A program made the translations under genes and the position numbers. This document shows positions 1 to 64,000 of a stretch of 64,000 nucleotides of DNA, piece by piece. The notes under the pieces were generated by a model. That model was given only the letters and a program-made list of their open reading frames with translations, ran no database searches and had not been told where the DNA came from. This DNA is from Gemmatimonadaceae bacterium (GTDB lineage: Bacteria > Gemmatimonadota > Gemmatimonadetes > Gemmatimonadales > Gemmatimonadaceae). How positions within the stretch are numbered: position 1 is the stretch's first letter; each line of letters starts with the position of its first letter. The stretch covers positions 1 through 64,000 of the forward strand of contig JANYIN010000075.1 in the NCBI GenBank assembly GCA_025362035.1, written 5' to 3'.

Positions 1-811
1 TCACTTCGCGCTGCTGCAGGACGCGAAGCAGCTTCACCTGCGTGGCCGGCGTCGTCTCGCCGATTTCGTCGAGGAAGAATGTCCCCTTCGCCGCCGCCGT
101 GAAGAGACCGCTCTTGTCCTTGATCGCGCCAGTGAACGACCCCTTCACGTGGCCGAATAATTCGCTCTCCAGGAGACTCTCGGGCAACGCGCCACAGTTG
201 ATCGACGCGAAGGTACGGTCGGATCGCCCCGAGAGCTCGTGGATGTACCGCGCGATGACCTCCTTGCCGGTTCCCGATTCGCCTTGAATGAGGACGGTGG
301 ATTCCGTCGGTGCAACCGTCTCGGCCAGCCGCAGTACTTCAAGCCAGCTGCGACTGTTGCCGACCGGGCGGGTTCCAATCGGACCTTCCCGACGCTTGAT
401 CTCCTGACGGAGCGACCGATTCTCGACACGCAATTCGCGATGCTCGGCCGCACGCTTGAGAATGGCCAGCAGTTCGTCGTTCCGGAACGGCTTCTGGATG
501 TAATAGAAGGCGCCTTCGTTCACCGCCTGCATCGCCGACTGCAGCGTGGCCTGCGCGGTCATGAGAATCACCGGCGTGTCCGGATCCTGCAGACGCGCGG
601 CCGCGAGGACCTCGACGCCGCCGACATCCGGCATGCGGATGTCCGACAGTACGATGTCCGGCTGCACCGAATGCAGTTGTTCGAGTCCGGCTCGCCCACC
701 ACGCGCCGTGTGGGTGGCGAATCCCGCGTTGCGCAGCAGGATGTCCAGGGATTCGAGAATACCGGGTTCGTCATCAATGACGAGCACCGATGGAATGCGA
801 GTTGGGCTCAC
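1..811 (-). CDS. NtrC/PilR-family sigma54-dependent response regulator (partial, 3' end outside window)
   Basis: Cytoplasmic response regulator that would activate sigma54 promoters when phosphorylated by the kinase encoded just upstream. The track shows only shadows; reading the minus strand from a GTG gives a receiver domain (acidic VIDDEPG, phospho-Asp in LSDIRMP, Lys in IQKPF) and then an AAA+ domain with Walker A GESGTGKE, the sigma54 loop as GSFTGA, and Walker B FFLDEIGE. About 270 residues are visible; the rest of the AAA+ domain and the DNA-binding end lie beyond base 1. The GTG start overlaps the kinase stop codon by 4 nt (GTGA), indicating translational coupling. GSFTGA instead of GAFTGA is a mild loop variant. 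The family is certain; the regulon is unknown. Confidence 0.93.
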
Positions 812-2580
812 GAGTGCACCGGTGCGTGGGAGAGAGTGGGACTGAGTTCGCTCGACGTGGGAAGCGCGGCGCGAGGCAGGATGATGGTGAAGCACGTTCC
901 GGACGGTCCACTGTCCAGCAGGACAAGCCCACGGTGCGCTTCGATGGCGCGATGGACGACGGCGAGACCGAGTCCGCTACCGCCGGGCTTGGTTGTGAAG
1001 AACGGATCAAACAACCGATCCCGAATGTCGGTCGGGATTCCCTTGCCCTGGTCGCTGACGCTCAGCGACACGACGCCGTGGTCGAAGCCGCTGGCTCTTG
1101 CGGCCTGATTCGGCGATCGGGCGCCGATCTCGATCCGGACCTCGCCACCTGGCGCCGACGCCTGAATCGCATTGAGGAGCAGATTGAACACGGCGCGGTG
1201 CAGCAGATCGTCGTCACCTTCGACGAGGTGCTGTCCCGGTTCGGCGTGCGTCACGATGGTAACACCCGCCGGGAGATCGGGATGAGCGACCGCCAGGCGG
1301 ACGGACCCAGCCGCCAGCGTGGTCATGTCGAGGAGCTCGCGGCGGGCCACCTGCACCCGCGCAAAGTCGAGAAACTCCGACAGCAGGCGGCTCAAGCGAT
1401 CGGATTCGCGCATGACGAGCCGTGCCAGCGTCTGCTCATCCGACCCCGAAAACGGCGAACGGGAGAGCTGTTCCACCGCGCTGCGGATGGATGCCAGCGG
1501 GTTCTTGATCTCGTGCGCGAGTGACGCGGAGAGCTCGGCGATTCCTTCGAGACGTTCGGCGCGAAGGCGAAGCGTCTCCGTCTGCTTCTGGTCCGAAATG
1601 TCCTGAAAGATGGCGGTCGCCGTGCGATCCGTTCGCTGGCCATCCCCATCTGTGTACGTTGTGGTCACGCCGATTGGAAACTGCCGGTCCGCACCGGAAA
1701 TCACGCCTTCACCGCGCGTCGTGCGCGAGCGATCCTGGACCGAGCGCTCGAGCGCGGCGGTGAGCTCGGGCGCGATGCGGCGAAGGATCTCGAGTACCGG
1801 CTTGCCAATGAACGAGTCGAGCTCGACGCCGAGCAGGTGTTCGGCCATGGGGTTAGCGTAGAGCAGCCGGCCGCGCGCATCGATCGTGACCACGCCACTG
1901 CGAATATTGAACAGGATGTCCGCGGCTTGAAGCCGGACGTGGGCCAGCTCCGCCTCCGTTCCCATTCCTACTTCACGGAGCTTTTCACTCAGATAGGCGG
2001 ATCCGAGTGCCACAAAGGCAAAGACGCCCAGCTGGAGCCAGACGGCGGCGGTGAACGAAGCATCGACGCTCCACACCGTATCGGCCAGGTAGAGGGCGTT
2101 GCCGAGTGTCGCAATCAGCAATCCGCCCCCAATGGGGAGGAGCAACGACGCGGTGGCAATCACCAGAATGTAGAGCGCCGCGAATTGCGACGTGCTGACG
2201 ACCGAATCCCGGGTGATGTGCACCACGGCGGTCACGAGCAGGAGGTCGAACACCGACTGCAGATAGTAAAAAGTCTGTCGTCGCGCGTGGCCTCCGAACC
2301 GGCTGAAGAACGCCGATACGGAGGTCACGAGCAGTGTGACCACCAGGATGACTGAGGCGACGAGCAGTGCACCGGTGCCGCCGATGCGATCAGACTGCCA
2401 TGTGTACAGGGCGGCGACGAAAATCGCCGCGGCGATAGATAGTCGCCCGACGTAGACCCACCGCACGAGACGTGCGGGATTCAGGAAGATGGTACTGGAG
2501 TCGAGCGACGAACGAGCGGGAACTTGCATTGCCTGATCTCGCAAAGTGCCAGAAAGGATGGTGGCCAAATGTTCTGGCAT
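808..2580 (-). CDS. Membrane PAS-domain sensor histidine kinase (PilS/NtrB-like)
   Basis: Inner-membrane sensor kinase of 590 residues. The N-terminal third (about 36-205) holds several hydrophobic helices. A PAS domain follows (about 218-330, [17 protein letters not shown]), then the H-box [13 protein letters not shown] with the phospho-His near residue 356, the N-box LLLNAIQA, and ATP-binding glycine boxes DQGKGIP and GGSGLGLAV. Multi-helix sensor plus PAS plus HK is the PilS/NtrB arrangement, and the downstream overlapping gene is an NtrC-type regulator, so the two form a two-component system. An alternative start 17 codons in (MQVPARS) is possible. The signal sensed cannot be read from sequence; type IV pilus control is only one option, because no pil genes are in the window. 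Confidence 0.92.
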
Positions 2581-2630
2581 TCTGCCATACTACCTTAGGC
2601 AGGGACGATTCTCCGCGAACCGAGTTACGA

Positions 2631-3062
2631 ATGGATGCTGATGACGGACTGGAGCTTTCGGCAACCGCAGCGATTCCTCGCGCGGAGCTGACCTACAGGG
2701 CGAGCCGAGCGGGAGGGCCTGGCGGGCAGCATGTGAATACGTCGAACACCCGGATCGAGTTGCTTTGGAACGTTCGGACCACTCGGGCGCTGGACGAGGT
2801 GGCGCGCGAACTCCTTATGGTGAAGCTCGCGACGCGGATTGATGGCGACGGATGGATTCGCATCGTGTCCAGCGCGCGCCGGAGTCAGAGCCAGAACCGC
2901 GTCAGTGCGGAGGAGCGCCTCGTTGCGTTGGTCCGTGCTGCCTTGGTGGTCCGGAAAAGGCGTAAACCCACCAAGCCGTCGCGCGGTGCGAAAGAGGCGC
3001 GACTCACCGAGAAGAAGAAGCGTGGAGAGACGAAGCGGCAGCGGCGGGTGGATCTGGACTGA
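2631..3062 (+). CDS. arfB: ArfB/YaeJ-type peptidyl-tRNA hydrolase (ribosome rescue)
   Basis: Releases nascent chains from ribosomes stalled without a stop codon by hydrolysing peptidyl-tRNA. The 143-residue protein has the release-factor catalytic loop GGPGGQHVN near its N-terminus (GGQ) and a long Lys/Arg-rich C-terminal tail (KEARLTEKKKRGETKRQRR), the part that in ArfB enters the empty mRNA channel. Length and tail fit ArfB (about 140 residues), not RF1/RF2. I placed the start at the ATG giving MDADDG because the longer track ORF would run into the divergent kinase gene only about 50 bp away. Confidence 0.93.
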   Translation: MDADDGLELSATAAIPRAELTYRASRAGGPGGQHVNTSNTRIELLWNVRTTRALDEVARELLMVKLATRIDGDGWIRIVSSARRSQSQNRVSAEERLVALVRAALVVRKRRKPTKPSRGAKEARLTEKKKRGETKRQRRVDLD

Positions 3063-3080
3063 TACGTGACGTCGTTGCCC

Positions 3081-3797
3081 TCAACGCTTCCGTAGCATTT
3101 CCAGCCGAGCCTTCATTTCCGGCAGTGCTGCGCGAGCGTTCCTAGCTATCGCTGTGTCCGGATACTTCTCGATGATTCGCCGGAGTTCTACGAGCGCTCG
3201 ACCCGGATCACCCAGTGGACCGTCGTACAGATCCACGAGCCGACTGGACGCGTAGATCGCATCGCGGACGGAGACATCGGGAATTTCCCGGATCTCCCTG
3301 AACACTTGCGCTGCTCGGCGCGGATCGCGCCCGTTCCGTGCGTAATGCTCGGCTGCACGCAGTCGGGGTGCGACCGCTGCGGGCTGTTCGGCCATGATCG
3401 CCTCGTACGACTCGAGGGCGCCGGCGACATCGCCGCGGGCCGCGAGCGATTCCTGATAGGAGAACTGATGTTCGTACGGAGTGCTTTGGCCGGTGGGGAA
3501 TATGACCGCTCCCGCCACCGCTCCCCCGGCGCTGGTCAGCTTCAGTACCACGTGGAACGCGAGGTAGCCCGTCACGGCCGCGCCGAGGAGAGTAAGGGCT
3601 GCCGCCTCAAAGCCTTCAATTTCGTGCTGGCGCATGACCAGCCCCCAGATCACGAGCGACACCAGGAAGACCATGCCGCCGCCGGCCACCGCCCTGAGGT
3701 GCAGCACGGCGTCCGGGCCCTCGCGGTCGAGCAAGGACCGCTTGTAGTCCGGCGAATCCTCCTTTCCACTCGGCAACACAGGGGGAGGCGTGCGCAT
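3081..3797 (-). CDS. Membrane-anchored tetratricopeptide repeat protein
   Basis: A 238-residue protein with a short polar N-terminus, two transmembrane helices (about 38-56 and 66-86, MVFLVSLVIWGLV and LLGAAVTGYLAF), a Gly/Ala linker, then roughly three TPR-like helical repeats (about 110-235; QESLAARGDVAGALESYE, YARNGRDPRRAAQVF, GDPGRALVELRRII). TPR domains mediate protein-protein contacts, so this is probably a membrane scaffold or assembly factor, but no partner is indicated. It is convergent with arfB (18 bp gap) and divergent from the large barrel-fusion gene. Specific function unknown. Confidence 0.8.
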   Translation of the reverse strand: MRTPPPVLPSGKEDSPDYKRSLLDREGPDAVLHLRAVAGGGMVFLVSLVIWGLVMRQHEIEGFEAAALTLLGAAVTGYLAFHVVLKLTSAGGAVAGAVIFPTGQSTPYEHQFSYQESLAARGDVAGALESYEAIMAEQPAAVAPRLRAAEHYARNGRDPRRAAQVFREIREIPDVSVRDAIYASSRLVDLYDGPLGDPGRALVELRRIIEKYPDTAIARNARAALPEMKARLEMLRKR

Positions 3798-4053
3798 GGT
3801 GTCTTCATAATGCGACTTCAGGCGGGCGGCATCAACTGCTTGTGTGCGGCCGCGTCCGCACCGAGGTTACGCTGAGCAGGCTCGAAACCGGGAGGACGAC
3901 GTCGCCGGCGTGCGCCGAAGTGCCAGCAGTGGGGTGTCAGGTTCGGGACTGTTGCATGGCTGGGCACCAAGTTTGCCCGATCAGGAAGGTGGCGTCGCCG
4001 TGCGGCGGCGCTGGACACATTCTCCGTTGCGGTAAGACCGCGGGACTCACGCG
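3798..4053. other. Intergenic region between divergent genes
   Basis: This 256-bp stretch separates the TPR protein (minus) from the metallopeptidase-barrel gene (plus). Both promoters must lie here. I saw no confident -35/-10 pair and no hairpin; the short ORFs in it are GC-driven. Confidence 0.5.
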
Positions 4054-7000
4054 ATGACCCGTTTCGCCCTCCGCTCAGCAACGCGCATTGCGGTGCTCGG
4101 CGCGCTTCTCGTCGGACTCCCTGCCAGCGGGGGAGCCCAGTACTTCGGCCGCAACAAGGTCCAGTACGAGCATTTTGATTTCCGCATCATGAGGACCGCG
4201 CACTTCGACCTCTACTTCTATCCGGCCGAGTCGCTCGTAACGCATGACGCGGGCAGAATGGCGGAGCGATGGTACGCCAGACATTCCGACAGCTTTCGTC
4301 ACACGTTCGACCGGAAGTCGGTGGTCTTCTACGCCGACCAACCGGACTTCCAGCAGACCAATGTCGTGGGCGAGGCTCTGGACGAGGGCACCGGCGGCGT
4401 CACCGAGGGTTTGCGGACGCGCGTGGTGATGCCGTTTACCGGCATCTATGCGGACAACGATCACGTGCTGGGCCACGAACTCGTGCACGTGTTTCAGTAT
4501 AGCGTGGCAGAGGCGGGGCCTGGCGGCCTGCAGCGGCTGAACGCGCTCCCGCTGTGGCTCATCGAGGGCATGGCGGAGTACTTTTCGCTTGGGCGCGACA
4601 ATCCGCTCACCGCCATGTGGCTGCGAGACGCCGCTGAGCGTGACAGGCTGCCGACGATTCATCAGCTCACCACTGACCCGCGATTCTTTCCGTATCGCTA
4701 CGGACAGGCCCTGTGGGCCTATGTCGGCGGGCGCTGGGGTGACCGCGCAATCGTGGACGTGTATCGCACATCGTTGCGACTCGGTTTCGAGGAAGGCATC
4801 CGACGGGTGCTGGGTGTGTCCACCGATTCGCTGTCGAAGGACTGGATCGCGTCCACGCGTCGTGCGTACCTCCCCGTGCTCGAAGGACGCACGCGCCCGA
4901 ACCAGGCGGGCGACCCCATCCTGCAGTCCGATCGCAAGTCCGGTGAAATGAATCTCGCGCCAACCGTGAGCCCCGACGGCCAACTCGTGGCGTTCTTCGC
5001 GCGTCGCGGTCTGTTCGAGATCGAGTTGTTCGTTGCGGACGCGCAGACGGGACGCGTGATCAAGAAGCTGGCGGGACCGACGAGCAACTCGCACTTCGAC
5101 GCCATCACGTTCATTTCGTCGTCGGGCGCCTGGGCGCCGGACAACAAGAAATTCGCATTCATCGCCCAAGCCGAAGGGAATCACGAAATCGCGATTCTGG
5201 ATGTCGCGTCGGCGAACATCGAGCAACGAATCCGCGTGCCGGGCATCGGTGCCATCTCAAATATCGCCTGGTCGCCGGACGGAAGAACCGTTGCGTTTTC
5301 TGGACAGAAGGGCGGCATCGCCGACCTGTACCTCGTGGACATGGCGACTGGCACGGTGCGTCAGCTGACAAACGACCGATATGGCGATATCCAGCCAACG
5401 TGGTCGCCCGATGGAAAGACAATCGCGTTCTCCTCGGATCGCGGCCCGTCCACGAGCTTTGAGACGCTGACCTTTTCCGATCTCCAACTCTGCACCATCG
5501 ATGTGGCATCCGGCTCCGTGACGGTGCATCCTGCGTTTCCCCACGGCAAGCACCTCAACCCGCAGTATTCGCCTGACGGCAGAAGCCTTTTCTTCATCAG
5601 CGATCAGGATGGATTCAACGACATCTACCGGATCGATCTCGCGACCAGCGCCATCTCACGGGTGACAAAGTTGTCCACCGGTGTCAGCGGCATCACCGCC
5701 ATCTCGCCGGCGCTCACGGTCGCGCCGTCTACTGGTCGCATGCTGTTTTCGGTGTTCGAGGATCAAGGGTACGCCGTCTTCGCCCTCGATTCGTCACGCA
5801 CCCGCGGCGAACCCATGCAGGCAGGCGCCGTGGTGGCGTCATCGGGCATTCTTCCGCCGGGTGATACGCCGCGCCTCGCAACCGTGACCTCGTACTTGAA
5901 GGACCCGCTCACCGGTCTCGCAACCGGCAATGACTTCACGATCGTGCCGTATCACTCGCAGTTTTCGCTTGACGCCGTCGGTCAGCCGGCGCTGGGTGTG
6001 GCCGTGGGCGGTCCGTTCGGCACGGGTATCGCCGGCGGCGTGTCGTTCCTGTTCGGCGACCAGCTGAGCGACCGGCAGATCGGCGTTGCCGTGCAGGCGA
6101 ACGGACAGGTACAGGACATCGGCGGGCAGGTACAGTACGCCAACCTCAGGAACCGCTGGAATTGGGGGGCATCGGTGGAGCACATTCCGTATCAGTACGG
6201 ATATTACGGAGCCACACAGGCGGCGAACGGCTTGTACCAGCAGGACCTCATACTTCAGCGCATCTTCGTGGATCAGGCGTCGCTAAACACCGCGTATCCC
6301 CTGTCTGCCACGAGACGCATCGAGTTTGGCGCCGCGGCGACACGAGTCGGCTACAGCACGCAGGTGCAGAGCCTGTTCTACGATGCGTCGGGCATTCCCA
6401 TCAATCAGACCGTACAGAGCGTGAAGTCGTTCGACCCGGTCTTTTACACGTCGGGCAGCATATCGTATGTCGGCGACAACTCCTACTCGGCGTTCACGAA
6501 TCCGATTCAGGGGGGACGCTTCCGCTTTGAGGTCAATCCGACCGTTGGTACGCTGACCTACAACGCAGTCCTCGCGGACTATCGACAGTACTACTTCGCG
6601 CGCCCGATTACCTTCGCCTTTCGCGGTTTGCACTACGGCCGGTACGGCCGCAGCGCGGAGGATTCGACGCACATGTATCCGCTTTTCCTCGGGGAGGAGT
6701 CGATCATGCGCGGTTACAGCGTTGGGTCGTTCACCCAGGTCGAGTGCGGGGCCGGTCCCACTTGCCCGGTGTTCGACCGACTCCTGGGCAGCAGGATCGC
6801 GACGGTAAGCGCGGAGATTCGCATTCCCGTATTCGGTGTCCCCGAATATGGCCTGATCAATTTCCCCTATCTGCCGCTTACGCTGTCTCCGTTCATCGAC
6901 GCCGGCGAAGCCTGGAATTCTAGCCAGTCACCCACGCTGAGCACCAACCAGGCGACATTCCGTATTCCGGTGGTGAGCACGGGACTGTCCGCCCGGGTCA

Positions 7001-7101
7001 ACCTGCTGGGCTTCGCGGTCATCGAAGCGTACATGGCGCATCCTTTCCAACGGCCGGGGAGAAGTTGGGTCTACGGAATACAGCTGGTGCCCGGCTGGTG
7101 A
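4054..7101 (+). CDS. Exported fusion: gluzincin metallopeptidase + TolB-like propeller + Omp85-like barrel
   Basis: A 1015-residue envelope protein with a signal peptide ending near SGGAQ. Residues about 45-240 form a peptidase-MA-like domain: zinc motif HELVH (H141/E142/H145) and a likely third ligand in IEGMAEY (E171). Residues about 285-600 carry repeated TolB/PD40 propeller motifs (APTVSPDGQ, AWSPDGRTVAFSG, TWSPDGKTIAFSS, QYSPDGRSLFF). Residues about 630-1015 read as an outer-membrane barrel with aromatic-rich alternating strands and an RGY motif (SIMRGYSVG), like the conserved loop of Omp85/surface-antigen barrels; the last residues (IQLVPGW) suit a barrel end. Protease and propeller would therefore sit in the periplasm, tethered to the outer membrane. 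Substrate unknown. The parts are individually familiar; their combination is the notable feature. Confidence 0.85.
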   Translation: MTRFALRSATRIAVLGALLVGLPASGGAQYFGRNKVQYEHFDFRIMRTAHFDLYFYPAESLVTHDAGRMAERWYARHSDSFRHTFDRKSVVFYADQPDFQQTNVVGEALDEGTGGVTEGLRTRVVMPFTGIYADNDHVLGHELVHVFQYSVAEAGPGGLQRLNALPLWLIEGMAEYFSLGRDNPLTAMWLRDAAERDRLPTIHQLTTDPRFFPYRYGQALWAYVGGRWGDRAIVDVYRTSLRLGFEEGIRRVLGVSTDSLSKDWIASTRRAYLPVLEGRTRPNQAGDPILQSDRKSGEMNLAPTVSPDGQLVAFFARRGLFEIELFVADAQTGRVIKKLAGPTSNSHFDAITFISSSGAWAPDNKKFAFIAQAEGNHEIAILDVASANIEQRIRVPGIGAISNIAWSPDGRTVAFSGQKGGIADLYLVDMATGTVRQLTNDRYGDIQPTWSPDGKTIAFSSDRGPSTSFETLTFSDLQLCTIDVASGSVTVHPAFPHGKHLNPQYSPDGRSLFFISDQDGFNDIYRIDLATSAISRVTKLSTGVSGITAISPALTVAPSTGRMLFSVFEDQGYAVFALDSSRTRGEPMQAGAVVASSGILPPGDTPRLATVTSYLKDPLTGLATGNDFTIVPYHSQFSLDAVGQPALGVAVGGPFGTGIAGGVSFLFGDQLSDRQIGVAVQANGQVQDIGGQVQYANLRNRWNWGASVEHIPYQYGYYGATQAANGLYQQDLILQRIFVDQASLNTAYPLSATRRIEFGAAATRVGYSTQVQSLFYDASGIPINQTVQSVKSFDPVFYTSGSISYVGDNSYSAFTNPIQGGRFRFEVNPTVGTLTYNAVLADYRQYYFARPITFAFRGLHYGRYGRSAEDSTHMYPLFLGEESIMRGYSVGSFTQVECGAGPTCPVFDRLLGSRIATVSAEIRIPVFGVPEYGLINFPYLPLTLSPFIDAGEAWNSSQSPTLSTNQATFRIPVVSTGLSARVNLLGFAVIEAYMAHPFQRPGRSWVYGIQLVPGW

Positions 7102-7132
7102 ACGTGAGGTGTCAAGCCGCGTGAGTTATTCA

Positions 7133-7164
7133 GGCTCAGCCGTCGATCTCTCGACGGCTGAGCC
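7133..7164. terminator. Perfect 14-bp hairpin between convergent genes
   Basis: GGCTCAGCCGTCGA, loop TCTC, TCGACGGCTGAGCC: a perfect inverted repeat with a 4-nt loop, 32 bp after the barrel-fusion stop and before the conserved end of the transglycosylase gene on the other strand. It has no T-run on either side, so it may act as a bidirectional transcript end or a 3' RNA-stabilising hairpin rather than a classical intrinsic terminator. Confidence 0.65.
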
Positions 7165-7251
7165 GCGGGCCGACGGACGGGAAGCGGCGCTGCGGAGGCA
7201 GGCCTCCCCGAGCTGCTTTTCCGTGCCCGCGCTTTGCACAGTGCCCACGCG

Positions 7252-9548
7252 TCAGTGCAGCTGGTAGAGGGCCCGATACACTTCCGCGTTGCGCTGAACG
7301 ATGCGCACGTAGTCGCGCGTTTCGGTGAACGGGATCCATTCGGTAAACAGTTCGGGATCGTCTGACCCAGGTCGCTGTGCCATCGCGTGACGCGCGACGC
7401 TCCGGCGTTATAGGCAGCGAGCGCTCGGGCAGGCGGCGTGTCGCGTTTCAGGCTGTTCGCAAGATGCGAGGTCCCAAGCTCGAGGCTGACGTCCGGATCG
7501 AAGAGTAGGGCGGGATTCCACAGCGGATACTTGCGACTCGACGCAATGGCGGCCCCTACACTCGGCAACAGTTGCATGAGCCCCCGCGCCGACGCGATCG
7601 ACACGGCGCGAGGATTCCAGCTCGACTCCTGGCGGATCAATCCCGCGACCAGTGCGGGATCGAGGCCATTGCGCTTCGACTCCTCCACGAGTGCGTCACC
7701 ATGCAACAGCGGATACGCGACGCGAAGGAGGGAACGCGACACGCTACCGTGCTCGATAGCCGCAAGAGCAACACGAAGCGCGCGTGTCGGGTCGCCGAGT
7801 TGTAACAAAGCCTGCGCCACCGCCGGTGTTTCCGCCGCCGATCTGTCTGCGCGGGCAGCGAGCGCGTCCAGTTCCAGGCGCGCTTCGACGTCCATTCCGA
7901 GCCGCTGCAACGTCGTGACGCGAGCAACGGCGCTGTCGATGACCGGTAGATGTTCTGCCGAATCCGGTCCGGCCGGCGGCGTCCAGGCCACGACATGAAG
8001 TCGCGCGGCCGCCCGCATTGCGTAATAGCTGAGCGGGTTCGATTGCACGAGCTTTCGCCAGCGCGACTCTGCCTCGAGACGCTTGTTCATTCGCTCTAAC
8101 GCGCGCCCCGCCCAGTATCGGGCCGCAACGCCTTCATCGCTCGTCGGCGAGAGCGCAGAGAGCGAGTCGAACGTCGCAGCCGCAGCGGCGGGCGCGGCAT
8201 TCCACTCGATCAAGCCAAGACGAAAGCGCGCCACCGATGCCTGGGCGATGTTCGGGTACTTCGCGAGCACCTCACGAAGCGCGTGCGACGCCGCGTCCAA
8301 CTCGCCGTCGTCCACTTGGAGGTCGGCCAGGAGTAACAAGGCGGGCGCTTCGGCGTCACGAGTGCCAGCGTAGTGCGCGAGGACACCGCGGAGGGCGTCA
8401 CGCGCACCGGCGCCGTCCCCTGCCTGTACGAGTGTGCGGGCATGTTGGTACGCCGCGGCCGGCGCGAGCGCTGATGCAGGAGAGACCGACGCGTACGCGC
8501 GCGCTGCTTCAGCGAATCGTCCTGCCCGCGACAACGCGGCGGCGTACGACATCTCGTCGTCAGGAGCCAGCGGAGCCGCCGCAGCGACGCGTGAGAATCC
8601 GGTAATCGCGCGAGCCGCAATTCCCGCGTTCGCTGCCGCTCGCGCGACGACGAGTTCTTGGCTCACCGAGATTGGCCCGAGCTTGTCGAGCACGTCGAGC
8701 GTCTGGCGTACTTCACCGTGCGGCGGCGTCGCGCCAAGACGGGCAACGATGCGCGAAGCGAGCGCGGCGCGCGCGTTGGAATCAGCGGCCGCCAGAGCTT
8801 CGACACGGAATGCGGCGCCATCGAGACCGGCGCGGCGATACTGTCGCGCGGCGCCGTCGTAATCGTTCGACCGTTCGCGCGCCTGTGCGTCCGTCGGTAT
8901 GATCCGCGCCCGCGCGAGGGGACTCGCGAGTCGTGCGAAAAGTGCAGCACGCGCGGAGCTGTCGCCGACGACACCGGCGGCGCGCAGGCGCAGCCAATCC
9001 GACGCAAGGGGAAGCCTCATCGCGGCCGCAAGGTAGCTCGTGGAAGCGCTGTCGAACGCGTTTGCACGGTCTTGTGCACGCGCCAGAAGAACGAGGCGCA
9101 CAGCCCGGCTTTGTTCGCTGGACGCCCGTTGAACAGCGAGCCGGGCATCTGGCAGCGCGTCCGCGTTCCGTTCGAGTGCGCTACGCGCCAGCAGTTCGCG
9201 CCCTTCCCCGGCATATCGTTGATCAAGCCATGTCGCGGGACGAAGCAGTCGCTCCACCTCATTCCATCCCCCCCAGCCCGCGGCCGCACGGGCGCCCATC
9301 AGCACCTGGTCCGGCGAGGCATTCTCCGGCGCGGCCAGGCTCCCGGAGAGCAGTACGGTGGCGCGCCACGGGTGCCCCGCCCGGACCATCGAGTCTGCGC
9401 GCTCGGCAAGCGTGTCCACGCGGGAGCTAAGCGACTCGTCACCGACGGGCCGTTCCAGCCGCCGAATGTCGTCGGCATCATTGCGGGTGGACAAGACCCA
9501 AAGCGCGCTGGCGAGCAAGAGGGGATGTAATCGCATCATCCGGCCCAT
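7252..9548 (-). CDS. Soluble lytic murein transglycosylase (Slt-type), probable frameshift near C-terminus
   Basis: Periplasmic enzyme that cleaves peptidoglycan glycan strands. A long Ala-rich superhelical TPR-like region (about 40-600) leads to an SLT catalytic domain with the catalytic Glu in IRQESSWNPRA, then ARGLMQLLP and AYNAGASRVTRW. The track ORF then runs into unrelated Arg/Ser-rich sequence to 7071, past a hairpin and into the 3' end of the neighbouring gene. The family's usual tail (DPELFTEWIPFTETRDYV...ALYQLH, stop at 7252) is intact in another frame starting near 7358. A single missing base around 7357-7366 explains this: the repaired gene is about 765 codons. It lies 45 bp downstream of the S9 peptidase gene on the same strand. 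The start could also be the ATG pair at 9539/9536. Confidence 0.88.
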
Positions 9549-9593
9549 CTGTCATGGTTCATGCCACACGCATTCACAATGGATCGATTTTAT

Positions 9594-11759
9594 CTACCGA
9601 GTGGCCGTCGTGTGCGGATCCCGCTGCAGCCAATAGCTGAACCATGTGCGTATCCGGCCCAGCCGGTCCACGAGAAGCCATGGTTCGCCGGTGCGTGACA
9701 GCTCGTGGGTCGATCGCGGATAGCGGACGAGCTCGACCGGAACGTTTTGTTTCTTCAGCGCGACGAACCAGAGCTCCGCGTTACCCATCGGCGTACGGAA
9801 GTCGTCCTCCGACTGCACCATAAGCGTCGGCGTCCTCACCTTCGTGACGTGCCGGATGGGCGAGAGCTCGTCGTACATCGAGAAGTTATCCCACGGCTTT
9901 CCGTAGAACTCGAACTCCGTGAGCCCCTGCGCGTCCGAGGCGCCGTACCAGTACGTCCAATCACTGATCATGCGGTCGGTCTCTGCCGCCTTGAATCGCG
10001 TGGTCCTGGTGGTTATCCACGCGGTCATGTAGCCGCCATACGATCCCCCCGTGACCCCCATCCTGGTGGAATCGATGTCAGAGCGCACCGATACAATGTC
10101 CACCGCCTTCATGAGGTCCTGGAAGTCCTCCGCACCCCATCGCCCGCGCGTGGAAAACGTAAAGTCAGCGCCGTAGCCGCTCGAGCCACGCGGATTGGCG
10201 AAGAGCACATACATGCCCTGTGCGGCCAGATTTTGAAACTCGTCGAACCAATTCTCACCGTACTGCGAATGCGGCCCGCCGTGAATGTACAGGACGACGG
10301 GATACTTCTTGCCCGGCTCGTAGCCATATGGCTTCATGAGCCAACTTTCGACTTCCAGTCCGCCCACGGACTTGAACGTGAAGCGTTCGGCGTCGCTGAA
10401 GGCAATTTCGCTTGTGAGTTTGTCATTGAAGCGTGTCAGCCGCCGCTCGTTTCCTCCGTCGGCGTCGGAAACGTAGAGCTCCGTGGGCTTGGTCATGCTC
10501 GTCACGACGTATGCCAGCTTTGCTCGAGCCGAATCGTAGGAGAATCCATTCATCTTCCGGCGGCCGCCGAGCAATTCCGTTGCGTGCTTGCTGGAGGGAT
10601 CGAGGCGAAAGAGCCCGCTGCTCCCTCCGACGTCGGCGCTGAATTGCAGCGCGCCGTCGGGCATCCACTCGATTGTTTGCGGCTCGTACTTGAACGATGG
10701 CGCGAGCACATTTTCGGGCGCGCCACCGGCGGGATCCACCGTGTAGATACGCGCGGACGCGACGCGTGTCGCCCGGCCGATGAACGCAATTCTGCGGGAG
10801 TCCGGCGACCACGTGATATCGCTTTCGGCGCCCATCCATCGCGCCACCCGATGCGGTTCGCCTCCTCCAGTGCTCACGATGAAAATGTCCGCGTCGTTGC
10901 GCGGCGCTTCGTCCCGTTTCGCGTCGTACGGCAGATAGGAAAGAGAGTCGCGCTCGTGTTCCACGACGGAATCGGCGCGGAGATCCGGATCGGCCAGAAA
11001 GGCGATCCACTTCCCATCGGGACTCACCGACACGCCGCGATGAGAGTAGGTGGTTCGCGTGATCTGCTTCTTCAAGCCGTTGTGAAAAGCCTGCATGTAG
11101 ATTTGTGACGGACGGTAGACGCGCGCCTCCGTCGGGCTCGCGACGAAGCCGCGATCGTTGCTCTTAAAACGGATATCGGTGAAATGGCGCCCGTCAAAGC
11201 GCGCGGCGTCGGCCGGTTTGGTAACGGCACCGAACGGCGGGCGTGCGAGCGGCGGCATCTTGCCGAACGGATCCTGCCTGATCTTCGACGAATCGGAGAC
11301 GGGGGCGGAGTCGGCGTCAGACCAGACGGCAAAGCGATGGTCTCGCGGCACGGAACCGGAGGGATAGTCGACTTGGGCGGCTTCGCCGGCGGGTTGATCC
11401 ATCCGGATGGCCCACCGATTTCCTTTCCCTCCCGCCCGCGCCGACGTAAAGAAGAGGTAGCGACCATCAGGAGACCACCGTGGCGCGGTGCCATCCGTAC
11501 CCGGTGACGTGAAGCGCTCTGCATCCCCGCCGCTGGTGGGAACAACCCAGATCTCGCTGTGCCGCTTGTTTTCCGCTTCCCGTACCGTCGTGACCGTGAA
11601 GGCAACGCGGTCACCCGCGGGCGACATGGCGGGTGAGCTCAAGGTGGTCAGCCTGTACCAGTCGGACAGCTGAAACGCCCGAGACGCTGGCCCCTGCTGG
11701 GCCGCCGCCGGCAGTGCGATTAGCACGACCAGGAGCGCCGCGCGAGTGGTGGGATGCAT
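9594..11759 (-). CDS. Exported S9-family prolyl oligopeptidase-like serine peptidase
   Basis: A 721-residue exported peptidase of the DPP4/acylaminoacyl-peptidase group. It has a signal peptide (MHPTTRAALLVVLIALPAAAQ), an N-terminal propeller with PD40-like blades (SPAGDRVAF, RWSPDGRYLFF, TWSPDSRRIAF), and a C-terminal alpha/beta hydrolase domain. The catalytic triad is readable: Ser in GGSYGGYM, Asp in SEDDFRTP, His in RSTHELSR. The oxyanion region YIHGGPHSQY also matches. I chose the internal ATG because it starts a clean signal peptide and is preceded by GAGG at proper spacing. It would digest short peptides in the periplasm; the transglycosylase gene follows closely. Confidence 0.93.
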   Translation of the reverse strand: MHPTTRAALLVVLIALPAAAQQGPASRAFQLSDWYRLTTLSSPAMSPAGDRVAFTVTTVREAENKRHSEIWVVPTSGGDAERFTSPGTDGTAPRWSPDGRYLFFTSARAGGKGNRWAIRMDQPAGEAAQVDYPSGSVPRDHRFAVWSDADSAPVSDSSKIRQDPFGKMPPLARPPFGAVTKPADAARFDGRHFTDIRFKSNDRGFVASPTEARVYRPSQIYMQAFHNGLKKQITRTTYSHRGVSVSPDGKWIAFLADPDLRADSVVEHERDSLSYLPYDAKRDEAPRNDADIFIVSTGGGEPHRVARWMGAESDITWSPDSRRIAFIGRATRVASARIYTVDPAGGAPENVLAPSFKYEPQTIEWMPDGALQFSADVGGSSGLFRLDPSSKHATELLGGRRKMNGFSYDSARAKLAYVVTSMTKPTELYVSDADGGNERRLTRFNDKLTSEIAFSDAERFTFKSVGGLEVESWLMKPYGYEPGKKYPVVLYIHGGPHSQYGENWFDEFQNLAAQGMYVLFANPRGSSGYGADFTFSTRGRWGAEDFQDLMKAVDIVSVRSDIDSTRMGVTGGSYGGYMTAWITTRTTRFKAAETDRMISDWTYWYGASDAQGLTEFEFYGKPWDNFSMYDELSPIRHVTKVRTPTLMVQSEDDFRTPMGNAELWFVALKKQNVPVELVRYPRSTHELSRTGEPWLLVDRLGRIRTWFSYWLQRDPHTTATR

Positions 11760-11799
11760 TGATGCCTCGGAGTTAGAAATCTTCTCGTCCCGGGGAGTG

Positions 11800-11829
11800 A
11801 CCATGGATGTCACGAAACCATGGATGTCA
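11800..11829. repeat. 13-bp direct repeat upstream of the S9 peptidase gene
   Basis: ACCATGGATGTCA occurs twice, 17 bp apart start to start, 41 bp upstream of the peptidase ATG on the minus strand. Two equally oriented boxes near a promoter can bind a regulator dimer, but nothing identifies one. Confidence 0.6.
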
Positions 11830-11836
11830 TAGTACG

Positions 11837-11875
11837 CACAAGTGGGCTGGCAGCGTTGCTGCCAACCCACTTGTG
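11837..11875 (-). terminator. 18-bp stem hairpin downstream of ridA
   Basis: CACAAGTGGGCTGGCAGC, loop GTT, GCTGCCAACCCACTTGTG. The single mismatch becomes a G-U pair only in the minus-strand RNA, so the structure fits a transcript running from ridA (ending 158 bp upstream of it on that strand). No T-run follows, so it could alternatively be a structured leader for the peptidase gene. Confidence 0.5.
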
Positions 11876-12032
11876 GTTCGCTCCGGATCATGCTGTGCGC
11901 CCCACCAGCGCCCAGACACTTTCCTTCGCTACATACCCACTACCCGCGACTTGGATGAACCGTTGGTTGTCTGCACCCCGTTGTCCTTCCGCGCGTCGCT
12001 CGCGTCCGGGTGACGCCGGTCCACGCAGAACG

Positions 12033-12419
12033 TTAAGACGCCCCGATGTACGCCACTGCATTGATCTCGACGAGGATGTCTCGCAGATCGGCGCCGACGG
12101 CGGTCCGGCTCGGGAATGGGGTTACAAAGAATTCTTTGTATACACCGTTCATAGCCGCCCAGTCATCCACGTGCTGCAGGTAGACGCTCACGCTCACGAC
12201 ATCGCCGAGCCTCGCCCCAGCTGCCTCCAATAGCGCTTTCACGTTTAGGAGCGTCTGACGCGTTTGCGTCGCGATATCCGCCCCCACCAACTCTCCGCTG
12301 ATCGGGTCACGGGGCGTCTGTCCGCTAACGTAGACGAACCCCCCCGCTCGAACGGCCGGACTATATGGCCCCTTCGGCGCTGGCGCGGCTGGGAGGGAAA
12401 TGGAACTCCAGTTTGGCAT
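12033..12419 (-). CDS. RidA-family enamine/imine deaminase
   Basis: A 128-residue cytosolic protein of the RidA/YjgF family, which hydrolyses reactive enamine/imine intermediates formed by PLP enzymes such as threonine dehydratase. Family motifs visible: GPYSPAVRAGGFVYVSGQ near the N-terminus, the conserved Arg in PFPSRTAVG, and the C-terminal VEINAVAY. Length is typical (about 125-130). The track ORF extends 65 codons further upstream, but that stretch is not family-like and the ATG giving MPNWSS is the natural start. The gene stands between a barrel protein and the S9 peptidase, all on the minus strand. Confidence 0.93.
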   Translation of the reverse strand: MPNWSSISLPAAPAPKGPYSPAVRAGGFVYVSGQTPRDPISGELVGADIATQTRQTLLNVKALLEAAGARLGDVVSVSVYLQHVDDWAAMNGVYKEFFVTPFPSRTAVGADLRDILVEINAVAYIGAS

Positions 12420-12520
12420 GTGTGCCCTGAGGGGTTGGCAGGCAGTGACGCAGTGCCTATCGCATCCGACTACGCGTTTGGTCCTTGAGGCGTTGACCGG
12501 TTGGGGGCACGGCGCATGAA

Positions 12521-13258
12521 CTACCGGCTCCCCAGCCCCACCGCGATTCGCAGGAACGGACCTCCGGCGGAAGCATCCGGGCCGGCGAGTACGGGGCCAC
12601 CTGCACTCCGCCACGTGGTTCGATGCGGCGCCAAGGCCAATCCTGCTCGGATTCCGAACGTGATGCCGAACCCTGTCGGCGTCGGGTTCGTGAGGAGGTA
12701 GTCCTCACTCACCCCGATGTTGAACAACAGATGACTTCCGGCAACCGTGCTCTCGCCTCCAGGGTTTTGTGCGAGTTCGGCGAAGGTGGGCTGCGGCTGG
12801 CCGGTCGTTGCACCGCCAGTAGCGGATTGGAGCCGCACGTCGAGACGACCGAGCCCGACACCGAGCGACGGGTAAATGGATAGGCGGTTCGTCGCGACGA
12901 CCGCATAGCCAACCGTCACGGTACCCTGCCAGGAAGTGGCCTGGTCTGACCGCCCATCGACCTGTCGACTCTCAGTGGTTGACGCTCGCGCGACGTCGGC
13001 TCCGAGTAGCGCGCGCCCGAAGGCGTAATACCCGCCGCCGCCCAGTGTAACCGCATACGTGGGCAGATCAACGAACCCGGCATTAGAGAGGATGGCATTG
13101 ACCGGGTCCACCGAGAGACTCGACGTGCCGAATGTGAGCGCTACGGCACGAAAGGGTCGTCCATCGCCAATCCCCGGGCTCTGCGCGTGCAGCGGCGGAA
13201 GCACAATGGTGACCAGGACGACAAGTCGTGTGGCCGCTCGAAGAAAACGTTCGCGCAT
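12521..13258 (-). CDS. Small outer-membrane beta-barrel-like protein, function unknown
   Basis: I do not recognise a specific family. The 245-residue product starts with a signal peptide (MRERFLRAATRLVVLVTIVLPPLHAQ) and continues as alternating polar/aromatic strands rich in Gly (YAVTLGGGGYYAFGRAL, LSIYPSLGVGLGRLDV, LLFNIGVSEDYLL, GITFGIRAGLALAP, ending FLRIAVGLGSR), the look of an 8-10-stranded barrel. The track start at 13507 was discarded because it overlaps the divergent oxidoreductase and ignores the signal peptide. It is transcribed towards ridA with a 101-bp gap. Confidence 0.75.
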   Translation of the reverse strand: MRERFLRAATRLVVLVTIVLPPLHAQSPGIGDGRPFRAVALTFGTSSLSVDPVNAILSNAGFVDLPTYAVTLGGGGYYAFGRALLGADVARASTTESRQVDGRSDQATSWQGTVTVGYAVVATNRLSIYPSLGVGLGRLDVRLQSATGGATTGQPQPTFAELAQNPGGESTVAGSHLLFNIGVSEDYLLTNPTPTGFGITFGIRAGLALAPHRTTWRSAGGPVLAGPDASAGGPFLRIAVGLGSR

Positions 13259-13316
13259 GGGTTCGTTGGACACAGAGATCTGTCGCGCCGGCGCGCGAGA
13301 CACCAAACTCAAGGTC

Positions 13317-14363
13317 ATGGAGAAGAAACGTAACGCGCCGCCGCCGCTCGAAAATGAAGCGCCCGTCCGGTGGGGAATACTCGGCACGGCGAACATCGCG
13401 TTGCGCAAGGTCGTGCCCGCGATGCAACGGAGCCCGCACATCGAAGTCGTCGCGATCGCATCGCGCGAAGCGAGGAAGGCACGGGCCGCCGCGCACTCCT
13501 TGGGCATCCCGCGAGCCTACGCGACCTATGAGGCGCTGCTCGCGGACAAGGATATCGAGGCCATCTACAACCCGCTGCCGAATCATCTCCACGTACCCTA
13601 TTCGATCAAAGCGGCGGAAGCGGGGAAGCACGTCCTGTGCGAAAAGCCGCTTGCGCTCACCGCCGACGAGGCGCGCACGCTGCTTGACGTTCGCGACAGG
13701 ACTGGTGTGCAGATCGCTGAAGCGTTCATGGTCCGCGCGCACCCGCAGTGGGCCGCTGTCCGCGAACTGATTGCCGAGGGCCGGATCGGTGACCTCAAGC
13801 TGGTCGCGGGCCACTTCAGTTATTTCCGCCGCGATCCTGCTGATATCCGTAGCAAGGTTCAGTGGGGGGGTGGCGCCCTGATGGACGTGGGCTGCTATCC
13901 GATCACCTTGTCGCGATGGCTGTTTGGCGAGGAACCGACGCGGGTGGTCGCGGCCGTCGAGCGCGACGCGGAGTTGAGGATCGACCATCTCGTATCGGGT
14001 CTGCTAGAGTTTCCTTCGGGGCAAGCCACATTTTCGTGCGCCGGACAACTCGTGCCGCATCAGCGCATGCAAGTGTTCGGTACGCAAGGTCGCATCGAAG
14101 TCGCCATCCCGTTCAACGCGCCTCCGGACGGCGAGTGCGGCATCCTACTGGACGACGGATCCGGACTCGCGGGCGTCAGTGCGGAGGCGATCACCTTCCC
14201 CGCCGTCGATCAGTATCGTTTGCAAGGCGATCGCTTCTCGGAGGCCGTTCGCGGGGTGGGCTCGGTACTGGTCAGTCTCGAGGATTCCATTGCCAATATG
14301 GCCGTGATCGACGCGCTATTTCGCTCGGCCCAATCAGGGCGATGGGAGTCGCCGGGCGCATGA
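13317..14363 (+). CDS. Gfo/Idh/MocA-family oxidoreductase
   Basis: A 348-residue NAD(P)-dependent sugar or polyol dehydrogenase. The N-terminal Rossmann fold has RWGILGTANIA and the family signature LCEKPLALTADEARTL (Lys of EKP is the catalytic-site lysine), followed by the alpha/beta substrate domain with GGGALMDVGCYPI. The closest familiar subgroup by eye is the NADP-type D-xylose 1-dehydrogenase/dihydrodiol dehydrogenase branch, which suits the neighbouring xylonate dehydratase and semialdehyde dehydrogenase, but substrate choice cannot be fixed from sequence. It is divergent from the barrel gene (58 bp) and convergent with the dehydratase gene. Confidence 0.9.
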   Translation: MEKKRNAPPPLENEAPVRWGILGTANIALRKVVPAMQRSPHIEVVAIASREARKARAAAHSLGIPRAYATYEALLADKDIEAIYNPLPNHLHVPYSIKAAEAGKHVLCEKPLALTADEARTLLDVRDRTGVQIAEAFMVRAHPQWAAVRELIAEGRIGDLKLVAGHFSYFRRDPADIRSKVQWGGGALMDVGCYPITLSRWLFGEEPTRVVAAVERDAELRIDHLVSGLLEFPSGQATFSCAGQLVPHQRMQVFGTQGRIEVAIPFNAPPDGECGILLDDGSGLAGVSAEAITFPAVDQYRLQGDRFSEAVRGVGSVLVSLEDSIANMAVIDALFRSAQSGRWESPGA

Positions 14364-14433
14364 GCGCCGAAAGCGGCGGCGATCCGTTTTCGCTTTGCTG
14401 GCATGGCAGGGCCACGTACGATGTCTTTCACGA

Positions 14434-16404
14434 TCATCCTTCCAGTGCCGCAATGATCTTGTCAACGTCGTAGACACAACCCGCCCATGTGCCGCCGCTG
14501 GCGCGCTGCAGCGCGGCCCAAAGCCGCGTGTCGTCCGGCAACGAATGGTGCGGGGCGAGCCCCGCAGGTGGCTGGCGAGTCGCGAGCAGTGCCGCGCACC
14601 ATTCCACCGACTTCGGCCCATCGGCATCCCCGATCAGGTTGATCGTGCCGGACAAGCCTTGGCGATCGATGATGATCTCGATGAGATCGTCGTCGCGCAC
14701 GCACCCGATCGGGCCGCCGTGCAGCGCCTCGGGCCCGACGTGACCGACGCAGGCGCCGCTCGAGAATCCCGAGAAGCGCCCGTCCGTGATCAGCGCGACG
14801 TGCTTGCCCCATGGCAGATATCGCAGAGCCGTGGTGATCTGCGCCGTCTCCTGCATGCCGGTGCCGCTCGGTCCGTTGCCGATGAGAACGATCACGTCGC
14901 CGGGCTTGATGGGGTTTTCACCTCCCTTGACCGCGCGAATGGCGTCCCGTTCGTCGACAAAGACCCGCGCTCGTCCTGTGTGGCGATACACGTGATCCTG
15001 TCCGACGACGGACGCATCGATGGCTGTCGCTTTGATCACGGATCCTTCGGGAGCAAGGTTTCCAACGGGAAACACCACGGTGCTGGCGAGGCCGGCGCGA
15101 CGCGCCGCATCAGGGCTCATGATCACGTCGTCAGGCGACACCGCCGCACTGGAAGACAGCCGGTTCTTCGCCGCCTGCCGGCGCTCGCTCTCCTCCCACC
15201 AATCCAGGTTCGTGTCGAGTGTTTCGCCGGTGGCGGTCATGACGTCGCCGCGGAGCAAACCCATACGTCGCAGATGTAGCATGACCTCTGGCACTCCTCC
15301 GGCCATGAATACCTGCACGGTGGGATGTCCCCGTGGCCCGTTGGGCAGCGCATCGACCAGTCGCGGCGTGGAGCGATTCACGCGAATCCAGTCGTCCACG
15401 GCGGGCGGTTTGAGCCCGGCGGCGTGCGCGATGGCGGGGATGTGCAGCACCAGATTTGTGGATCCGCCGAATGCCGCATGAACGAGCATCGCATTCTCGA
15501 TCGCATGCTGCGTGAGAATGCGCTTGACCGGAACGTGAAGCGCATGCAAGCGTGTCAGTGCGAGCGCGGATCGGCGGGCGAGCTCGACCCATGCCGGTTC
15601 TCCCGACGGGACGAGTGCACTGTGCGGCAGCGACAGTCCCAACGCCTCAGCGACCACCTGGGACGTGGCAGCAGTCCCGAGAAATTGGCATCCGCCGCCG
15701 GACGATCCGCAGGCTCGGCAACCCATCGTCGCAGCATAATCAAGCGAGACGAGGTCGCGCGAGAACCTCGCGCCAAGTGATTGTACCTGCCCCGCGTCTT
15801 CTGCACCCTCGGCGGGAAGCGTCACCCCGCCTGGCACGATGATTCCGGGCAGATCGCGCGAACCGGCGAGGGCCAACATGGTTGCTGGTAGCCCCTTGTC
15901 GCACGTGGCGATCCCGACGATTCCCTGGGCTTGCGGCAGCGACCGAATCAGGCGGCGCATGACGATGGCGGCGTCATTGCGATACGCGAGGCTGTCGAAC
16001 ATGCCGGTGGTACCTTGCGTGCGACCATCGCATGGATCACTACAGTAGCCCGCGAACGGAATCGCTCCCGACTGCCGCAGCGTCTCGGCCACCTCTCGCA
16101 CCAGCAGCCCGAGTTCCCAGTGCCCTGTGTGGTATCCCAGTGCAATGGGGCGTCCGTCTTCCGCGCGGAGTCCTCCAAGCGTGCTGATGATCAGGTACTG
16201 CGGCCCTTGGAGCTCGGTGGCGTTCCAGCCCATCCCCACATTCTGCGTCAGGCCGAAGAGGTCGCCGCTGGGCGATCCGCGAAGCATCTCGGGCGTCAGT
16301 GGCAGCGCGCCTTCGGGTCCGTGACCCACGAGTCGCCCCGCGGAGACGGCATGCGAGGAGCCAAGAATGGATTCGAGCGAGGGAGGAACGGGTGGCCTGT
16401 TCAT
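14434..16404 (-). CDS. YagF/YjhG-type D-xylonate dehydratase (IlvD/Edd family)
   Basis: An Fe-S dehydratase of 656 residues that removes water from a sugar acid to give the 2-keto-3-deoxy acid; E. coli YagF is 655 residues. Near-identical signature stretches to YagF are visible: [111 protein letters not shown]. The cysteines in SDPCDG, TCDKG and GCRAC are candidates for the cluster ligands. The start was moved to MNRPPV, which gives the family length. It is divergent from the aldehyde dehydrogenase across 81 bp containing a symmetric site. Xylonate is the likely substrate by family; related sugar acids remain possible. Confidence 0.93.
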
Positions 16405-16418
16405 ATATTGGAAGCTTG

Positions 16419-16449
16419 CGGCATGACCGTGCAATTGCCAGATATGCCG
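16419..16449. promoter_or_regulatory. Nested palindrome between divergent dehydratase and dehydrogenase genes
   Basis: Outer arms CGGCAT (16419-16424) and ATGCCG (16444-16449) flank an inner perfect palindrome GCAATTGC (16431-16438); the two symmetry axes coincide to within half a base. Such symmetric 30-bp sites between divergent catabolic genes commonly bind a dimeric repressor. No regulator gene is adjacent, so the binder is unknown. Confidence 0.5.
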
Positions 16450-16473
16450 ACGAACTCAGGCGCCCGTACCGCG

Positions 16474-16480
16474 AAAGGAG
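16474..16480 (+). promoter_or_regulatory. Strong ribosome binding site fixing the aldehyde dehydrogenase start
   Basis: AAAGGAG, 5 nt before the ATG at 16486. It decides between this start and the in-frame ATG at 16423, which has no such site and lies inside the palindrome. Confidence 0.75.
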
Positions 16481-16485
16481 ACTCG

Positions 16486-18072
16486 ATGGACGTTATCGGT
16501 TGCAATCTGATTGGCGGCGAGTGCAGCTGCGAAGGTGACGTTCCATTTTTCGCACAGAACCCTGCGACGGTCGAGCCGCTTCCCCCCGAGTTTCGGGAAG
16601 CGACGGCTAACGAGGTGGACCGCGCGCTCCTCGCGGCGGAACGCGCCTTCCGCTCTTACGCGTACTCGTCGCCGCAACGACGTGCGGCGTTTCTGCGCGC
16701 CATAGCTGACGAAATCGTCGGACTCGGCGCCGCACTTATCGATCGCGCAAACGCCGAAACGGCGTTACCGCACGCGCGGCTGGAGGGCGAACGCGTTCGG
16801 ACGATCGCGCAGCTTCGGCTCTTTGCCGACTATATCGAGGAAGGGTCGTGGGTTGCAGCGCGCATCGACACGGGTGACACCGGCCGTCACCCCATCCCCA
16901 AGCCCGACTTGCGGCGCATGCTCATCCCCTTGGGTCCCGTGGTAGTATTCGGCGCGAGCAATTTTCCGCTCGCATTTTCCGCTGCGGGTGGTGACACCGC
17001 GTCTGCTCTGGCGGCGGGCTGCAGCGTGGTTTTCAAGGCGCATCCAGCACACCCCGGCACATGCGAAATGACCGCACGTGCGATCCAGCGCGCGGCAAGA
17101 TCAGCGGACGTGCCCTCCGGTGTATTTTCGTTGTTGCACGGGTGGTCGCACGCGGTGGGACTGTCGCTCGTTCGGCACCCGCTGACGCAGGCCGTGGGGT
17201 TCACTGGCTCGCTGCGCGGCGGTCGTGCGCTTTTCGACGCTGCCGCTGCGCGCGCCGTGCCCATACCCGTATACGCAGAGATGGGCAGCATCAATCCTGT
17301 CTTCCTTCTACCGTCGGCCGCTGCGGAACACGCGGATGCCATTGTGCACGGACTGGCGGGTGCCGTCACCATGGGTGTGGGACAGTTCTGTACAAATCCT
17401 GGCGTTGTCGTAGGCGTGCGCGGGGAAGCGTTCGACCGCGTCGCCGATCTCCTTGCCGAACGCATAAGCGCGACGGACGCTGGAGTGATGCTGTACGAGC
17501 AACTGGCTTTCGGCTACACGAGTGCCGTCACTCGTGCGCGCGCGCTTGGGGCGGAGGTGCTGACTTCAGCGGCATTGACAGAAACACCCCCTCGTGCACG
17601 AGCCACCTTGCTGCGCGTCGACGCATCGCACTTCGTGGCCGATGCTACGCTGCGAGACGAAATGTTCGGCCCAGTGTCGGTCCTCGTGGTGGCGAACGAC
17701 GTCGCCGAGATGGAACTCGTGGCCATGGCGATGGAGGGACAGCTGACGGCAACGATTCACGGGACCCCCGCGGAGCTGATCGAGCACGCTCGGCTCGTCC
17801 ACCTCCTTGAACGCAAGGTTGGACGCCTGTTGTTCAACGGCTATCCCACAGGCGTGGAAGTTGGGCACGCGATGCAGCATGGCGGTCCCTTTCCAGCCGC
17901 GAGCGACTCCCGTTCAACGTCGGTCGGCACGGCTGCAATCACGCGGTTCGCGCGTCCGTTGTGTTACCAGAACTTCCCGCAGGCATCTTTGCCCTTGCCA
18001 TTGGGCGACGAGAATGAGCTCGGGATCTGGCGGCTGGTGAACGGTGCGATGTCGCGAGACGCGATCTCGTAA
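16486..18072 (+). CDS. Aldehyde dehydrogenase (NADP+), alpha-ketoglutarate-semialdehyde-type
   Basis: A 528-residue aldehyde dehydrogenase resembling type III ketoglutarate-semialdehyde dehydrogenases (about 525 residues), which make 2-oxoglutarate at the end of pentose and hexarate oxidation. Visible: the N-terminal FFAQNPAT...LPPEF typical of the subgroup, cofactor region VFGASNFPLAFS and FTGSLRGG, general base Glu in YAEMGSINPVF, catalytic Cys in GQFCTNPG, and the terminal GIWRLVNGAMSRD. The subgroup usually has ELGSINP; here Leu is Met. With the divergent xylonate dehydratase it suggests a Weimberg-type route. A fatty-aldehyde role is the alternative. Confidence 0.9.
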   Translation: MDVIGCNLIGGECSCEGDVPFFAQNPATVEPLPPEFREATANEVDRALLAAERAFRSYAYSSPQRRAAFLRAIADEIVGLGAALIDRANAETALPHARLEGERVRTIAQLRLFADYIEEGSWVAARIDTGDTGRHPIPKPDLRRMLIPLGPVVVFGASNFPLAFSAAGGDTASALAAGCSVVFKAHPAHPGTCEMTARAIQRAARSADVPSGVFSLLHGWSHAVGLSLVRHPLTQAVGFTGSLRGGRALFDAAAARAVPIPVYAEMGSINPVFLLPSAAAEHADAIVHGLAGAVTMGVGQFCTNPGVVVGVRGEAFDRVADLLAERISATDAGVMLYEQLAFGYTSAVTRARALGAEVLTSAALTETPPRARATLLRVDASHFVADATLRDEMFGPVSVLVVANDVAEMELVAMAMEGQLTATIHGTPAELIEHARLVHLLERKVGRLLFNGYPTGVEVGHAMQHGGPFPAASDSRSTSVGTAAITRFARPLCYQNFPQASLPLPLGDENELGIWRLVNGAMSRDAIS

Positions 18073-18934
18073 CTGCCCGGACGCCGGGAAAAATCGGTGC
18101 GTGCCCGTTCAGTTTCGGCACCCTCAGGAGGACACCGGCTCGCCATTGCCGGGGGCTATCGCTGCCTTTGTGGTCACGCCCGCGCGTTGGGTAACGACGA
18201 CACGGCGTGAGAGTGGCGCTGTTGCGGCTTCGTCGCTACCGCCAGTCAGCAAATGAGAGTTCGCCGAACGAAGGGCGGTGATGAAAACGGTCGGCGCCAG
18301 CCGTGGACTATTCATGGTGTATTTGGGAGCGGGCGTTCATTGTGATCCGGCAATGGTGCGAGCATCCATACCTAGGCACGAGGTGCGCCGTTGCGCCCCA
18401 CTTCACCAAACTCTTGTAGAGCAACGAGTTAACAACATGGTCCCGATTCGGTGCGTCTCATTTGCGAGACGCTTGCTGTGTACGAGGTGGAACAGATTCG
18501 AGAGCGATTGACGAATAGTTAGTGCTTATTTCACATATAGGGGCGTCATGTCGCAGCGGCGTGGCACCCCTCTGTGGATACCTTGGCATTGAGACATGCC
18601 GCGGTGAAGACTACCCTCGCGCGTGAGTAGGTGGCGGGCCCGGCCGAGGTGCGCGCACTGGACGAAGCAAACACCGTCAGGTCCTTTTCGCGCCCGCACC
18701 ATGCCCGCACCCTGCTGCGCTTGGCAACCAACGAAGGATCGAACGCTATTGCAGCAGCGCTCCGCGCGCGGGCGAGCGTTACCAGCGTCCGACGTTGCGA
18801 GACGCCATCGATCGCTTCATTGCCGCGTGTTCGAGCCGCATACGCTCGCGTGGACCTAAAGAGGTAGTGCATCAGGCCTTGCTCGAGCAACGTTCCTCTG
18901 ATTTAATCAAGCAGGCACTGGCGGGGTTGATCAT
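18073..18934. other. 862-bp stretch without a recognisable gene
   Basis: Six-frame ORFs here (18124-18315 minus, 18278-18511 plus, 18546-18890 minus, 18623-18867 plus) are short, overlap one another on both strands and match no family I know. The middle part (about 18370-18550) is visibly less GC-rich than its surroundings. No terminator, tRNA or insertion-sequence end was seen. It may hold decayed coding sequence or an unrecognised small RNA. Confidence 0.5.
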
Positions 18935-19195
18935 ATGAATGAGTCAGAGCGGGATGGATGGTCAGAGGAGGATCTCGAGGCAGAATTTCCGCGCGGTGAT
19001 GGAACAGCCGACTCGGACGCGGTCGTTTACTGCCCACATTGCGGCGAGGCGAACGAGATCGCGCTCGATCCGGGTAGCGGCGGCGATCAGCAGTATGTCG
19101 AGGATTGCCAGGTTTGCTGTCAGCCGTGGCAGATCCGGGTTCGGTACGGGCGCGACGGGAGCGCCGTGGTCGAGGTATTGGCGACGGATTCATAG
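18935..19195 (+). CDS. CPXCG-motif cysteine-rich small protein
   Basis: An 86-residue cytosolic protein with an acidic N-terminus and two cysteine pairs, CPHCG and CQVCC (followed by QPWQI), the hallmark of the CPXCG family thought to bind zinc in a ribbon fold. The molecular role of the family is not established. The gene stands alone: an unassigned region precedes it, and the adaptor gene on the opposite strand ends 148 bp downstream. Confidence 0.88.
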   Translation: MNESERDGWSEEDLEAEFPRGDGTADSDAVVYCPHCGEANEIALDPGSGGDQQYVEDCQVCCQPWQIRVRYGRDGSAVVEVLATDS

Positions 19196-19342
19196 GGCAG
19201 TGCGTGCGGCGGCGTCGTGAGCCGCATTAACGCGTTGCTCCGTTGCGCTCCCGGCGAGCAGAGTCGAGCACCTCAGATCGTACTTTCCGGTGCGCCCATG
19301 GCAATTCACTCGCCGCGCGGTTCACCGCCACGAGGGAACGCC

Positions 19343-20458
19343 CTACTGAGTGGCCACGTGAGCCACCACTGACATTCCTGGCCGCAGCGGATGTTTCGTG
19401 CCGCATCCCTCCGTGATCTTGATGCGTACAGGGACGCGCTGCACGACCTTCGTGAAGTTGCCGGTTGCGTTGTCTGGCGGGAGCAGCGCGAACTTCGCCC
19501 CGGTTGCCGCGCTTACGCTTTCGACGACGCCCTTCGCCTGACAACCGCCGTAGGCGTCCACTTCAAGTTCCGCCGACTGGCCCACCTTCAAATCGTTGAG
19601 CTGAGTTTCCTTGAAGTTCGCGGTCACCCAGACGCCGGTGTCCGAGACGACCGTGAGCAAGGGCTGCCCTCCCTGCACCAGCTGGCCGAGTTCCACGCTC
19701 TTTCGTGAAACAATCCCCGCTTCGGGCGCGACCAGGTGCGTGTACGACAATTGAAGTGCCGCATTGTCGCGGGCCGCCGCGGCCGCCGCAAGGCGAGCCT
19801 CGGCGAGGCGCACGCCTGCTTGGGCATTGACGATACCCGCACCCGCCGCCCCGGCGGACCGCTGCGCGCCCGCGAGCTGGGCGCTTGCGGCGTCCGCCGC
19901 CGCCTGCGCCGCATCGAGCGCCTGTCTGGATACCACCTGCTTCGCGACCAGCTCGCGCATGCGCGCGAGGTCGGCATCCGCCTTCGTGGCGTTCGCGCGC
20001 GCGGCGATGATGTTGGCGTCCAGGGCGGCTCGCTGTCCGGTGGCTGTCTGGACTGCCGCCTCGGCCTGTCCTTCCTGTCCTCGGCCGCCCGCGGCCGCGC
20101 GCGCCGCGGCGAGGTCGGCGTCGGCCTGTGCCAGCTTCACCGCGAACTCGCGCTCATCGATTGTGACCACCGTCGAGTCCTTCGCGACGTGATCGTTCTC
20201 AGCCACGCGAACCGACGTGACGTATCCGCTCACCTTCGCCAATACGGGAACGAGATGACCATCGACTTGTGCGTTGTCGGTGGACTCGTGCGAGCGGCCG
20301 TACAGCCATTTGGTCGTGCCCCACGCTAGGGCCGCGAGTGCCACGATGGCCACGATGCCGAGCACGATGCCCCGGCGGCGGCTGGGGGGCGCCTCTTCGA
20401 CTGTACGGGTGGCCGAGGAACGGGAGGCGTCGTTTTGCGGTTGCGTAGCTGTAGCCAT
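19343..20458 (-). CDS. HlyD/EmrA-family periplasmic adaptor (membrane fusion protein)
   Basis: A 371-residue adaptor that would bridge an inner-membrane exporter to TolC. It has a cytosolic N-terminus, one membrane helix (about 32-50, GIVLGIVAIVALAALAWG), the barrel-sandwich start ESTDNAQVDGHLVPVLAKVSGYV, a long Ala-rich coiled-coil hairpin (about 105-235), and the second half of the lipoyl domain (YTHLVAPEAGIVSRKSVELGQ) followed by a beta-barrel (ANFKETQLNDLKVGQ). The STDNAQV start is characteristic of EmrA-type adaptors. It is the last gene of the tetR-tolC-emrA run; no MFS or ABC pump follows, since the next gene is on the opposite strand. Confidence 0.92.
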   Translation of the reverse strand: MATATQPQNDASRSSATRTVEEAPPSRRRGIVLGIVAIVALAALAWGTTKWLYGRSHESTDNAQVDGHLVPVLAKVSGYVTSVRVAENDHVAKDSTVVTIDEREFAVKLAQADADLAAARAAAGGRGQEGQAEAAVQTATGQRAALDANIIAARANATKADADLARMRELVAKQVVSRQALDAAQAAADAASAQLAGAQRSAGAAGAGIVNAQAGVRLAEARLAAAAAARDNAALQLSYTHLVAPEAGIVSRKSVELGQLVQGGQPLLTVVSDTGVWVTANFKETQLNDLKVGQSAELEVDAYGGCQAKGVVESVSAATGAKFALLPPDNATGNFTKVVQRVPVRIKITEGCGTKHPLRPGMSVVAHVATQ

Positions 20459-20526
20459 GATCGAATCGCGCGTGCGAGAAAAGGCGAAAGGTGCGGACGA
20501 TGTTGTATTGGCAGTGAGCAGATCGA

Positions 20527-21930
20527 CTACTGAATGGCGGCGATGGAACCCTGGGCGCGAGCAAGCGCCACTCGCGCGCCCTGAAACGATGTAAGCGCAT
20601 CGACCAACTGCGTTCGGGCGGCATTGAGCGTCATGGACGCCGTGATCAGATCCGCGTTGCCGGACACCCCGGCCTGAAACCGCTCCCGCGATTGGGAGAC
20701 TTCCTGTTCGGCGAACGAGAGCCGTTCGCGCGCGGCGGCCACGATCTCACCCGACGATCGAAGGTTGAGCATCGCCGAGCGAACGTCCGCCTCTACCTGA
20801 GCGCGGAGGTCGCGAGCGCGAATATCCAGCTCGCGTGCTCCGGAAACCTGCTCTTCCACGCGGCCTTCGCGGCGGAATCCATCGAAAATTGGGACCGACA
20901 ACTGAATGCCCCAATCGTACGTCGGTAAGTAGCTCCGACCGTTCCGCTGACTCTGCCCTTCGTCGGCGAATACGCCAACCGTGGGGAATCGCTCGTCTCG
21001 GATGGCGGACGCCTGCAGACGCGACGACCTTGCCTGCAAGTCCAGGGACTGCACGTCCTTGCGTTCGCGCAACGCAGTGTCGAGAGCGGCGGTTTCGTCG
21101 AACGACACCGTGGACGGCAGTGTCCCGAGAGCGTCCGACAGTTCGATACGCACCGGGGGTAGTCCGAGAGCGCGAGCGAGGTCCACACGCGTGCGGTCAC
21201 GCTCGTTTCGGGCGCCAATCAGTTGCGCGCGCGCGCCGGCCAGTTGCGACCGCGCGCGCGTCACATCGAGCGCGACGCCGGTTCCGGCTGCGAGCTGATC
21301 CTGCGCGATTCCCAGCAACTCGGCGGCGAGCGTTGAGTCGGCGATGCGCGCGGAATAAACTGCGTCGGCCCGCAGCACGAGCAGGTATGCATTCGCCGCC
21401 ATCGTCGCGGCCATGTCGGACGCGTTCGCAACTTCCGCGTTGGCAACATCGACTACGCTCTTCGCGCTCGCGATGCGCGTTCTTGCGGCCGGATCAAACA
21501 GCGACTGTTGAATCCGCGCCCGGACGTCGAGCGCGTTCACGGGGCCCAGGATCTTTCCATCGGGTGGAAACAGAACCGGCTGACCAGGTGCGCTAGGTAA
21601 CTCGATCGGGAACGTCGCGCTGTTGATCGTCGATCCGCCTTCGCGCGCCGTCGCCGTGAGCGTTGGTAACAGATCCGCCTTTCGCTGGGTGACTCGCGCC
21701 TGCGCCGCATCCACTCGACTCCGCGCCCCTTCGACGGTTGCATTCTGCTTCGCCGCCATCCGCACTGCGTCCGCGAGGGTCAACCGAAGAGTTTGCGGCG
21801 CCTGCACTCGAGTTACGCCGCCTTCGGTCGACTGCGCAGCTGCCACGGCTGCGACGAATGCTACGAGAGCAACGATGAGCGTGAGGGCGAGGGAGATCGC
21901 GATGGAACGACGAAGTGGCTGGGGATTCAT
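20527..21930 (-). CDS. TolC-family outer-membrane efflux protein
   Basis: A 467-residue outer-membrane channel subunit with an N-terminal signal sequence (MNPQPLRRSIAISLALTLIVALVAFVAAVAAAQ) and two OEP repeats, the first starting LRLTLADAVRMAAKQNATVEGARS and the second after about residue 260. The helical stretches rich in Ala/Gln/Arg form the periplasmic tunnel, and DWGIQLSVPIFDGF is the typical strand at the membrane end. Its ATG overlaps the tetR stop codon by 4 nt, and the adaptor gene starts 68 bp beyond its stop, so all three are probably co-transcribed. Confidence 0.93.
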   Translation of the reverse strand: MNPQPLRRSIAISLALTLIVALVAFVAAVAAAQSTEGGVTRVQAPQTLRLTLADAVRMAAKQNATVEGARSRVDAAQARVTQRKADLLPTLTATAREGGSTINSATFPIELPSAPGQPVLFPPDGKILGPVNALDVRARIQQSLFDPAARTRIASAKSVVDVANAEVANASDMAATMAANAYLLVLRADAVYSARIADSTLAAELLGIAQDQLAAGTGVALDVTRARSQLAGARAQLIGARNERDRTRVDLARALGLPPVRIELSDALGTLPSTVSFDETAALDTALRERKDVQSLDLQARSSRLQASAIRDERFPTVGVFADEGQSQRNGRSYLPTYDWGIQLSVPIFDGFRREGRVEEQVSGARELDIRARDLRAQVEADVRSAMLNLRSSGEIVAAARERLSFAEQEVSQSRERFQAGVSGNADLITASMTLNAARTQLVDALTSFQGARVALARAQGSIAAIQ

Positions 21931-22589
21931 TTCAGACGCGAGTTGGGAGCATTTGGTGCTTCGGGCCGCATGGCATTGAAGAAAAATTCGCGAATCTGGG
22001 CGAGCAAAACGTCGTCGCCAACATCCTTGATCGCCTTGAAACAGTCGCGCTGGTGGTACCACATGGCATGCGTAACGAACAGTGAGCTGAGCATCCGCGC
22101 GGCAACCTGAGGGTCCATCCTCCGAAACTGGCCCGCGTCCATTCCGCGTTCCAGCATTTCTCGCACGAGCCGCTGCGCGCGCTCAATCACCTCAGTGGTG
22201 TAGAACGACGCCAGATCCGGAAAGCTCCTCAGTTCCGTGTTCACCAATCGGTGCATCGCTGGAAATACGGGCGACCGCAGCCAACCCCAATAGCCTTCCA
22301 TCCACGCCGTCAGGGAGTGAACTGGATCAGGCTCCGCCTCGAAGAACGCTTCCGCGCGCGCGATGAACGCGACGACCGACGTTCGGATGACCTCGCGGAA
22401 GAGATCTTCCTTTGTGGCGAAGTAAAGGTATATGGTCCCTTTCGAGAGCCCCGCGAGTTTGGCTATGTCTTCCAGCCGCGCTGCCGCCAAGCCGCGCTCT
22501 GCGAACACCTCAAGCGCGGCCTCGAGGATCTGCCTGGGCCGCTCCTCGGGAATGCGCCGCCACCTCGGCTCCACAATCGTCTCAGACAT
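21927..22589 (-). CDS. TetR/AcrR-family transcriptional regulator
   Basis: A 220-residue repressor-type protein. The N-terminal helix-turn-helix is complete (RPRQILEAALEVFAERGLAAARLEDIAKLAGLSKGTIYLYFATKEDLFREV), followed by a variable ligand domain with a C-terminal TetR_C-like part (SLFVTHAMWYHQRDCF). It is first in an operon with tolC and the adaptor. A palindrome lies 12 bp upstream of its start, consistent with autoregulation and with derepression by an exported compound. Ligand unknown. Confidence 0.95.
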   Translation of the reverse strand: MSETIVEPRWRRIPEERPRQILEAALEVFAERGLAAARLEDIAKLAGLSKGTIYLYFATKEDLFREVIRTSVVAFIARAEAFFEAEPDPVHSLTAWMEGYWGWLRSPVFPAMHRLVNTELRSFPDLASFYTTEVIERAQRLVREMLERGMDAGQFRRMDPQVAARMLSSLFVTHAMWYHQRDCFKAIKDVGDDVLLAQIREFFFNAMRPEAPNAPNSRLK

Positions 22590-22601
22590 CAGAAACTCGA
22601 G

Positions 22602-22619
22602 TAACCTGCTAGCCAGTTA
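22602..22619. promoter_or_regulatory. Candidate TetR operator
   Basis: TAACCTGCTAGCCAGTTA reads the same on both strands at 14 of 18 positions and sits just upstream of the tetR start codon. A second possible box, TGACTGGTCGGTAA, lies about 55 bp further out. Assignment to this TetR is inferred from position only. Confidence 0.55.
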
Positions 22620-22806
22620 GAAATGCGCACGCTTCGGTAAACGCTCCTCACGATGACGACCGGCTTTATTAATGACTGGTCGGTAAGTTACGGAGCATTT
22701 CTCCCGTGTCAATGGACCTGAAGCCTCGCATTCTCACAGCGATAGCCGGCCGCGGGCCGAGCAATACTGTCGATCCGTTGGAATCCCATTGGACTCGGGA
22801 ACAGCG

Positions 22807-23442
22807 CTAGCGGAACAGGACCAATGACTCGCTCGACAGACGGTGCGGCCGAAACCCGTCCTCAGCCGGGTAACCAAGCGCGATCAGCGCGGTGACTTTC
22901 ACATGCGGCGGGAGACCGAGAAGTTCCTTTACTTTGTTCGGAGCAAATCCGAGCATGGGCGAGGTGCCATACCCCTTTGCCTCAGCGAGTAGCAGGAGAT
23001 AACCGAGCGCGATGTTCGACTGCGAGTTGCCCCACGCCTCGCGCTCTTCAACTGACTTCCCATTGAAGGTGGCGAGGAAGCTGACCACTCCCGCCTCGCG
23101 CTTATCCCTGGGCAGTTCCGGGTGCATCGACTCCGGCATGCGCGCGAGCGCATCTGCCATGTCGCTGTACATCACGATCGTGACTGGCGCGCGCAGAATC
23201 TGCTGCTGTCCGTACGCCGCTGCCGACAAAGCTCCTTTGAGCCCGGGATCCTTCACGACCACGAAACGCCACGGCTGAGCGTTGTATGCCGACGGTGCCC
23301 GACCCGCTAGCCGGAGCAGTTCTCGAACGTCCGCCTCCGGTATCTGCGTCGCTTCGTAGGCACGGATTGAGCGGCGCCGATCGGCGGCCTCCGCAGCATC
23401 CGAGGCAGGAATTGTCCCAAGATCCGATATATCAGTACGCAT
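22807..23442 (-). CDS. Nitroreductase-family FMN oxidoreductase
   Basis: A 211-residue flavoenzyme of the nitroreductase fold, which uses NAD(P)H to reduce nitro compounds, quinones or similar. FMN-binding signatures visible: RRSIRAYEATQIPE near the N-terminus and GRAPSAYNAQPWRFVVV; the later SQSNIALGYLLLLAEAKGYGTSPMLGF matches the conserved dimer/FMN region. It is 68 bp downstream of a marR gene on the same strand, so it is probably induced when that repressor binds its ligand. Physiological substrate unknown. Confidence 0.92.
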   Translation of the reverse strand: MRTDISDLGTIPASDAAEAADRRRSIRAYEATQIPEADVRELLRLAGRAPSAYNAQPWRFVVVKDPGLKGALSAAAYGQQQILRAPVTIVMYSDMADALARMPESMHPELPRDKREAGVVSFLATFNGKSVEEREAWGNSQSNIALGYLLLLAEAKGYGTSPMLGFAPNKVKELLGLPPHVKVTALIALGYPAEDGFRPHRLSSESLVLFR

Positions 23443-23510
23443 TCTGTAATCTCCGTTGATTTATCATGCGACATCGAAATGAATTGCCACCGAGATTCGA
23501 CCAGGCGAGG

Positions 23511-23966
23511 CTAGCGTGCCCTAGCAGTTCCCAGTTTCTTGCAAATCCTACCCAACTCTTGCTGCTCTTCGCAGGACAGCACGCTTATGAGGCTCGTGAT
23601 GCGCCCCACGTGGCCCGGAAGCGCTGCCGCGATGACCGTCCGCCCCTGATTGGTGAGGTGTACGATCTGCATCCGTCGATCGTGCGCGTCGCGTTGTCGC
23701 CGAACGAGTCCGTTTCGCTCGAGGTTGTCCACTACCGTCGTGACGTTACTGCCGGAGCGGAGAATCTTCTGACCCAACTCTCCCTGACAGAGGGGGCCTA
23801 GATGATAAACAGCTTCCAGGACGGCAAGTTGGCTCTCGGTGAGGCCGAATTCCCTCTGAAGCATGGGATTCGTCTGGCCTAGCAAGGCATTCACGCTCCG
23901 AGTCAATTTGATAAACGTACTGAGCGCGAGAACCTCCTCAGGAGTGCCTTTGTAAGCGCTTGGCAT
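23511..23966 (-). CDS. MarR-family transcriptional regulator
   Basis: A 151-residue winged-helix regulator: LTESQLAVLEAVYHLGPLCQGELGQKILRSGSNVTTVVDNLERNGLVRRQRDAHDRR holds the recognition helix and the wing. The order marR then nitroreductase resembles quinone- or peroxide-responsive MhqR/OhrR units. One Cys lies in the DNA-binding domain (LCQGEL) and two lie near the C-terminus (SCEEQQ, RICKK), so thiol sensing is possible but unproved. It is divergent from the hslR-like gene. Confidence 0.93.
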   Translation of the reverse strand: MPSAYKGTPEEVLALSTFIKLTRSVNALLGQTNPMLQREFGLTESQLAVLEAVYHLGPLCQGELGQKILRSGSNVTTVVDNLERNGLVRRQRDAHDRRMQIVHLTNQGRTVIAAALPGHVGRITSLISVLSCEEQQELGRICKKLGTARAR

Positions 23967-23980
23967 CGTCGCCTCATATT

Positions 23981-23994
23981 GTTCGATATAGAAC
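23981..23994. promoter_or_regulatory. Candidate MarR operator
   Basis: GTTCGATATAGAAC is palindromic at 12 of 14 positions and lies 14 bp upstream of the marR start, in the space shared with the divergent S4-domain gene. The link to this MarR rests on position. Confidence 0.5.
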
Positions 23995-24080
23995 TGTACA
24001 GCTAGGAAACTCTCACGTCAATGTAAGTGTCACCACACACACATTTGTTCATGCTCAAGCGGGACAGCTATTTTCCAAGA

Positions 24081-24497
24081 ATGACCAAACCCGACCGCGA
24101 GGCTGTTGGAAGCAGTAGAGTCCGCATCGACAAGTGGCTCTGGGCGGCGAGATTCTTCAAGACCAGATCCCTCGCCGTCGAGGCCCTTGCGGCCGGCAGG
24201 GTGGAAGTCGGTGAAGAGCGGGTCAAACCCGCGAAGATGATACAAGTCGGCGATAGCGTCAGTGTGCGCGTCGGGCCGTACGAGCACACCGTGGCCGTTC
24301 GCGCACTCTCAGAGCGCCGGGGGCCAGCCAGTGTGGCTTCTTCGCTCTACGAGGAGACGCCAGCGAGCGTGGCTGGCCGGGCAAAGTTGCTCGAGCAACT
24401 GCGCATGGCACCCGCTGCCTTCGTTTACGAAGAGAAGGGGCGCCCGACGAAACGTGATCGCCGCGAAATCGACCGCTTTCGGGACGACCGCCGATAG
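24081..24497 (+). CDS. Hsp15-like S4-domain RNA-binding protein
   Basis: A 138-residue protein with an S4 domain at the N-terminus (VRIDKWLWAARFFKTRSLAVEALAAGRVEVGEERVKPAKMIQVGD) and a basic C-terminal tail (KGRPTKRDRREIDRF), the exact layout of E. coli Hsp15/HslR, which recycles stalled 50S subunits carrying peptidyl-tRNA. The ATG at MTKPDR was chosen over one 11 codons upstream (MLKRDS); either is possible. It overlaps nothing and nearly abuts the convergent esterase gene (15 bp). Confidence 0.92.
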   Translation: MTKPDREAVGSSRVRIDKWLWAARFFKTRSLAVEALAAGRVEVGEERVKPAKMIQVGDSVSVRVGPYEHTVAVRALSERRGPASVASSLYEETPASVAGRAKLLEQLRMAPAAFVYEEKGRPTKRDRREIDRFRDDRR

Positions 24498-24512
24498 CGA
24501 TTCACGCATGGT

Positions 24513-25217
24513 TCATCGCCCCGCAAAACTGGCGGCGAGGGTCTCGAGCGCTTCGGGGGTGATCTCGTGTTTTCCAGCGTATCGCTGCAGTGTATGCGCG
24601 ACGCCCGCAGCGGATAGCCGCTCGGCTTCCGATGCGAAGGCGGCCGACGTCATGAACTCGTCCGCGTCTCCGGCCACGAGCGTAAGTGGAGTGCCACGAA
24701 GTCTTTCGGACCAGGCCGACAGATCGAGTTCGGGAGGAATTCCCCCACCCCACAAAACGAGTTCATCGACGTGATAGGCGGACGCATCCGCCCACCGACA
24801 CACAGTCGCCGTCCCTTGGGAGAATCCGAGAACGACTAGACGGGGAGCTGCTCCCATTAGGCGATGCTTCAACTCGCCCGTCAGCTGTTCCAGGTAGGAA
24901 ACATAGTCCGTAATCTCCCCGAGCCGATGCTCCCGGGTCATCCAAGTGGCCCCCACGCGCGGATCGCGCTGCGTGCGACGTTCCGAAATGGGGTCGAGAT
25001 AGAAGCGCGATAGAGCCTCCGGCGCAACGACCAGTCGCGTTCCGTCATCCAACTCCACAAATTGGGCAATGAACCGCGACGCAAGCTGCCCATACCCGTG
25101 ACACACTAGCCAGATCTCGCGCGGAAATCCGTGCGTTGGGCCGAGCGTGAAATATCGGGCAGTGCGTGAGACGACAATTTCGTGTGCAGTGATGGAGGGC
25201 TCTGGCGGACCGTTCAT
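24513..25217 (-). CDS. Alpha/beta-hydrolase (phospholipase/carboxylesterase, YpfH-like)
   Basis: A 234-residue cytosolic serine hydrolase. The catalytic triad is readable: Ser in VLGFSQGTAT, Asp in VAGDADEFM, His in YAGKHEI, with oxyanion part WLVCHGYGQLA. Size and motif order fit the small carboxylesterase/phospholipase family. No signal peptide. Substrate unknown. It lies 95 bp downstream of the S41 protease gene on the same strand, so it may be in that transcript. Confidence 0.87.
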   Translation of the reverse strand: MNGPPEPSITAHEIVVSRTARYFTLGPTHGFPREIWLVCHGYGQLASRFIAQFVELDDGTRLVVAPEALSRFYLDPISERRTQRDPRVGATWMTREHRLGEITDYVSYLEQLTGELKHRLMGAAPRLVVLGFSQGTATVCRWADASAYHVDELVLWGGGIPPELDLSAWSERLRGTPLTLVAGDADEFMTSAAFASEAERLSAAGVAHTLQRYAGKHEITPEALETLAASFAGR

Positions 25218-25312
25218 ACCGGCTGCCGGGCCCCTTCGCGCTTTGCGAGCCGCTGGGCGCGGAAGGACTGCCCGCTCTCGCCCACAGCCGTTCCCCCGTC
25301 CACGCTGAGAGT

Positions 25313-26929
25313 CTACTCGTGTTGCGGCGACGACTTCGCAGAGGCCGTTGCGACCTGGGCCGCTGCGAGCAGCGCAGTTTGCGTGTGCGCCGTAGTCAAC
25401 AATTGAACAGCGCGAGACAACTGATGATCCTCCGCAAGACCGCGCTGCTTGGCGCCGCCGTCGCCGAGGACGAGTCGCGAAACGCGCCGATCGAGCTCGC
25501 GATCGAGCAGTTTGCTTGCGGCCGACTCGTACTTCGGATCAATCAGGACGCCGGCGGCGGTCAGACGGCTGCGGAGTTCCGTCCGCCACGCCGGTGTGAC
25601 GGTGAAATCGCGCGGAGACCCCTTCAGTTCGAACGCGTATTGATTGAGCGTCGTGATGAACGCCTGCGCCTTTGGCGCGACCGATCGGTAGAACTCTTGT
25701 TCAGCCGAGGACAGCGTGTCGTCCGCAACGATGATATCTGGAGTGATGCCGCCCCCTCCATATACCGTCCGGCCCGCATCCGACTTGTACTGCGGCTTAG
25801 CCCTCTTTTCCGCCTCCGTTTCCAGGGAATCGGGGCGTGTTTCCACCAAGCGACCGTCGGCAAGCAACTTCCGCTCGCGGTGGATGCTGCGCCCATTCGG
25901 CGTATACCACTTTCCGGTCGTGATCTTGAGCGCATAACCTCCATCCAGCGGGAACAGACTCTGCACTAATCCCTTTCCGAAACTGGTCGTGCCAAGCACG
26001 AGTGCGCGATCATGGTCCTGCAACGCGCCCGCGACGATTTCGCTGGCGGAGGCGGTCCCCCCATCACTCAGTACAACGAGCGGCGGTTGCATAGGCAGGT
26101 GTTCGCTTGACGACTTGGCGATTTCGTCCGGCGAGTTGCGTCCGCGCACAATAACGATGGGCTGGCCGTCTTTCAGGAAGAGAGAGCTCACGGCAAGGGC
26201 CTGCTCCACGATACCGCCGCCGTTGTCACGCATGTCCAGCACAAGCCCTTTCGCTCCTTCCGCCACGAGCTTCCGCGCGGCTTCCTGCACCTCGTCAGCC
26301 GCGTTTTCATTGAACGTCTGGAGCGGGATGTAGCCGATATGATCGCCGACCATGGTGGCGTACGGCACCGCAGGCACATGGATCTGCGCCCGCTTGAACG
26401 AAAGCTTGATCGGCTCTGTCACCCCGGGCCGAGCGTATGTCACATGAACGGTCGTACCGATCGTACCGCGAAGGGCATTGGAAACGCTGTCGATGATGAC
26501 GTCGCCGTTGACCGCCAGCGAATCGACACGAGTGATCAGATCGCCCTCCCGAACACCGCCTTCCTCCGCGGGAGTATGCGGGAAAACCCTGGCGACGACG
26601 ATCCGCCGCGCGCCACTGTTCTTCTGTTCTTCCAGCAGCATGCCCACGCCGCCGTAGCGCCCGCCGACGTTGCGGTTGAAGTCCTCGTTCGCCTTTGGCG
26701 CAAGCAACTCACTATAGGGGTCATTGAGCTCGCGAACGAGCCCCTTGGCCGCCTTCTCGAAGATCGCAGTTCCCTGGATGGAGTCCACGTATCGGTTCGC
26801 GACGATCGAGAGTACCTGATCAAACAGGCGTGGGGTCGATCGGGCCGAGCCGTTCTGAAGGAGAAATCCTCCAGCGACCATAGGAAGCAGAAGCAGCGAA
26901 GCAACAGCCGCAGTGCGTGGGCGGAACAT
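25313..26929 (-). CDS. S41-family C-terminal processing peptidase (CtpA-like)
   Basis: A 538-residue exported protease anchored or secreted by an N-terminal hydrophobic segment (AAVASLLLLPMVAGGFLL). A PDZ domain (about 85-170, RYGGVGMLLEEQ, GGVREGDLITRVDSLAV) precedes the tail-specific protease core with the catalytic Ser in GGTASASEIVAGAL and Lys in TSFGKGLVQSLF. The C-terminal 200 residues, including KPQYKSDAGRTVYGGGGITPD, match the CtpA/Prc type. Such enzymes trim C-termini of envelope proteins. It follows the LVIVD lipoprotein gene by 106 bp. Confidence 0.94.
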   Translation of the reverse strand: MFRPRTAAVASLLLLPMVAGGFLLQNGSARSTPRLFDQVLSIVANRYVDSIQGTAIFEKAAKGLVRELNDPYSELLAPKANEDFNRNVGGRYGGVGMLLEEQKNSGARRIVVARVFPHTPAEEGGVREGDLITRVDSLAVNGDVIIDSVSNALRGTIGTTVHVTYARPGVTEPIKLSFKRAQIHVPAVPYATMVGDHIGYIPLQTFNENAADEVQEAARKLVAEGAKGLVLDMRDNGGGIVEQALAVSSLFLKDGQPIVIVRGRNSPDEIAKSSSEHLPMQPPLVVLSDGGTASASEIVAGALQDHDRALVLGTTSFGKGLVQSLFPLDGGYALKITTGKWYTPNGRSIHRERKLLADGRLVETRPDSLETEAEKRAKPQYKSDAGRTVYGGGGITPDIIVADDTLSSAEQEFYRSVAPKAQAFITTLNQYAFELKGSPRDFTVTPAWRTELRSRLTAAGVLIDPKYESAASKLLDRELDRRVSRLVLGDGGAKQRGLAEDHQLSRAVQLLTTAHTQTALLAAAQVATASAKSSPQHE

Positions 26930-27035
26930 TCGAGCGACCTCAGAAGGAGGGCACGGAGCGCACGGACGCGCGCCCGGTCGAGCGCAATCTACCGAATTGA
27001 ACTGTTTCTGTCGCGTGTTCCGCGCCGGCGATCCA

Positions 27036-28262
27036 TTAGGAGCGGGTCACGGCGCGCAGCTTCCAGATGCCGTTGATCATATCAGAAGCATAGACCGCAC
27101 CGTTCAAGTACTGAACGCCCCAGATGTACACTGGGTTTCCCTGGTCCAGCAATCCGATCCCGACTTCTCGGCCCATCTTTCTCAAGTCGCACAGCGGCGT
27201 CGTTCCGTTGATGGGCAAGGACTTCTGCAGGTCGCTACATGTCCCAAGGTCACCCCGGACGTCGAGTGCCCGTACCCCACCATTGTAGTACGCCGCGTAC
27301 AGGATTCCGTTCGCTTCGTCCACAGAGAAATTGTGCGTACCGGCGCCGCTCACCGTGTAGTAGGCGACCTCACGTAACGCCGTCCGCGTGCTGACATCGA
27401 CGACGTGAATGTCTCCGACCGAGGAATGGCCGATCGAGCCCGGGCCCTCTTCTCCAACCAGGGCGTAACGGTTGATGCCCGTTACAGGGTCCTTCAGCCA
27501 CCACACGTTGTGCACTTCCCCATTGGCCGTTCGAACCCGACCGAGTTCCGTGGGCGCCGACGGAGAACCGCCTGCCCCAGCGCCCCCGACGTCCCAGATG
27601 GCGACCCCATCGTTCCAGAGCGCAAGGTAGAGCAACCCGTCGCGGATGAACGTGTCGTGGACAAAGGGCGCCCCGATGATTTTCGTGTACACTTCCTGAG
27701 GACTGGCGGGATCGCCGAGATCCACGATCACCAGCCGCGCACTCGAGCCACCTCCGGGATCGATGCACAGGAATCCGTAGAGCCTTCCATTAACCCGGCC
27801 AAGTTTTGCGGTGTGGACGCCAGGGTTCGTATTCGCTGTCGAGTACCGGGCAACGACGGCAGGTTTGCGCGGATCGGCCAAGCTGTAGATCATGATGGCA
27901 CCCGGCGTTCGCTCGGTCGCTACCACGAGCAGGGATCCGTCGTCGCTTACCTGCACATCGCCCAACGTCCTCGCGCCGCTCACGATCACGGAGTCGACGA
28001 GTCGTGGTGTGTCCCCCGACACATTCCAGACATAGAATGCGCTCGACGTGTCTGCGTTTCCCCAGGTTGTCGTATACGCGGTAGCGCCTCGAACAGAGAT
28101 CTCCCCGGTGATGCGTAACGGCTTGAAGTCGCCCCGGCCTGCCACGGATATCGCGGCCGGATTAGACGACGTGATATTGACCGGCGTTATCGTCGAACTG
28201 CTTTCAGAACATCCGCCCACGAAGGCGAAGAAAGCGACGACGAGGTGATGTCGGGAGGGCAT
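27036..28262 (-). CDS. LVIVD-repeat beta-propeller lipoprotein
   Basis: A 408-residue lipoprotein: signal peptide with lipobox FVGGC (MPSRHHLVVAFFAFVGGC), then repeated blades containing LVIVD-like strands (ARLVIVDLGDPASPQE, DGVAIWDVGG, GDIHVVDVSTR, GVRALDVRG). The LVIVD family is a propeller with no established biochemical function, found on bacterial and archaeal surfaces. It would sit at the outer membrane facing the periplasm or outside. It lies between an outer-membrane protein gene (59 bp upstream) and the S41 protease, all on the minus strand, suggesting one transcript. Confidence 0.82.
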   Translation of the reverse strand: MPSRHHLVVAFFAFVGGCSESSSTITPVNITSSNPAAISVAGRGDFKPLRITGEISVRGATAYTTTWGNADTSSAFYVWNVSGDTPRLVDSVIVSGARTLGDVQVSDDGSLLVVATERTPGAIMIYSLADPRKPAVVARYSTANTNPGVHTAKLGRVNGRLYGFLCIDPGGGSSARLVIVDLGDPASPQEVYTKIIGAPFVHDTFIRDGLLYLALWNDGVAIWDVGGAGAGGSPSAPTELGRVRTANGEVHNVWWLKDPVTGINRYALVGEEGPGSIGHSSVGDIHVVDVSTRTALREVAYYTVSGAGTHNFSVDEANGILYAAYYNGGVRALDVRGDLGTCSDLQKSLPINGTTPLCDLRKMGREVGIGLLDQGNPVYIWGVQYLNGAVYASDMINGIWKLRAVTRS

Positions 28263-28321
28263 GCGGCGCGCGGTGAAGAGTTATTGTCCGGCCTGGCGAT
28301 GCATTGATTCTCGCGCGGCCT

Positions 28322-29632
28322 CTAATGATCGTGCGTGTGCTGCTCAGTTCCTACCATCGCTCCGATCTGAGGCCCGATCGGGAGCGCGGCGCCGTAACGA
28401 CCCATACGAGCGTGTGCCTCGCCGACGCGAATCCGGAAGCCCGCCGTCAGCATCCAGAAGCGAGAAGTTCCGTACAATCGCTCAGGAGTGAACAGCGAGG
28501 GCGAATCGCGCGGAGTAGCAGCCAGGCGCGCGATCTCCACAAAGGGGAACCCGGAGAGTATTCCAGTCGTCACCGGCCCGGTGGCCACCTGTGCAGTTGC
28601 AACTCGCCACTGCGTGATCCCGTTGATGCTCAGATCGGACGATGGCCGCGGCGTACGGAATGGATCGAGCAAACGATCTTCCTCCGGCCGCTCGGTCTGT
28701 TCGAGACGCACGCTGATGCCGAACGGCCCGGCGCGGACTGCACTCTCCACCAGCGCCGATTCGTAGGCGAACACGCCGTCGGACCGACTGTGATCCCACT
28801 CGGTTGTGCGAGCCCATTCGGCCAGCGCGTAGCGCGACCCGGCGTCCGAAATAAAACGAGCGGAGATACTCTGCTTACGTTGGTCGAGGCCGAAGCCCGA
28901 AGGCTCTTCTGGCGACGCAACGCGCGCATAGCTCGCCTGCAGTTCTGCGGAGGCCCGCGGCACCAGGGTCCCACGCACGGACCATGAGTCACCGAATCGT
29001 TTCACGCTCGGCAACGCAGACGGGCTCGAGGGCTCCGCTCCTCCGAAGGTGGATGCTTCGACCGTCAAGACGCCCAGTCGCGCGGCGCCGACCAGCGCGC
29101 CGCGTTCGAGTATTTGCGAAAGGTGATGATTGATTGGGAATTTCACGATGGGGCGCATCATCGGATCGTCGGTCCCGAAGGCCGTGAATCCGCGACCGGC
29201 GCTCACTGAATACTTCAAGGGGCCTGCTGTCCCCAGCCCGGTCAGCATCATCTCGTGGACGTACGTGTGCGGGTGCCTTCGATCCACGAACCCTTCTCCA
29301 AACGAGCCGGTATTCAACTCGCCGTGTTTCATGGTCAGGCCTTCACCGTTCAAGGCTGCATCTATCCTCGCATGTCCCTTCCACCAGCCCGCCCGGAACA
29401 TGAGCAGCGCCTGCGTCAAAGTCGCTTCCGTGTACGACGCTCCGCCGGCGCTGGGTGCCGCGCGAGTCACGAGAGGAATGGCCTGTGCCATCATGTGAAA
29501 CGTGGATGACGGGGTGCTGTCGCGAGCCAGACCGGCCATGTCGTGGTCTGTGTGCTGTGCCGACAGCGACGACCCGGCGAGCAGGAGTGCGATAATCGCG
29601 AGCCGCGTGGCCCGGTGAGAGTGCATACACAT
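28322..29632 (-). CDS. Exported outer-membrane porin-like protein, His-rich ends
   Basis: Not assignable to a named family. The 436-residue product has a signal peptide (ATRLAIIALLLAGSSLSAQ), a short His-rich mature N-terminus (HTDHDM) and a His-rich C-terminus (EQHTHDH). Between them, long alternating strands (GWWKGHARIDAALNG, RFWMLTAGFRIRVGEAHARMG) suggest a beta-barrel. Conserved-looking HGELNTG, RHPHTYVHEMML and TAFGTDDPM could be loop or metal-binding motifs. The histidines invite a metal-related role (inference). The start may be the second ATG (MHSHR) at 29626. The MATE gene starts only 30 bp away on the other strand. Confidence 0.72.
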   Translation of the reverse strand: MCMHSHRATRLAIIALLLAGSSLSAQHTDHDMAGLARDSTPSSTFHMMAQAIPLVTRAAPSAGGASYTEATLTQALLMFRAGWWKGHARIDAALNGEGLTMKHGELNTGSFGEGFVDRRHPHTYVHEMMLTGLGTAGPLKYSVSAGRGFTAFGTDDPMMRPIVKFPINHHLSQILERGALVGAARLGVLTVEASTFGGAEPSSPSALPSVKRFGDSWSVRGTLVPRASAELQASYARVASPEEPSGFGLDQRKQSISARFISDAGSRYALAEWARTTEWDHSRSDGVFAYESALVESAVRAGPFGISVRLEQTERPEEDRLLDPFRTPRPSSDLSINGITQWRVATAQVATGPVTTGILSGFPFVEIARLAATPRDSPSLFTPERLYGTSRFWMLTAGFRIRVGEAHARMGRYGAALPIGPQIGAMVGTEQHTHDH

Positions 29633-29662
29633 AAGTTAGCCTCATACCCCTCACCCTTCGTC

Positions 29663-31039
29663 ATGCGCCTTCCAAGCTCGTCCGAACTCGCCGCTATGAC
29701 TCGGCTCGCGCTGCCCGTGGTGGTCGCGCAGGTCGGGCTGATGCTGATGGGCGCTGTGGATACGTTGATGGTGGGACGCGTGTCGGCGGTCGCACTCGGC
29801 GGAGTGGCACTGGGCAACCTTTTTTTCCTCACATTCTCGATTCCCGCGGTGGGTACGTTGATGGTGCTGGACCCTGTCGTCGCCCAGGCGGTGGGAGCCG
29901 AGGACACGGAAGGAATTGCTCGCGGTATTCAGCGTGGGGTGGTTCTCGCCTGTCTGCTCGGCCTGGTCACGAGCGCGCTCCTGCTCTCTGTCCGACCGAT
30001 TCTTGTGATACTTCACCAGCCGGACACTCTCATCGAGTTGGCGGTTCCCTACGTGCTGGTTTCCATCTGGGGCGTCCTGCCGTTCTTGGGATTCGCGGTA
30101 CTGCGGCAGAGCCTCCAGGCACTCGGAAGTGTCCGAGTGATCGTCGCTGTCATAGTGGTAGCAAACCTGCTGAACGCGGTCCTGAATTGGGTGTTCGTCT
30201 ACGGCCACCTCGGTAGTCCGGCTTTGGGCGCGGTAGGAAGCGCGTGGGCGACGCTGGTGAGCCGCTGGTTAATGGCGCTTCTACTGCTGGCGGTCGGATG
30301 GCCGGTGCTCCGGTCTGCCTTTTCGCCGTGGAGACGGCAGTCGCTCCATCGAGCGCCGATGTTCGCGATGCTTCGTCTGGGACTTCCAATAGGACTTCAT
30401 CAGTCCCTAGAGTTCGGCGTGTTCGGTGCCATTGGCGTGTTGATGGGGATAATGGGGACGCGCGAAATCGCCGCGCATCAAATTGCGATTACCCTCGCGA
30501 GCTTGTCCTTCATGGTGCCCATGGGGGTGGGCTCAGCGGCCGCGGTGCGCGTGGGGCGCGCGGCCGGCGCGGGAGAGAGTGAAGGTGCTCGCGATAGCGC
30601 ACGGGCCGCAATCGTGTGCGGGGTTGGATTCATGGCGTGTACGGCTCTCGTGTTTCTTCTGCTGCCGGCGCTGCTCGCCAAACTCTACACAGCTGATCCG
30701 GCCGTGGCGTCCCTTGCCGGCATGCTCATCCCCATAGCCGGCGTCTTTCAGATCTTCGACGGAATTCAGGTCGTGTCGGCGGGCGTGCTTCGCGGGCTCG
30801 GAGATACGCGTGCGCCATTCGTCATCAACATGGCCGGATTCTGGCTGGTGGGATTCCCGATCAGCGTGCTCCTGGGTTTTCACACGGACCTCGCCGCCGC
30901 GGGTTTATGGTGGGGATTGGTCGCCGGGCTGGCCGTCGTGGCGACGCTCCTATTGCTCCGAGTCCGACAGAGGCTGCGGGGAACTGTCGCCCGCACGCAT
31001 GTCGGTGATGATGGTTATCGCTTGGCGACCGATCCGTAG
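29663..31039 (+). CDS. MATE-family multidrug/Na+ efflux transporter
   Basis: A 458-residue inner-membrane exporter with about 12 hydrophobic helices in two halves. Family features: the N-terminal LALPVVVAQVGLMLMGAVDTLMVGRVSAVALGG and the second-half repeat LGLPIGLHQSLEFGVFG...IAAHQIAITLASL, plus GVLRGLGDTRAPF, which is diagnostic for NorM-type MATE pumps. Such pumps expel cationic drugs in exchange for Na+ or H+. The start giving MRLPSS was chosen; the track ORF extends back into the divergent barrel gene. The 30-bp intergenic space leaves its promoter inside that gene's coding region or shared with it. Confidence 0.93.
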   Translation: MRLPSSSELAAMTRLALPVVVAQVGLMLMGAVDTLMVGRVSAVALGGVALGNLFFLTFSIPAVGTLMVLDPVVAQAVGAEDTEGIARGIQRGVVLACLLGLVTSALLLSVRPILVILHQPDTLIELAVPYVLVSIWGVLPFLGFAVLRQSLQALGSVRVIVAVIVVANLLNAVLNWVFVYGHLGSPALGAVGSAWATLVSRWLMALLLLAVGWPVLRSAFSPWRRQSLHRAPMFAMLRLGLPIGLHQSLEFGVFGAIGVLMGIMGTREIAAHQIAITLASLSFMVPMGVGSAAAVRVGRAAGAGESEGARDSARAAIVCGVGFMACTALVFLLLPALLAKLYTADPAVASLAGMLIPIAGVFQIFDGIQVVSAGVLRGLGDTRAPFVINMAGFWLVGFPISVLLGFHTDLAAAGLWWGLVAGLAVVATLLLLRVRQRLRGTVARTHVGDDGYRLATDP

Positions 31040-31617
31040 TGCTTGGATCGCCGTTCCATGCGCGAGCAGCGGACGACCAACAGATTTTGGCCATGAATCT
31101 GGTGAGGCAGAACGGAGCATGGAGGCGCGCACACGACAGGCGTCTTGCCCCCGGGGTAATGCATCGCTCTGCGAACACCGCCGACGTGCTCCGCACCTGC
31201 GAGGAGTAACTCGGCCTCGATCCGATATTGCAAATCGACTACGTCGGTCAGCCGATCTGCGTCAGTTCGAGCAACGCGCCCCGGACGTGCACTTGACGTT
31301 TGACGGAACCTGGGCGCTTGGAGTCGGCGGAACAGCGGACGCTCGACGGGCTGCGGAGATCTTCCTTCGAACGCGGACGCAGCGGGCCAAGAGCCACCGT
31401 CCGGATCATCTGTGACGCCCTGCGCCACGGTACACCGGCTCCGTCACGCTTCACGAGGCGGTGCGAGGAAACTGGTCGGATCCATGCTGCGGTGACCGTC
31501 TCGCGCGAGTCAACGCCCCGCACTGCGGCTCAGGTGCCGCGAAAACTCAAATGGGCGCCCGACCCGCTGAAGCGAGTCCCGGCGCCCACTACCCTTCGTA
31601 GATTTCGCGGCGAACTT
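31040..31617. other. 578-bp stretch without a supported gene; infA terminator at its end
   Basis: Between the MATE gene and infA. Open frames on both strands (31015-31428 minus, 31300-31845 plus) have no signature I trust. The only supported element is the hairpin at 31541-31588 that ends the rpsU-infA transcript. Confidence 0.5.
31541..31588 (-). terminator. Intrinsic terminator of rpsU-infA
   Basis: On the minus strand TGGGCGCC...GGCGCCCA forms an 8-bp perfect outer stem with a partly paired interior, followed directly by TTTGAGTTTT. It starts 29 bp after the infA stop codon, as expected for a Rho-independent terminator. Confidence 0.75.
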
Positions 31618-31839
31618 CTAATTCTTGTGCCGAAACGTGATTCGCCCGCGAGTCAGGTCATATGGAGACACCTCGATGGTGACGCGGTCTCCCGCAAGCA
31701 CGCGAATCCGGAAGCGGCGCATGTTACCGCCGAGGGTGGCCAGCACGTTGTGACCGTTGGTCAACTGCACCCGGAACGTGGCGTTCGGGAGCACTTCCGT
31801 AACGGCGCCCTCGAGTTGAATCGCATCTTCTTTCGCCAT
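31618..31839 (-). CDS. infA: Translation initiation factor IF-1
   Basis: A 73-residue OB-fold factor that occupies the ribosomal A site during initiation. The sequence is a clear IF-1 ([57 protein letters not shown]). Length is canonical. It follows rpsU by 27 bp on the same strand and is closed by a terminator. In many genomes infA sits in the large ribosomal protein cluster; here it is apart from it. Confidence 0.98.
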
Positions 31840-31866
31840 CCGTGAATTGCGCGGGGCCCCGAAGGG

Positions 31867-32055
31867 TTAGCGCGAGCGTTCCGTGCGGCTGCGACGACGC
31901 GCCGCGGCGGCTTTGAGCTGCCGCGCTTCGCTCGGCTTCACGTAGTAACGCTTCTTCCGGAGGTCCTTGAGGATGCCTGCCTTGGCGATCTTTCGCTTGA
32001 ACGCCTTGAGCGCCCAATCGAGCCGATCGCTTTCTTCGAGATGGATCTCAACCAT
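31867..32055 (-). CDS. rpsU: 30S ribosomal protein S21
   Basis: A 62-residue basic protein of the small ribosomal subunit near the anti-Shine-Dalgarno end of 16S rRNA. MVEIHLEESDRLDWALKAFKRKIAKAGILKDLRKKRYYVKPSE is the family core. The longer track ORF (from 32163) is not family-like and was shortened to this ATG. It shares a transcript with infA. Confidence 0.96.
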   Translation of the reverse strand: MVEIHLEESDRLDWALKAFKRKIAKAGILKDLRKKRYYVKPSEARQLKAAAARRRSRTERSR

Positions 32056-32221
32056 CAGTGCGCCCTTTCCCGTGTGACGGCCGCGGGACAACCGCGGCAA
32101 TGGAACTGCTGGTAAATGCGCCACCGGCACGCTCCGCACTGCGCGCTGGCGACCAAGCCTCAAATATTAGCCTTGCGGCTCCGCCCTGTCAATCCAACTG
32201 GAAAATGCACGCGAAACGAAG

Positions 32222-32249
32222 GCGTCAGGCGCGACTTCGCGCCTGACGC
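32222..32249 (-). terminator. Perfect 12-bp hairpin after the glycine-zipper lipoprotein gene
   Basis: GCGTCAGGCGCG, 4-nt loop, CGCGCCTGACGC. It lies 24 bp beyond the stop of the lipoprotein gene on the minus strand and is followed there by CTTCGTTTCG, a weak T-rich tail. Likely an intrinsic terminator separating it from rpsU. Confidence 0.7.
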
Positions 32250-32273
32250 TGGATTCGCTTTCCCCCGCTTCGC

Positions 32274-32759
32274 TTACGGAATCTTTTTCTTATGAATGTC
32301 GACGTTGTTGCCCACCACGCCGCCCAGGATGGCGCCAGCAGCAGCGCCGATCACGCCGCCTTTCACGCTGTGCGTCGAAGCACCACCGATGATGGCCCCC
32401 GCCGCAGCGCCAATGGCGGCGTCACGATTCGTATTCTTTTCCGTCACCGTGTGCTCCGTGGTAGCGCCGCCATCAGTGTTGGCTGTGCCACCGCTCGACG
32501 CGCGATGCTGACTGGATGTCGTCGCGGCATGGTTCGATGTCGTGGCCGCATGGGTCGACACTCTGCCCGTCGGCGCCGCTGCCCGCTGGGCGTTCGCCCG
32601 TTCGACGGCGGAAATGGAGTCCAGCGTGACGGCCTGCCGCGCCTGGGCCGCCAACGTAAGGTCGTTCGCAAGTGCCGGATCCGGCGCTTTGTCCTTACTG
32701 CACGCCGCCGCGAACACAATCGCCGGCGCAAAGATGAATGTCTTTATGATTGTACGCAT
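32274..32759 (-). CDS. Glycine-zipper outer-membrane lipoprotein
   Basis: A 161-residue lipoprotein: signal peptide with lipobox FAAAC (MRTIIKTFIFAPAIVFAAAC), a Ser/Thr/Ala-rich low-complexity middle with several HAATTS-like repeats, and a C-terminal glycine zipper (AAIGAAAGAIIGGA and GVIGAAAGAILGGVVGNNV) like the YMGG/SlyB-type proteins that insert in the outer membrane. The start is fixed by AGGAGG 4 nt before the ATG. Function is structural at best; unknown in detail. It stands alone between two terminator/promoter regions. Confidence 0.85.
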   Translation of the reverse strand: MRTIIKTFIFAPAIVFAAACSKDKAPDPALANDLTLAAQARQAVTLDSISAVERANAQRAAAPTGRVSTHAATTSNHAATTSSQHRASSGGTANTDGGATTEHTVTEKNTNRDAAIGAAAGAIIGGASTHSVKGGVIGAAAGAILGGVVGNNVDIHKKKIP

Positions 32760-32978
32760 TGAACCTCCTGAAATGGTCGGCAGATGCCGATCTGCAACTG
32801 CATCCATCTGTAAGGCAGAACCCATGCCTCGATGCGAGCGCGACCGGCAAGTCGTGCCCTCAGACGTTTCTGATGACTCCGCTTGAACGGATCAGACTGG
32901 CGGATCGTCCGTCGCGAGCCCAAGCTTCCAAACCGACCGACGCCGGGTTCGCTCATGCCGCCATCTGGAGCACAGCCA

Positions 32979-33413
32979 ATGAGCCTTCTTTCCCGCCGAA
33001 CGACTCCGTCCTCCCGAACGCCGGCCACTGGGTATTCCCTGCTGGATAGTCAGCTCACTGTCTCCGGCGACATCCGCACCGCCGGATCGTTGCGGATCGA
33101 CGGGCGCCTGGAGGGCTCCATTCTGGAGGCAGATACCGTCGTGATCGGCGTCGGTGCCAGGGTGGTCGGCGACGTTCAAGCTCGTGAATTGGTCGTCGGC
33201 GGGGAGTTGACAGGAAACGTGGTGGCGTCGGAACGCGTCGACTTGCAGGCCACCGCCATCGTGAACGGGGACATCGCGACACCTGTGGTACTCGTTCAGG
33301 AAGGTGGGGTAATCAACGGGCGAGTCCAGATGCAGGCTTCACGGGCTGGCTCCCCAAGCGCAGCGCACTCGGACAAGGCGCTGGCTCAGACGTCCCCACA
33401 GAGCGAGACGTAG
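32979..33413 (+). CDS. Bactofilin (polymer-forming cytoskeletal protein)
   Basis: A 144-residue protein forming a right-handed beta-helix that polymerises into filaments at the inner membrane. The core (about 20-120) shows the periodic hydrophobic/Gly pattern: LTVSGDIRTAGSLRIDGRLEGSI, DTVVIGVGARVVGDVQA, ELVVGGELTGNVVASERVDLQ, IVNGDIATPVVLVQEGGVINGRVQM. Short disordered tails are typical. A GGAG lies 8 nt before the ATG. The M23 peptidase GTG starts one base after its stop codon, so the two are translationally coupled; bactofilin-M23 pairs are known to shape the cell wall. Confidence 0.94.
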   Translation: MSLLSRRTTPSSRTPATGYSLLDSQLTVSGDIRTAGSLRIDGRLEGSILEADTVVIGVGARVVGDVQARELVVGGELTGNVVASERVDLQATAIVNGDIATPVVLVQEGGVINGRVQMQASRAGSPSAAHSDKALAQTSPQSET

Positions 33414-33414
33414 G

Positions 33415-34488
33415 GTGCTGCACACGCATCCCACGCCGCTGGGACAGCCGAAGATTCCGGCAAACGGTGCTCGCGCTACCCCCGAGCATCCAGGCGTCTT
33501 TCCCATACGCAGTGCAACGCCGGCGCGAGCCGCCGAACTACCGCACACCGTTCCCCGACCCCGACCAGGCCTGCCGGTCCCCGTGGCACGGCGTCCGTGG
33601 AGCGTGCTACTCATTCCGCCAACGCCGGGCGCCCGCACACGGACGTTCAGGGTGTCCCGGTGGCAGGCGCGCATAGCTATCGCGACCATCGGAACGCTCG
33701 CGCTCACGGGTGGCGGGGCACTGGCGATCGCTCTCGCTGGCCAGATCCCGGACCCGTTCGCGACACACGAAAGCTCCCGCGAGATGGACGCACGCTTGGC
33801 CGCGCTTGGTGATTCCTTGTCCCTTGCGCGTCTCGCGCTCGCAGAACGGGATGACCCCGCATCGGGGTCGCCCTCTGCCACAGGAGCCGGCCCATCGGCC
33901 ACTGGCCCAAGCTCGACCCTGTCGGGTCGGCTGTCGACGAGACGTCGCGCGTTCCCCCCGTCCAGAACGGACTTGTCCGCGACAAAGGCGCTCTCGAGAA
34001 TCGCGGCATTGCCTGTGATCGGAGCCATCGTCAGTGAGTTCTCGCAGGCGCGACAGCACCCACTGCTACACGTAACCCGTCCGCACTTAGGCGTGGATGT
34101 GTCCGCTCCAGCAGGTACGCCGGTATTCGCGCCGGCTGCGGGCCGCGTCAGCTTCGTTGGTCGTCAGTTCTCATACGGACTGATGGTGGAGGTCGAGCAC
34201 GCGAACGGGGTAGTGACCCGATACGCGCACCTGCGATCAACCGATGTGGCGGAAGGCGCCGTGCTTGCGCGAGGCTCGATGCTCGGTCGAGTGGGCTCGA
34301 GCGGGCTCACGACAGGACCGCATCTGCACTACGAGACGATCGTCAACGGGCGGGCGGTCGATCCGCTTAGTTTTCGCATGCCCCAAGTAGGAGACACTGC
34401 GCCGACGGCACGTGTCTCCGCGCCCGCCGCAGGAACTCGTGCAGGCCCCCGCGAGGAAGGCATCACACCCCTCCCTCAACTGCCGTAG
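33415..34488 (+). CDS. M23-family peptidoglycan endopeptidase, membrane-anchored
   Basis: A 357-residue metallopeptidase that cuts peptide cross-links in peptidoglycan. A proline-rich cytosolic N-terminus (about 1-85) and one membrane helix (about 88-110, ATIGTLALTGGGALAIALAG) precede a linker and the LytM domain with zinc motifs HLGVDVSAPAGTP and HLHYE, plus the conserved RYAHL and GRVGSSGLTTGPH. The GTG start is inferred from coupling to bactofilin (1 nt gap). The cytosolic tail could contact the bactofilin filament (inference). The later part of the C-terminal tail is low-complexity. Confidence 0.93.
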   Translation: MLHTHPTPLGQPKIPANGARATPEHPGVFPIRSATPARAAELPHTVPRPRPGLPVPVARRPWSVLLIPPTPGARTRTFRVSRWQARIAIATIGTLALTGGGALAIALAGQIPDPFATHESSREMDARLAALGDSLSLARLALAERDDPASGSPSATGAGPSATGPSSTLSGRLSTRRRAFPPSRTDLSATKALSRIAALPVIGAIVSEFSQARQHPLLHVTRPHLGVDVSAPAGTPVFAPAAGRVSFVGRQFSYGLMVEVEHANGVVTRYAHLRSTDVAEGAVLARGSMLGRVGSSGLTTGPHLHYETIVNGRAVDPLSFRMPQVGDTAPTARVSAPAAGTRAGPREEGITPLPQLP

Positions 34489-34726
34489 CGAGCGCGACGC
34501 TCATCGGGTACGGCTCCTGCACGTGCGCCGCCAGCAAGCCACCGGAGGGATGCGATGACGGAACCGCTGCGCGGCATGGTCCCATGGATTTTTGTCAAGA
34601 CAGAGCGTGATATATGCGTTTCCGTCGGCCCATCCCTGTAGTCAGATCGTGTCCGAGCAGGAGACAGTTGGGGAAGGCAGAGGGGCCGGAGATCGCCGCG
34701 CGCGTTCGGCGGAACTAGAGCCCGCA

Positions 34727-35512
34727 ATGCGGCACAAGCCAGTGTCACCGATCACGACGGTCCTCCGCACGCTCGGCCTGATCGTCGTCCTACTGTTGGT
34801 GATCCTGTACGCTGTCCTGAACACGAACCCGATATACGCAGGTCGCGGCACGCTGGCCGAAGAACTCAGAAAGCGAAGCGAGGAAATCCCCGCGCCCGCA
34901 TCGCCTACGGACAGCATTCGAACTGAGCGGCTGATGTCGACGCCGAAGTTTCGGGCCGAGAAGCGAAACTTCTTCGAAGATCTCATGCGATTGAAGCAGG
35001 TCGACTCCGCCCGTGCCGATTCCATCGCGCAGTTCGCCGTGCGCGAAGCGTACGTCCGAGGCATTTCTCCGGCGATCGTCTTCGGCGTGATGCTCACGGA
35101 AAATGCGAAATTCATTTCGAAGGCAACGTCAAACGTGGGTGCGGTCGGGCTCATGCAGGTCTATCCGAAGGTCTGGCTCACGAAAGAGATGTCCGCGCTC
35201 TTTGGCCGGGACCTGGCGAGCGATTCGACGAACGTGAAATACGGCGTCTTCATCTTGAGCAAGTACTTCAGCCCGCGAACAAGAGCGGGGACCGTGAGGG
35301 AGCGGGACTGGGCTGCGGCTCTGTTGCACTACAACGGTTGTGTGAATGGAAGAAACACTCCCAATTGCCGCGCCTACCCGAGCAAGGTGAAGACGTTCGT
35401 GGAGCACTCGGCGAAGTCGATCTGCGATGGACGAGGTTTCTACGACTGCATCGCGAAACCGTTCGTACGCGGGCTGTTGGGCTCTTCGGACTCGACGAAG
35501 ACGACGAAGTAG
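34727..35512 (+). CDS. Membrane-anchored SLT-fold lytic transglycosylase-like protein
   Basis: A 261-residue protein with one N-terminal membrane helix (about 12-34, LGLIVVLLLVILYAVL) and a lysozyme-like SLT domain: candidate catalytic Glu in VMLTENAKFISKA followed by NVGAVGLMQVYP, then VKYGVFILSKYF and AALLHYNGC, as in Slt/MltC domains. TEN replaces the more usual QES around the Glu. Four cysteines in the last 80 residues may form disulfides. It lies 238 bp after the M23 gene on the same strand, so the three adjacent genes are all plausibly concerned with wall remodelling. Confidence 0.85.
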   Translation: MRHKPVSPITTVLRTLGLIVVLLLVILYAVLNTNPIYAGRGTLAEELRKRSEEIPAPASPTDSIRTERLMSTPKFRAEKRNFFEDLMRLKQVDSARADSIAQFAVREAYVRGISPAIVFGVMLTENAKFISKATSNVGAVGLMQVYPKVWLTKEMSALFGRDLASDSTNVKYGVFILSKYFSPRTRAGTVRERDWAAALLHYNGCVNGRNTPNCRAYPSKVKTFVEHSAKSICDGRGFYDCIAKPFVRGLLGSSDSTKTTK

Positions 35513-35525
35513 CCAAGGCCGTCCC

Positions 35526-36440
35526 TCAAGCGTGCAGGGTCTCAGCTGAGGCGCATTCGTTCTCGAGTTGCAGAGTGACATGCGTGATGCCGAATCGTTC
35601 CCTCAAGCTCGCGCACAGTTCCGGCAGCACGTCGCGGTCGGGCCTCGTGCTGTCGACGGAAACGTGCGCCGAGAGTGAAATCCGACCGCTCGTGATGGAC
35701 CAGATGTGCAGATCGTGCACCGCCTGGACGCCGGCAACGTCCGCCAGCGCATTGCGAACGCGATCGGGGTCGATGCCCGTCGGCGTGCCCTCCATCAGGA
35801 CTTCCACACTCTCCTTGAGGAGCGCCCAGGCGGACCAGCACACCAGCATCGCGATGACGACGGACGCGACGGGATCGGCCGCGCGCCAACCAAGGAATGC
35901 GACTGCTGCGCCAGCGGCCACGGTGCCGATGTTGCCCACGGCGTCGGTGGCGACGTGGAGCCACGCTCCACGCACGTTCAGGTTCTCGTGGCGGCCTCCG
36001 TTCAGCACCCACATCCCCGCGATATTGATGATGAACCCGCCTGCGGCAATGGCCATGACGGCTCGGCCGTGGACGTCGGGGGGTGCATGCAACCGCTGAA
36101 ACGCCTCGAAACTTACCCAAACAGAAATGGTGATCAGCGTGGCCGCGTTAGCGAGCGCAGCAAGAATCTCAGTGCGATAGTAGCCATACGAACGGGTGGG
36201 CGTCGCGGCGCGCCGCGAAATCCAGGCGGCAAACAGGCTGAGCCCGAGCGCTGCGACGTCGCTGAGCATGTGCCCCGCATCCGCGATGAGCGCAAGCGAA
36301 TGGGAGTACCATCCTCCAACAGCTTCCGCCAGCATGTAGATCGCCGTAAGAACCAGTACTACGATGAGACGTCGCGCGTTGTTGCCGGCATCAGGATGAG
36401 AATGCCCATGCTGGTGCGCGTGTCCGTGATGATGAGCCAT
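35526..36440 (-). CDS. Cation diffusion facilitator (CzcD/ZitB-like Zn/Co exporter)
   Basis: A 304-residue inner-membrane antiporter expelling divalent metal. It has a His-rich cytosolic N-terminus (HHHGHAHQHGHSH), six hydrophobic helices, and the two metal-site motifs HxxxD in helix 2 (DAGHMLSDV) and HxxxD in helix 5 (HVATDAVGN), the pattern of zinc/cobalt CDF proteins. The cytosolic C-terminal domain (VRNALADVAGVQAVHDLHIWSITSG) is the ferredoxin-like dimer part, with its typical HDLHIW. The marR gene lies 73 bp upstream on the same strand. Confidence 0.95.
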   Translation of the reverse strand: MAHHHGHAHQHGHSHPDAGNNARRLIVVLVLTAIYMLAEAVGGWYSHSLALIADAGHMLSDVAALGLSLFAAWISRRAATPTRSYGYYRTEILAALANAATLITISVWVSFEAFQRLHAPPDVHGRAVMAIAAGGFIINIAGMWVLNGGRHENLNVRGAWLHVATDAVGNIGTVAAGAAVAFLGWRAADPVASVVIAMLVCWSAWALLKESVEVLMEGTPTGIDPDRVRNALADVAGVQAVHDLHIWSITSGRISLSAHVSVDSTRPDRDVLPELCASLRERFGITHVTLQLENECASAETLHA

Positions 36441-36513
36441 GCCAATATTCTGAAGGATTGTTCACGTGCGGTGGACCGCCGGCGTCTCCGCGCGGCAGCG
36501 GTGAATCGATTCT

Positions 36514-36951
36514 TCAGCCCTCCCGGAGCGTCTGCAACTGGCGAGCGAGCTCAGCGCGCGCTGCGACTCCAAGCCGGTGATCGAGCGCTCGCTCGTGATC
36601 GGCCAAGAGGGTGGCAGCGCGCTCGTATGCCGCACGCCCGTGCGCGGTGACCGTGGCGCGAATCGTCCGACGGTCGTCCGGATCGGGTGCCCGGGCGACG
36701 AAGCCATCAGTCTCCAGCCGATCGACGATCTGCGTCACGTTCGACTTCCCGCAGCAGTGGCGCTCGGCGAGCTGAGACAGGGTGAGGGGCTCGGCGGCAA
36801 GCACCAGATGCCGGAGTGCGCCCAGCTTCGCGAGCGATAGGCCAACCTCCGCAAGGGCCCCTTCGGCTCGCGCTTCGACGGCACGAGCGGCATCGAGGAG
36901 AAGCAAGGTCAGTGCGCAACCCTTGGGAGTGCCGTGGCAATCGTCGGTCAT
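36514..36951 (-). CDS. MarR-family regulator with cysteine pairs, upstream of the metal exporter
   Basis: A 145-residue winged-helix regulator: LSLAKLGALRHLVLAAEPLTLSQLAERHCCGKSNVTQIVDRLETDGFVARAPDPDDRR is the DNA-binding core with a normal wing. Unusual are four cysteines: two at the N-terminus (DDCHGTPKGCAL) and a CC pair just before the recognition helix (ERHCCGKSN). Together with the downstream CDF exporter this suggests a metal- or thiol-responsive repressor; neither is shown. A symmetric site stands 33 bp upstream. The start giving MTDDC was preferred to the longer track ORF. Confidence 0.9.
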   Translation of the reverse strand: MTDDCHGTPKGCALTLLLLDAARAVEARAEGALAEVGLSLAKLGALRHLVLAAEPLTLSQLAERHCCGKSNVTQIVDRLETDGFVARAPDPDDRRTIRATVTAHGRAAYERAATLLADHERALDHRLGVAARAELARQLQTLREG

Positions 36952-36983
36952 ACGGAAGGCTACGAGGCAACGCGCCGCTGAGT

Positions 36984-36998
36984 CAACCCGTAGGGTTG
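36984..36998. promoter_or_regulatory. Candidate MarR operator
   Basis: CAACCC-GTA-GGGTTG, a perfect 6-bp inverted repeat around a 3-bp centre, between the marR start and the divergent lipoprotein gene. Its position suggests the binding site of the adjacent regulator. Confidence 0.6.
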
Positions 36999-37104
36999 CG
37001 AACCGAGTAGAATTTGTCGGGGCTTGGCGCTTGCACTCTGGGTCGCTACGATCCGCAAAGGATTCAGTCTTTCGCGTTCCCACCGTCTTTCAAAGTTCGG
37101 TCCC

Positions 37105-38241
37105 ATGATCCGATCTGTGGTTCTTCGGCGCACCGCGCCAATCGTCCTGGCAGTCGTAGGCGCTTGTTTGGTCGGCTGTGCCGACAAGAACGTTCCGCCT
37201 GCCGCCGCGGCAGTGGGCGGGGGTAACGTCGCCTCCGGTGAAGTCGGTCTCGATGCGGCGGCAACGCAGTCACGCGCGACTTCGGGAGCCGGCCATTCGT
37301 CGGACACGGGCAGCGCGCGTTCGCGTGACGCACAGTTGCCCGTGCGCAACGTGCCCAAGCGCTCGCACCAGGATAGCGTCGCGCTCGCCAGCATGTCGAG
37401 GCCTGACAGCGCGCTCGACAGGCTTTGGCCCGTAAAGATGCCAGAGCCACTTCCGGGCGCGGTGCTGCCCGCCAAACGAATCGTTGCCTTCTACGGAAAT
37501 CCGCTCTCCAAGAAAATGGGCGTGCTCGGCGAGTATCCCAAAGACGAGATGCTGGCCAAGCTTGACCGTGAAGCGGCTCAATGGGCGAAGGCTGACCCCT
37601 CGCATCCGGTCCAGCAAGCGCTGCACTTGATCGTAACCGTCGCGCAGGGCGCGCCTGGCAAGGCAGGCTTGTATCGCCTCCAGCACCGGGACACGATGGT
37701 AAAGGAGATCTACTCGTGGGCCCGTGCGAAACATGCGCTCCTCTTCCTCGACGTGCAGGTCGGAAAGAGCACGGTGCAAGCCGAGGTGCCGCGGCTGCGT
37801 GAATTCCTGTCCAATCCCGACGTGCACCTCGCGTTGGACCCGGAGTTCTCGATGGCGCCCAGTGGGGCTATTCCCGGAAAGAAGATCGGAACGCTGGACG
37901 CCAAGGACATCAACTGGGCCGTGAACTTCCTGGACGGGATCGCGCGGGAGAAGAACTTACCGCCCAAGATTCTCGTCGTGCACCGGTTCACGAGAAAGAT
38001 GGTCACCAACGCGACGAACATTCACTTCACGCCGCACGTCCAGGTCGTCATGGATATGGATGGATGGGGACCACCCTGGCTGAAATTCGATTCGTACCAC
38101 GACTACGTGAAGAAAGAGCCGGTACAGTTCACGGGGTTCAAGCTTTTTTTTCACAACGACAGCAAGAAGGGGGGTGAATTGCTCACGCCGGCGGAAGTGC
38201 TGAGACTCAATCCGCGGCCATTATACATCCAGTACCAGTAG
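37105..38241 (+). CDS. Exported lipoprotein of unknown function, TIM-barrel-like
   Basis: I do not recognise a named family. The 378-residue product has a signal peptide with lipobox CLVGC, a low-complexity Ala/Ser linker to about residue 95, then a single domain whose alternating strands and helices (RIVAFYGNP, ALLFLDVQVG, VHLALDPEFSM, INWAVNFLDGIA, KILVVHRFT, VQVVMDMDGWG, FTGFKLFFHND) look like a TIM barrel. DPEF and the strand-end acids would suit a glycoside-hydrolase-like active site, which is inference. It is divergent from the marR-CDF operon and convergent with the membrane protein gene. Confidence 0.78.
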   Translation: MIRSVVLRRTAPIVLAVVGACLVGCADKNVPPAAAAVGGGNVASGEVGLDAAATQSRATSGAGHSSDTGSARSRDAQLPVRNVPKRSHQDSVALASMSRPDSALDRLWPVKMPEPLPGAVLPAKRIVAFYGNPLSKKMGVLGEYPKDEMLAKLDREAAQWAKADPSHPVQQALHLIVTVAQGAPGKAGLYRLQHRDTMVKEIYSWARAKHALLFLDVQVGKSTVQAEVPRLREFLSNPDVHLALDPEFSMAPSGAIPGKKIGTLDAKDINWAVNFLDGIAREKNLPPKILVVHRFTRKMVTNATNIHFTPHVQVVMDMDGWGPPWLKFDSYHDYVKKEPVQFTGFKLFFHNDSKKGGELLTPAEVLRLNPRPLYIQYQ

Positions 38242-38278
38242 GCTCGGCAACACGACCCAGCACGAAACGCAAAGGAAT

Positions 38279-39016
38279 TTAGAGCGTATTCACCGCCCTC
38301 GCAGCGATGAGCACGATAGACGAAAACGAAATGAACGCCTGCATCATCATCGCGATCTTGGCCCATTTCGTGAGGACGGGGGCATCCGTCGGCGAGAATG
38401 CGGTGCTCGTGTTGAACGCTACGAAGAGGTAGTCCACGAAGGTCGGGCGCCAGAGTTCCTCGCGAGCCATTGTCGTGTCCGCGCCGCTGGAGGCGCTGAG
38501 CGTCATCTGGGGAAAGAGGAACGCGCCCGCCGTATGCGATTCTCGACGTTCCCGTGCGTTTGGCCCTCCGGCATCGAGCCGCCAGTAGACGATGGCGAAC
38601 ACGACGACGTTGGTAGCCCAGATCACCGCCGCGGACCGGAGCAGGTCGATGGCCTTTGCGTGCCCCGCGATCAGGGCAACCACCAGAGTACCGGAGCTCC
38701 AGAGCAGCCCGCCGGTGAGCACGACAAGGATCGTATAGCCAAGCGCGTTGTTGAGATCGTGCCGGCCGCGCGCGCGCACTGCCGCGGCAGCAACGGACAG
38801 CGCGCCAATCGTGGCGGCGAGGATCCACGGCGGGCCCGCTCGAAGCGTGTCCGGAAGGGCAAAGTGCAGCGCGACCGCGGCCGCGGTCGCGATGAACGCG
38901 GGCCAGCGGCCTTCCGGACGCTCGACTTCGGGCGAATGAACCTTCAATCGGCGCTCGTCGTGCCTGGATGATGCGGAATGATGCTGCGTAGCGAACCCGC
39001 GTCTTGCAGGATTCAA
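38279..39016 (-). CDS. Integral membrane protein with a channel-like C-terminal hairpin
   Basis: A 245-residue protein with about six hydrophobic segments. The last 60 residues (DYLFVAFNTSTAFSPTD, then LTKWAKIAMMMQAFISFSSIVLIAARAVN) have the length and order of a potassium-channel pore helix, filter and inner helix, but the GYGD filter is replaced by STAFSPTD, so potassium selectivity is not supported. I have no function for this family. It is the last gene of the sigma-factor/redox run, beginning 10 bp after the molybdoenzyme stop. Confidence 0.75.
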   Translation of the reverse strand: MNPARRGFATQHHSASSRHDERRLKVHSPEVERPEGRWPAFIATAAAVALHFALPDTLRAGPPWILAATIGALSVAAAAVRARGRHDLNNALGYTILVVLTGGLLWSSGTLVVALIAGHAKAIDLLRSAAVIWATNVVVFAIVYWRLDAGGPNARERRESHTAGAFLFPQMTLSASSGADTTMAREELWRPTFVDYLFVAFNTSTAFSPTDAPVLTKWAKIAMMMQAFISFSSIVLIAARAVNTL

Positions 39017-39026
39017 ACCGCCGCCG

Positions 39027-39737
39027 TCACGTCCCGCCGAACCACTCGTATCCCAAATCGCTCCAATAACCTCCGTTCCGTTGCGGCATGAAGACGATGC
39101 GAGTGAGGTACTTCGTGTTCTTGTAGCCGAGCTTCACGGGCGAGTGTACGCGCGCGGGGGCGCCGTGTCCGGGCGTGAGAAGACGCCCGTCCATACCGTA
39201 CGCCACGAGCGTCTGCGCGTGCATCGCGCTCGCCATGTCCCAGCTTTCGTGGTAGTCCTTGTCGAAACCAGCGAAATCCACGTACTGCGCATCGCTGGTC
39301 GCACCCGCCAGTCTTGCGAGGTCACTGACACGAACCCCGGACCATTCGGCCCGCGCGTTCCAGCCCTCTACGCAAAAGTGATCGACCTTCTGCGTGATCC
39401 GCGGTAGTCTCACCAAGTCGTTCAGCGTCAGGGAAAGAGGGGTACGGACAGCGCCGGAGACTTCAAGACGCCATACGCCTCTCGCGCTGGCATCCCAGAC
39501 GGGCACAGCGTCGGATATGAAATACTTGGGGAAATCCGTGCCCGCCACGCGCGCAGAGCCGGGTACGTCGTCCATGGACGCGTGCCGAAACAGCCCACGC
39601 TCGAGACCTTCGTTCTTCCGCTCGACGAGATCCAGCAGCTTGGCGGCGCGCTCCGGGTTCGCATTGCACGCAGTCAGCAGTGCGCCTGAGATGGACGCAG
39701 CGGAGACGCTGAGGAAGCGACGGCGATCGATGCTCAT
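39027..39737 (-). CDS. YedY/sulfite-oxidase-fold molybdopterin oxidoreductase (Tat-exported)
   Basis: A 236-residue periplasmic molybdoenzyme. The twin-arginine-type leader (DRRRFLSVSAASISGALLTAC) also ends in a lipobox-like ALLTAC. The Mo-ligand Cys is in VDHFCVEGWNARAEWSGV, and the sulfite-oxidase fold continues with ARLAGA, DKDYHESWD, VAYGMDGRLLTPGHGAPARV and KYLTRIVF. In MsrP/YedY such an enzyme repairs methionine sulfoxide using electrons from a membrane heme protein. Here the partner is the cytochrome b encoded immediately upstream with a 4-nt overlap (ATGA). Sulfite or another substrate remains possible. Confidence 0.88.
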   Translation of the reverse strand: MSIDRRRFLSVSAASISGALLTACNANPERAAKLLDLVERKNEGLERGLFRHASMDDVPGSARVAGTDFPKYFISDAVPVWDASARGVWRLEVSGAVRTPLSLTLNDLVRLPRITQKVDHFCVEGWNARAEWSGVRVSDLARLAGATSDAQYVDFAGFDKDYHESWDMASAMHAQTLVAYGMDGRLLTPGHGAPARVHSPVKLGYKNTKYLTRIVFMPQRNGGYWSDLGYEWFGGT

Positions 39738-40474
39738 GACGGTGGCCCTTCCGTGTCCGGCGCCGCAGGAACTGACGGCCCAAGGAGATGGTAGAATGGC
39801 CGCGCATTGCGGGCTTCAGGCGACCGCTCGCGGTTGTACCAGCCGGTGACAATTGATCGCAGCGAGTACGGATCGACCGCGAATACCATAAAGACGTGAA
39901 CCAGAGCAAGCGCGAGCAGGAGCACCATTCCGGCGAAGTGAACGAATCGGGCCCACTTGTAGTTCACGAACATCGCCGTCATGAAGCCGAACGTGATCGG
40001 TTTCCAGATGGCCAGTCCGCTGAGCACTATGACGATCCCAAGCAATGGCATCGCAAAGTATGCCATTTTCTGCAACGCGTTATGCTTGCCCCCGACGGGA
40101 TGATTCTTCCTGACGAACAGGTAAAACTTGATCATCTCAATTGCATCGCGCGCGTCACCTGTGCGCGGCACGACGTCTCGCCATTCGCCGTGGAGAAAGA
40201 GGAAGGCGAGGTAGACAAAGCCATTCGCCACGAGCAGCCACATCGCGGCAAAGTGCCAATGTCGGGCTCCCCCCAACCACCCGCCGAAGGTGAGCCACGC
40301 CGGAATCGCGTGGCCCTCCCAAGGATTCAGCGAAAAGGACTCGCCAGGACGGGCGAAGGCCGGATGTGCGTTGAAGATGCGCATCCCGCTACCTGCCATG
40401 ATGACGATCGCGACGACGTTGACCCAGTGGGTAAGCCGTATCACCCAGTGGTTCCGCTTGACGAGCTCCGTCAT
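39734..40474 (-). CDS. Cytochrome b561/Ni-Fe-hydrogenase-type membrane cytochrome b
   Basis: A 246-residue heme membrane protein with four main hydrophobic helices. Candidate heme ligands are His in IRLTHWVNVVAI (helix 1), HWHFAAMWLLVANGF (helix 2) and FVHFAGMVLLLALALVHVFMV (helix 4). This is the transmembrane subunit type that passes quinol electrons to periplasmic molybdoenzymes or hydrogenases. Its stop overlaps the start of the molybdoenzyme gene, so it is very likely the redox partner. The CcdA-Trx gene ends 3 bp upstream of its start. Confidence 0.9.
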   Translation of the reverse strand: MTELVKRNHWVIRLTHWVNVVAIVIMAGSGMRIFNAHPAFARPGESFSLNPWEGHAIPAWLTFGGWLGGARHWHFAAMWLLVANGFVYLAFLFLHGEWRDVVPRTGDARDAIEMIKFYLFVRKNHPVGGKHNALQKMAYFAMPLLGIVIVLSGLAIWKPITFGFMTAMFVNYKWARFVHFAGMVLLLALALVHVFMVFAVDPYSLRSIVTGWYNRERSPEARNARPFYHLLGPSVPAAPDTEGPPS

Positions 40475-40477
40475 TTC

Positions 40478-41743
40478 CTAGTGGTCCCCGCGTGTTGCGG
40501 CACCGTCGCGTTCCGCGAGCAGCGTCGCAACGACCCGGTCCTGATCCTCGTAGCGCCCTTCGCCGAAATGGTAGAAGCGCATCCTGCCGGCGGCGTCTGC
40601 ATAATACATAGCCGGCCAGTACTGGTTGTGAAACGCCTTCCAGATCCGGTTCTCGTTGTCGATAACGACGGGGAATTCGATGCCGAGCTTCTTCACCTCG
40701 TTCCGCACGTTCTCAGGTAGTCGTTCGTGGGCGAATTCCGGCGTGTGGACGCCGACCACGACGAATCCGCGATTCTTGTACTTCGCATACAGGTCCTTCA
40801 CGTGCGGCAACGCATTGAGGCAGTTATAACATCCGAAGGTCCAGAATTCCACCAGCACCACTTTCCCGTGAAGGCCCTCCGGCGTCAGCATCGGGGAATT
40901 GATCCACTCCGAGCCGCCATCAAATCCCGGGAGAGTGCCGTCGAGGGACTGCAGGCTGATCCGCGAGCGACGCGCATCCTCGGCTGCGGCGAACGCATCG
41001 AGCGAGAGCCCCACGTCCGGCCCTGCGGCCGAGTGTGGCGCAAGGTGATTCACGAGCACCTCCTCGGCCCGCGCCGTCTGTACCAGGCCGCCCTTTGCGA
41101 AGATAGCGCGGTCCCAGCCAAAGAAGATGGCGACGACGGTCACGATCGTCGCGGCGCCCAGGAACCGGCGAACGACGACATCAGCCGCGCCCGCGCGCTT
41201 GATGCGGGTGAGCAGCCGTGAACCCAGCGACATGACAACAGCGAGTGACATGATGGCTCCCAACGCAAAGGTGAGGAACAATAGCGCGGCGCGTTCGGTG
41301 TCGGCGGAAGCGGCCGCAAGCAGCAGTCCGAGTATCGGGCCCGCACACGGAGCCCACAGCATTCCGATCGCCATCCCGACGACGACGTTGCGAATTGGAG
41401 CGGCAGATCTCTCGTCGCTCCGCGACATGAGGGCGGCGCCGAGGCGAGGGGCGGGTCGGGAAACAAGCTCGGCAGTCCGCGTGGACATCAGGGTCGCCCC
41501 GACGAGACCAAGCAGCGCGAGCGATACATACCGCGTGATCTCATTCGCGATGAGGAGCCAGTGCACGGTGGCCGTGGCAACGAGCGCAGCGACCGTGAAG
41601 GCGATGCCAAGTCCGACGAGCAACGATGCTGTCTCGATCGCGTTGGAGCGCCCGGCGCGCGAAAAGACCAGTGGAATGACGGGCAGGATACACGGGCTCA
41701 GGATCGTGAGGACGCCGCCCAGGAACGCCAGCGTCAGCAGCAT
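40478..41743 (-). CDS. CcdA/DsbD-like membrane reductase fused to a thioredoxin-like domain
   Basis: A 421-residue fusion that carries reducing power across the inner membrane. Residues 1-225 are a CcdA unit with six helices and the two active-site cysteines in LSPCILP and WAPCAGP. After a linker, residues about 285-420 are a TlpA/thioredoxin domain with CxxC as FGCYNCLN, an atypical CYNC also seen in DipZ-type fusions. It would keep periplasmic thiols or cysteine ligands reduced. Its ATG overlaps the anti-sigma stop by 1 nt (TGATG). The track's 59-residue extension is an out-of-family overlap and was dropped. Confidence 0.93.
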   Translation of the reverse strand: MLLTLAFLGGVLTILSPCILPVIPLVFSRAGRSNAIETASLLVGLGIAFTVAALVATATVHWLLIANEITRYVSLALLGLVGATLMSTRTAELVSRPAPRLGAALMSRSDERSAAPIRNVVVGMAIGMLWAPCAGPILGLLLAAASADTERAALLFLTFALGAIMSLAVVMSLGSRLLTRIKRAGAADVVVRRFLGAATIVTVVAIFFGWDRAIFAKGGLVQTARAEEVLVNHLAPHSAAGPDVGLSLDAFAAAEDARRSRISLQSLDGTLPGFDGGSEWINSPMLTPEGLHGKVVLVEFWTFGCYNCLNALPHVKDLYAKYKNRGFVVVGVHTPEFAHERLPENVRNEVKKLGIEFPVVIDNENRIWKAFHNQYWPAMYYADAAGRMRFYHFGEGRYEDQDRVVATLLAERDGAATRGDH

Positions 41744-41994
41744 CACGGCGCGCGCATCCCTTCGGCCTCCAGCGCGGCGACGACGCGGGCGCGCAGCGGC
41801 TCGACGTCCAGCGACACTGCTCCAGAGCGCTGGATCGCTTCGAGAAAGACGCGCGCGAAGTCGAAGTGCGACGTGCAATTCGTACAAGCGTCGAGATGCG
41901 CAACGACTCGAACCTGCCACTCGTCTGGCAGCGCGCCATCGAGGTAGGGCCAGAGTTGCCGGACGATCTCACGGCAGTCGTCAAGTCGTGACAT
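41743..41994 (-). CDS. Zinc-type anti-sigma factor (zf-HC2)
   Basis: An 83-residue cytosolic protein with the ZAS motif HLDACTNC (HxxxCxxC) after an N-terminal helix containing another Cys (DDCREIV). Such anti-sigma factors hold an ECF sigma factor and, in RsrA-like cases, release it when the zinc-bound thiols are oxidised. It has no membrane helix. The gene overlaps the sigma gene by 14 nt and the CcdA-Trx gene by 1 nt, so production is tightly coupled. Redox sensing fits the neighbours but is inferred. Confidence 0.9.
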   Translation of the reverse strand: MSRLDDCREIVRQLWPYLDGALPDEWQVRVVAHLDACTNCTSHFDFARVFLEAIQRSGAVSLDVEPLRARVVAALEAEGMRAP

Positions 41995-42607
41995 GTGGAC
42001 CTCCGAATGGCTGAACGGGAGTCGCGGCCGCCGGACCGCCGGTGACGTGGAATCCCGCATCGATGGCATACCGAATCAGGGACTGCTGCAGCTGGCGGCG
42101 TGCGCGATACAGGCGCGAACGAACGGTGCCGACCGGAATGCCGAGGGCATCCGCGGCCTCCTCGTACTTGCGGTCCTGCACGTCCACCAGTCGAACAACG
42201 TCCCGAAACGGGGGATCGAGGGCATCAATCGCGTTGTTCATCGCCGGCGCGAGATCCAGTCGCGCGAACATGTCCTCCACGCCGTTTTCGCGCGCGAGGG
42301 CGTGAAGCTTGACTGCGGCAAGAGTTTCGAGATCCATGTCGCCTCCCACCGCGGTGGTCCAGCGCTCGCGCGCGCGTTGCGCAAAAAACGTGTTGCGACA
42401 GATCGCCGACAGCCACCGCCGGCAGTCGCTTCCCGGCACGAACGTGCTCCAATGGCGGAACGCCTTGAGAAAAGTGTCCTGTACGAGATCGTCCGCATCG
42501 GACGCGTCGTGCGTGAGCGCCCGCGCAACGCGCGCGATCGCGGGCAGCAACGGCAGCGCTAACCGGGCGAATTCCGCATCGCGCATTTCGTGAGAATCGG
42601 GACCCAT
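41981..42607 (-). CDS. ECF-type RNA polymerase sigma factor
   Basis: A 208-residue group-4 sigma factor. Region 2 is visible in THDASDADDLVQDTFLKAFRHWSTFVPGSDCRRWLSAICRNTFFAQRARER and region 4 in IDALDPPFRDVVRLVDVQDRKYEEAADALGIPVGTVRSRLYRARRQLQQSL. An insert of about 45 residues between regions 2 and 4 is longer than average. The start may instead be the ATG giving MRDAEF. It heads a run with its anti-sigma factor and redox genes, and begins 60 bp after the glucan synthase stop on the same strand. Autoregulation is usual for the class. Confidence 0.93.
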   Translation of the reverse strand: MGPDSHEMRDAEFARLALPLLPAIARVARALTHDASDADDLVQDTFLKAFRHWSTFVPGSDCRRWLSAICRNTFFAQRARERWTTAVGGDMDLETLAAVKLHALARENGVEDMFARLDLAPAMNNAIDALDPPFRDVVRLVDVQDRKYEEAADALGIPVGTVRSRLYRARRQLQQSLIRYAIDAGFHVTGGPAAATPVQPFGGPHVTT

Positions 42608-42666
42608 GCAGCCAATAGCGCACGCGGCGGAAAAGAGTTCCGTCGGCCGGCGGCGGCAATGTGACG

Positions 42667-45600
42667 TCAGCCCATCACGATCTCGACCTGATGTTTGCGA
42701 CCGTCGTCTACCAGCGGTATCTCGCCGTCCGCGCACGCGGAGCCGTCAATCGTCACGCTGCGCACTCCCGTCGACACGCCACTGCTGTTTACCACGGCGA
42801 TGTCGTAGGTAGACCCGCCGTATCGATACTCCACCGAGTATTGCGGCCAGTCTGCTGGAATGCAGGGTTTGATCGTGAGACGATCGGCGCGCTTTATGAA
42901 GCCGAGAATTCCCTCCACGGCAGCACGGTAGCTCCAGCTTGCCGAGCCCGTATACCACGTCCAACCACCTCTGCCCAGATGCCCCGCAGCATCATACACG
43001 TCCGCAGCGATCACGTAAGGCTCGACGTTGTAGCGCTCGGCCTGTTCACGTGTGCACGCGTGCGTAAGGGGGTTGAGCAGATCGTACAGGTGAAACGCGC
43101 GGTCCCCGTGTCCGAGCCCCGCTTCAGCGAGTACCGTCCAAAGCGCGGCGTGTGTGTATTGCGCGCCGTTTTCACGCACGCCAGGCAGATACCCCTTGAT
43201 GTACCCTGGATCGTGAGGTGTCCGATCGAATGGAGGCGTGAGCAGCAGGATCATGCGCTCGTCTTCGCGCACGAGTTTCTCACCCACAGAACGCATGGCG
43301 GCGCGACTGCGATCCGGATCGCCGGCCTCCGACAACACGGACCAGCTCTGCGCGATGGAGTCGATCTGACACTCCGCTTCGCTCGCCGAACCGAGCGGGC
43401 TGCCGTCGTCGAAATACGCGCGTCGATACCACGCTCCGTCCCATGCGTGCCGCTCCACGGCGGCAGTGTACTCGTCGGCACGGCGCCGACAACGGTCCGC
43501 TACGATCGCATCGTCGCGGCGGGCGGCATGGTCAGCGAATCGGTGCAGCGTAGCGATGAGAAACCATGCGAGCCAGACACTCTCGCCGTGTCCGGCGATT
43601 CCGACCCGATTCATGCCATCGTTCCAATCGCCCGATCCAATCAGCGGAAGGCCATGGGCGCCACGCGTGCAGGCGCGGTCGAGCGCCAGGGTGCAGTGCT
43701 CGTACAGCGTGCCGCTGGCGCCGGACAGTTCCGGCTTTTCATAGGCCTCCTGTTCATCCGGCGCCAGTGGACGCATGGTGATGTAGGGGGCGCGTGCGTC
43801 CCAGACGCCGGTATCACCTGTGACCCGCACATAGTGGTCCGCAGTGAACGGAAGCCACACGAGGTCGTCCGAAAAACGGGTGCGGACGCCGCGCTGGCTC
43901 GGCTCGTGCCACCAGTGTTGGACATCTCCCTCGCGGAACTGGTGTCCCGCTGCGCGTATTAGATGCGCGCGGCTCACGCCAGGTTCCGCGTACACGAATG
44001 CCATGCTGTCCTGCAGCTGGTCGCGGAACCCGAACGCGCCGCTCGACTGGTACAGCGCGGATCGCGCCCACATGCGGCAGGACAACGCTTGATAAAGCGA
44101 CCACCGATTCACGAGTGCGTTCATCGCACTCGATGGCGTCGTTACGCGTATGACGGACAGGCGCTCGTTCCACGCGCCGACTGCCGCCGACGACGCCGAT
44201 TCGGCCTGTTCGGGCGTCCCGCAGCGCGCGATGATTGCTCGGACGGCGTCGGCGCCTCGTGAGGCTCCCAACAGCAGGACAACGTGCCGCGTCTCGCCTG
44301 GCTGTAGCACGATCGTGCAGCGCTGCGCGGCACACGGGTCGAAACCAGCCCCACTCACCTCGCGAAGCACGGGGTATGCGAGCGCAGCAGGCGCGGCGAG
44401 ATCCCCGTTGCGCCCGATGAACGCTGCACGATCGCAGGTCGTGCTGGTGATTGGCTCGCTGACCCACGAAAAAGCGAGCTGCGATGCGAAGTCCTCGCCG
44501 AAGCAGTTCTGCGCGAAGAGAGCGCCGCTTTGCGGATCGCGGTGTGTCTGGACCTGAATACGAGTCTGTTCCCGATCCGGGCCGAGCACCCATTCCACGT
44601 AGCTGGTGAGTACGAGACGTCGCGGCTCCGCACCGTCGTTGCTAATCGCGAGTCGCGTGATCTTCACGGGATCATCTGTCGGAACGCTGACCGACAGCGT
44701 CGTCCTAATGCCGGCGCGGCCATGATCGAACGTGCTCACTCCCGGCGCGTGGACAATCCGGTATGGCGCGGATCCTCCGTCGTCGTCGCGCGCCGGATGC
44801 GGACTCGGCGTCGGACTCCACACCAGGCCTGTCTCGGCGTCCTGGATATAGATCGCTTCCCCTGCGGGATCGCTGACGGGATCGTTGAACCATGGCGTGA
44901 GCCGATAGAAATAGCTGTTTTCCACCCACGTGAAGCCCGCGCCGCGCTCGGTGACGCAGAAGCCCGCATTCGGGTTCGCGATCACGTTCGCCCACGGGCC
45001 AGGGGGCACGTGTGCCCCGTCGACGTCGATTCGGTAGTCATCGTTCTCAGTGAGCGCACCAAATCCATTTCCGCCCGCGATCATCCGCGGGATCGTCGCG
45101 CCACGGGCTGGCGTCACGTCGCCGACAGGTGCGCGCGCCGGATCTGCGGCCGGACGTACCGTGGCCGCCACGATCTCGCCCAGTCCGACGCCGTCGCAAA
45201 CGATATGAATGCAAGCAGTCGCCCGCATGAGTGCAACGTCTTCGGCTGGAAGCACGTCGCTCCGCCGGATGAAGACGCCGCCGGCTTGCTCCAACAGCCC
45301 TCCTTCGGTCGACGAGATCACCACGGCGTTGATCTGGTCTTGGAGTTCCTGAATGTACGACGGCTCCTTCGCGTTCAGAATGATCAGGTCCGCTTTCACC
45401 CCTTTGGTGCGCCAATAGTGATGCACGACGAGCAACTGTCGAATGCTTGGAAGACCGACTTCCCCGCGAATGGTCGCGAGGACGATCGGCCAGTCACCGG
45501 AGATGCCGTGAGCCCATAGCGCGGACTGGCCCCGCCGATTTGCCGCTCGCTCATGCTGCGGCGCCCGAAGAGCCTCACGCGGGTAGATGAGCGCGCCGGC

Positions 45601-48600
45601 AAGCTCCTGATACAACGCTGCCGCCGCCGGCGCGACATCCAGATCCCGGAGCTCGACCTGAGCGCCGGTCCACGACAGCGACAGCGCTCGCTCCGCCGCG
45701 CCGAGATCCCGGTTGCGATCGGCAGCCACAAGCGCATCTTCACGGGTGTCCGCGACTATCGTGGTGAATGCAACCGTCGCGGAGCGGCCCGGCTCCAGCC
45801 GCACGCGCACGCGCAACGAGGCGATCGGATCGAGCACCGCGCCGGCCGAATTGGACAACGGGCCTGCAACGTCTAGCGCCGCCGGCGCGCTTACCGTGCG
45901 GCCGCGCCCCAGGAATTTCGCGCGGTCGGTTTCGCACGAAACGGCGGCAACGAGATCCGAACCGGTGGCAACGACGTGGGCGCACCAGGGACGTCCTTCG
46001 TTCGATCCGCGCGGGCGTCGTGAGGCGAGCACGGTACATTGTTCGGGGAGCCATTCGGTCTGCACGAACAAATTCTGGAACGCCGGATGGGCACGATCCG
46101 CATTGGCTGTCGTCAACACGATCTCTCCGTAACTCGTCAGCTCGATGTCCCGTCGGGTTCGCGAGCGGTTCGTGATCGTGACTCGCCGGATTTCCGTCCG
46201 CTCCCGCGGAATGACGACGATTTCCGTGCGCGTGTCGATCAGGCCGTCACTCCGCTCGAACACTGCGCGATCGGCGGTGAAGTTGGCGGAGTAACGCGAC
46301 GGGACGGACCGCGCCGGTTGATGCGCGGCCGACCAGATCTCGCCCGAGGTGAGATCGCGTAGGTAGATCCACTGTCCGGTGGCGTCGCGCACACCGTCGG
46401 CGCGCCACCGGTACACGTCGATCTCGCCGGACCTGCTGTACCCGCCGCCGGCGTTCGTGAGCATGACGCGGTACGACATGCCGCCCAACAGGCAGACTTG
46501 AGGATCCACTGTATCGGGGGAGTCGAACTCTCGAACCACGGCGCGCGCGCGCGGCGGCCGCACGAATGGATCCAGCGCCGAGTCCGCTTGGGGTGACCGC
46601 GTCGTATAGCGTCGCGGCACTCGCTCGTCGAGCAAGAGGGCTGCGGCGCGCACGGCGGGATCGCGCATGAACCGGCGCTGCCAGATCCCCGTCCCGCGCT
46701 CGAGATTCAGCACGTTGTCGAATGCCACGATCGACATTCCCACGTGGTGTGCCATGACGGCGCGTACGATGGCCGGTACGCCCTTCTCGTCCGGGCGTGT
46801 GTAGTCCAGCGCGTCGTAGAACCCATGTGGTCCGAGGGCCCCATGGCGCTCGAGCGCCACGAGGTTGCTCATCGCCTCGTGGGGGTCCACCGCGAGCGCC
46901 AGGGCGCTGGCATATGGCGCGATCACGAGGTCGCTGGCAAGTCCACGCTTCAATGCGAGGTCGGGTACTCCGAATGCGCGATATTGGTAGGTCTCGTGCC
47001 GGTCACGCAGATTGTAGGCCGACTCGGAAATCCCCCACGGAACGCTTCGCGCCCGACCATAGGCGATTTGTCGCCGGACCGCCGCCCGATGCGTCTGATC
47101 GAGCAGCGAAAACGGCCGCGACGGCATGACGAGCACCGGCATGAGGTATTCGAACATGCTGCCGCTCCACGAAACGAGCGCCGTACCGCCTTCGGTGTTC
47201 GTGAGCGAGCGACCAAGGTGGAACCAGTGCTCCGCGGGTACGTCGTCCTTCGCCACGGCGATGAAGCTGGCCAGCCGTGCTTCGGAAGCAAGCAAATCAT
47301 ATGTGCCCGCGTCGAGCTTTCCGCTCCGCGCGTCGTACCCGATCGAGAAGAGGCGCCGCCGCTCGTCGTAGAACAACGTGAAGTCCATGCCCATCGCGAT
47401 GCCCCGTGCGCGGCGACCGACGTCCCGCAGTCGTGCCGCAACCGGAGGCAGGGATTCCGCCAGTTGCTCGCACGCCGCCGAGAGGGCGACGAGATGTCCC
47501 GCGAGGTTTCCCGAGTCCACCGCGGACACATATGGGGGATCGAGCACGCGCAAGTGGTCGAGCTCGTACCAGTTCAGGAGGTGGCCCCGCACCTTCGCCA
47601 TGCCGTCCATGGCCTCCAGCGCTCCTTCGAGTCGTTCGAGCATCGGCTCGGGGGCGATGAACCCCAAGTCGTACGCAGAGACCGTTGCCAGCAACTGCAG
47701 ACCGATGTTCGTCGGCGATGTGCGAGTGGCAACAGCGGGCGCAGGCGTCTCCTGATAGTTGTCGGGAACGAGCCAGTGCGTGCCGGCATTCGCGAAGGTT
47801 TCGATGTACCTCCAATGTGCTCTGGCCATGCGCAAGGCAGTTTCGCGTTCCGACTTGTTGAGTTGGAGGTTGACACGAATAATTGGGTTGCTGAGTCGGT
47901 GCGCGAACTCCGGCGCCCCGATCCACACGAGTGAGAGGCCAGACAGCAGCAGTATCCCGCCCACGCTCGTACCGCCGTGCAGGGAAAGCGTGTGGAACCA
48001 CATGATTCCCAGTAGCGCGAGCGAGACGGCGACCGCCTGCCACATGCGTCGCCACACGATCTCGCGACCGGCCCGGCTGGAGCGCTCAACCTGCGACGCC
48101 GTTTGCCACTCGAGAAGGCGTCGGTGCGAAACGAACACGCGATGGGCGGTGCGCATGATCGCGTCGGCCGCAACGAGCGCTTGGTGCGGCAGCATGACGA
48201 CCGTCACGGCGATCTGCTGAAGCGCCAGCGAGGCATCCCGCAAGAGCGCCGCATAGTACGGCGCCCATGATTCACTTCGTGGAGGGCGCAGCGACGCGAT
48301 CGCCAGAGGAATGCACCAGGGTGCGGCAGTCGCGGCGAGCGTCACGAGCACCCATCGCGGCCCGGAACCAGGAAGCACCGTCCAACCCGCGACGATCCAC
48401 ACCAGCAGCGCGAGCGGCGTGAGACTGCGCCGCATGTTGTCAAGAATCCGCCATCGAGACAACGACGTGAGCGGATTCAATGTGTGCCCCTTGGCGCCGG
48501 GCACGTCATCCTTCAACCACGGAGCGAGTTGCCAGTCTCCGCGAATCCAGCGATGATGGCGGCGGGTCGCAGTGAGATAGCGCGTGGGATAGTCGTCGAA

Positions 48601-50841
48601 CACTTCGATGTCCGTCACGAGCCCCGCGCGCGCGAACGAGCCCTCGATCAGGTCGTGGCTTAGCAATGCATTCTCGGGAAAGCGGCCGGCGATGGCCCGC
48701 TGAAACACCGAGACGTCATAGATGCCCTTGCCGGTAAACGTGCCTTCCGCGAACAGATCCTGATACACGTCCGATACCGCGGTGGTGTACGGATCGACCC
48801 CAGGGTGTCCCGCAAAGATCGACGAGTAGCGGGAGACATTGGCGCTGCCGAGCGACACGCTCACCCGCGGCTGCAGAATGCCGTACCCGCGCACCACGCG
48901 CCCGATCCGTTCGTCGAAGACGGCGCGATTGAGCGGATGCGCGATAGTCCCAATCAGCGCCGCACCGGCGTCGCGCGGCAGCACGGTATCCGAATCGAGG
49001 GTGATGACGTAGCGCACGCCGCGCAGCCAGGTGACCTCCCCCTCCACCTCAGAGAACGCGCCCGCATCACGACCGAGGATGTACTCGTTGAAGTCGACGA
49101 GCTTGCCGCGCTTGCGCTCCCAGCCCATCCACCGCCCTTCCGCCGGGTTCCAGCGCCGCGGGCGATGGAAGTAGTAGAACGGCGCGCCAGTGCCGGCGTC
49201 CTCGGTGACGTACGACGCGTTCAAGGATCGAACGCCTTCCACCGCCGCCATCACTATGTCGGCGTCGCCGGGGGCCCGCTCGTCGTCCGCATCGAGGAAA
49301 TCGCCAAGCAAGGCAAAGCGAATCTCCGGATCGCGGTTGGCGAGGAACTGCACTTCGAGGTGCTCGAGCGCCTCTTCCACGGCTTCGACGCTCCCAAGGA
49401 GAATCGGAACGACCACTGCCGTTCGGTGTTCAGCTGGAACTCCGAGCTTGAACGACATCCGAGCCAGGCGATGCGGCGGCAGCAGCAGCGTCACAAGCTG
49501 GTTGACCAGTGTAACCGCGATGTCGGCTGCAGGCCCGATGGCAAGTAGCAACGCGAGGAGCGCTCCGCGTCCGACTGCGTCATCGAGCGGGTCGAGCAAC
49601 GCGATGAGCGTCCCGGCGAGCGCGAGTCCCAGTGCGCCAAAATAGACGACCGCTGGCCGGGCCATGGCCCCGCGGCGAAGTCGTTCCCCGAAGGGAACTC
49701 GACAGCCCAGCTTCCCTTCGAGGCCCGGGCGGCCTTGGTCCACCAAATAGTGGCCGACGTGCGCCGCGCTCGACGTCGGGCCCATCACGGTTGCCGCGGC
49801 CTCCGCAGCGTCGAGCACAGCCGCCGCAACCTGGTGTTCGGCGAAGTGCGACCGTCGAGACAACTGCTCGACGACGTGGCGGTATCGATCGCGCGTCTCG
49901 AAGGTCATCCCGAGATACACGCCCGCCGGATCGCGGCGAAGCACGGCCTCCGTCGCGCTTGCGGCCTCCACGAAGGAGGGCCAATCGATGTTCCCAACGG
50001 CGCGCAGACTCGCGATGCTGTTCGCCATCACGAGCTGCGTAAGCGCAAGATGCTGCGTAGAGCGCTGGACAGCCTCCTCCACGCTCATGACCTCTTCCGC
50101 GATCCACTGCTCCATCCAGAGCAATGGCGTGAAGTCGACGCGGCGGCTTCGGATCTGTTGCAGGAAGCGCGTGAGGAAGGCGGGCGTAAATAGCGGCGGA
50201 TGGCTGATGAGCTCACGCAGCGCCTTTCCTAGCGCATCCCCCGCGGTGTCGGACGCAAATAGCAGTCGGTCAACCCAGCGGTCCGCTTCCTCCGTGTCCG
50301 CCAGGTCGGCCACGGCGCGAAGCGCCATGTGTCGCACGTTTTCGAGATACCCCATACGCAGCATGGCAGGCATGGCCCACAGTTCGCCCATCGTCAGGGG
50401 CGTGATGCGCTGGTATTGCTGCGTCATCAATTCCAACAACGACGGGTCGAGCCGTCCGTCGGTGTGCGCGATGAGCTCGATCGCGATTTCGTAAACGCGA
50501 GGGAAGCCCGCGAGAGGACCGGTGCCTGCCAGTTTGGGCAGCTCGTGATAGTAGGTGCTCGGCAATGTCGCGCGCACTTCCCGCACTTGCTCCTGCACCA
50601 CATAGAAATTGTCCAGGAGCCATTCGGCGGCTGGGCTCACAGGCTTGCCGTCGCTGGCTGCGCGCGCCAGAACACCGTGGGTGTGCGCAAGGACCCGCTC
50701 GGCAGCGTCCAGACGTCTAAGCAGTGGGCCGCGATCCCGAGGCCTGAGTCCCCGACGGTGCGCGATGATCTTCTGCTTCCGCGCTAGGTGTCGGCTGTGG
50801 CGCGCCAGACGGTCAGAGCCGTACAACTCGCCCAGGATCAT
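42667..50841 (-). CDS. Cyclic beta-1,2-glucan synthase (NdvB/Cgs-type, GT84-GH94)
   Basis: A giant inner-membrane enzyme of about 2,724 residues that polymerises UDP-glucose into beta-1,2-glucan, cyclises it and exports it to the periplasm. The N-terminus contains TPLTMGELWAMPAMLRMG, followed by membrane helices and a GT84 domain with DSDTVLPRDAG and RRHHRWIRGDW, then more helices. Two large glycosidase-like modules and a C-terminal GH94 phosphorylase-like domain follow (GSGDWNDGMNRVG, KGYLPGVRENGAQYTHAA, RGGWTWYTGSASWSYR). The length matches Brucella/Rhizobium NdvB (about 2,800). The ATG at MILGELYG was chosen because earlier ones run into the divergent fdhD. Product identity is inferred from family. 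Confidence 0.93.
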   Translation of the reverse strand: MILGELYGSDRLARHSRHLARKQKIIAHRRGLRPRDRGPLLRRLDAAERVLAHTHGVLARAASDGKPVSPAAEWLLDNFYVVQEQVREVRATLPSTYYHELPKLAGTGPLAGFPRVYEIAIELIAHTDGRLDPSLLELMTQQYQRITPLTMGELWAMPAMLRMGYLENVRHMALRAVADLADTEEADRWVDRLLFASDTAGDALGKALRELISHPPLFTPAFLTRFLQQIRSRRVDFTPLLWMEQWIAEEVMSVEEAVQRSTQHLALTQLVMANSIASLRAVGNIDWPSFVEAASATEAVLRRDPAGVYLGMTFETRDRYRHVVEQLSRRSHFAEHQVAAAVLDAAEAAATVMGPTSSAAHVGHYLVDQGRPGLEGKLGCRVPFGERLRRGAMARPAVVYFGALGLALAGTLIALLDPLDDAVGRGALLALLLAIGPAADIAVTLVNQLVTLLLPPHRLARMSFKLGVPAEHRTAVVVPILLGSVEAVEEALEHLEVQFLANRDPEIRFALLGDFLDADDERAPGDADIVMAAVEGVRSLNASYVTEDAGTGAPFYYFHRPRRWNPAEGRWMGWERKRGKLVDFNEYILGRDAGAFSEVEGEVTWLRGVRYVITLDSDTVLPRDAGAALIGTIAHPLNRAVFDERIGRVVRGYGILQPRVSVSLGSANVSRYSSIFAGHPGVDPYTTAVSDVYQDLFAEGTFTGKGIYDVSVFQRAIAGRFPENALLSHDLIEGSFARAGLVTDIEVFDDYPTRYLTATRRHHRWIRGDWQLAPWLKDDVPGAKGHTLNPLTSLSRWRILDNMRRSLTPLALLVWIVAGWTVLPGSGPRWVLVTLAATAAPWCIPLAIASLRPPRSESWAPYYAALLRDASLALQQIAVTVVMLPHQALVAADAIMRTAHRVFVSHRRLLEWQTASQVERSSRAGREIVWRRMWQAVAVSLALLGIMWFHTLSLHGGTSVGGILLLSGLSLVWIGAPEFAHRLSNPIIRVNLQLNKSERETALRMARAHWRYIETFANAGTHWLVPDNYQETPAPAVATRTSPTNIGLQLLATVSAYDLGFIAPEPMLERLEGALEAMDGMAKVRGHLLNWYELDHLRVLDPPYVSAVDSGNLAGHLVALSAACEQLAESLPPVAARLRDVGRRARGIAMGMDFTLFYDERRRLFSIGYDARSGKLDAGTYDLLASEARLASFIAVAKDDVPAEHWFHLGRSLTNTEGGTALVSWSGSMFEYLMPVLVMPSRPFSLLDQTHRAAVRRQIAYGRARSVPWGISESAYNLRDRHETYQYRAFGVPDLALKRGLASDLVIAPYASALALAVDPHEAMSNLVALERHGALGPHGFYDALDYTRPDEKGVPAIVRAVMAHHVGMSIVAFDNVLNLERGTGIWQRRFMRDPAVRAAALLLDERVPRRYTTRSPQADSALDPFVRPPRARAVVREFDSPDTVDPQVCLLGGMSYRVMLTNAGGGYSRSGEIDVYRWRADGVRDATGQWIYLRDLTSGEIWSAAHQPARSVPSRYSANFTADRAVFERSDGLIDTRTEIVVIPRERTEIRRVTITNRSRTRRDIELTSYGEIVLTTANADRAHPAFQNLFVQTEWLPEQCTVLASRRPRGSNEGRPWCAHVVATGSDLVAAVSCETDRAKFLGRGRTVSAPAALDVAGPLSNSAGAVLDPIASLRVRVRLEPGRSATVAFTTIVADTREDALVAADRNRDLGAAERALSLSWTGAQVELRDLDVAPAAAALYQELAGALIYPREALRAPQHERAANRRGQSALWAHGISGDWPIVLATIRGEVGLPSIRQLLVVHHYWRTKGVKADLIILNAKEPSYIQELQDQINAVVISSTEGGLLEQAGGVFIRRSDVLPAEDVALMRATACIHIVCDGVGLGEIVAATVRPAADPARAPVGDVTPARGATIPRMIAGGNGFGALTENDDYRIDVDGAHVPPGPWANVIANPNAGFCVTERGAGFTWVENSYFYRLTPWFNDPVSDPAGEAIYIQDAETGLVWSPTPSPHPARDDDGGSAPYRIVHAPGVSTFDHGRAGIRTTLSVSVPTDDPVKITRLAISNDGAEPRRLVLTSYVEWVLGPDREQTRIQVQTHRDPQSGALFAQNCFGEDFASQLAFSWVSEPITSTTCDRAAFIGRNGDLAAPAALAYPVLREVSGAGFDPCAAQRCTIVLQPGETRHVVLLLGASRGADAVRAIIARCGTPEQAESASSAAVGAWNERLSVIRVTTPSSAMNALVNRWSLYQALSCRMWARSALYQSSGAFGFRDQLQDSMAFVYAEPGVSRAHLIRAAGHQFREGDVQHWWHEPSQRGVRTRFSDDLVWLPFTADHYVRVTGDTGVWDARAPYITMRPLAPDEQEAYEKPELSGASGTLYEHCTLALDRACTRGAHGLPLIGSGDWNDGMNRVGIAGHGESVWLAWFLIATLHRFADHAARRDDAIVADRCRRRADEYTAAVERHAWDGAWYRRAYFDDGSPLGSASEAECQIDSIAQSWSVLSEAGDPDRSRAAMRSVGEKLVREDERMILLLTPPFDRTPHDPGYIKGYLPGVRENGAQYTHAALWTVLAEAGLGHGDRAFHLYDLLNPLTHACTREQAERYNVEPYVIAADVYDAAGHLGRGGWTWYTGSASWSYRAAVEGILGFIKRADRLTIKPCIPADWPQYSVEYRYGGSTYDIAVVNSSGVSTGVRSVTIDGSACADGEIPLVDDGRKHQVEIVMG

Positions 50842-51046
50842 TTCGCTTGGGGCATTCAACACCCAGGTGGAACTGGGGGATGGCGACGGCGGCCGCCAGC
50901 CTCTCAAGAACTTCACGCTCGTCCCGCTCCAGTTATCTGTCGTTGTGTGACTCGTTGCGCAGCGGTACGATCCCTGAGCAAACGACGCGCGCTCTTCGCT
51001 GGCCGTGGCGTCCTCAACCGTACGCTCTCGCGACGCGCTCTTCTTC

Positions 51047-51859
51047 ATGATGCACGACCTCGGCCACACGACTCCGCTTCTCGCGACTTCAGCGATTCGA
51101 CTGGATCACGGTCGCGTCGCGGAGGTCGATGAGCTGCTCGCCGAGGAGATTCCCATCTCGATGGTCTACAACGGGGTGTCCCACGCCGTTATGATGGCCT
51201 CCCCAGCCGACCTCGAAGACTTCGCCATCGGATTTTCGTTGACCGAAGGGCTCGTTCACGTAGCGTCAGAAATCACTAGCATCGGCATCGTACGTCACCG
51301 CAAAGGGATAGAACTGCAGATGGAAACCTCGGTCGATGTCGCCGCCGGCGCGCGAAGTCGACGATTGTCGGGGCGCACGGGATGCGGACTCTGCGGCATG
51401 GAGGACGTGGAACAGGTACTTCGGGCCTTACCCCGCGTCCAATCGAGTGGGTTCTTTTCCGCGACCCACATTGCGAACGCCATGGCGGCGCTCGCGGGGC
51501 AGCAACCGCTGAACGCCGCGAGTGGTGCCGTGCATGCGGCCGCGTGGGCGGATCGCAACGGCGCCCTAGCGGTGGCACGGGAAGATGTCGGCCGCCACAA
51601 CGCGCTCGACAAGGTCGTCGGCGCCATGGCCCGCTCAGGCAGCGATGCCCGGACCGGCTTCATCGTTCTCACGAGCCGAGGCAGCTTCGAGTTGGTGCAA
51701 AAGGCAGCGATTTTGGGTGTTGCACTTGTCGCTACCGTGTCGGCGCCCACAGCCCTCGCGGTGCGCATGGCGGCAGAGGCCGGCATCACTCTGGCTGGCT
51801 TTGCTCGCGATGGGCGAGTCACGGTTTACACGCACGTCGAACGGGTGCTTGGTTCATGA
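51047..51859 (+). CDS. fdhD: FdhD-type sulfurtransferase (formate dehydrogenase accessory protein)
   Basis: A 270-residue cytosolic protein that transfers sulfur from a cysteine desulfurase to the molybdenum cofactor of formate dehydrogenase. The active-site CxxC is in GRTGCGLCGMEDV; other family stretches are EEIPISMVYNGVSHAVMMASP, EDFAIGFSLTEGLV, SGAVHAAAW, REDVGRHNALDKVVG, TSRGSFELVQKAA and APTALAVRMAAEAGITL. The ATG giving MMHDLG was taken; a GTG 14 codons earlier is possible. No formate dehydrogenase gene is in the window. It diverges from the glucan synthase across 205 bp. Confidence 0.95.
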   Translation: MMHDLGHTTPLLATSAIRLDHGRVAEVDELLAEEIPISMVYNGVSHAVMMASPADLEDFAIGFSLTEGLVHVASEITSIGIVRHRKGIELQMETSVDVAAGARSRRLSGRTGCGLCGMEDVEQVLRALPRVQSSGFFSATHIANAMAALAGQQPLNAASGAVHAAAWADRNGALAVAREDVGRHNALDKVVGAMARSGSDARTGFIVLTSRGSFELVQKAAILGVALVATVSAPTALAVRMAAEAGITLAGFARDGRVTVYTHVERVLGS

Positions 51860-51893
51860 CAGCGCGAGGGTCTATCACATGTTAGCCTGTGAC

Positions 51894-52682
51894 ATGCACG
51901 TTTCCTCTCGACCGCCATTCCTGCTTTGTGCGCTGGCGCTGATCGCAGGCGCCGGCTGCGGCCGCATCTCGCGTCTCCCGCGTCCCGCCGCGGAATCGGC
52001 GGTCCCTGCCCTGTTGTCTTCGGCGCTGCAGCTCGTCGTTGTGGTCGCGCCGGACTGGGATGCGACATCGGGCAACCTTCGGCGGTTCGCTCGCAACGAT
52101 GCCGCCGCTTCCTGGTCGCCTGTGGGTTCGTCGGACCAAGTGGTCGTGGGCCGGACGGGACTCGCTTGGGGAGACGAGTCCCTTGCATCAGCGCCAGGGC
52201 AGCCGGTCAAGCACGAAGGCGACGGCCGCTCTCCCGCCGGTGTCTTTCCGCTCGACACTGCCTTTGGTTTCGCGCCAGCTGCCGAAGTCGCGTGGTTGCG
52301 TTTGCGGTACGTCGCGCTGCAATCCGGTAGCGACTGTGTGGACGACGAGGGTTCGTCTCGCTACAACACGGTGGTGGATCGCGCCGCCGTTAGCCGGGTC
52401 GATTGGACCAGCGCCGAGCACATGCGGGACATTCTGCAGTACCGCCTTGGCGTGATCGTCGGCTACAATGCCTCGCCGCCGCAACGCGGCCGCGGCTCGT
52501 GCATCTTCCTGCACATCTGGGGGGGACCCTCTTCCGTAACGGCCGGTTGCACGGCGCTCGATGCCGGCGAGCTCGAAACGCTGATGCGGTGGCTGGATCG
52601 CGATCGCCGGCCGGTGCTGCTGCAGTTGACCGCTGCCGAATACGCACGGCTTGCACCGTTGTGGCGCCTACCCGCTCGATGA
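51894..52682 (+). CDS. L,D-transpeptidase-like (YkuD-fold) lipoprotein
   Basis: A 262-residue envelope protein: lipobox GAGC (LALIAGAGC), then a domain of the ErfK/YbiS/YkuD type. The catalytic-region pattern CIFLHIWGGPSSVTAGCTALDAGELETL supplies His and Cys (H...S.T.GC.A), and KHEGDGRSPAGVFPLDTAFGF is the family's early core. L,D-transpeptidases make 3-3 peptidoglycan cross-links or attach lipoproteins to the wall. A longer start (MLACDM, 5 codons upstream) is possible. It follows fdhD by 34 bp and precedes the O-antigen ligase gene by 26 bp. Confidence 0.87.
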   Translation: MHVSSRPPFLLCALALIAGAGCGRISRLPRPAAESAVPALLSSALQLVVVVAPDWDATSGNLRRFARNDAAASWSPVGSSDQVVVGRTGLAWGDESLASAPGQPVKHEGDGRSPAGVFPLDTAFGFAPAAEVAWLRLRYVALQSGSDCVDDEGSSRYNTVVDRAAVSRVDWTSAEHMRDILQYRLGVIVGYNASPPQRGRGSCIFLHIWGGPSSVTAGCTALDAGELETLMRWLDRDRRPVLLQLTAAEYARLAPLWRLPAR

Positions 52683-52708
52683 CCCTGCCCGTATGGGACG
52701 GCTAGCGG

Positions 52709-54301
52709 ATGGATGGTGCAGCAGCGAGCCAGCGGATTGCGCTGCGCCTGCTCCAATTCGGAGCGTTCGCAGTAGTGCTCGCTGCCACCCCGTTCAAGCT
52801 GTTCGATCTGGATCGCTTCTTTATTCCCAAGGAACTGGTACTCAACGCCATCGTCGCGGTCGTCGCACTGATATGCGTGGCACGCGTGCGGCGCCTGGTG
52901 CTGTCGCGCGCTGACCAGCTGCTTTTGCTCTGGCTTGTGCTGGGCGCGCTGTCAGCCCTGTTCGCCACGAACTGGTGGTTGGCAGGACGGGCCGTCGCCA
53001 TTTCCTTCACGGGAGCGGCGTGCTATTGGTGCGCCAAGGCGCTGAGTCGCGCGGGGCTCTCGCGTTCGCTCGTCGCCGCGCTGGCGGCCGCCGGTATCCT
53101 CGGTGCCGCCACCGCGCTGCTTCAGGCGTACGGCCTGCACCTCGACCTGTTCAGCCTGAATCGGGCTCCAGGTGGCACCTTTGGAAACAGGAACTTCATG
53201 GCGCATTTGTGCGCCATCGCCCTGCCGGCGCTCCTATTTTCGACCCTTCGCGCATCCTCCCGCCAGGCAGTCCCGCGGTGGGCCGCGGGAACCGCAATCG
53301 TCGCCGCCGCCCTGATTCTTTCCCGCAGCCGCGCCGCGTGGCTTGCCCTGTTTGCCGGACTGGCCGTGTTTCTGCTGGCGACTCTGTTCGCGATGCGCAA
53401 GCGCGACGGCACGTTCAAGCTCCGGCGCTTGGTACTCGTTGTCATGGCGGCGGCGGCCGGCAGCGGCGCGGCCCTGGTGATTCCCAACGCACTCGACTGG
53501 AAGAGCGACTCTCCGTATCTGGAAACCGCGCACAGTCTCGTGAACTACAGGGCCGGAAGCGGCAAAGGGAGATTGGTGCAGTACGGGAATTCGCTGAGGA
53601 TGTCGCTCCATCATCCGCTGCTCGGCGTGGGGCCCGGCAACTGGCCGGTGGTCTATCCCCGGTTCGCTTCAGAGGATGATCCGTCGCTCGGGCCGGACGG
53701 GATGACATCCAATCCGTGGCCGAGCAGCGACTGGGTGACTTTCATATCCGAGCGAGGAGCCGCTGCGTTCGTCGTGCTTATGCTCGCGCTACTGGCACTG
53801 ATCACGGACGCCCTCCGCGCCGTCCGAGACGGCGAGACCGAAGACGCACGGTTGTCGGCGGCTGTTCTACTCGCGACGGTGGCGGCTCTGATCGTCGTGG
53901 GGAGTTTCGATGCCGTCCTGCTGCTGCCAATCCCGGCGCTGGTCGGATGGGCGCTCCTCGGCGCGCTCGCCGCGGGCGCCCGCGAACGGGCTTCGTTCGA
54001 CGTCGCCTGGCCCACTCGCCTCGCGGCCTGTGTCGTCATCGCAGCGCTTGGCGCGCTAGCGGTGGCGAGGAACGGCGCGCAGGTCGCGGCCATGTCGCTG
54101 TACAGCACTGGTACGACCTCGAAGACTCTGGAACGCGCGTCGGCGCTGGATCGCGGTAGTTACCGGATTCACATTCGACTGGCCGAGGCCTATAAGAGCC
54201 GCGGCGACTGCGGGCATTCGCGCATCCACGCCGGAGCGGCCAGAGCCCTTTTTCCCTCTGCTCCCGCGGCGCGACGTCTGCTGGCATCCTGCGGCGGCTA
54301 G
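52709..54301 (+). CDS. O-antigen ligase/Wzy-like polytopic membrane protein
   Basis: A 530-residue membrane protein with about 11-12 hydrophobic helices. Typical Wzy_C features are GTFGNRNFMAHL, SRSRAAWLALFAG and the periplasmic-loop HPLLGVGPGNWPVVYPRF, with a final part resembling a TPR segment (YRIHIRLAEAYKSRGDCG). Members ligate O-antigen or other glycan to lipid A-core or to protein. No other polysaccharide genes flank it, so the exact substrate is open; protein glycosylation by a WaaL-like enzyme is an alternative. It is convergent with the small-protein pair. Confidence 0.88.
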   Translation: MDGAAASQRIALRLLQFGAFAVVLAATPFKLFDLDRFFIPKELVLNAIVAVVALICVARVRRLVLSRADQLLLLWLVLGALSALFATNWWLAGRAVAISFTGAACYWCAKALSRAGLSRSLVAALAAAGILGAATALLQAYGLHLDLFSLNRAPGGTFGNRNFMAHLCAIALPALLFSTLRASSRQAVPRWAAGTAIVAAALILSRSRAAWLALFAGLAVFLLATLFAMRKRDGTFKLRRLVLVVMAAAAGSGAALVIPNALDWKSDSPYLETAHSLVNYRAGSGKGRLVQYGNSLRMSLHHPLLGVGPGNWPVVYPRFASEDDPSLGPDGMTSNPWPSSDWVTFISERGAAAFVVLMLALLALITDALRAVRDGETEDARLSAAVLLATVAALIVVGSFDAVLLLPIPALVGWALLGALAAGARERASFDVAWPTRLAACVVIAALGALAVARNGAQVAAMSLYSTGTTSKTLERASALDRGSYRIHIRLAEAYKSRGDCGHSRIHAGAARALFPSAPAARRLLASCGG

Positions 54302-54302
54302 C

Positions 54303-54623
54303 CTACTCGATCAGTCGTGGCGTGGGGCGCGACGCTCGATTGGCGCGCGCACACATGGATTCGAGTTCCGTATTTGACGCTTGGAACCAGCCCTTCGGAA
54401 TCGGGCGAAGGCGCTTCTTCAACCCGTAACTCTCGAACACCAGCCACCCGTCCGAGTCACCGTCGCTCATGCGCAGGCGCATCTCATCGCGCAATCGGCG
54501 GTCGTTTTCGTCGCGCGACGCAATCCGCCGTTCCCTCAGGCGGCGGCGCTCGGCAGACAGTGGAATCACTTCCCACACCTGCCAAGCCACGCGCTCGCTG
54601 TCGACGTACTCGCGCAGTGCCAT
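54303..54623 (-). CDS. Small hypothetical protein, partner of a DUF2384-like gene
   Basis: I do not recognise a named family. It has 106 residues, an acidic/basic helical centre (SAERRRLRERRIASRDENDRRLRDEMRLRM) and a compact Trp/Phe-rich C-terminal part (DGWLVFESYGLKKRLRPIPKGWFQAS). It starts 7 bp after the upstream DUF2384-like gene, so the two are co-translated. No membrane segment. The track ORF to 54785 overlaps that gene and was shortened to MALREY. Confidence 0.65.
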   Translation of the reverse strand: MALREYVDSERVAWQVWEVIPLSAERRRLRERRIASRDENDRRLRDEMRLRMSDGDSDGWLVFESYGLKKRLRPIPKGWFQASNTELESMCARANRASRPTPRLIE

Positions 54624-54630
54624 CGCCGAA

Positions 54631-54855
54631 CTACGCCTGTGGTGACTGCACGCGCGCGGCCGTGTTCTGTTGGTCAAGCAGCATGGTGACGCGCACCGCC
54701 TCTCCCGCGGCGATCGCCTCGCGCGGCGATTTCCCCTGGAATTCGTCGTGGGGGGTTTCGAGCCACGCGATCGCGTCCTCCTCATTCCTGAATCGGACCG
54801 ACAGTTCGAGGAGCAACATCTGCCGAATACGCTTTTTTCTGATCCGCTTGTTCAT
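54631..54855 (-). CDS. DUF2384-like (MbcA/ParS/Xre antitoxin C-terminal) small protein
   Basis: A 74-residue protein. FRNEEDAIAWLETPHDEFQGKSPREAIAAGEAVRVTMLLDQ follows the DUF2384 toxin-binding consensus (A..WL..P...L.G..P.e.l..g...v...L). In type II modules this domain neutralises a RES-domain NAD+-degrading toxin, and usually has an N-terminal Xre DNA-binding part, absent here. No RES gene is present; the only partner is the unknown 106-residue protein downstream. A free-standing DUF2384 domain with a non-toxin role is also possible. Confidence 0.65.
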   Translation of the reverse strand: MNKRIRKKRIRQMLLLELSVRFRNEEDAIAWLETPHDEFQGKSPREAIAAGEAVRVTMLLDQQNTAARVQSPQA

Positions 54856-54949
54856 TGCGTCAATCTACGTGGGGGACGCTGACACTGCGAAAATGAGGGC
54901 AGGATGGATGCCGCGAGCCCTGTTTATCGCCGCCGCTCCCGCCGTTTTC

Positions 54950-56599
54950 TCAACGCACCGCCTCGGACGCGGCGCGTCCCGCAATGCGACCCGACAGGAT
55001 ACAGCCACCCAGAAACGTGCCCTCCAGCGATCGGTACCCGTGCATTCCGCCTCCACCGAAGCCCGCGACTTCGCCGGCGGCGTACAGACCGGGGACCGGC
55101 GCGCCGCCAGCGCCAAGCACTCTGCTGTTCAGATCCGTTTCGAGTCCCCCCAGCGTCTTGCGAGTAAGGATGGAGAGTCGAACGGCGATGAGCGGGCCCG
55201 CGTCGCGGTCGAGCAGACGATGCGGCTTCGCCACGCGTACCAGCCGATCGCCCACATACCGCCGCGCGCCACGTACGGCGGTGATCTGAGCGTCCTTGCA
55301 ATAGGGGTTGTCAAGCTGGGAGTCTCGCGCTCGAATTTCGCGCTCCAGTAACTCAAGGTCGATGCGCGGGGCGTCGGCAAGGGCGTTCATCCCCCTCACG
55401 AGCTCGGCCAGCGTCCTCCCCACGACGAAGTCCGCCCCGTGTTCCTTGAACGCCTCCACGGGAGCTGTGGCGCCTGGCAGCACCCGCGCGAGCGTCTTCC
55501 AGATGCTCTTGCCCGTCAGGTCCGGATTCTGTTCGGAACCGGAAAGCGCGAACTCCTTCTCGATGATCCTCTGCGTCAGCACGAACCAGGTGTAGTCGTA
55601 ACCAGTGCTCAGGATGTGCTCGAGCGTCGCGAGCGTATCGAATCCGGGAAGCAGCGGTGGAGGCAAACGACGCCCGATGGCATCTATCCATAACGACGAA
55701 GGGCCAGGCAGGATGCGAATTCCGTGCTTCGGCCAGATGGGATCCCAGTTTTGAATGCCTTCGGTGTAGTGCCACATCCGATCGCGGTTGATGATGCGTC
55801 CTCCCACCGATTCCGTGATGCCCAGCATGCGACCGTCCACATGCGCGGGCACGCCGCACAACATGCGTTTGGGCGGCGACGCCATGCGGGTGGGCCAATG
55901 GCGGCGAACGAGGTCATGGTCGCCGCCGATGCCGCCGGACGTCACGATCACGGCCTGCGCGCCAAGCGCAAACTCGCCGACGCGTACTCGCGACGTCGCT
56001 ACGCCGCGTGCCGCGTCGGTCGGTTCGAGTATGTCGCCGCTCACCCCGTCGATGAGGCCGTTGGTGGTCGTAAAGGCATTCACGCGATGCCGCCAGCACA
56101 TCGTGATCCGTTTGCCCATCACGCCCCGTTGAACACGACGGATGAATGGCTGGAGAACGCCTGGGCCTGTCCCCCACGTGACGTGAAAGCGCGGCACCGA
56201 ATTGCCGTGGCCGGTCGCGAGCGACCCTCCCCGCTCCGCCCAGCCGACAACGGGAAAGAATCGCAGCCCCTGCGCGTGAAGCCAGGCGCGCATTTCGCCA
56301 GCCGCAAAGTCGACGTACGCTTCCATCCAAAGACGCGGCCACGCATCCTCGGGGCGGTCGAAGGCCGCGGAGCCAAGCCAGTCTTGCAACGCGAGGTCGC
56401 GCGAATCGCGAATGCCCAGACGTCGCTGCTCCGGCGAGTTCACCAGAAACAAGCCACCGAGCGACCAGAATGCCTGACCGCCCAGCGACTGCTCGGGCTC
56501 CTGCTCCAGAATCATGACGCTTCGTCCCGCGTCCGCGAGTTCAGCGGCCGCCACGAGCCCCGACAGGCCGGCTCCCACAATGATCACGTCGGCGTTCAT
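54950..56599 (-). CDS. FAD-binding dehydrogenase (KstD/fumarate-reductase flavoprotein family)
   Basis: A 549-residue flavoprotein with a classical FAD site at the N-terminus (VIIVGAGLSGLVAAAELADAGRSVMILEQEP), GGQAFWSLGGLF, an internal VIVTSGGIGGDHDLV, and the C-terminal FAD closure GLYAAGEVAGFGGGGMHGYRSLEGTFLGGCILSGRIAG. It resembles the '3-ketosteroid-dehydrogenase-like FAD-binding dehydrogenase' group. The substrate is not evident and no steroid genes are near. The start was moved to MNADVII, where the Rossmann strand begins. It lies 87 bp downstream of the FecR-like gene on the same strand. Confidence 0.9.
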   Translation of the reverse strand: MNADVIIVGAGLSGLVAAAELADAGRSVMILEQEPEQSLGGQAFWSLGGLFLVNSPEQRRLGIRDSRDLALQDWLGSAAFDRPEDAWPRLWMEAYVDFAAGEMRAWLHAQGLRFFPVVGWAERGGSLATGHGNSVPRFHVTWGTGPGVLQPFIRRVQRGVMGKRITMCWRHRVNAFTTTNGLIDGVSGDILEPTDAARGVATSRVRVGEFALGAQAVIVTSGGIGGDHDLVRRHWPTRMASPPKRMLCGVPAHVDGRMLGITESVGGRIINRDRMWHYTEGIQNWDPIWPKHGIRILPGPSSLWIDAIGRRLPPPLLPGFDTLATLEHILSTGYDYTWFVLTQRIIEKEFALSGSEQNPDLTGKSIWKTLARVLPGATAPVEAFKEHGADFVVGRTLAELVRGMNALADAPRIDLELLEREIRARDSQLDNPYCKDAQITAVRGARRYVGDRLVRVAKPHRLLDRDAGPLIAVRLSILTRKTLGGLETDLNSRVLGAGGAPVPGLYAAGEVAGFGGGGMHGYRSLEGTFLGGCILSGRIAGRAASEAVR

Positions 56600-56686
56600 G
56601 CGCTTGGGCGTCGCGTGGCGGGGCGGGAACGGCCGGCACGGCGCGCGAGCGGAGGCGCCAAACAACACCTCCGCGCGCGCCGACCT

Positions 56687-57955
56687 CTATCGCCGCGGCT
56701 TGGTCGCGCCAGGTGTCTGGAAGACCATGTTGGGCCCGACATAACCGAACTGCAGCCCGGCGCTCTTCTCCACGCCGTGTATCGCCTGCAGCAACGAGTC
56801 GAGAGACGCGTGCATGGTCACTTTTCGATCCAGCAGTGTGAGATCCTTGACCAGGATGTCAGCGCCGTACCACCGTTTGATCTGTGGCAGGACCTCCTTC
56901 AGGGCTCGCTCATTGACTGCCAACATGCCCGTTGTCCAACCGTCTGCTTCCTCCCGCTCGGCCGGCGTGGCGACGCGCGCTGGCGCATTGGCCATGAGAA
57001 CCGAAGCCCCGCCGGCAGCGAGCATCTGGATCGACTTGCCCTGACGGAGTTCGACCGATCCCTTATCCACGACGATCGTGACGGCGGAATCACTCGGGTA
57101 CGCTCGCACCGTGAATTGCGTGCCCTTCGCGATGATCGCAGCGTCGCGTGCACGGACCTGGAACTCCACCTTCTGACCGGCCGCGACGTCGAACGACCCC
57201 AACCCCTCGAACCGGACTGCGCGCATGTCCGGACCAAAGTTTGAAGGGATCGTCATCTTCGACTCGGGCGCCAGGCGGACCTTCGTGCCATCGTCAAGCG
57301 TCACGTTGCCCATCTGCGCGCTCGCGGAGGTCACCACTCGTGCATCGGGGGCGTTGAGAGCTTTGCTGACCCGCCCCTCGACGGCAAGCTTGTCGGCCCA
57401 GAACGCGCCGGCGATTCCGAGCGCAAGAACGAGGACGCCGAACCCGATGGCTTTCCAGTTCGGTCCACCCTTCGTCATGACGGTAATGTGTTCTGCCGCC
57501 TCATGGCGCGACGCGGCTGCCGCCGCCGCGAGTGCGCCCGGGCTATGCGATTCGCCGTGCAGGGCATGCATGATGGCGTGCCACGATTGTTCAGCCGTCA
57601 CCTCGCCCGTCGCGTGGGCTTCGGTGTGCCCTTCGTGCCCCGCGAACCGGTGGGCCGCGGCTCGGCGACTGAGCGCGCGCGCAGCGGCATGGTGAACATC
57701 GTCCACGAGAAACTCGTTGAGTGCCTCTCGTGTCTGGAAGCGCGTCCGCGCATCCCAAGCCCGAACGAACGATCCCTCAACGCACTTGGCGCCGAGCATA
57801 GCCGCGTCGGCGCCGAGCTTCGATCGTGCTTCGATAATCAGCGAATCATGCTGGGCGAGAAAAACCTCGTGTAGCGTTTCCTCGCTTGCCAGCATCGCGC
57901 CGGGGGGCGGGGGCGTCAGTGCATCGCCATCCGTGCGTGGAACCGTTGTCGACAT
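56687..57955 (-). CDS. FecR-domain protein with a sigma2-like N-terminus and C-terminal STN-like domain
   Basis: A 422-residue inner-membrane protein. Residues about 25-105 (EVFLAQHDSLIIEARSKLGAD, GSFVRAWDARTRF, EALNEFLVDDVHHAAARALSRRAA) follow the spacing of sigma-70 region 2, but the usual DLVQ acids are lost, so it is a decayed or repurposed copy. One membrane helix follows (about 170-190, AIGFGVLVLALGIAGAFWA), then a FecR domain (MGNVTLDDGTKVRLAPESKM, GSFDVAAGQKVEFQVRARDAAIIAKGTQFTVRA) and an STN-like end (LPQIKRWYGADILVKDLTL, MHASLDSLLQAIHGVEKSAGLQ). FecR proteins regulate ECF sigma factors; no separate sigma gene is adjacent. Target unknown. Confidence 0.82.
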   Translation of the reverse strand: MSTTVPRTDGDALTPPPPGAMLASEETLHEVFLAQHDSLIIEARSKLGADAAMLGAKCVEGSFVRAWDARTRFQTREALNEFLVDDVHHAAARALSRRAAAHRFAGHEGHTEAHATGEVTAEQSWHAIMHALHGESHSPGALAAAAAASRHEAAEHITVMTKGGPNWKAIGFGVLVLALGIAGAFWADKLAVEGRVSKALNAPDARVVTSASAQMGNVTLDDGTKVRLAPESKMTIPSNFGPDMRAVRFEGLGSFDVAAGQKVEFQVRARDAAIIAKGTQFTVRAYPSDSAVTIVVDKGSVELRQGKSIQMLAAGGASVLMANAPARVATPAEREEADGWTTGMLAVNERALKEVLPQIKRWYGADILVKDLTLLDRKVTMHASLDSLLQAIHGVEKSAGLQFGYVGPNMVFQTPGATKPRR

Positions 57956-58298
57956 GGCTGCCTCTCAGTCGGAAGTTGGGACGACTGGATCGCGAGCGTC
58001 GGTACCTTGGACCTTCAGTATAACGATTCAAACGATATACGACGAGTCGGCCTTCGCCGCCATGGCGAGCTTGTCGGCTGTGCCTCACGTCATGCCACCA
58101 AATCGCGGGCCCACCAACCTCCCACGAGAGGTGAGTCTACTCTCGAATAGCCCAGTCCGCCGCCGTCAGCAAACGGATGGATAGGTCTCAACTATCACGC
58201 TCCGCGGACGATACTTGATGGCGAGATCTCCATCGCTGGGCAGCCGACCCCTCCCCGCTCGCTTTGGATTCGCCTTCAGCTCATGCGTCAGCCCCATA
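57956..58298. other. 343-bp divergent intergenic region
   Basis: It separates the FecR-like gene (minus) from the first HDOD gene (plus). On the minus strand TATACT at 58022-58017 is a possible -10 for the FecR-like gene, without a convincing -35. The distal 85 bp (58215-58298) are open in the HDOD frame, but the extra N-terminus is not family-like. Nothing else seen. Confidence 0.4.
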
Positions 58299-59339
58299 AT
58301 GCTCCGTAGTCTCTTTAATTCGAGCGCGCGCCGTAAGGCGGACGCCGCACCGATCGCACTTCCCGACGCCGAGGCGAGCATGGCCGCCAGCCCCGATGGG
58401 CCGCGCCCGACGCTCTTCGCGGACAATGAAATCGTCGACCCCGCCGTAGTCCCTGACGGAGAGCACTGGCAGCGCACTCTGTCGTCCAAGCTGTCTGACT
58501 GGCACGCGCGCGCATCCGAGATGCCCAATACACCGGATGCTGGCGTATTCGTGGACGCCCTCGCAGTGCCGTCAGACAGCATAATCCGCCAGCTGCCCTC
58601 GTCGGCGCGCGATGCGATTGCCATGTGCGACGATCTGACGATCTCGCGCGCCCAGCTTGCGACGAGGCTCGGCAAGGACCCGGCACTCGTGCAGGGGCTG
58701 CTGCGCGCGGCGAATAGCGCGGCGTACGGCGCGGGGCGCAAGTCCATCCTGAGCGTCGATGGGGCGATCGAGCGAATCGGACTCCTCGGCGCACGTGCGG
58801 TGGTCATGGCGAACTGCGTCGAAGGCTTGTTGAGCCGTCCCGGCGGACACTTCGACGCGATGGTGAACGATGTGTGGTTGCACATGGTTCGCACAGCGCC
58901 GATTGCGCGTGTCATCGCCCCTGCGTTCGGTGTCGACCGTGAAGAGGCCTTCTCGGTCGCACTACTGCATGACGTGGGCAAACTGGTGGTCTTCGATCAA
59001 CTCTCCAGCCTGCGGACGGCCAACCGCCGTCAGATGGTGGTGCCGCAGGCATGGCTGCGCGCGCTCATTCAGGATGTCCATGAATCACTCGGTGCGATGG
59101 CGGCGCTCCGCTGGAGCATGGGCCCGCGCGCCGCGATCGCCATTGGCGACCATCACCGCGCTGTTGCCGGCGTGGGACATAGTGAATTCGCCGAGGTGAT
59201 CTACTCGGCAGAACGTTTCGACCATGCGCAGAGAAAGGGCGAACCACTCGACATCAATGATCTTTGGAACGACGGCAAGCTCTCGGGTGACAAAGGACGC
59301 ACGGCGGCGGCGCTCGAAGCGCTGACCAACGCAGCGTAG
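58299..59339 (+). CDS. HDOD-domain signalling protein (copy 1 of a tandem pair)
   Basis: A 346-residue cytosolic protein. A variable N-terminal 100 residues precede an HDOD domain (about 105-300): IIRQLPSSARDAIAMCDD, LGKDPALVQGLLRAANSAAYG, SVDGAIERIGLLGARAVVMANCVEGL, and HDVGKLVVFD. HDOD domains are HD-fold modules without proven hydrolase activity, used in signalling and c-di-GMP-linked control. The neighbouring gene encodes a close paralogue in the same order. The start giving MLRSLF was chosen as the first ATG with a sensible N-terminus; the track ORF begins 28 codons earlier. Confidence 0.88.
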   Translation: MLRSLFNSSARRKADAAPIALPDAEASMAASPDGPRPTLFADNEIVDPAVVPDGEHWQRTLSSKLSDWHARASEMPNTPDAGVFVDALAVPSDSIIRQLPSSARDAIAMCDDLTISRAQLATRLGKDPALVQGLLRAANSAAYGAGRKSILSVDGAIERIGLLGARAVVMANCVEGLLSRPGGHFDAMVNDVWLHMVRTAPIARVIAPAFGVDREEAFSVALLHDVGKLVVFDQLSSLRTANRRQMVVPQAWLRALIQDVHESLGAMAALRWSMGPRAAIAIGDHHRAVAGVGHSEFAEVIYSAERFDHAQRKGEPLDINDLWNDGKLSGDKGRTAAALEALTNAA

Positions 59340-59435
59340 TGAAACGGCGACGTTGGCACCGTCAAGTCCGCGCTCCCTTGGACGAGACTAGTAAGCGTAG
59401 TCAGGTGTGCCCCACGCCCTAGGATCGTGACGCCG

Positions 59436-60539
59436 ATGTTCAAGAGACTCCTCAGACGGCTTTTCTCGCGGCGTCCCATCGCATCCACCGACTCGATGGT
59501 CATGCCGCCGAAGCGCGTGTCCGTTTCGATGCCAGTACCGCCGCGAGCGTCTAGCGCGATAAGGCGCAACTCCATTCCGCTGTCGATCGAGTTGTCGGAT
59601 TCGGTTGGCCCTTGCGGCCCAGAAGCCACGCCTGCGGTCGTCGCCCAGGACCTCGACCGGGCGGCATGGCAGGGGCGTCTCTCGGACGATCTCGCCGCTT
59701 GGCGCGCCGCAGCGGAGTCGATGCCAGGAACCCCGGATGCGTCCGCGCTCATCGAGATGCTCGATACGCCGTCAGAGTTCGTCATTCGCCAGCTTCCGTC
59801 CGCCGCGCGCGAAGCACTCTCCCTCTGCGACGATTCCGGTCTCTCCCGTACGCAGCTCGCGGCGCGTCTCGGTCAGGACCCCGCGCTCGTCCAGGCGATG
59901 TTGCGCGCGGCGAATAGTGCGCTGCTCGGAGCGGGCCGCCAACCGGTGCTCCGGCTGGACGGTGCACTTGAACGCATTGGTCTCGTTGCGGGACGATCCG
60001 TGGTGCTCGCCAACTGTGTGGACGGACTTCTGAGCCGCCCCGGCGGGCCATTCGACGCGATGGCCACCGACGTCTGGGAGCACATGATTCGCACCGGCCC
60101 TCTGGCCAAGGTGATCTCCCCGGCATTCAGCATGGATGGCGAAGAGGCGTTCTCCGTGGCGCTCCTGCACGACGTCGGGAAGCTCGTGGTGTTCGATCTG
60201 ATCTCCGGGCTTCGCGTCAAGCGTCGTCGCGCCGTGTCCATTCCCACCCCATGGCTCGCGTCCCTCCTGCAAGCGGTGCATGAACCACTTGGCGCGCTGG
60301 CGGCGTTCCGCTGGAGCATGGGGGCACGCGCCGCAATGGCCATTGGGAACCATCATCGCGACGATCCGGACAGCGCAAACAGTCCACTGTCGGAAATCAT
60401 CTATGCGGCCGAGCGAGCGGATCATCTCACCCGACGGGGGGAACCCCTGGATCTCGACGACGTATGGGCTGCGGGCCGGCTGTCCGGCTCGCCGTTCAGA
60501 GCGGCGAGCGCAATCGGAGCGCACTACCGAGCCGCCTGA
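59436..60539 (+). CDS. HDOD-domain signalling protein (copy 2 of a tandem pair)
   Basis: A 367-residue paralogue of the gene before it (96 bp gap). The HDOD parts align nearly gap-free: LGQDPALVQAMLRAANSALLG, LDGALERIGLVAGRSVVLANCVDGLLSRPGGPFDAM and FSVALLHDVGKLVVFD. The N-terminal 110 residues differ, so the two may receive different inputs or partners. The start is the ATG at MFKRLL, with AGGA 11 nt upstream; the GTG three codons earlier is an alternative. An S9 peptidase gene follows. The role in signalling is inferred from the domain. Confidence 0.88.
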   Translation: MFKRLLRRLFSRRPIASTDSMVMPPKRVSVSMPVPPRASSAIRRNSIPLSIELSDSVGPCGPEATPAVVAQDLDRAAWQGRLSDDLAAWRAAAESMPGTPDASALIEMLDTPSEFVIRQLPSAAREALSLCDDSGLSRTQLAARLGQDPALVQAMLRAANSALLGAGRQPVLRLDGALERIGLVAGRSVVLANCVDGLLSRPGGPFDAMATDVWEHMIRTGPLAKVISPAFSMDGEEAFSVALLHDVGKLVVFDLISGLRVKRRRAVSIPTPWLASLLQAVHEPLGALAAFRWSMGARAAMAIGNHHRDDPDSANSPLSEIIYAAERADHLTRRGEPLDLDDVWAAGRLSGSPFRAASAIGAHYRAA

Positions 60540-60626
60540 CAAGTACGGCTCGTTTCGCTTCATCCCCGCGTCCGTATATTGTGCGACGACCATTCACTCA
60601 CGCTCTTCGCACACAGAGGCTTCCAA

Positions 60627-62672
60627 ATGCGCCGTCACGCGACCGCGCTGTGCATCGTTCTGTTCGCCGCGTCATCCGGAGCGCAGTCCGGCGCGCATCG
60701 CCCGCTGCGGGCGTCCGACCTGCTCGCGCTCCGGACCGTCAACGACCCGCAGGTCTCTCCTGACGGCGCATGGGTCGCGTACACGGTCAGCACCGTAGAA
60801 GAGGCGAAAGATAAGTCCGACACCGACATCTGGATGACGAGCTGGGATGGGACGCAGACGATTCGCGTCACATCCACGCCGGAGAGCGAGAGTTCGCCAC
60901 GATGGAGTCCGGACGGTCGGTATCTCGCCTTCGTCTCGGGTCGGCAAGATGGCAAGGGTGGACAGGTCTGGCTACTCGACCGGCGCGGTGGTGAGGCGCA
61001 GCGTCTCACCTTGCTGAAGGGTGGCGTGTCGGACTTCGCGTGGTCGCCCGACGCGACGCGCCTGGTCGTCGTGCTTGACGAGGACATGGACTCATTGGCG
61101 CGGAAGGACAGCGCAAAGCACGAGATTCCCAAGCCCATCGTCATCGATCGGTACAATTTCAAGCGCGACGTCGCGGGCTACCTCGGCACGAAGCGCTCCC
61201 GCCTCGCGCTGTTCGACATCGCCGCGAAGCGGCTGGACAGCCTCAGCAGTGATTTCACCGACGATACGTCGCCAAGCTGGTCGCCGGATGGACAGCACAT
61301 CGCCTTCATTCGCTCCTCGCCGGCGGAACCGGGGCAGCGTGCGGTTTCCAATGTTTACGTGGTAGACGCCCGTCGCGGCGCCGTCGCCATGCAGCTGACC
61401 AATCTCTCCACACCGGATGGCTCGCGGCCATCCTGGAGCCCCGACGGAAAATGGCTGGTCTTCACGCGGGGCGACGAACCGAAGTACTCAGCCTACTCGC
61501 TGAACAAGCTCGCGATCGTGCCCAGCGACGGCAGCGCGGCCGCGCGCGTGGTGACCGCGTCGTACGACCGACCGATCTTCTCACCGCAGTTCAGCCCGGA
61601 CGGCAGCTCCGTGATCGCACTCGTCTCGGACGATCGGGCGGAACAACTCGTGCGCATTCGACTCGCCGACGGCACGGTGAATCGACTGATCGACGGGAAG
61701 CGCGTCGTGATGTCGTTCAGCTCGATCGCCAATGGTCGGACTGCGATCCTCATGTCTTCACCCGATCGCCCTCCCGAGGTATTCGCCGTCCAGGCGTCGA
61801 ATGCGGCGGGTCTGCGGCAACTCTCGCATCAGAACGATTCGTTGTTGGCGGAGCTTCGACTCGGCAGCGTCGACGATTTCACCTCGAAGAGCAAGGACGG
61901 CACCGAGGTGCACTCGCTCCTCTACCGTCCGGCGATGGCTGCCCCGAACGCGAGGCTTCCGTTGCTTCTCTACATTCATGGAGGACCCAATGGACAGGAT
62001 GGGTATCGCTTCGACTTCGACCGGCAGCTCTTCGCCGCGAACGGATACGCCGTCCTTGCCGTGAATTACCGCGGATCGTCCGGTCGCGGCTCCGGGTTCC
62101 AGCGGGCCATCTTCGCCGACTGGGGCAACAAGGAGGTCCAGGATCTCCTCGGGGCGGTGGATGAAGCGGTGCGTCAGGGATTCGCGGATCCCGATCGGCT
62201 CGGCATCGGCGGATGGAGCTACGGCGGTATTCTCACGGACTATACCATCGCCTCCACGACACGATTCAAGGCGGCGGTATCCGGTGCGGGCAGCGCGCTC
62301 CAGCTCTCGATGTACGGCACGGACCAGTACATCTCCCAGTATGCACTCGAAATTGGCGAGCCATGGAAGGCGCAGGACGCGTGGATCAGAATTTCGTATC
62401 CGTTCTTCCATGCAGACCGAATCAAGACGCCCACCCTGTTCATGGGCGGGCAGAGCGATTTCAACGTTCCGATCATCGGCGGGGAGCAGATGTATCAGGC
62501 GCTTCGTTCCCTTGGCGTCGCGACGCAGCTCGTGATCTATCCAGGCCAGTTTCACGGCCTCACCGTACCCAGCTATCGCGTGGACCGCATCAAGCGTTAT
62601 CTCGAGTGGTACGACAAACACCTGAAGCCCGCGGGCGCGGCTGCCGCGGCCCTGCTGGACGGGCGACTCTAG
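60627..62672 (+). CDS. Exported S9-family prolyl oligopeptidase-like serine peptidase (second copy)
   Basis: A 681-residue exported peptidase with a signal peptide (MRRHATALCIVLFAASSGAQ), a seven-bladed propeller with TolB/PD40 motifs (PQVSPDGAWVAY, RWSPDGRYLAF, SWSPDGQHIAF, SWSPDGKWLVF), and a C-terminal hydrolase with Ser in GGWSYGGILTDY, Asp in GGQSDFNVPI and His in GQFHGL. The oxyanion region YIHGGPNGQDG is conserved. It belongs to the same family as the S9 enzyme near 10 kb but is clearly divergent. A TATATT at 60575 is a possible -10. It would trim peptides in the periplasm. Confidence 0.93.
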   Translation: MRRHATALCIVLFAASSGAQSGAHRPLRASDLLALRTVNDPQVSPDGAWVAYTVSTVEEAKDKSDTDIWMTSWDGTQTIRVTSTPESESSPRWSPDGRYLAFVSGRQDGKGGQVWLLDRRGGEAQRLTLLKGGVSDFAWSPDATRLVVVLDEDMDSLARKDSAKHEIPKPIVIDRYNFKRDVAGYLGTKRSRLALFDIAAKRLDSLSSDFTDDTSPSWSPDGQHIAFIRSSPAEPGQRAVSNVYVVDARRGAVAMQLTNLSTPDGSRPSWSPDGKWLVFTRGDEPKYSAYSLNKLAIVPSDGSAAARVVTASYDRPIFSPQFSPDGSSVIALVSDDRAEQLVRIRLADGTVNRLIDGKRVVMSFSSIANGRTAILMSSPDRPPEVFAVQASNAAGLRQLSHQNDSLLAELRLGSVDDFTSKSKDGTEVHSLLYRPAMAAPNARLPLLLYIHGGPNGQDGYRFDFDRQLFAANGYAVLAVNYRGSSGRGSGFQRAIFADWGNKEVQDLLGAVDEAVRQGFADPDRLGIGGWSYGGILTDYTIASTTRFKAAVSGAGSALQLSMYGTDQYISQYALEIGEPWKAQDAWIRISYPFFHADRIKTPTLFMGGQSDFNVPIIGGEQMYQALRSLGVATQLVIYPGQFHGLTVPSYRVDRIKRYLEWYDKHLKPAGAAAAALLDGRL

Positions 62673-62686
62673 CTTCACGCGCCGGC

Positions 62687-63670
62687 ATGCGGGCCATCGT
62701 CATCACCGAACCCGGGGGCCCGGACGTCCTCGAGCAGCAGGACCGTCCCGTGCCAGAGGCTGGGCTGGGACAGATCCGGGTGCGCGTGCACGCATCGGCG
62801 CTGAACCGCGCTGATCTACTGCAACGACAGGGTAGTTACCCTGCGCCAGCCGGCTGGTCGCCGGACATTCCGGGGTTGGAATACTCGGGAGAGGTAGAGT
62901 CTGTTGGAGCGGAATCGTCCATGTGGCGGGTGGGGGATCGCGTCATGGGTATCGCGGGCGGTGGGGCGCACGCGGAGTACTTGTGCGTCCACGAACGCGA
63001 AGCCCTCGCGATCCCAGGCGACCTGTCATACACCGACGCCGCTGCGATACCCGAAGCCTTTTTCACCGCGTACGACGCGCTGTTTCGACAGCTCAACGTT
63101 CGTGTAGGGGAGCGCGTGCTCGTGCACGCCGTTGGCAGCGGTGTCGGGACGGCGGCGTTGCAGCTTGCGCTGCTCGCGGGCAACACTGTATTCGGAACGT
63201 CCCGCACGCCCGAAAAGCTTGCGCGCTCCCGTGAGCTCGGTTTGCACTACGCCATCGAGGCAGGAGCGGACGACTGGCCGGCCCGTGTCGAACAACAGGC
63301 CGGCCCGCATGGTATCCACGCGATCGTCGATCTTGTGGGCGGCTCCTATCTTACCGGAAACCTCCGCCTGCTGGCGCCGCGGGGCCGCCTGCTCATCGTC
63401 GGCCTCACCGCAGGCCGCTCGTCCGCACTCGACATGGGGGTGGTTCTCGGCAAGCGACTGCAAATCATGGGAACAATGCTCCGTTCCCGGCCGCTCGAGG
63501 AGAAGATCGCGCTTGCGCGCGAATTCTCGGAGCGGGTCACGCCACTCTTCAGCTCGGGGCGTCTCCGGCCCGTCATCGATCGGGTGTGCTCGTTCACTGA
63601 CATCCGTAGCGCGCACGAACTCATGGCGTCGGACGTGACCTTCGGCAAGATCGTTCTCACGTGGTCGTAG
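62687..63670 (+). CDS. NADPH:quinone oxidoreductase, zinc-independent MDR (QOR/PIG3-like)
   Basis: A 327-residue medium-chain dehydrogenase/reductase. Characteristic are MRAIVITEPGGPDVL, ALNRADLLQRQGSYPAPAG (the PIG3/QOR signature), GLEYSGEVESVG, and the NADPH-binding VHAVGSGVGTAALQLALLAG. The cysteine zinc ligands of alcohol dehydrogenases are missing, as expected for quinone reductases. Alternatively it may reduce another small carbonyl. It begins 14 bp after the peptidase stop on the same strand, probably in the same transcript. Confidence 0.92.
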   Translation: MRAIVITEPGGPDVLEQQDRPVPEAGLGQIRVRVHASALNRADLLQRQGSYPAPAGWSPDIPGLEYSGEVESVGAESSMWRVGDRVMGIAGGGAHAEYLCVHEREALAIPGDLSYTDAAAIPEAFFTAYDALFRQLNVRVGERVLVHAVGSGVGTAALQLALLAGNTVFGTSRTPEKLARSRELGLHYAIEAGADDWPARVEQQAGPHGIHAIVDLVGGSYLTGNLRLLAPRGRLLIVGLTAGRSSALDMGVVLGKRLQIMGTMLRSRPLEEKIALAREFSERVTPLFSSGRLRPVIDRVCSFTDIRSAHELMASDVTFGKIVLTWS

Positions 63671-63703
63671 GGACCGGGACTCGCACGATTCTCCTTCATC
63701 CGA

Positions 63704-64000
63704 CTACGTCCGCGGCGAGGCTGTCAGGCGGCGCACCAGTTGATCGAGAAAGTCGAGTCCTTCATAGAACGACTTCACACGGAGTTTTTCGTCGCGGCCG
63801 TGCGCGTTGCTCTCGCCCGGCTGGCTGAAGATACCACTCACTCCGTACGTCGGGATGCCAGCTGCGCGGAGATACGCGCCGTCGGTGGCGCCGGTAGACA
63901 TCGTCGGAATGACCGGAATCTTGCCCCACATCTTCTCCGTCAGCGCGGTCACCGCTCCGAGCAGCTGCGGGTCCGCGGGGCTGGGCGCCCGCCCGAATTT
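63704..64000 (-). CDS. M20/M28-type metallopeptidase (partial, 5' end outside window)
   Basis: The last 98 codons of a dinuclear-zinc peptidase are visible on the minus strand; the N-terminal part lies beyond 64000. The end of the family is recognisable: MSTGATDGAYLRAAGIPTYG, SNAHGRDEKLRVKSFYEGLDFLDQLVRRL, where the His of AHGRDE is a zinc ligand. The track GTG at 63952 is not the start; the frame stays open to the window edge. Substrate unknown. Confidence 0.85.
   Translation of the reverse strand, partial: KFGRAPSPADPQLLGAVTALTEKMWGKIPVIPTMSTGATDGAYLRAAGIPTYGVSGIFSQPGESNAHGRDEKLRVKSFYEGLDFLDQLVRRLTASPRT

Follow-up and report, generated by a model that had tools for sequence, protein, structure and literature searches.

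The window that we analyzed, a 64,000-nucleotide stretch of DNA from a member of the Gemmatimonadaceae, a family of soil bacteria, encodes a protein in which a domain derived from region 2 of an ECF sigma factor (sigma2) is joined by one membrane helix to the periplasmic part of a FecR-type receptor. Because neither sigma region 4 nor the core-binding hallmark of region 2 was found, we do not class this fusion as an ECF sigma factor or as a member of ECF243; it also lacks two properties of FecR proteins, the N-terminal tail and an adjacent sigma gene. It is best called a FecR-type receptor variant with a sigma2-derived output that apparently does not drive transcription.

Domain organization and sigma homology

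An SD-like site and orthologues in many genera identify the open reading frame as a real gene. The anatomy of the encoded protein, of which we are nearly certain, is given in Table 1. The single transmembrane helix, the FecR domain and the STN-like cell-surface-signaling domain (CSSD) are those of a FecR-type regulator, that is, the architecture and fold of FecR, PupR and FpvR (PupR, 6ovk; BDI_1681, 4m0h); unlike those proteins, however, the fusion has a sigma2-derived domain in place of the N-terminal sigma-binding tail.

Table 1. Coordinates of the fusion gene, its parts and related features (window positions unless a locus is named)
Feature	Position	Strand	Basis or remark
Fusion gene, 422 aa	56687..57955	-	ORF; sigma2-like domain, juxtamembrane helices, TM, FecR, CSSD/STN-like domain
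SD-like GAGAGG	57961-57966	-	5 nt upstream of the fusion gene ATG
Sigma-70 region 2 (ECF) derived domain, residues 21-105	57641..57895	-	Profile, hhalign, ECF HMM, AlphaFold and Foldseek
Region 2.2 helix, residues 57-67 (KCVEGSFVRAW)	57755..57787	-	Hallmark replaced (K57, E60, G61); column counts against 57 ECFs
Juxtamembrane helices, residues 121-161	57473..57595	-	hhalign, alignment, predicted helices 121-133 and 139-161; W125, H133, RHEAAxH
Single transmembrane helix, residues ~169-187	57395..57451	-	Hydrophobic stretch inside continuous predicted helix 166-200
Periplasmic FecR domain, residues 208-302	57050..57334	-	Pfam PF04773, 1.8e-10; Foldseek 4m0h, 6ovk (PupR)
C-terminal FecR_C/STN-like CSSD, residues 330-413	56717..56968	-	Pfam PF16344, Foldseek
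ECF sigma gene, 251-254 aa	41984-42745		Nearest sigma gene to the fusion in the window
Small HxxxCxxC-type (ZAS-like) zinc-type anti-sigma-like ORF	41743-42069		Overlaps the 3' end of the ECF gene
Sigma2-less clade	L174-L178, e.g., L175:4228-5103		Short His-rich N terminus, then TM-FecR-CSSD

Pfam recognizes FecR (PF04773) in all 33 family members and FecR_C (PF16344) in 24 of the 33; in the window protein the FecR_C match (residues 348-403, 1e-4) is sub-cutoff. The periplasmic half resembles BDI_1681 (4m0h/4m0n) in both sequence and fold searches of the PDB, and the signaling domain of PupR (6ovk) in the fold search; with Foldseek, the C-terminal domain matches the PupR CSSD (6ovk, E = 1.5e-14) and the signaling domain of FecA (1zzv, probability 0.98). 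Pfam, AlphaFold and Foldseek agree with a preliminary description of this DNA that had placed a membrane helix, a FecR domain and an STN-like domain after the N-terminal segment.

That segment is not recognized as a sigma2 domain by Pfam in any of the 33 family members, the window protein included, and the sigma similarity of the window sequence alone is weak (NCBIfam SigX5, 3.4e-5, sub-cutoff). We gathered orthologues from whole genomes, aligned them and searched 3,720 ORFs with a family profile of residues 21-105 from 39 homologues. ECF sigmas of the window's own genome were matched down to E = 1.3e-12. The matches at E ≤ 1e-6 were to 25 ECF sigmas, and every match up to E = 1 (39/39) was an ECF sigma. 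The best match was E = 0.61 for the reversed profile and E = 0.037-0.79 for ten column-shuffled profiles; these controls, together with the lack of any non-sigma match, exclude a chance similarity. When the family alignment of residues 21-105 was compared with that of 57 local ECFs using hhalign, the probability was 98% (E = 7.6e-14, 76 columns). In the reverse direction, an ECF HMM built from the window's genome matched family members with E-values as low as 2.6e-11 and the window protein alone at just 9e-4 (39-sequence set). Diverged members are plainly ECF-like at the N terminus, e.g., L050 ('VRKGDEKSFERLFRQHFDALIEEAKANFDDAAAAPKVVEISVLRAWEQRASFESSAALEAFLRKSVHDGALREKGRKAA').

The predicted structure agrees. 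AlphaFold places helices at residues 25-47, 49-68 and 76-105 with pLDDT >90, and in a Foldseek search of the PDB with the N-terminal model, ECF sigma factors, whole or as region 2 alone, account for seven of the top eight matches; the sigma matches include 2map, 4lup (TM 0.73 to the target, rmsd 2.4 Å), 1or7 and 5uxx, and the first-ranked entry belongs to an RNA-guided transcription complex (chain C). The E-values are all above 0.05, which is unsurprising because the domain is helical and has 85 residues. Residues ~21-105 are a true homologue of region 2 of ECF sigmas, with a predicted fold that matches sigmaE region 2. This homology had been claimed in the preliminary description, which pointed to FVRAWDARTRF (residues 63-73), and it is upheld by the family profile, hhalign and the predicted fold; residues 25-105, on which that claim had been made to turn, have both profile and structural likeness to region 2.

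Sigma and FecR features missing from the fusion

Region 2.2 of ECF sigmas has the hallmark D/E-x-x-Q-D/E at positions 57, 60 and 61, where the window protein has K, E and G; by alignment we take these positions to correspond to D403, Q406 and E407 of sigma70, the core-binding hallmark of the region. Position 57 is D/E in 57 of 57 local ECFs, whereas it is R/K/H in 37 of 39 family members and an acid in none (0/39); position 60 is Q in 50/57 ECFs and in 1/39 family members (E in 28/39); position 61 is D/E in 51/57 ECFs and in 2/39 family members. The suspected loss of core-binding residues is confirmed by these counts at all three positions, and the replacements suggest that core binding itself has very probably been lost. 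At position 82, where region 2.3 has W/Y, most family members have F, and at 88-89 R-N has mostly given way to H-H/E. Framework positions A43, A55, W67 and L83 are retained or strengthened, and the basic helix (R93, R97, R98, R103) is retained; this helix could still contact nucleic acid or membrane.

Region 4 is absent. The main matches of the ECF HMM end at position ~170 of 231, that is, before region 4, and hhalign gives residues 100-166 a probability of 0.1% against ECFs, with no sigma4 match; together these exclude a region 4 hidden in residues 106-165. The N-terminal sigma-binding tail of FecR is absent as well: hhalign of residues 21-105 against the N termini of ordinary FecRs gives 0.2%, and the sole match to those N termini is a weak 22-column motif preceding the membrane helix. 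There, the W125 motif resembles the last cytosolic helix of ordinary FecRs (DVDxAWxRV), and a pre-membrane W motif may be common to both groups. In the Fec system, the N-terminal tail of FecR binds region 4 of FecI (PMC9249621); therefore, the fusion lacks both sides of this contact. The idea of a sigma factor joined to its anti-sigma factor stands insofar as both parts occur in one chain; neither is complete, with region 4 and the FecR tail missing.

Next to the membrane, W125, H133 and the motif R-H-x-A-A-x-H (RHEAAxH in the window protein, residues 150-156) are strongly conserved family-wide. The motif is specific to this family, matches no known one and is a possible metal or partner site.

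One-chain proteins of this general kind are known. IutY of P. putida (ECF243) is a one-chain ECF/FecR protein from which cleavage by Prc and RseP frees an active sigma factor (PMC5411451), and, like the fusion, it has a cytosolic part derived from a sigma factor, followed by a single TM helix and a FecR-like periplasmic part (PMC5411451; PMC9249621). With the same order of parts, the fusion might be an active sigma/anti-sigma protein of the IutY kind, that is, cleavage triggered by a signal would free its sigma domain to join RNA polymerase. We consider this very improbable: IutY keeps both sigma2 (residues 8-84) and sigma4 (residues 100-164) (PMC9249621) and is active after cleavage, whereas the fusion lacks sigma4 and has a core-binding hallmark that is replaced, with reversed charge in 37 of the 39 members. 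In addition, IutY adjoins its receptor gene, iutA, whereas the fusion has no conserved neighbor, and in the window no TonB-dependent receptor gene lies beside it.

Sigma and transmembrane anti-sigma parts are also fused in one chain in ECF48, ECF52, ECF53 and ECF36, with anti-sigma parts of the zinc-finger or DUF2275 type (PMC8999054); the fusion differs from these in having no sigma4 and in having FecR/CSSD as the partner. It had been suggested that a one-chain design with no free sigma gene nearby would be unusual; no partner sigma is indeed encoded nearby, but fusion in one chain as such has precedent, including the active IutY (PMC5411451, PMC8999054, PMC9249621). A literature search on FecR in Gemmatimonadota listed no paper that, by its title or abstract, concerns the fusion protein.

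Genome neighborhoods of the fusion and of ordinary FecR genes

An ECF sigma gene is adjacent to the fusion gene in 0 of 16 loci, whereas it is adjacent in 20 of 20 ordinary FecR loci of the same genomes, which were picked by FecR score alone; it is also adjacent in the four loci (L093-L096) that were found through the sigma gene (4/4). The sigma gene nearest to the fusion lies 4.6 kb away in locus L102 and 13.9 kb away in the window, in accord with the earlier remark that no free sigma gene is nearby. We considered the window ECF gene as the partner of the fusion and rejected it: a zinc-type anti-sigma-like ORF of its own lies right beside it; by the look of them, the two genes (41743-42745) are an ordinary sigma/anti-sigma pair. 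A membrane/thioredoxin-like ORF comes next to this pair. A minus-strand ORF of 2,800 aa (42667-51069) looks, by its sequence, like a cyclic beta-glucan synthase/glycosyl hydrolase 94.

In the window, the immediate flanks of the fusion gene encode FAD-dependent dehydrogenase and HDOD proteins. The latter are two HDOD paralogues in tandem (58215-60539), oriented divergently to the fusion gene. Where the HDOD domain of the second begins, there is a weak match to Sigma70_r4_2 (3.9e-4), which probably reflects a chance helix-turn-helix similarity. No neighbors of the fusion are conserved between genera; only a few relatives from the genus of the window again have HDOD and ligase-like genes near it. 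We looked to conserved neighbors for a partner or pathway, and none emerged. The STN domains encoded by the window's own genome are few and sub-threshold (the best is in a 1,027-aa ORF beside an ordinary FecR on contig C132); therefore, they do not point to a dedicated partner in the outer membrane.

Two-subunit sigma factors exist, e.g., RsoA/SigO of B. subtilis. Given this precedent and the strong constraint on the sigma2 domain (see below), the fusion might be half of a split sigma factor, with region 2 provided here and region 4 by a separate protein. We give this very little credence: region 2 of a split sigma would still need its core-binding residues, yet exactly those are lost, and no conserved neighbor encodes a region 4.

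Gemmatimonadota ECFs that are encoded beside fecR (e.g., L094 and L095) are, from the alignments, the likely kind of source of the fusion. The family profiles align with region 2 of these sigmas (E ~1e-11 to 1e-17), and the periplasmic half of the fusion aligns with the fecR that lies downstream of them; unlike the fusion, they are separate genes, with an intact region 2 hallmark, a region 4 and an ordinary FecR N-terminal tail. We propose that an ECF-sigma/fecR operon resembling these gene pairs was fused in frame once; the event would have removed the C-terminal half of the sigma factor and the N-terminal tail of FecR, and one in-frame deletion/fusion would fit.

Constraint, distribution and proposed function

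Seven independent closer pairs, pooled, give sigma2 a dN of 0.237 and an omega of 0.39, as compared with omega values of 0.63 (linker), 0.68 (TM), 0.64 (FecR) and 0.54 (CSSD); we use these values for ranking only because the pairs are few and these GC-rich genomes probably have a compressed dS. Of all domains of the protein, sigma2 is the most tightly constrained, and it is under purifying selection. It had been described as decayed, and a decaying remnant without function would agree with the lack of Pfam recognition (0/33) and with the missing hallmark residues. We find such a remnant very improbable: the domain is conserved family-wide with the lowest omega of all domains, its fold core is kept, and the frames are open across 21 genera. 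Constraint and intact frames exclude a pseudogene.

The family occurs in 71 of 108 Gemmatimonadaceae genomes and in 21 of 29 genera, as a single copy apart from contig breaks (full-length profile, E ≤ 1e-60, genomes at least 90% complete; the count includes a few members without sigma2, and the Gemmatimonadaceae label rests on contig names, i.e., Gemmatimonadaceae/Gemmatimonadetes MAGs). Among 295 genomes sampled from the class, 48 were positive, every one of them within the Gemmatimonadaceae. A contig search with a closer alignment set found 11 loci, all in Gemmatimonadota MAGs, several of them named Gemmatimonadaceae. A tree of the FecR/CSSD part only sets the family apart from 24 ordinary FecRs (SH-aLRT 99), in keeping with a single origin.

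In one Gemmatimonadaceae genus, five proteins are without sigma2 (Table 1); they form one clade inside the family, that is, a single later loss. Because this clade kept the TM helix, FecR and CSSD, its members can do without sigma2, the domain may not be the main output of the protein, and the clade warns of a separate role for the periplasmic half. The sigma2 fold could then be purely structural, serving in dimerization, membrane anchoring or the gating of intramembrane cleavage, while the periplasmic FecR/CSSD would carry the function; conservation of the basic helix and of the juxtamembrane RHEAAxH motif would also fit. We regard this as possible but rather unlikely, since a passive anchor would have no need for the constraint seen on sigma2, which exceeds that on the periplasmic part.

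Taken as a whole, the evidence leads us to favor, if by no means strongly, a FecR-type inner-membrane receptor with a sigma2-derived output that binds protein and does not drive transcription. Its periplasmic FecR/CSSD would sense an envelope signal, as in FecR, PupR and IutY; Prc/RseP-type cleavage may be involved; and the sigma2 domain would bind another protein instead of forming a holoenzyme. Our suggestion that this output is a sigma mimic, which would titrate or present an anti-sigma factor or other sigma2-binding partner, is a tentative one. The preliminary description had offered a sigma mimic or a dimerization element as possible roles, and our observations are all compatible with that idea. 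In the EcfG-NepR-PhyR system, home of the classic sigma mimic PhyR, a sigma-like domain mimics sigma on a regulator without driving transcription, as proposed for the fusion (PMC8999054); PhyR, however, is a cytosolic response regulator, whereas the fusion is a membrane FecR sensor, and neither a REC domain nor PhyR_sigma2 (PF22029) was found in the 33 family members. The complete sequence of events, in which an envelope signal would cause sigma2 to be presented or released, sigma2 would titrate an anti-sigma factor or other sigma2-binder, and another ECF would be activated, would define a new class of transmembrane sigma mimics that we judge unlikely as it stands; if true, it would amount to partner switching at the membrane, with a fused ECF-fecR operon as its starting material.

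Current annotation overlooks the sigma2 domain: because Pfam detects FecR but no sigma domain, such proteins would be misread as ordinary anti-sigma factors, and the misannotated fusions would count as regulators of sigma factors that they lack. The family is a natural experiment in how a two-gene sigma/anti-sigma system can turn into a one-gene, apparently non-transcribing signaling protein: sigma region 2 can stay under selection as the cytoplasmic domain of a receptor after the loss of its RNA polymerase contacts and of region 4, which suggests that part of a transcription factor has been reused as a non-transcribing binding module.
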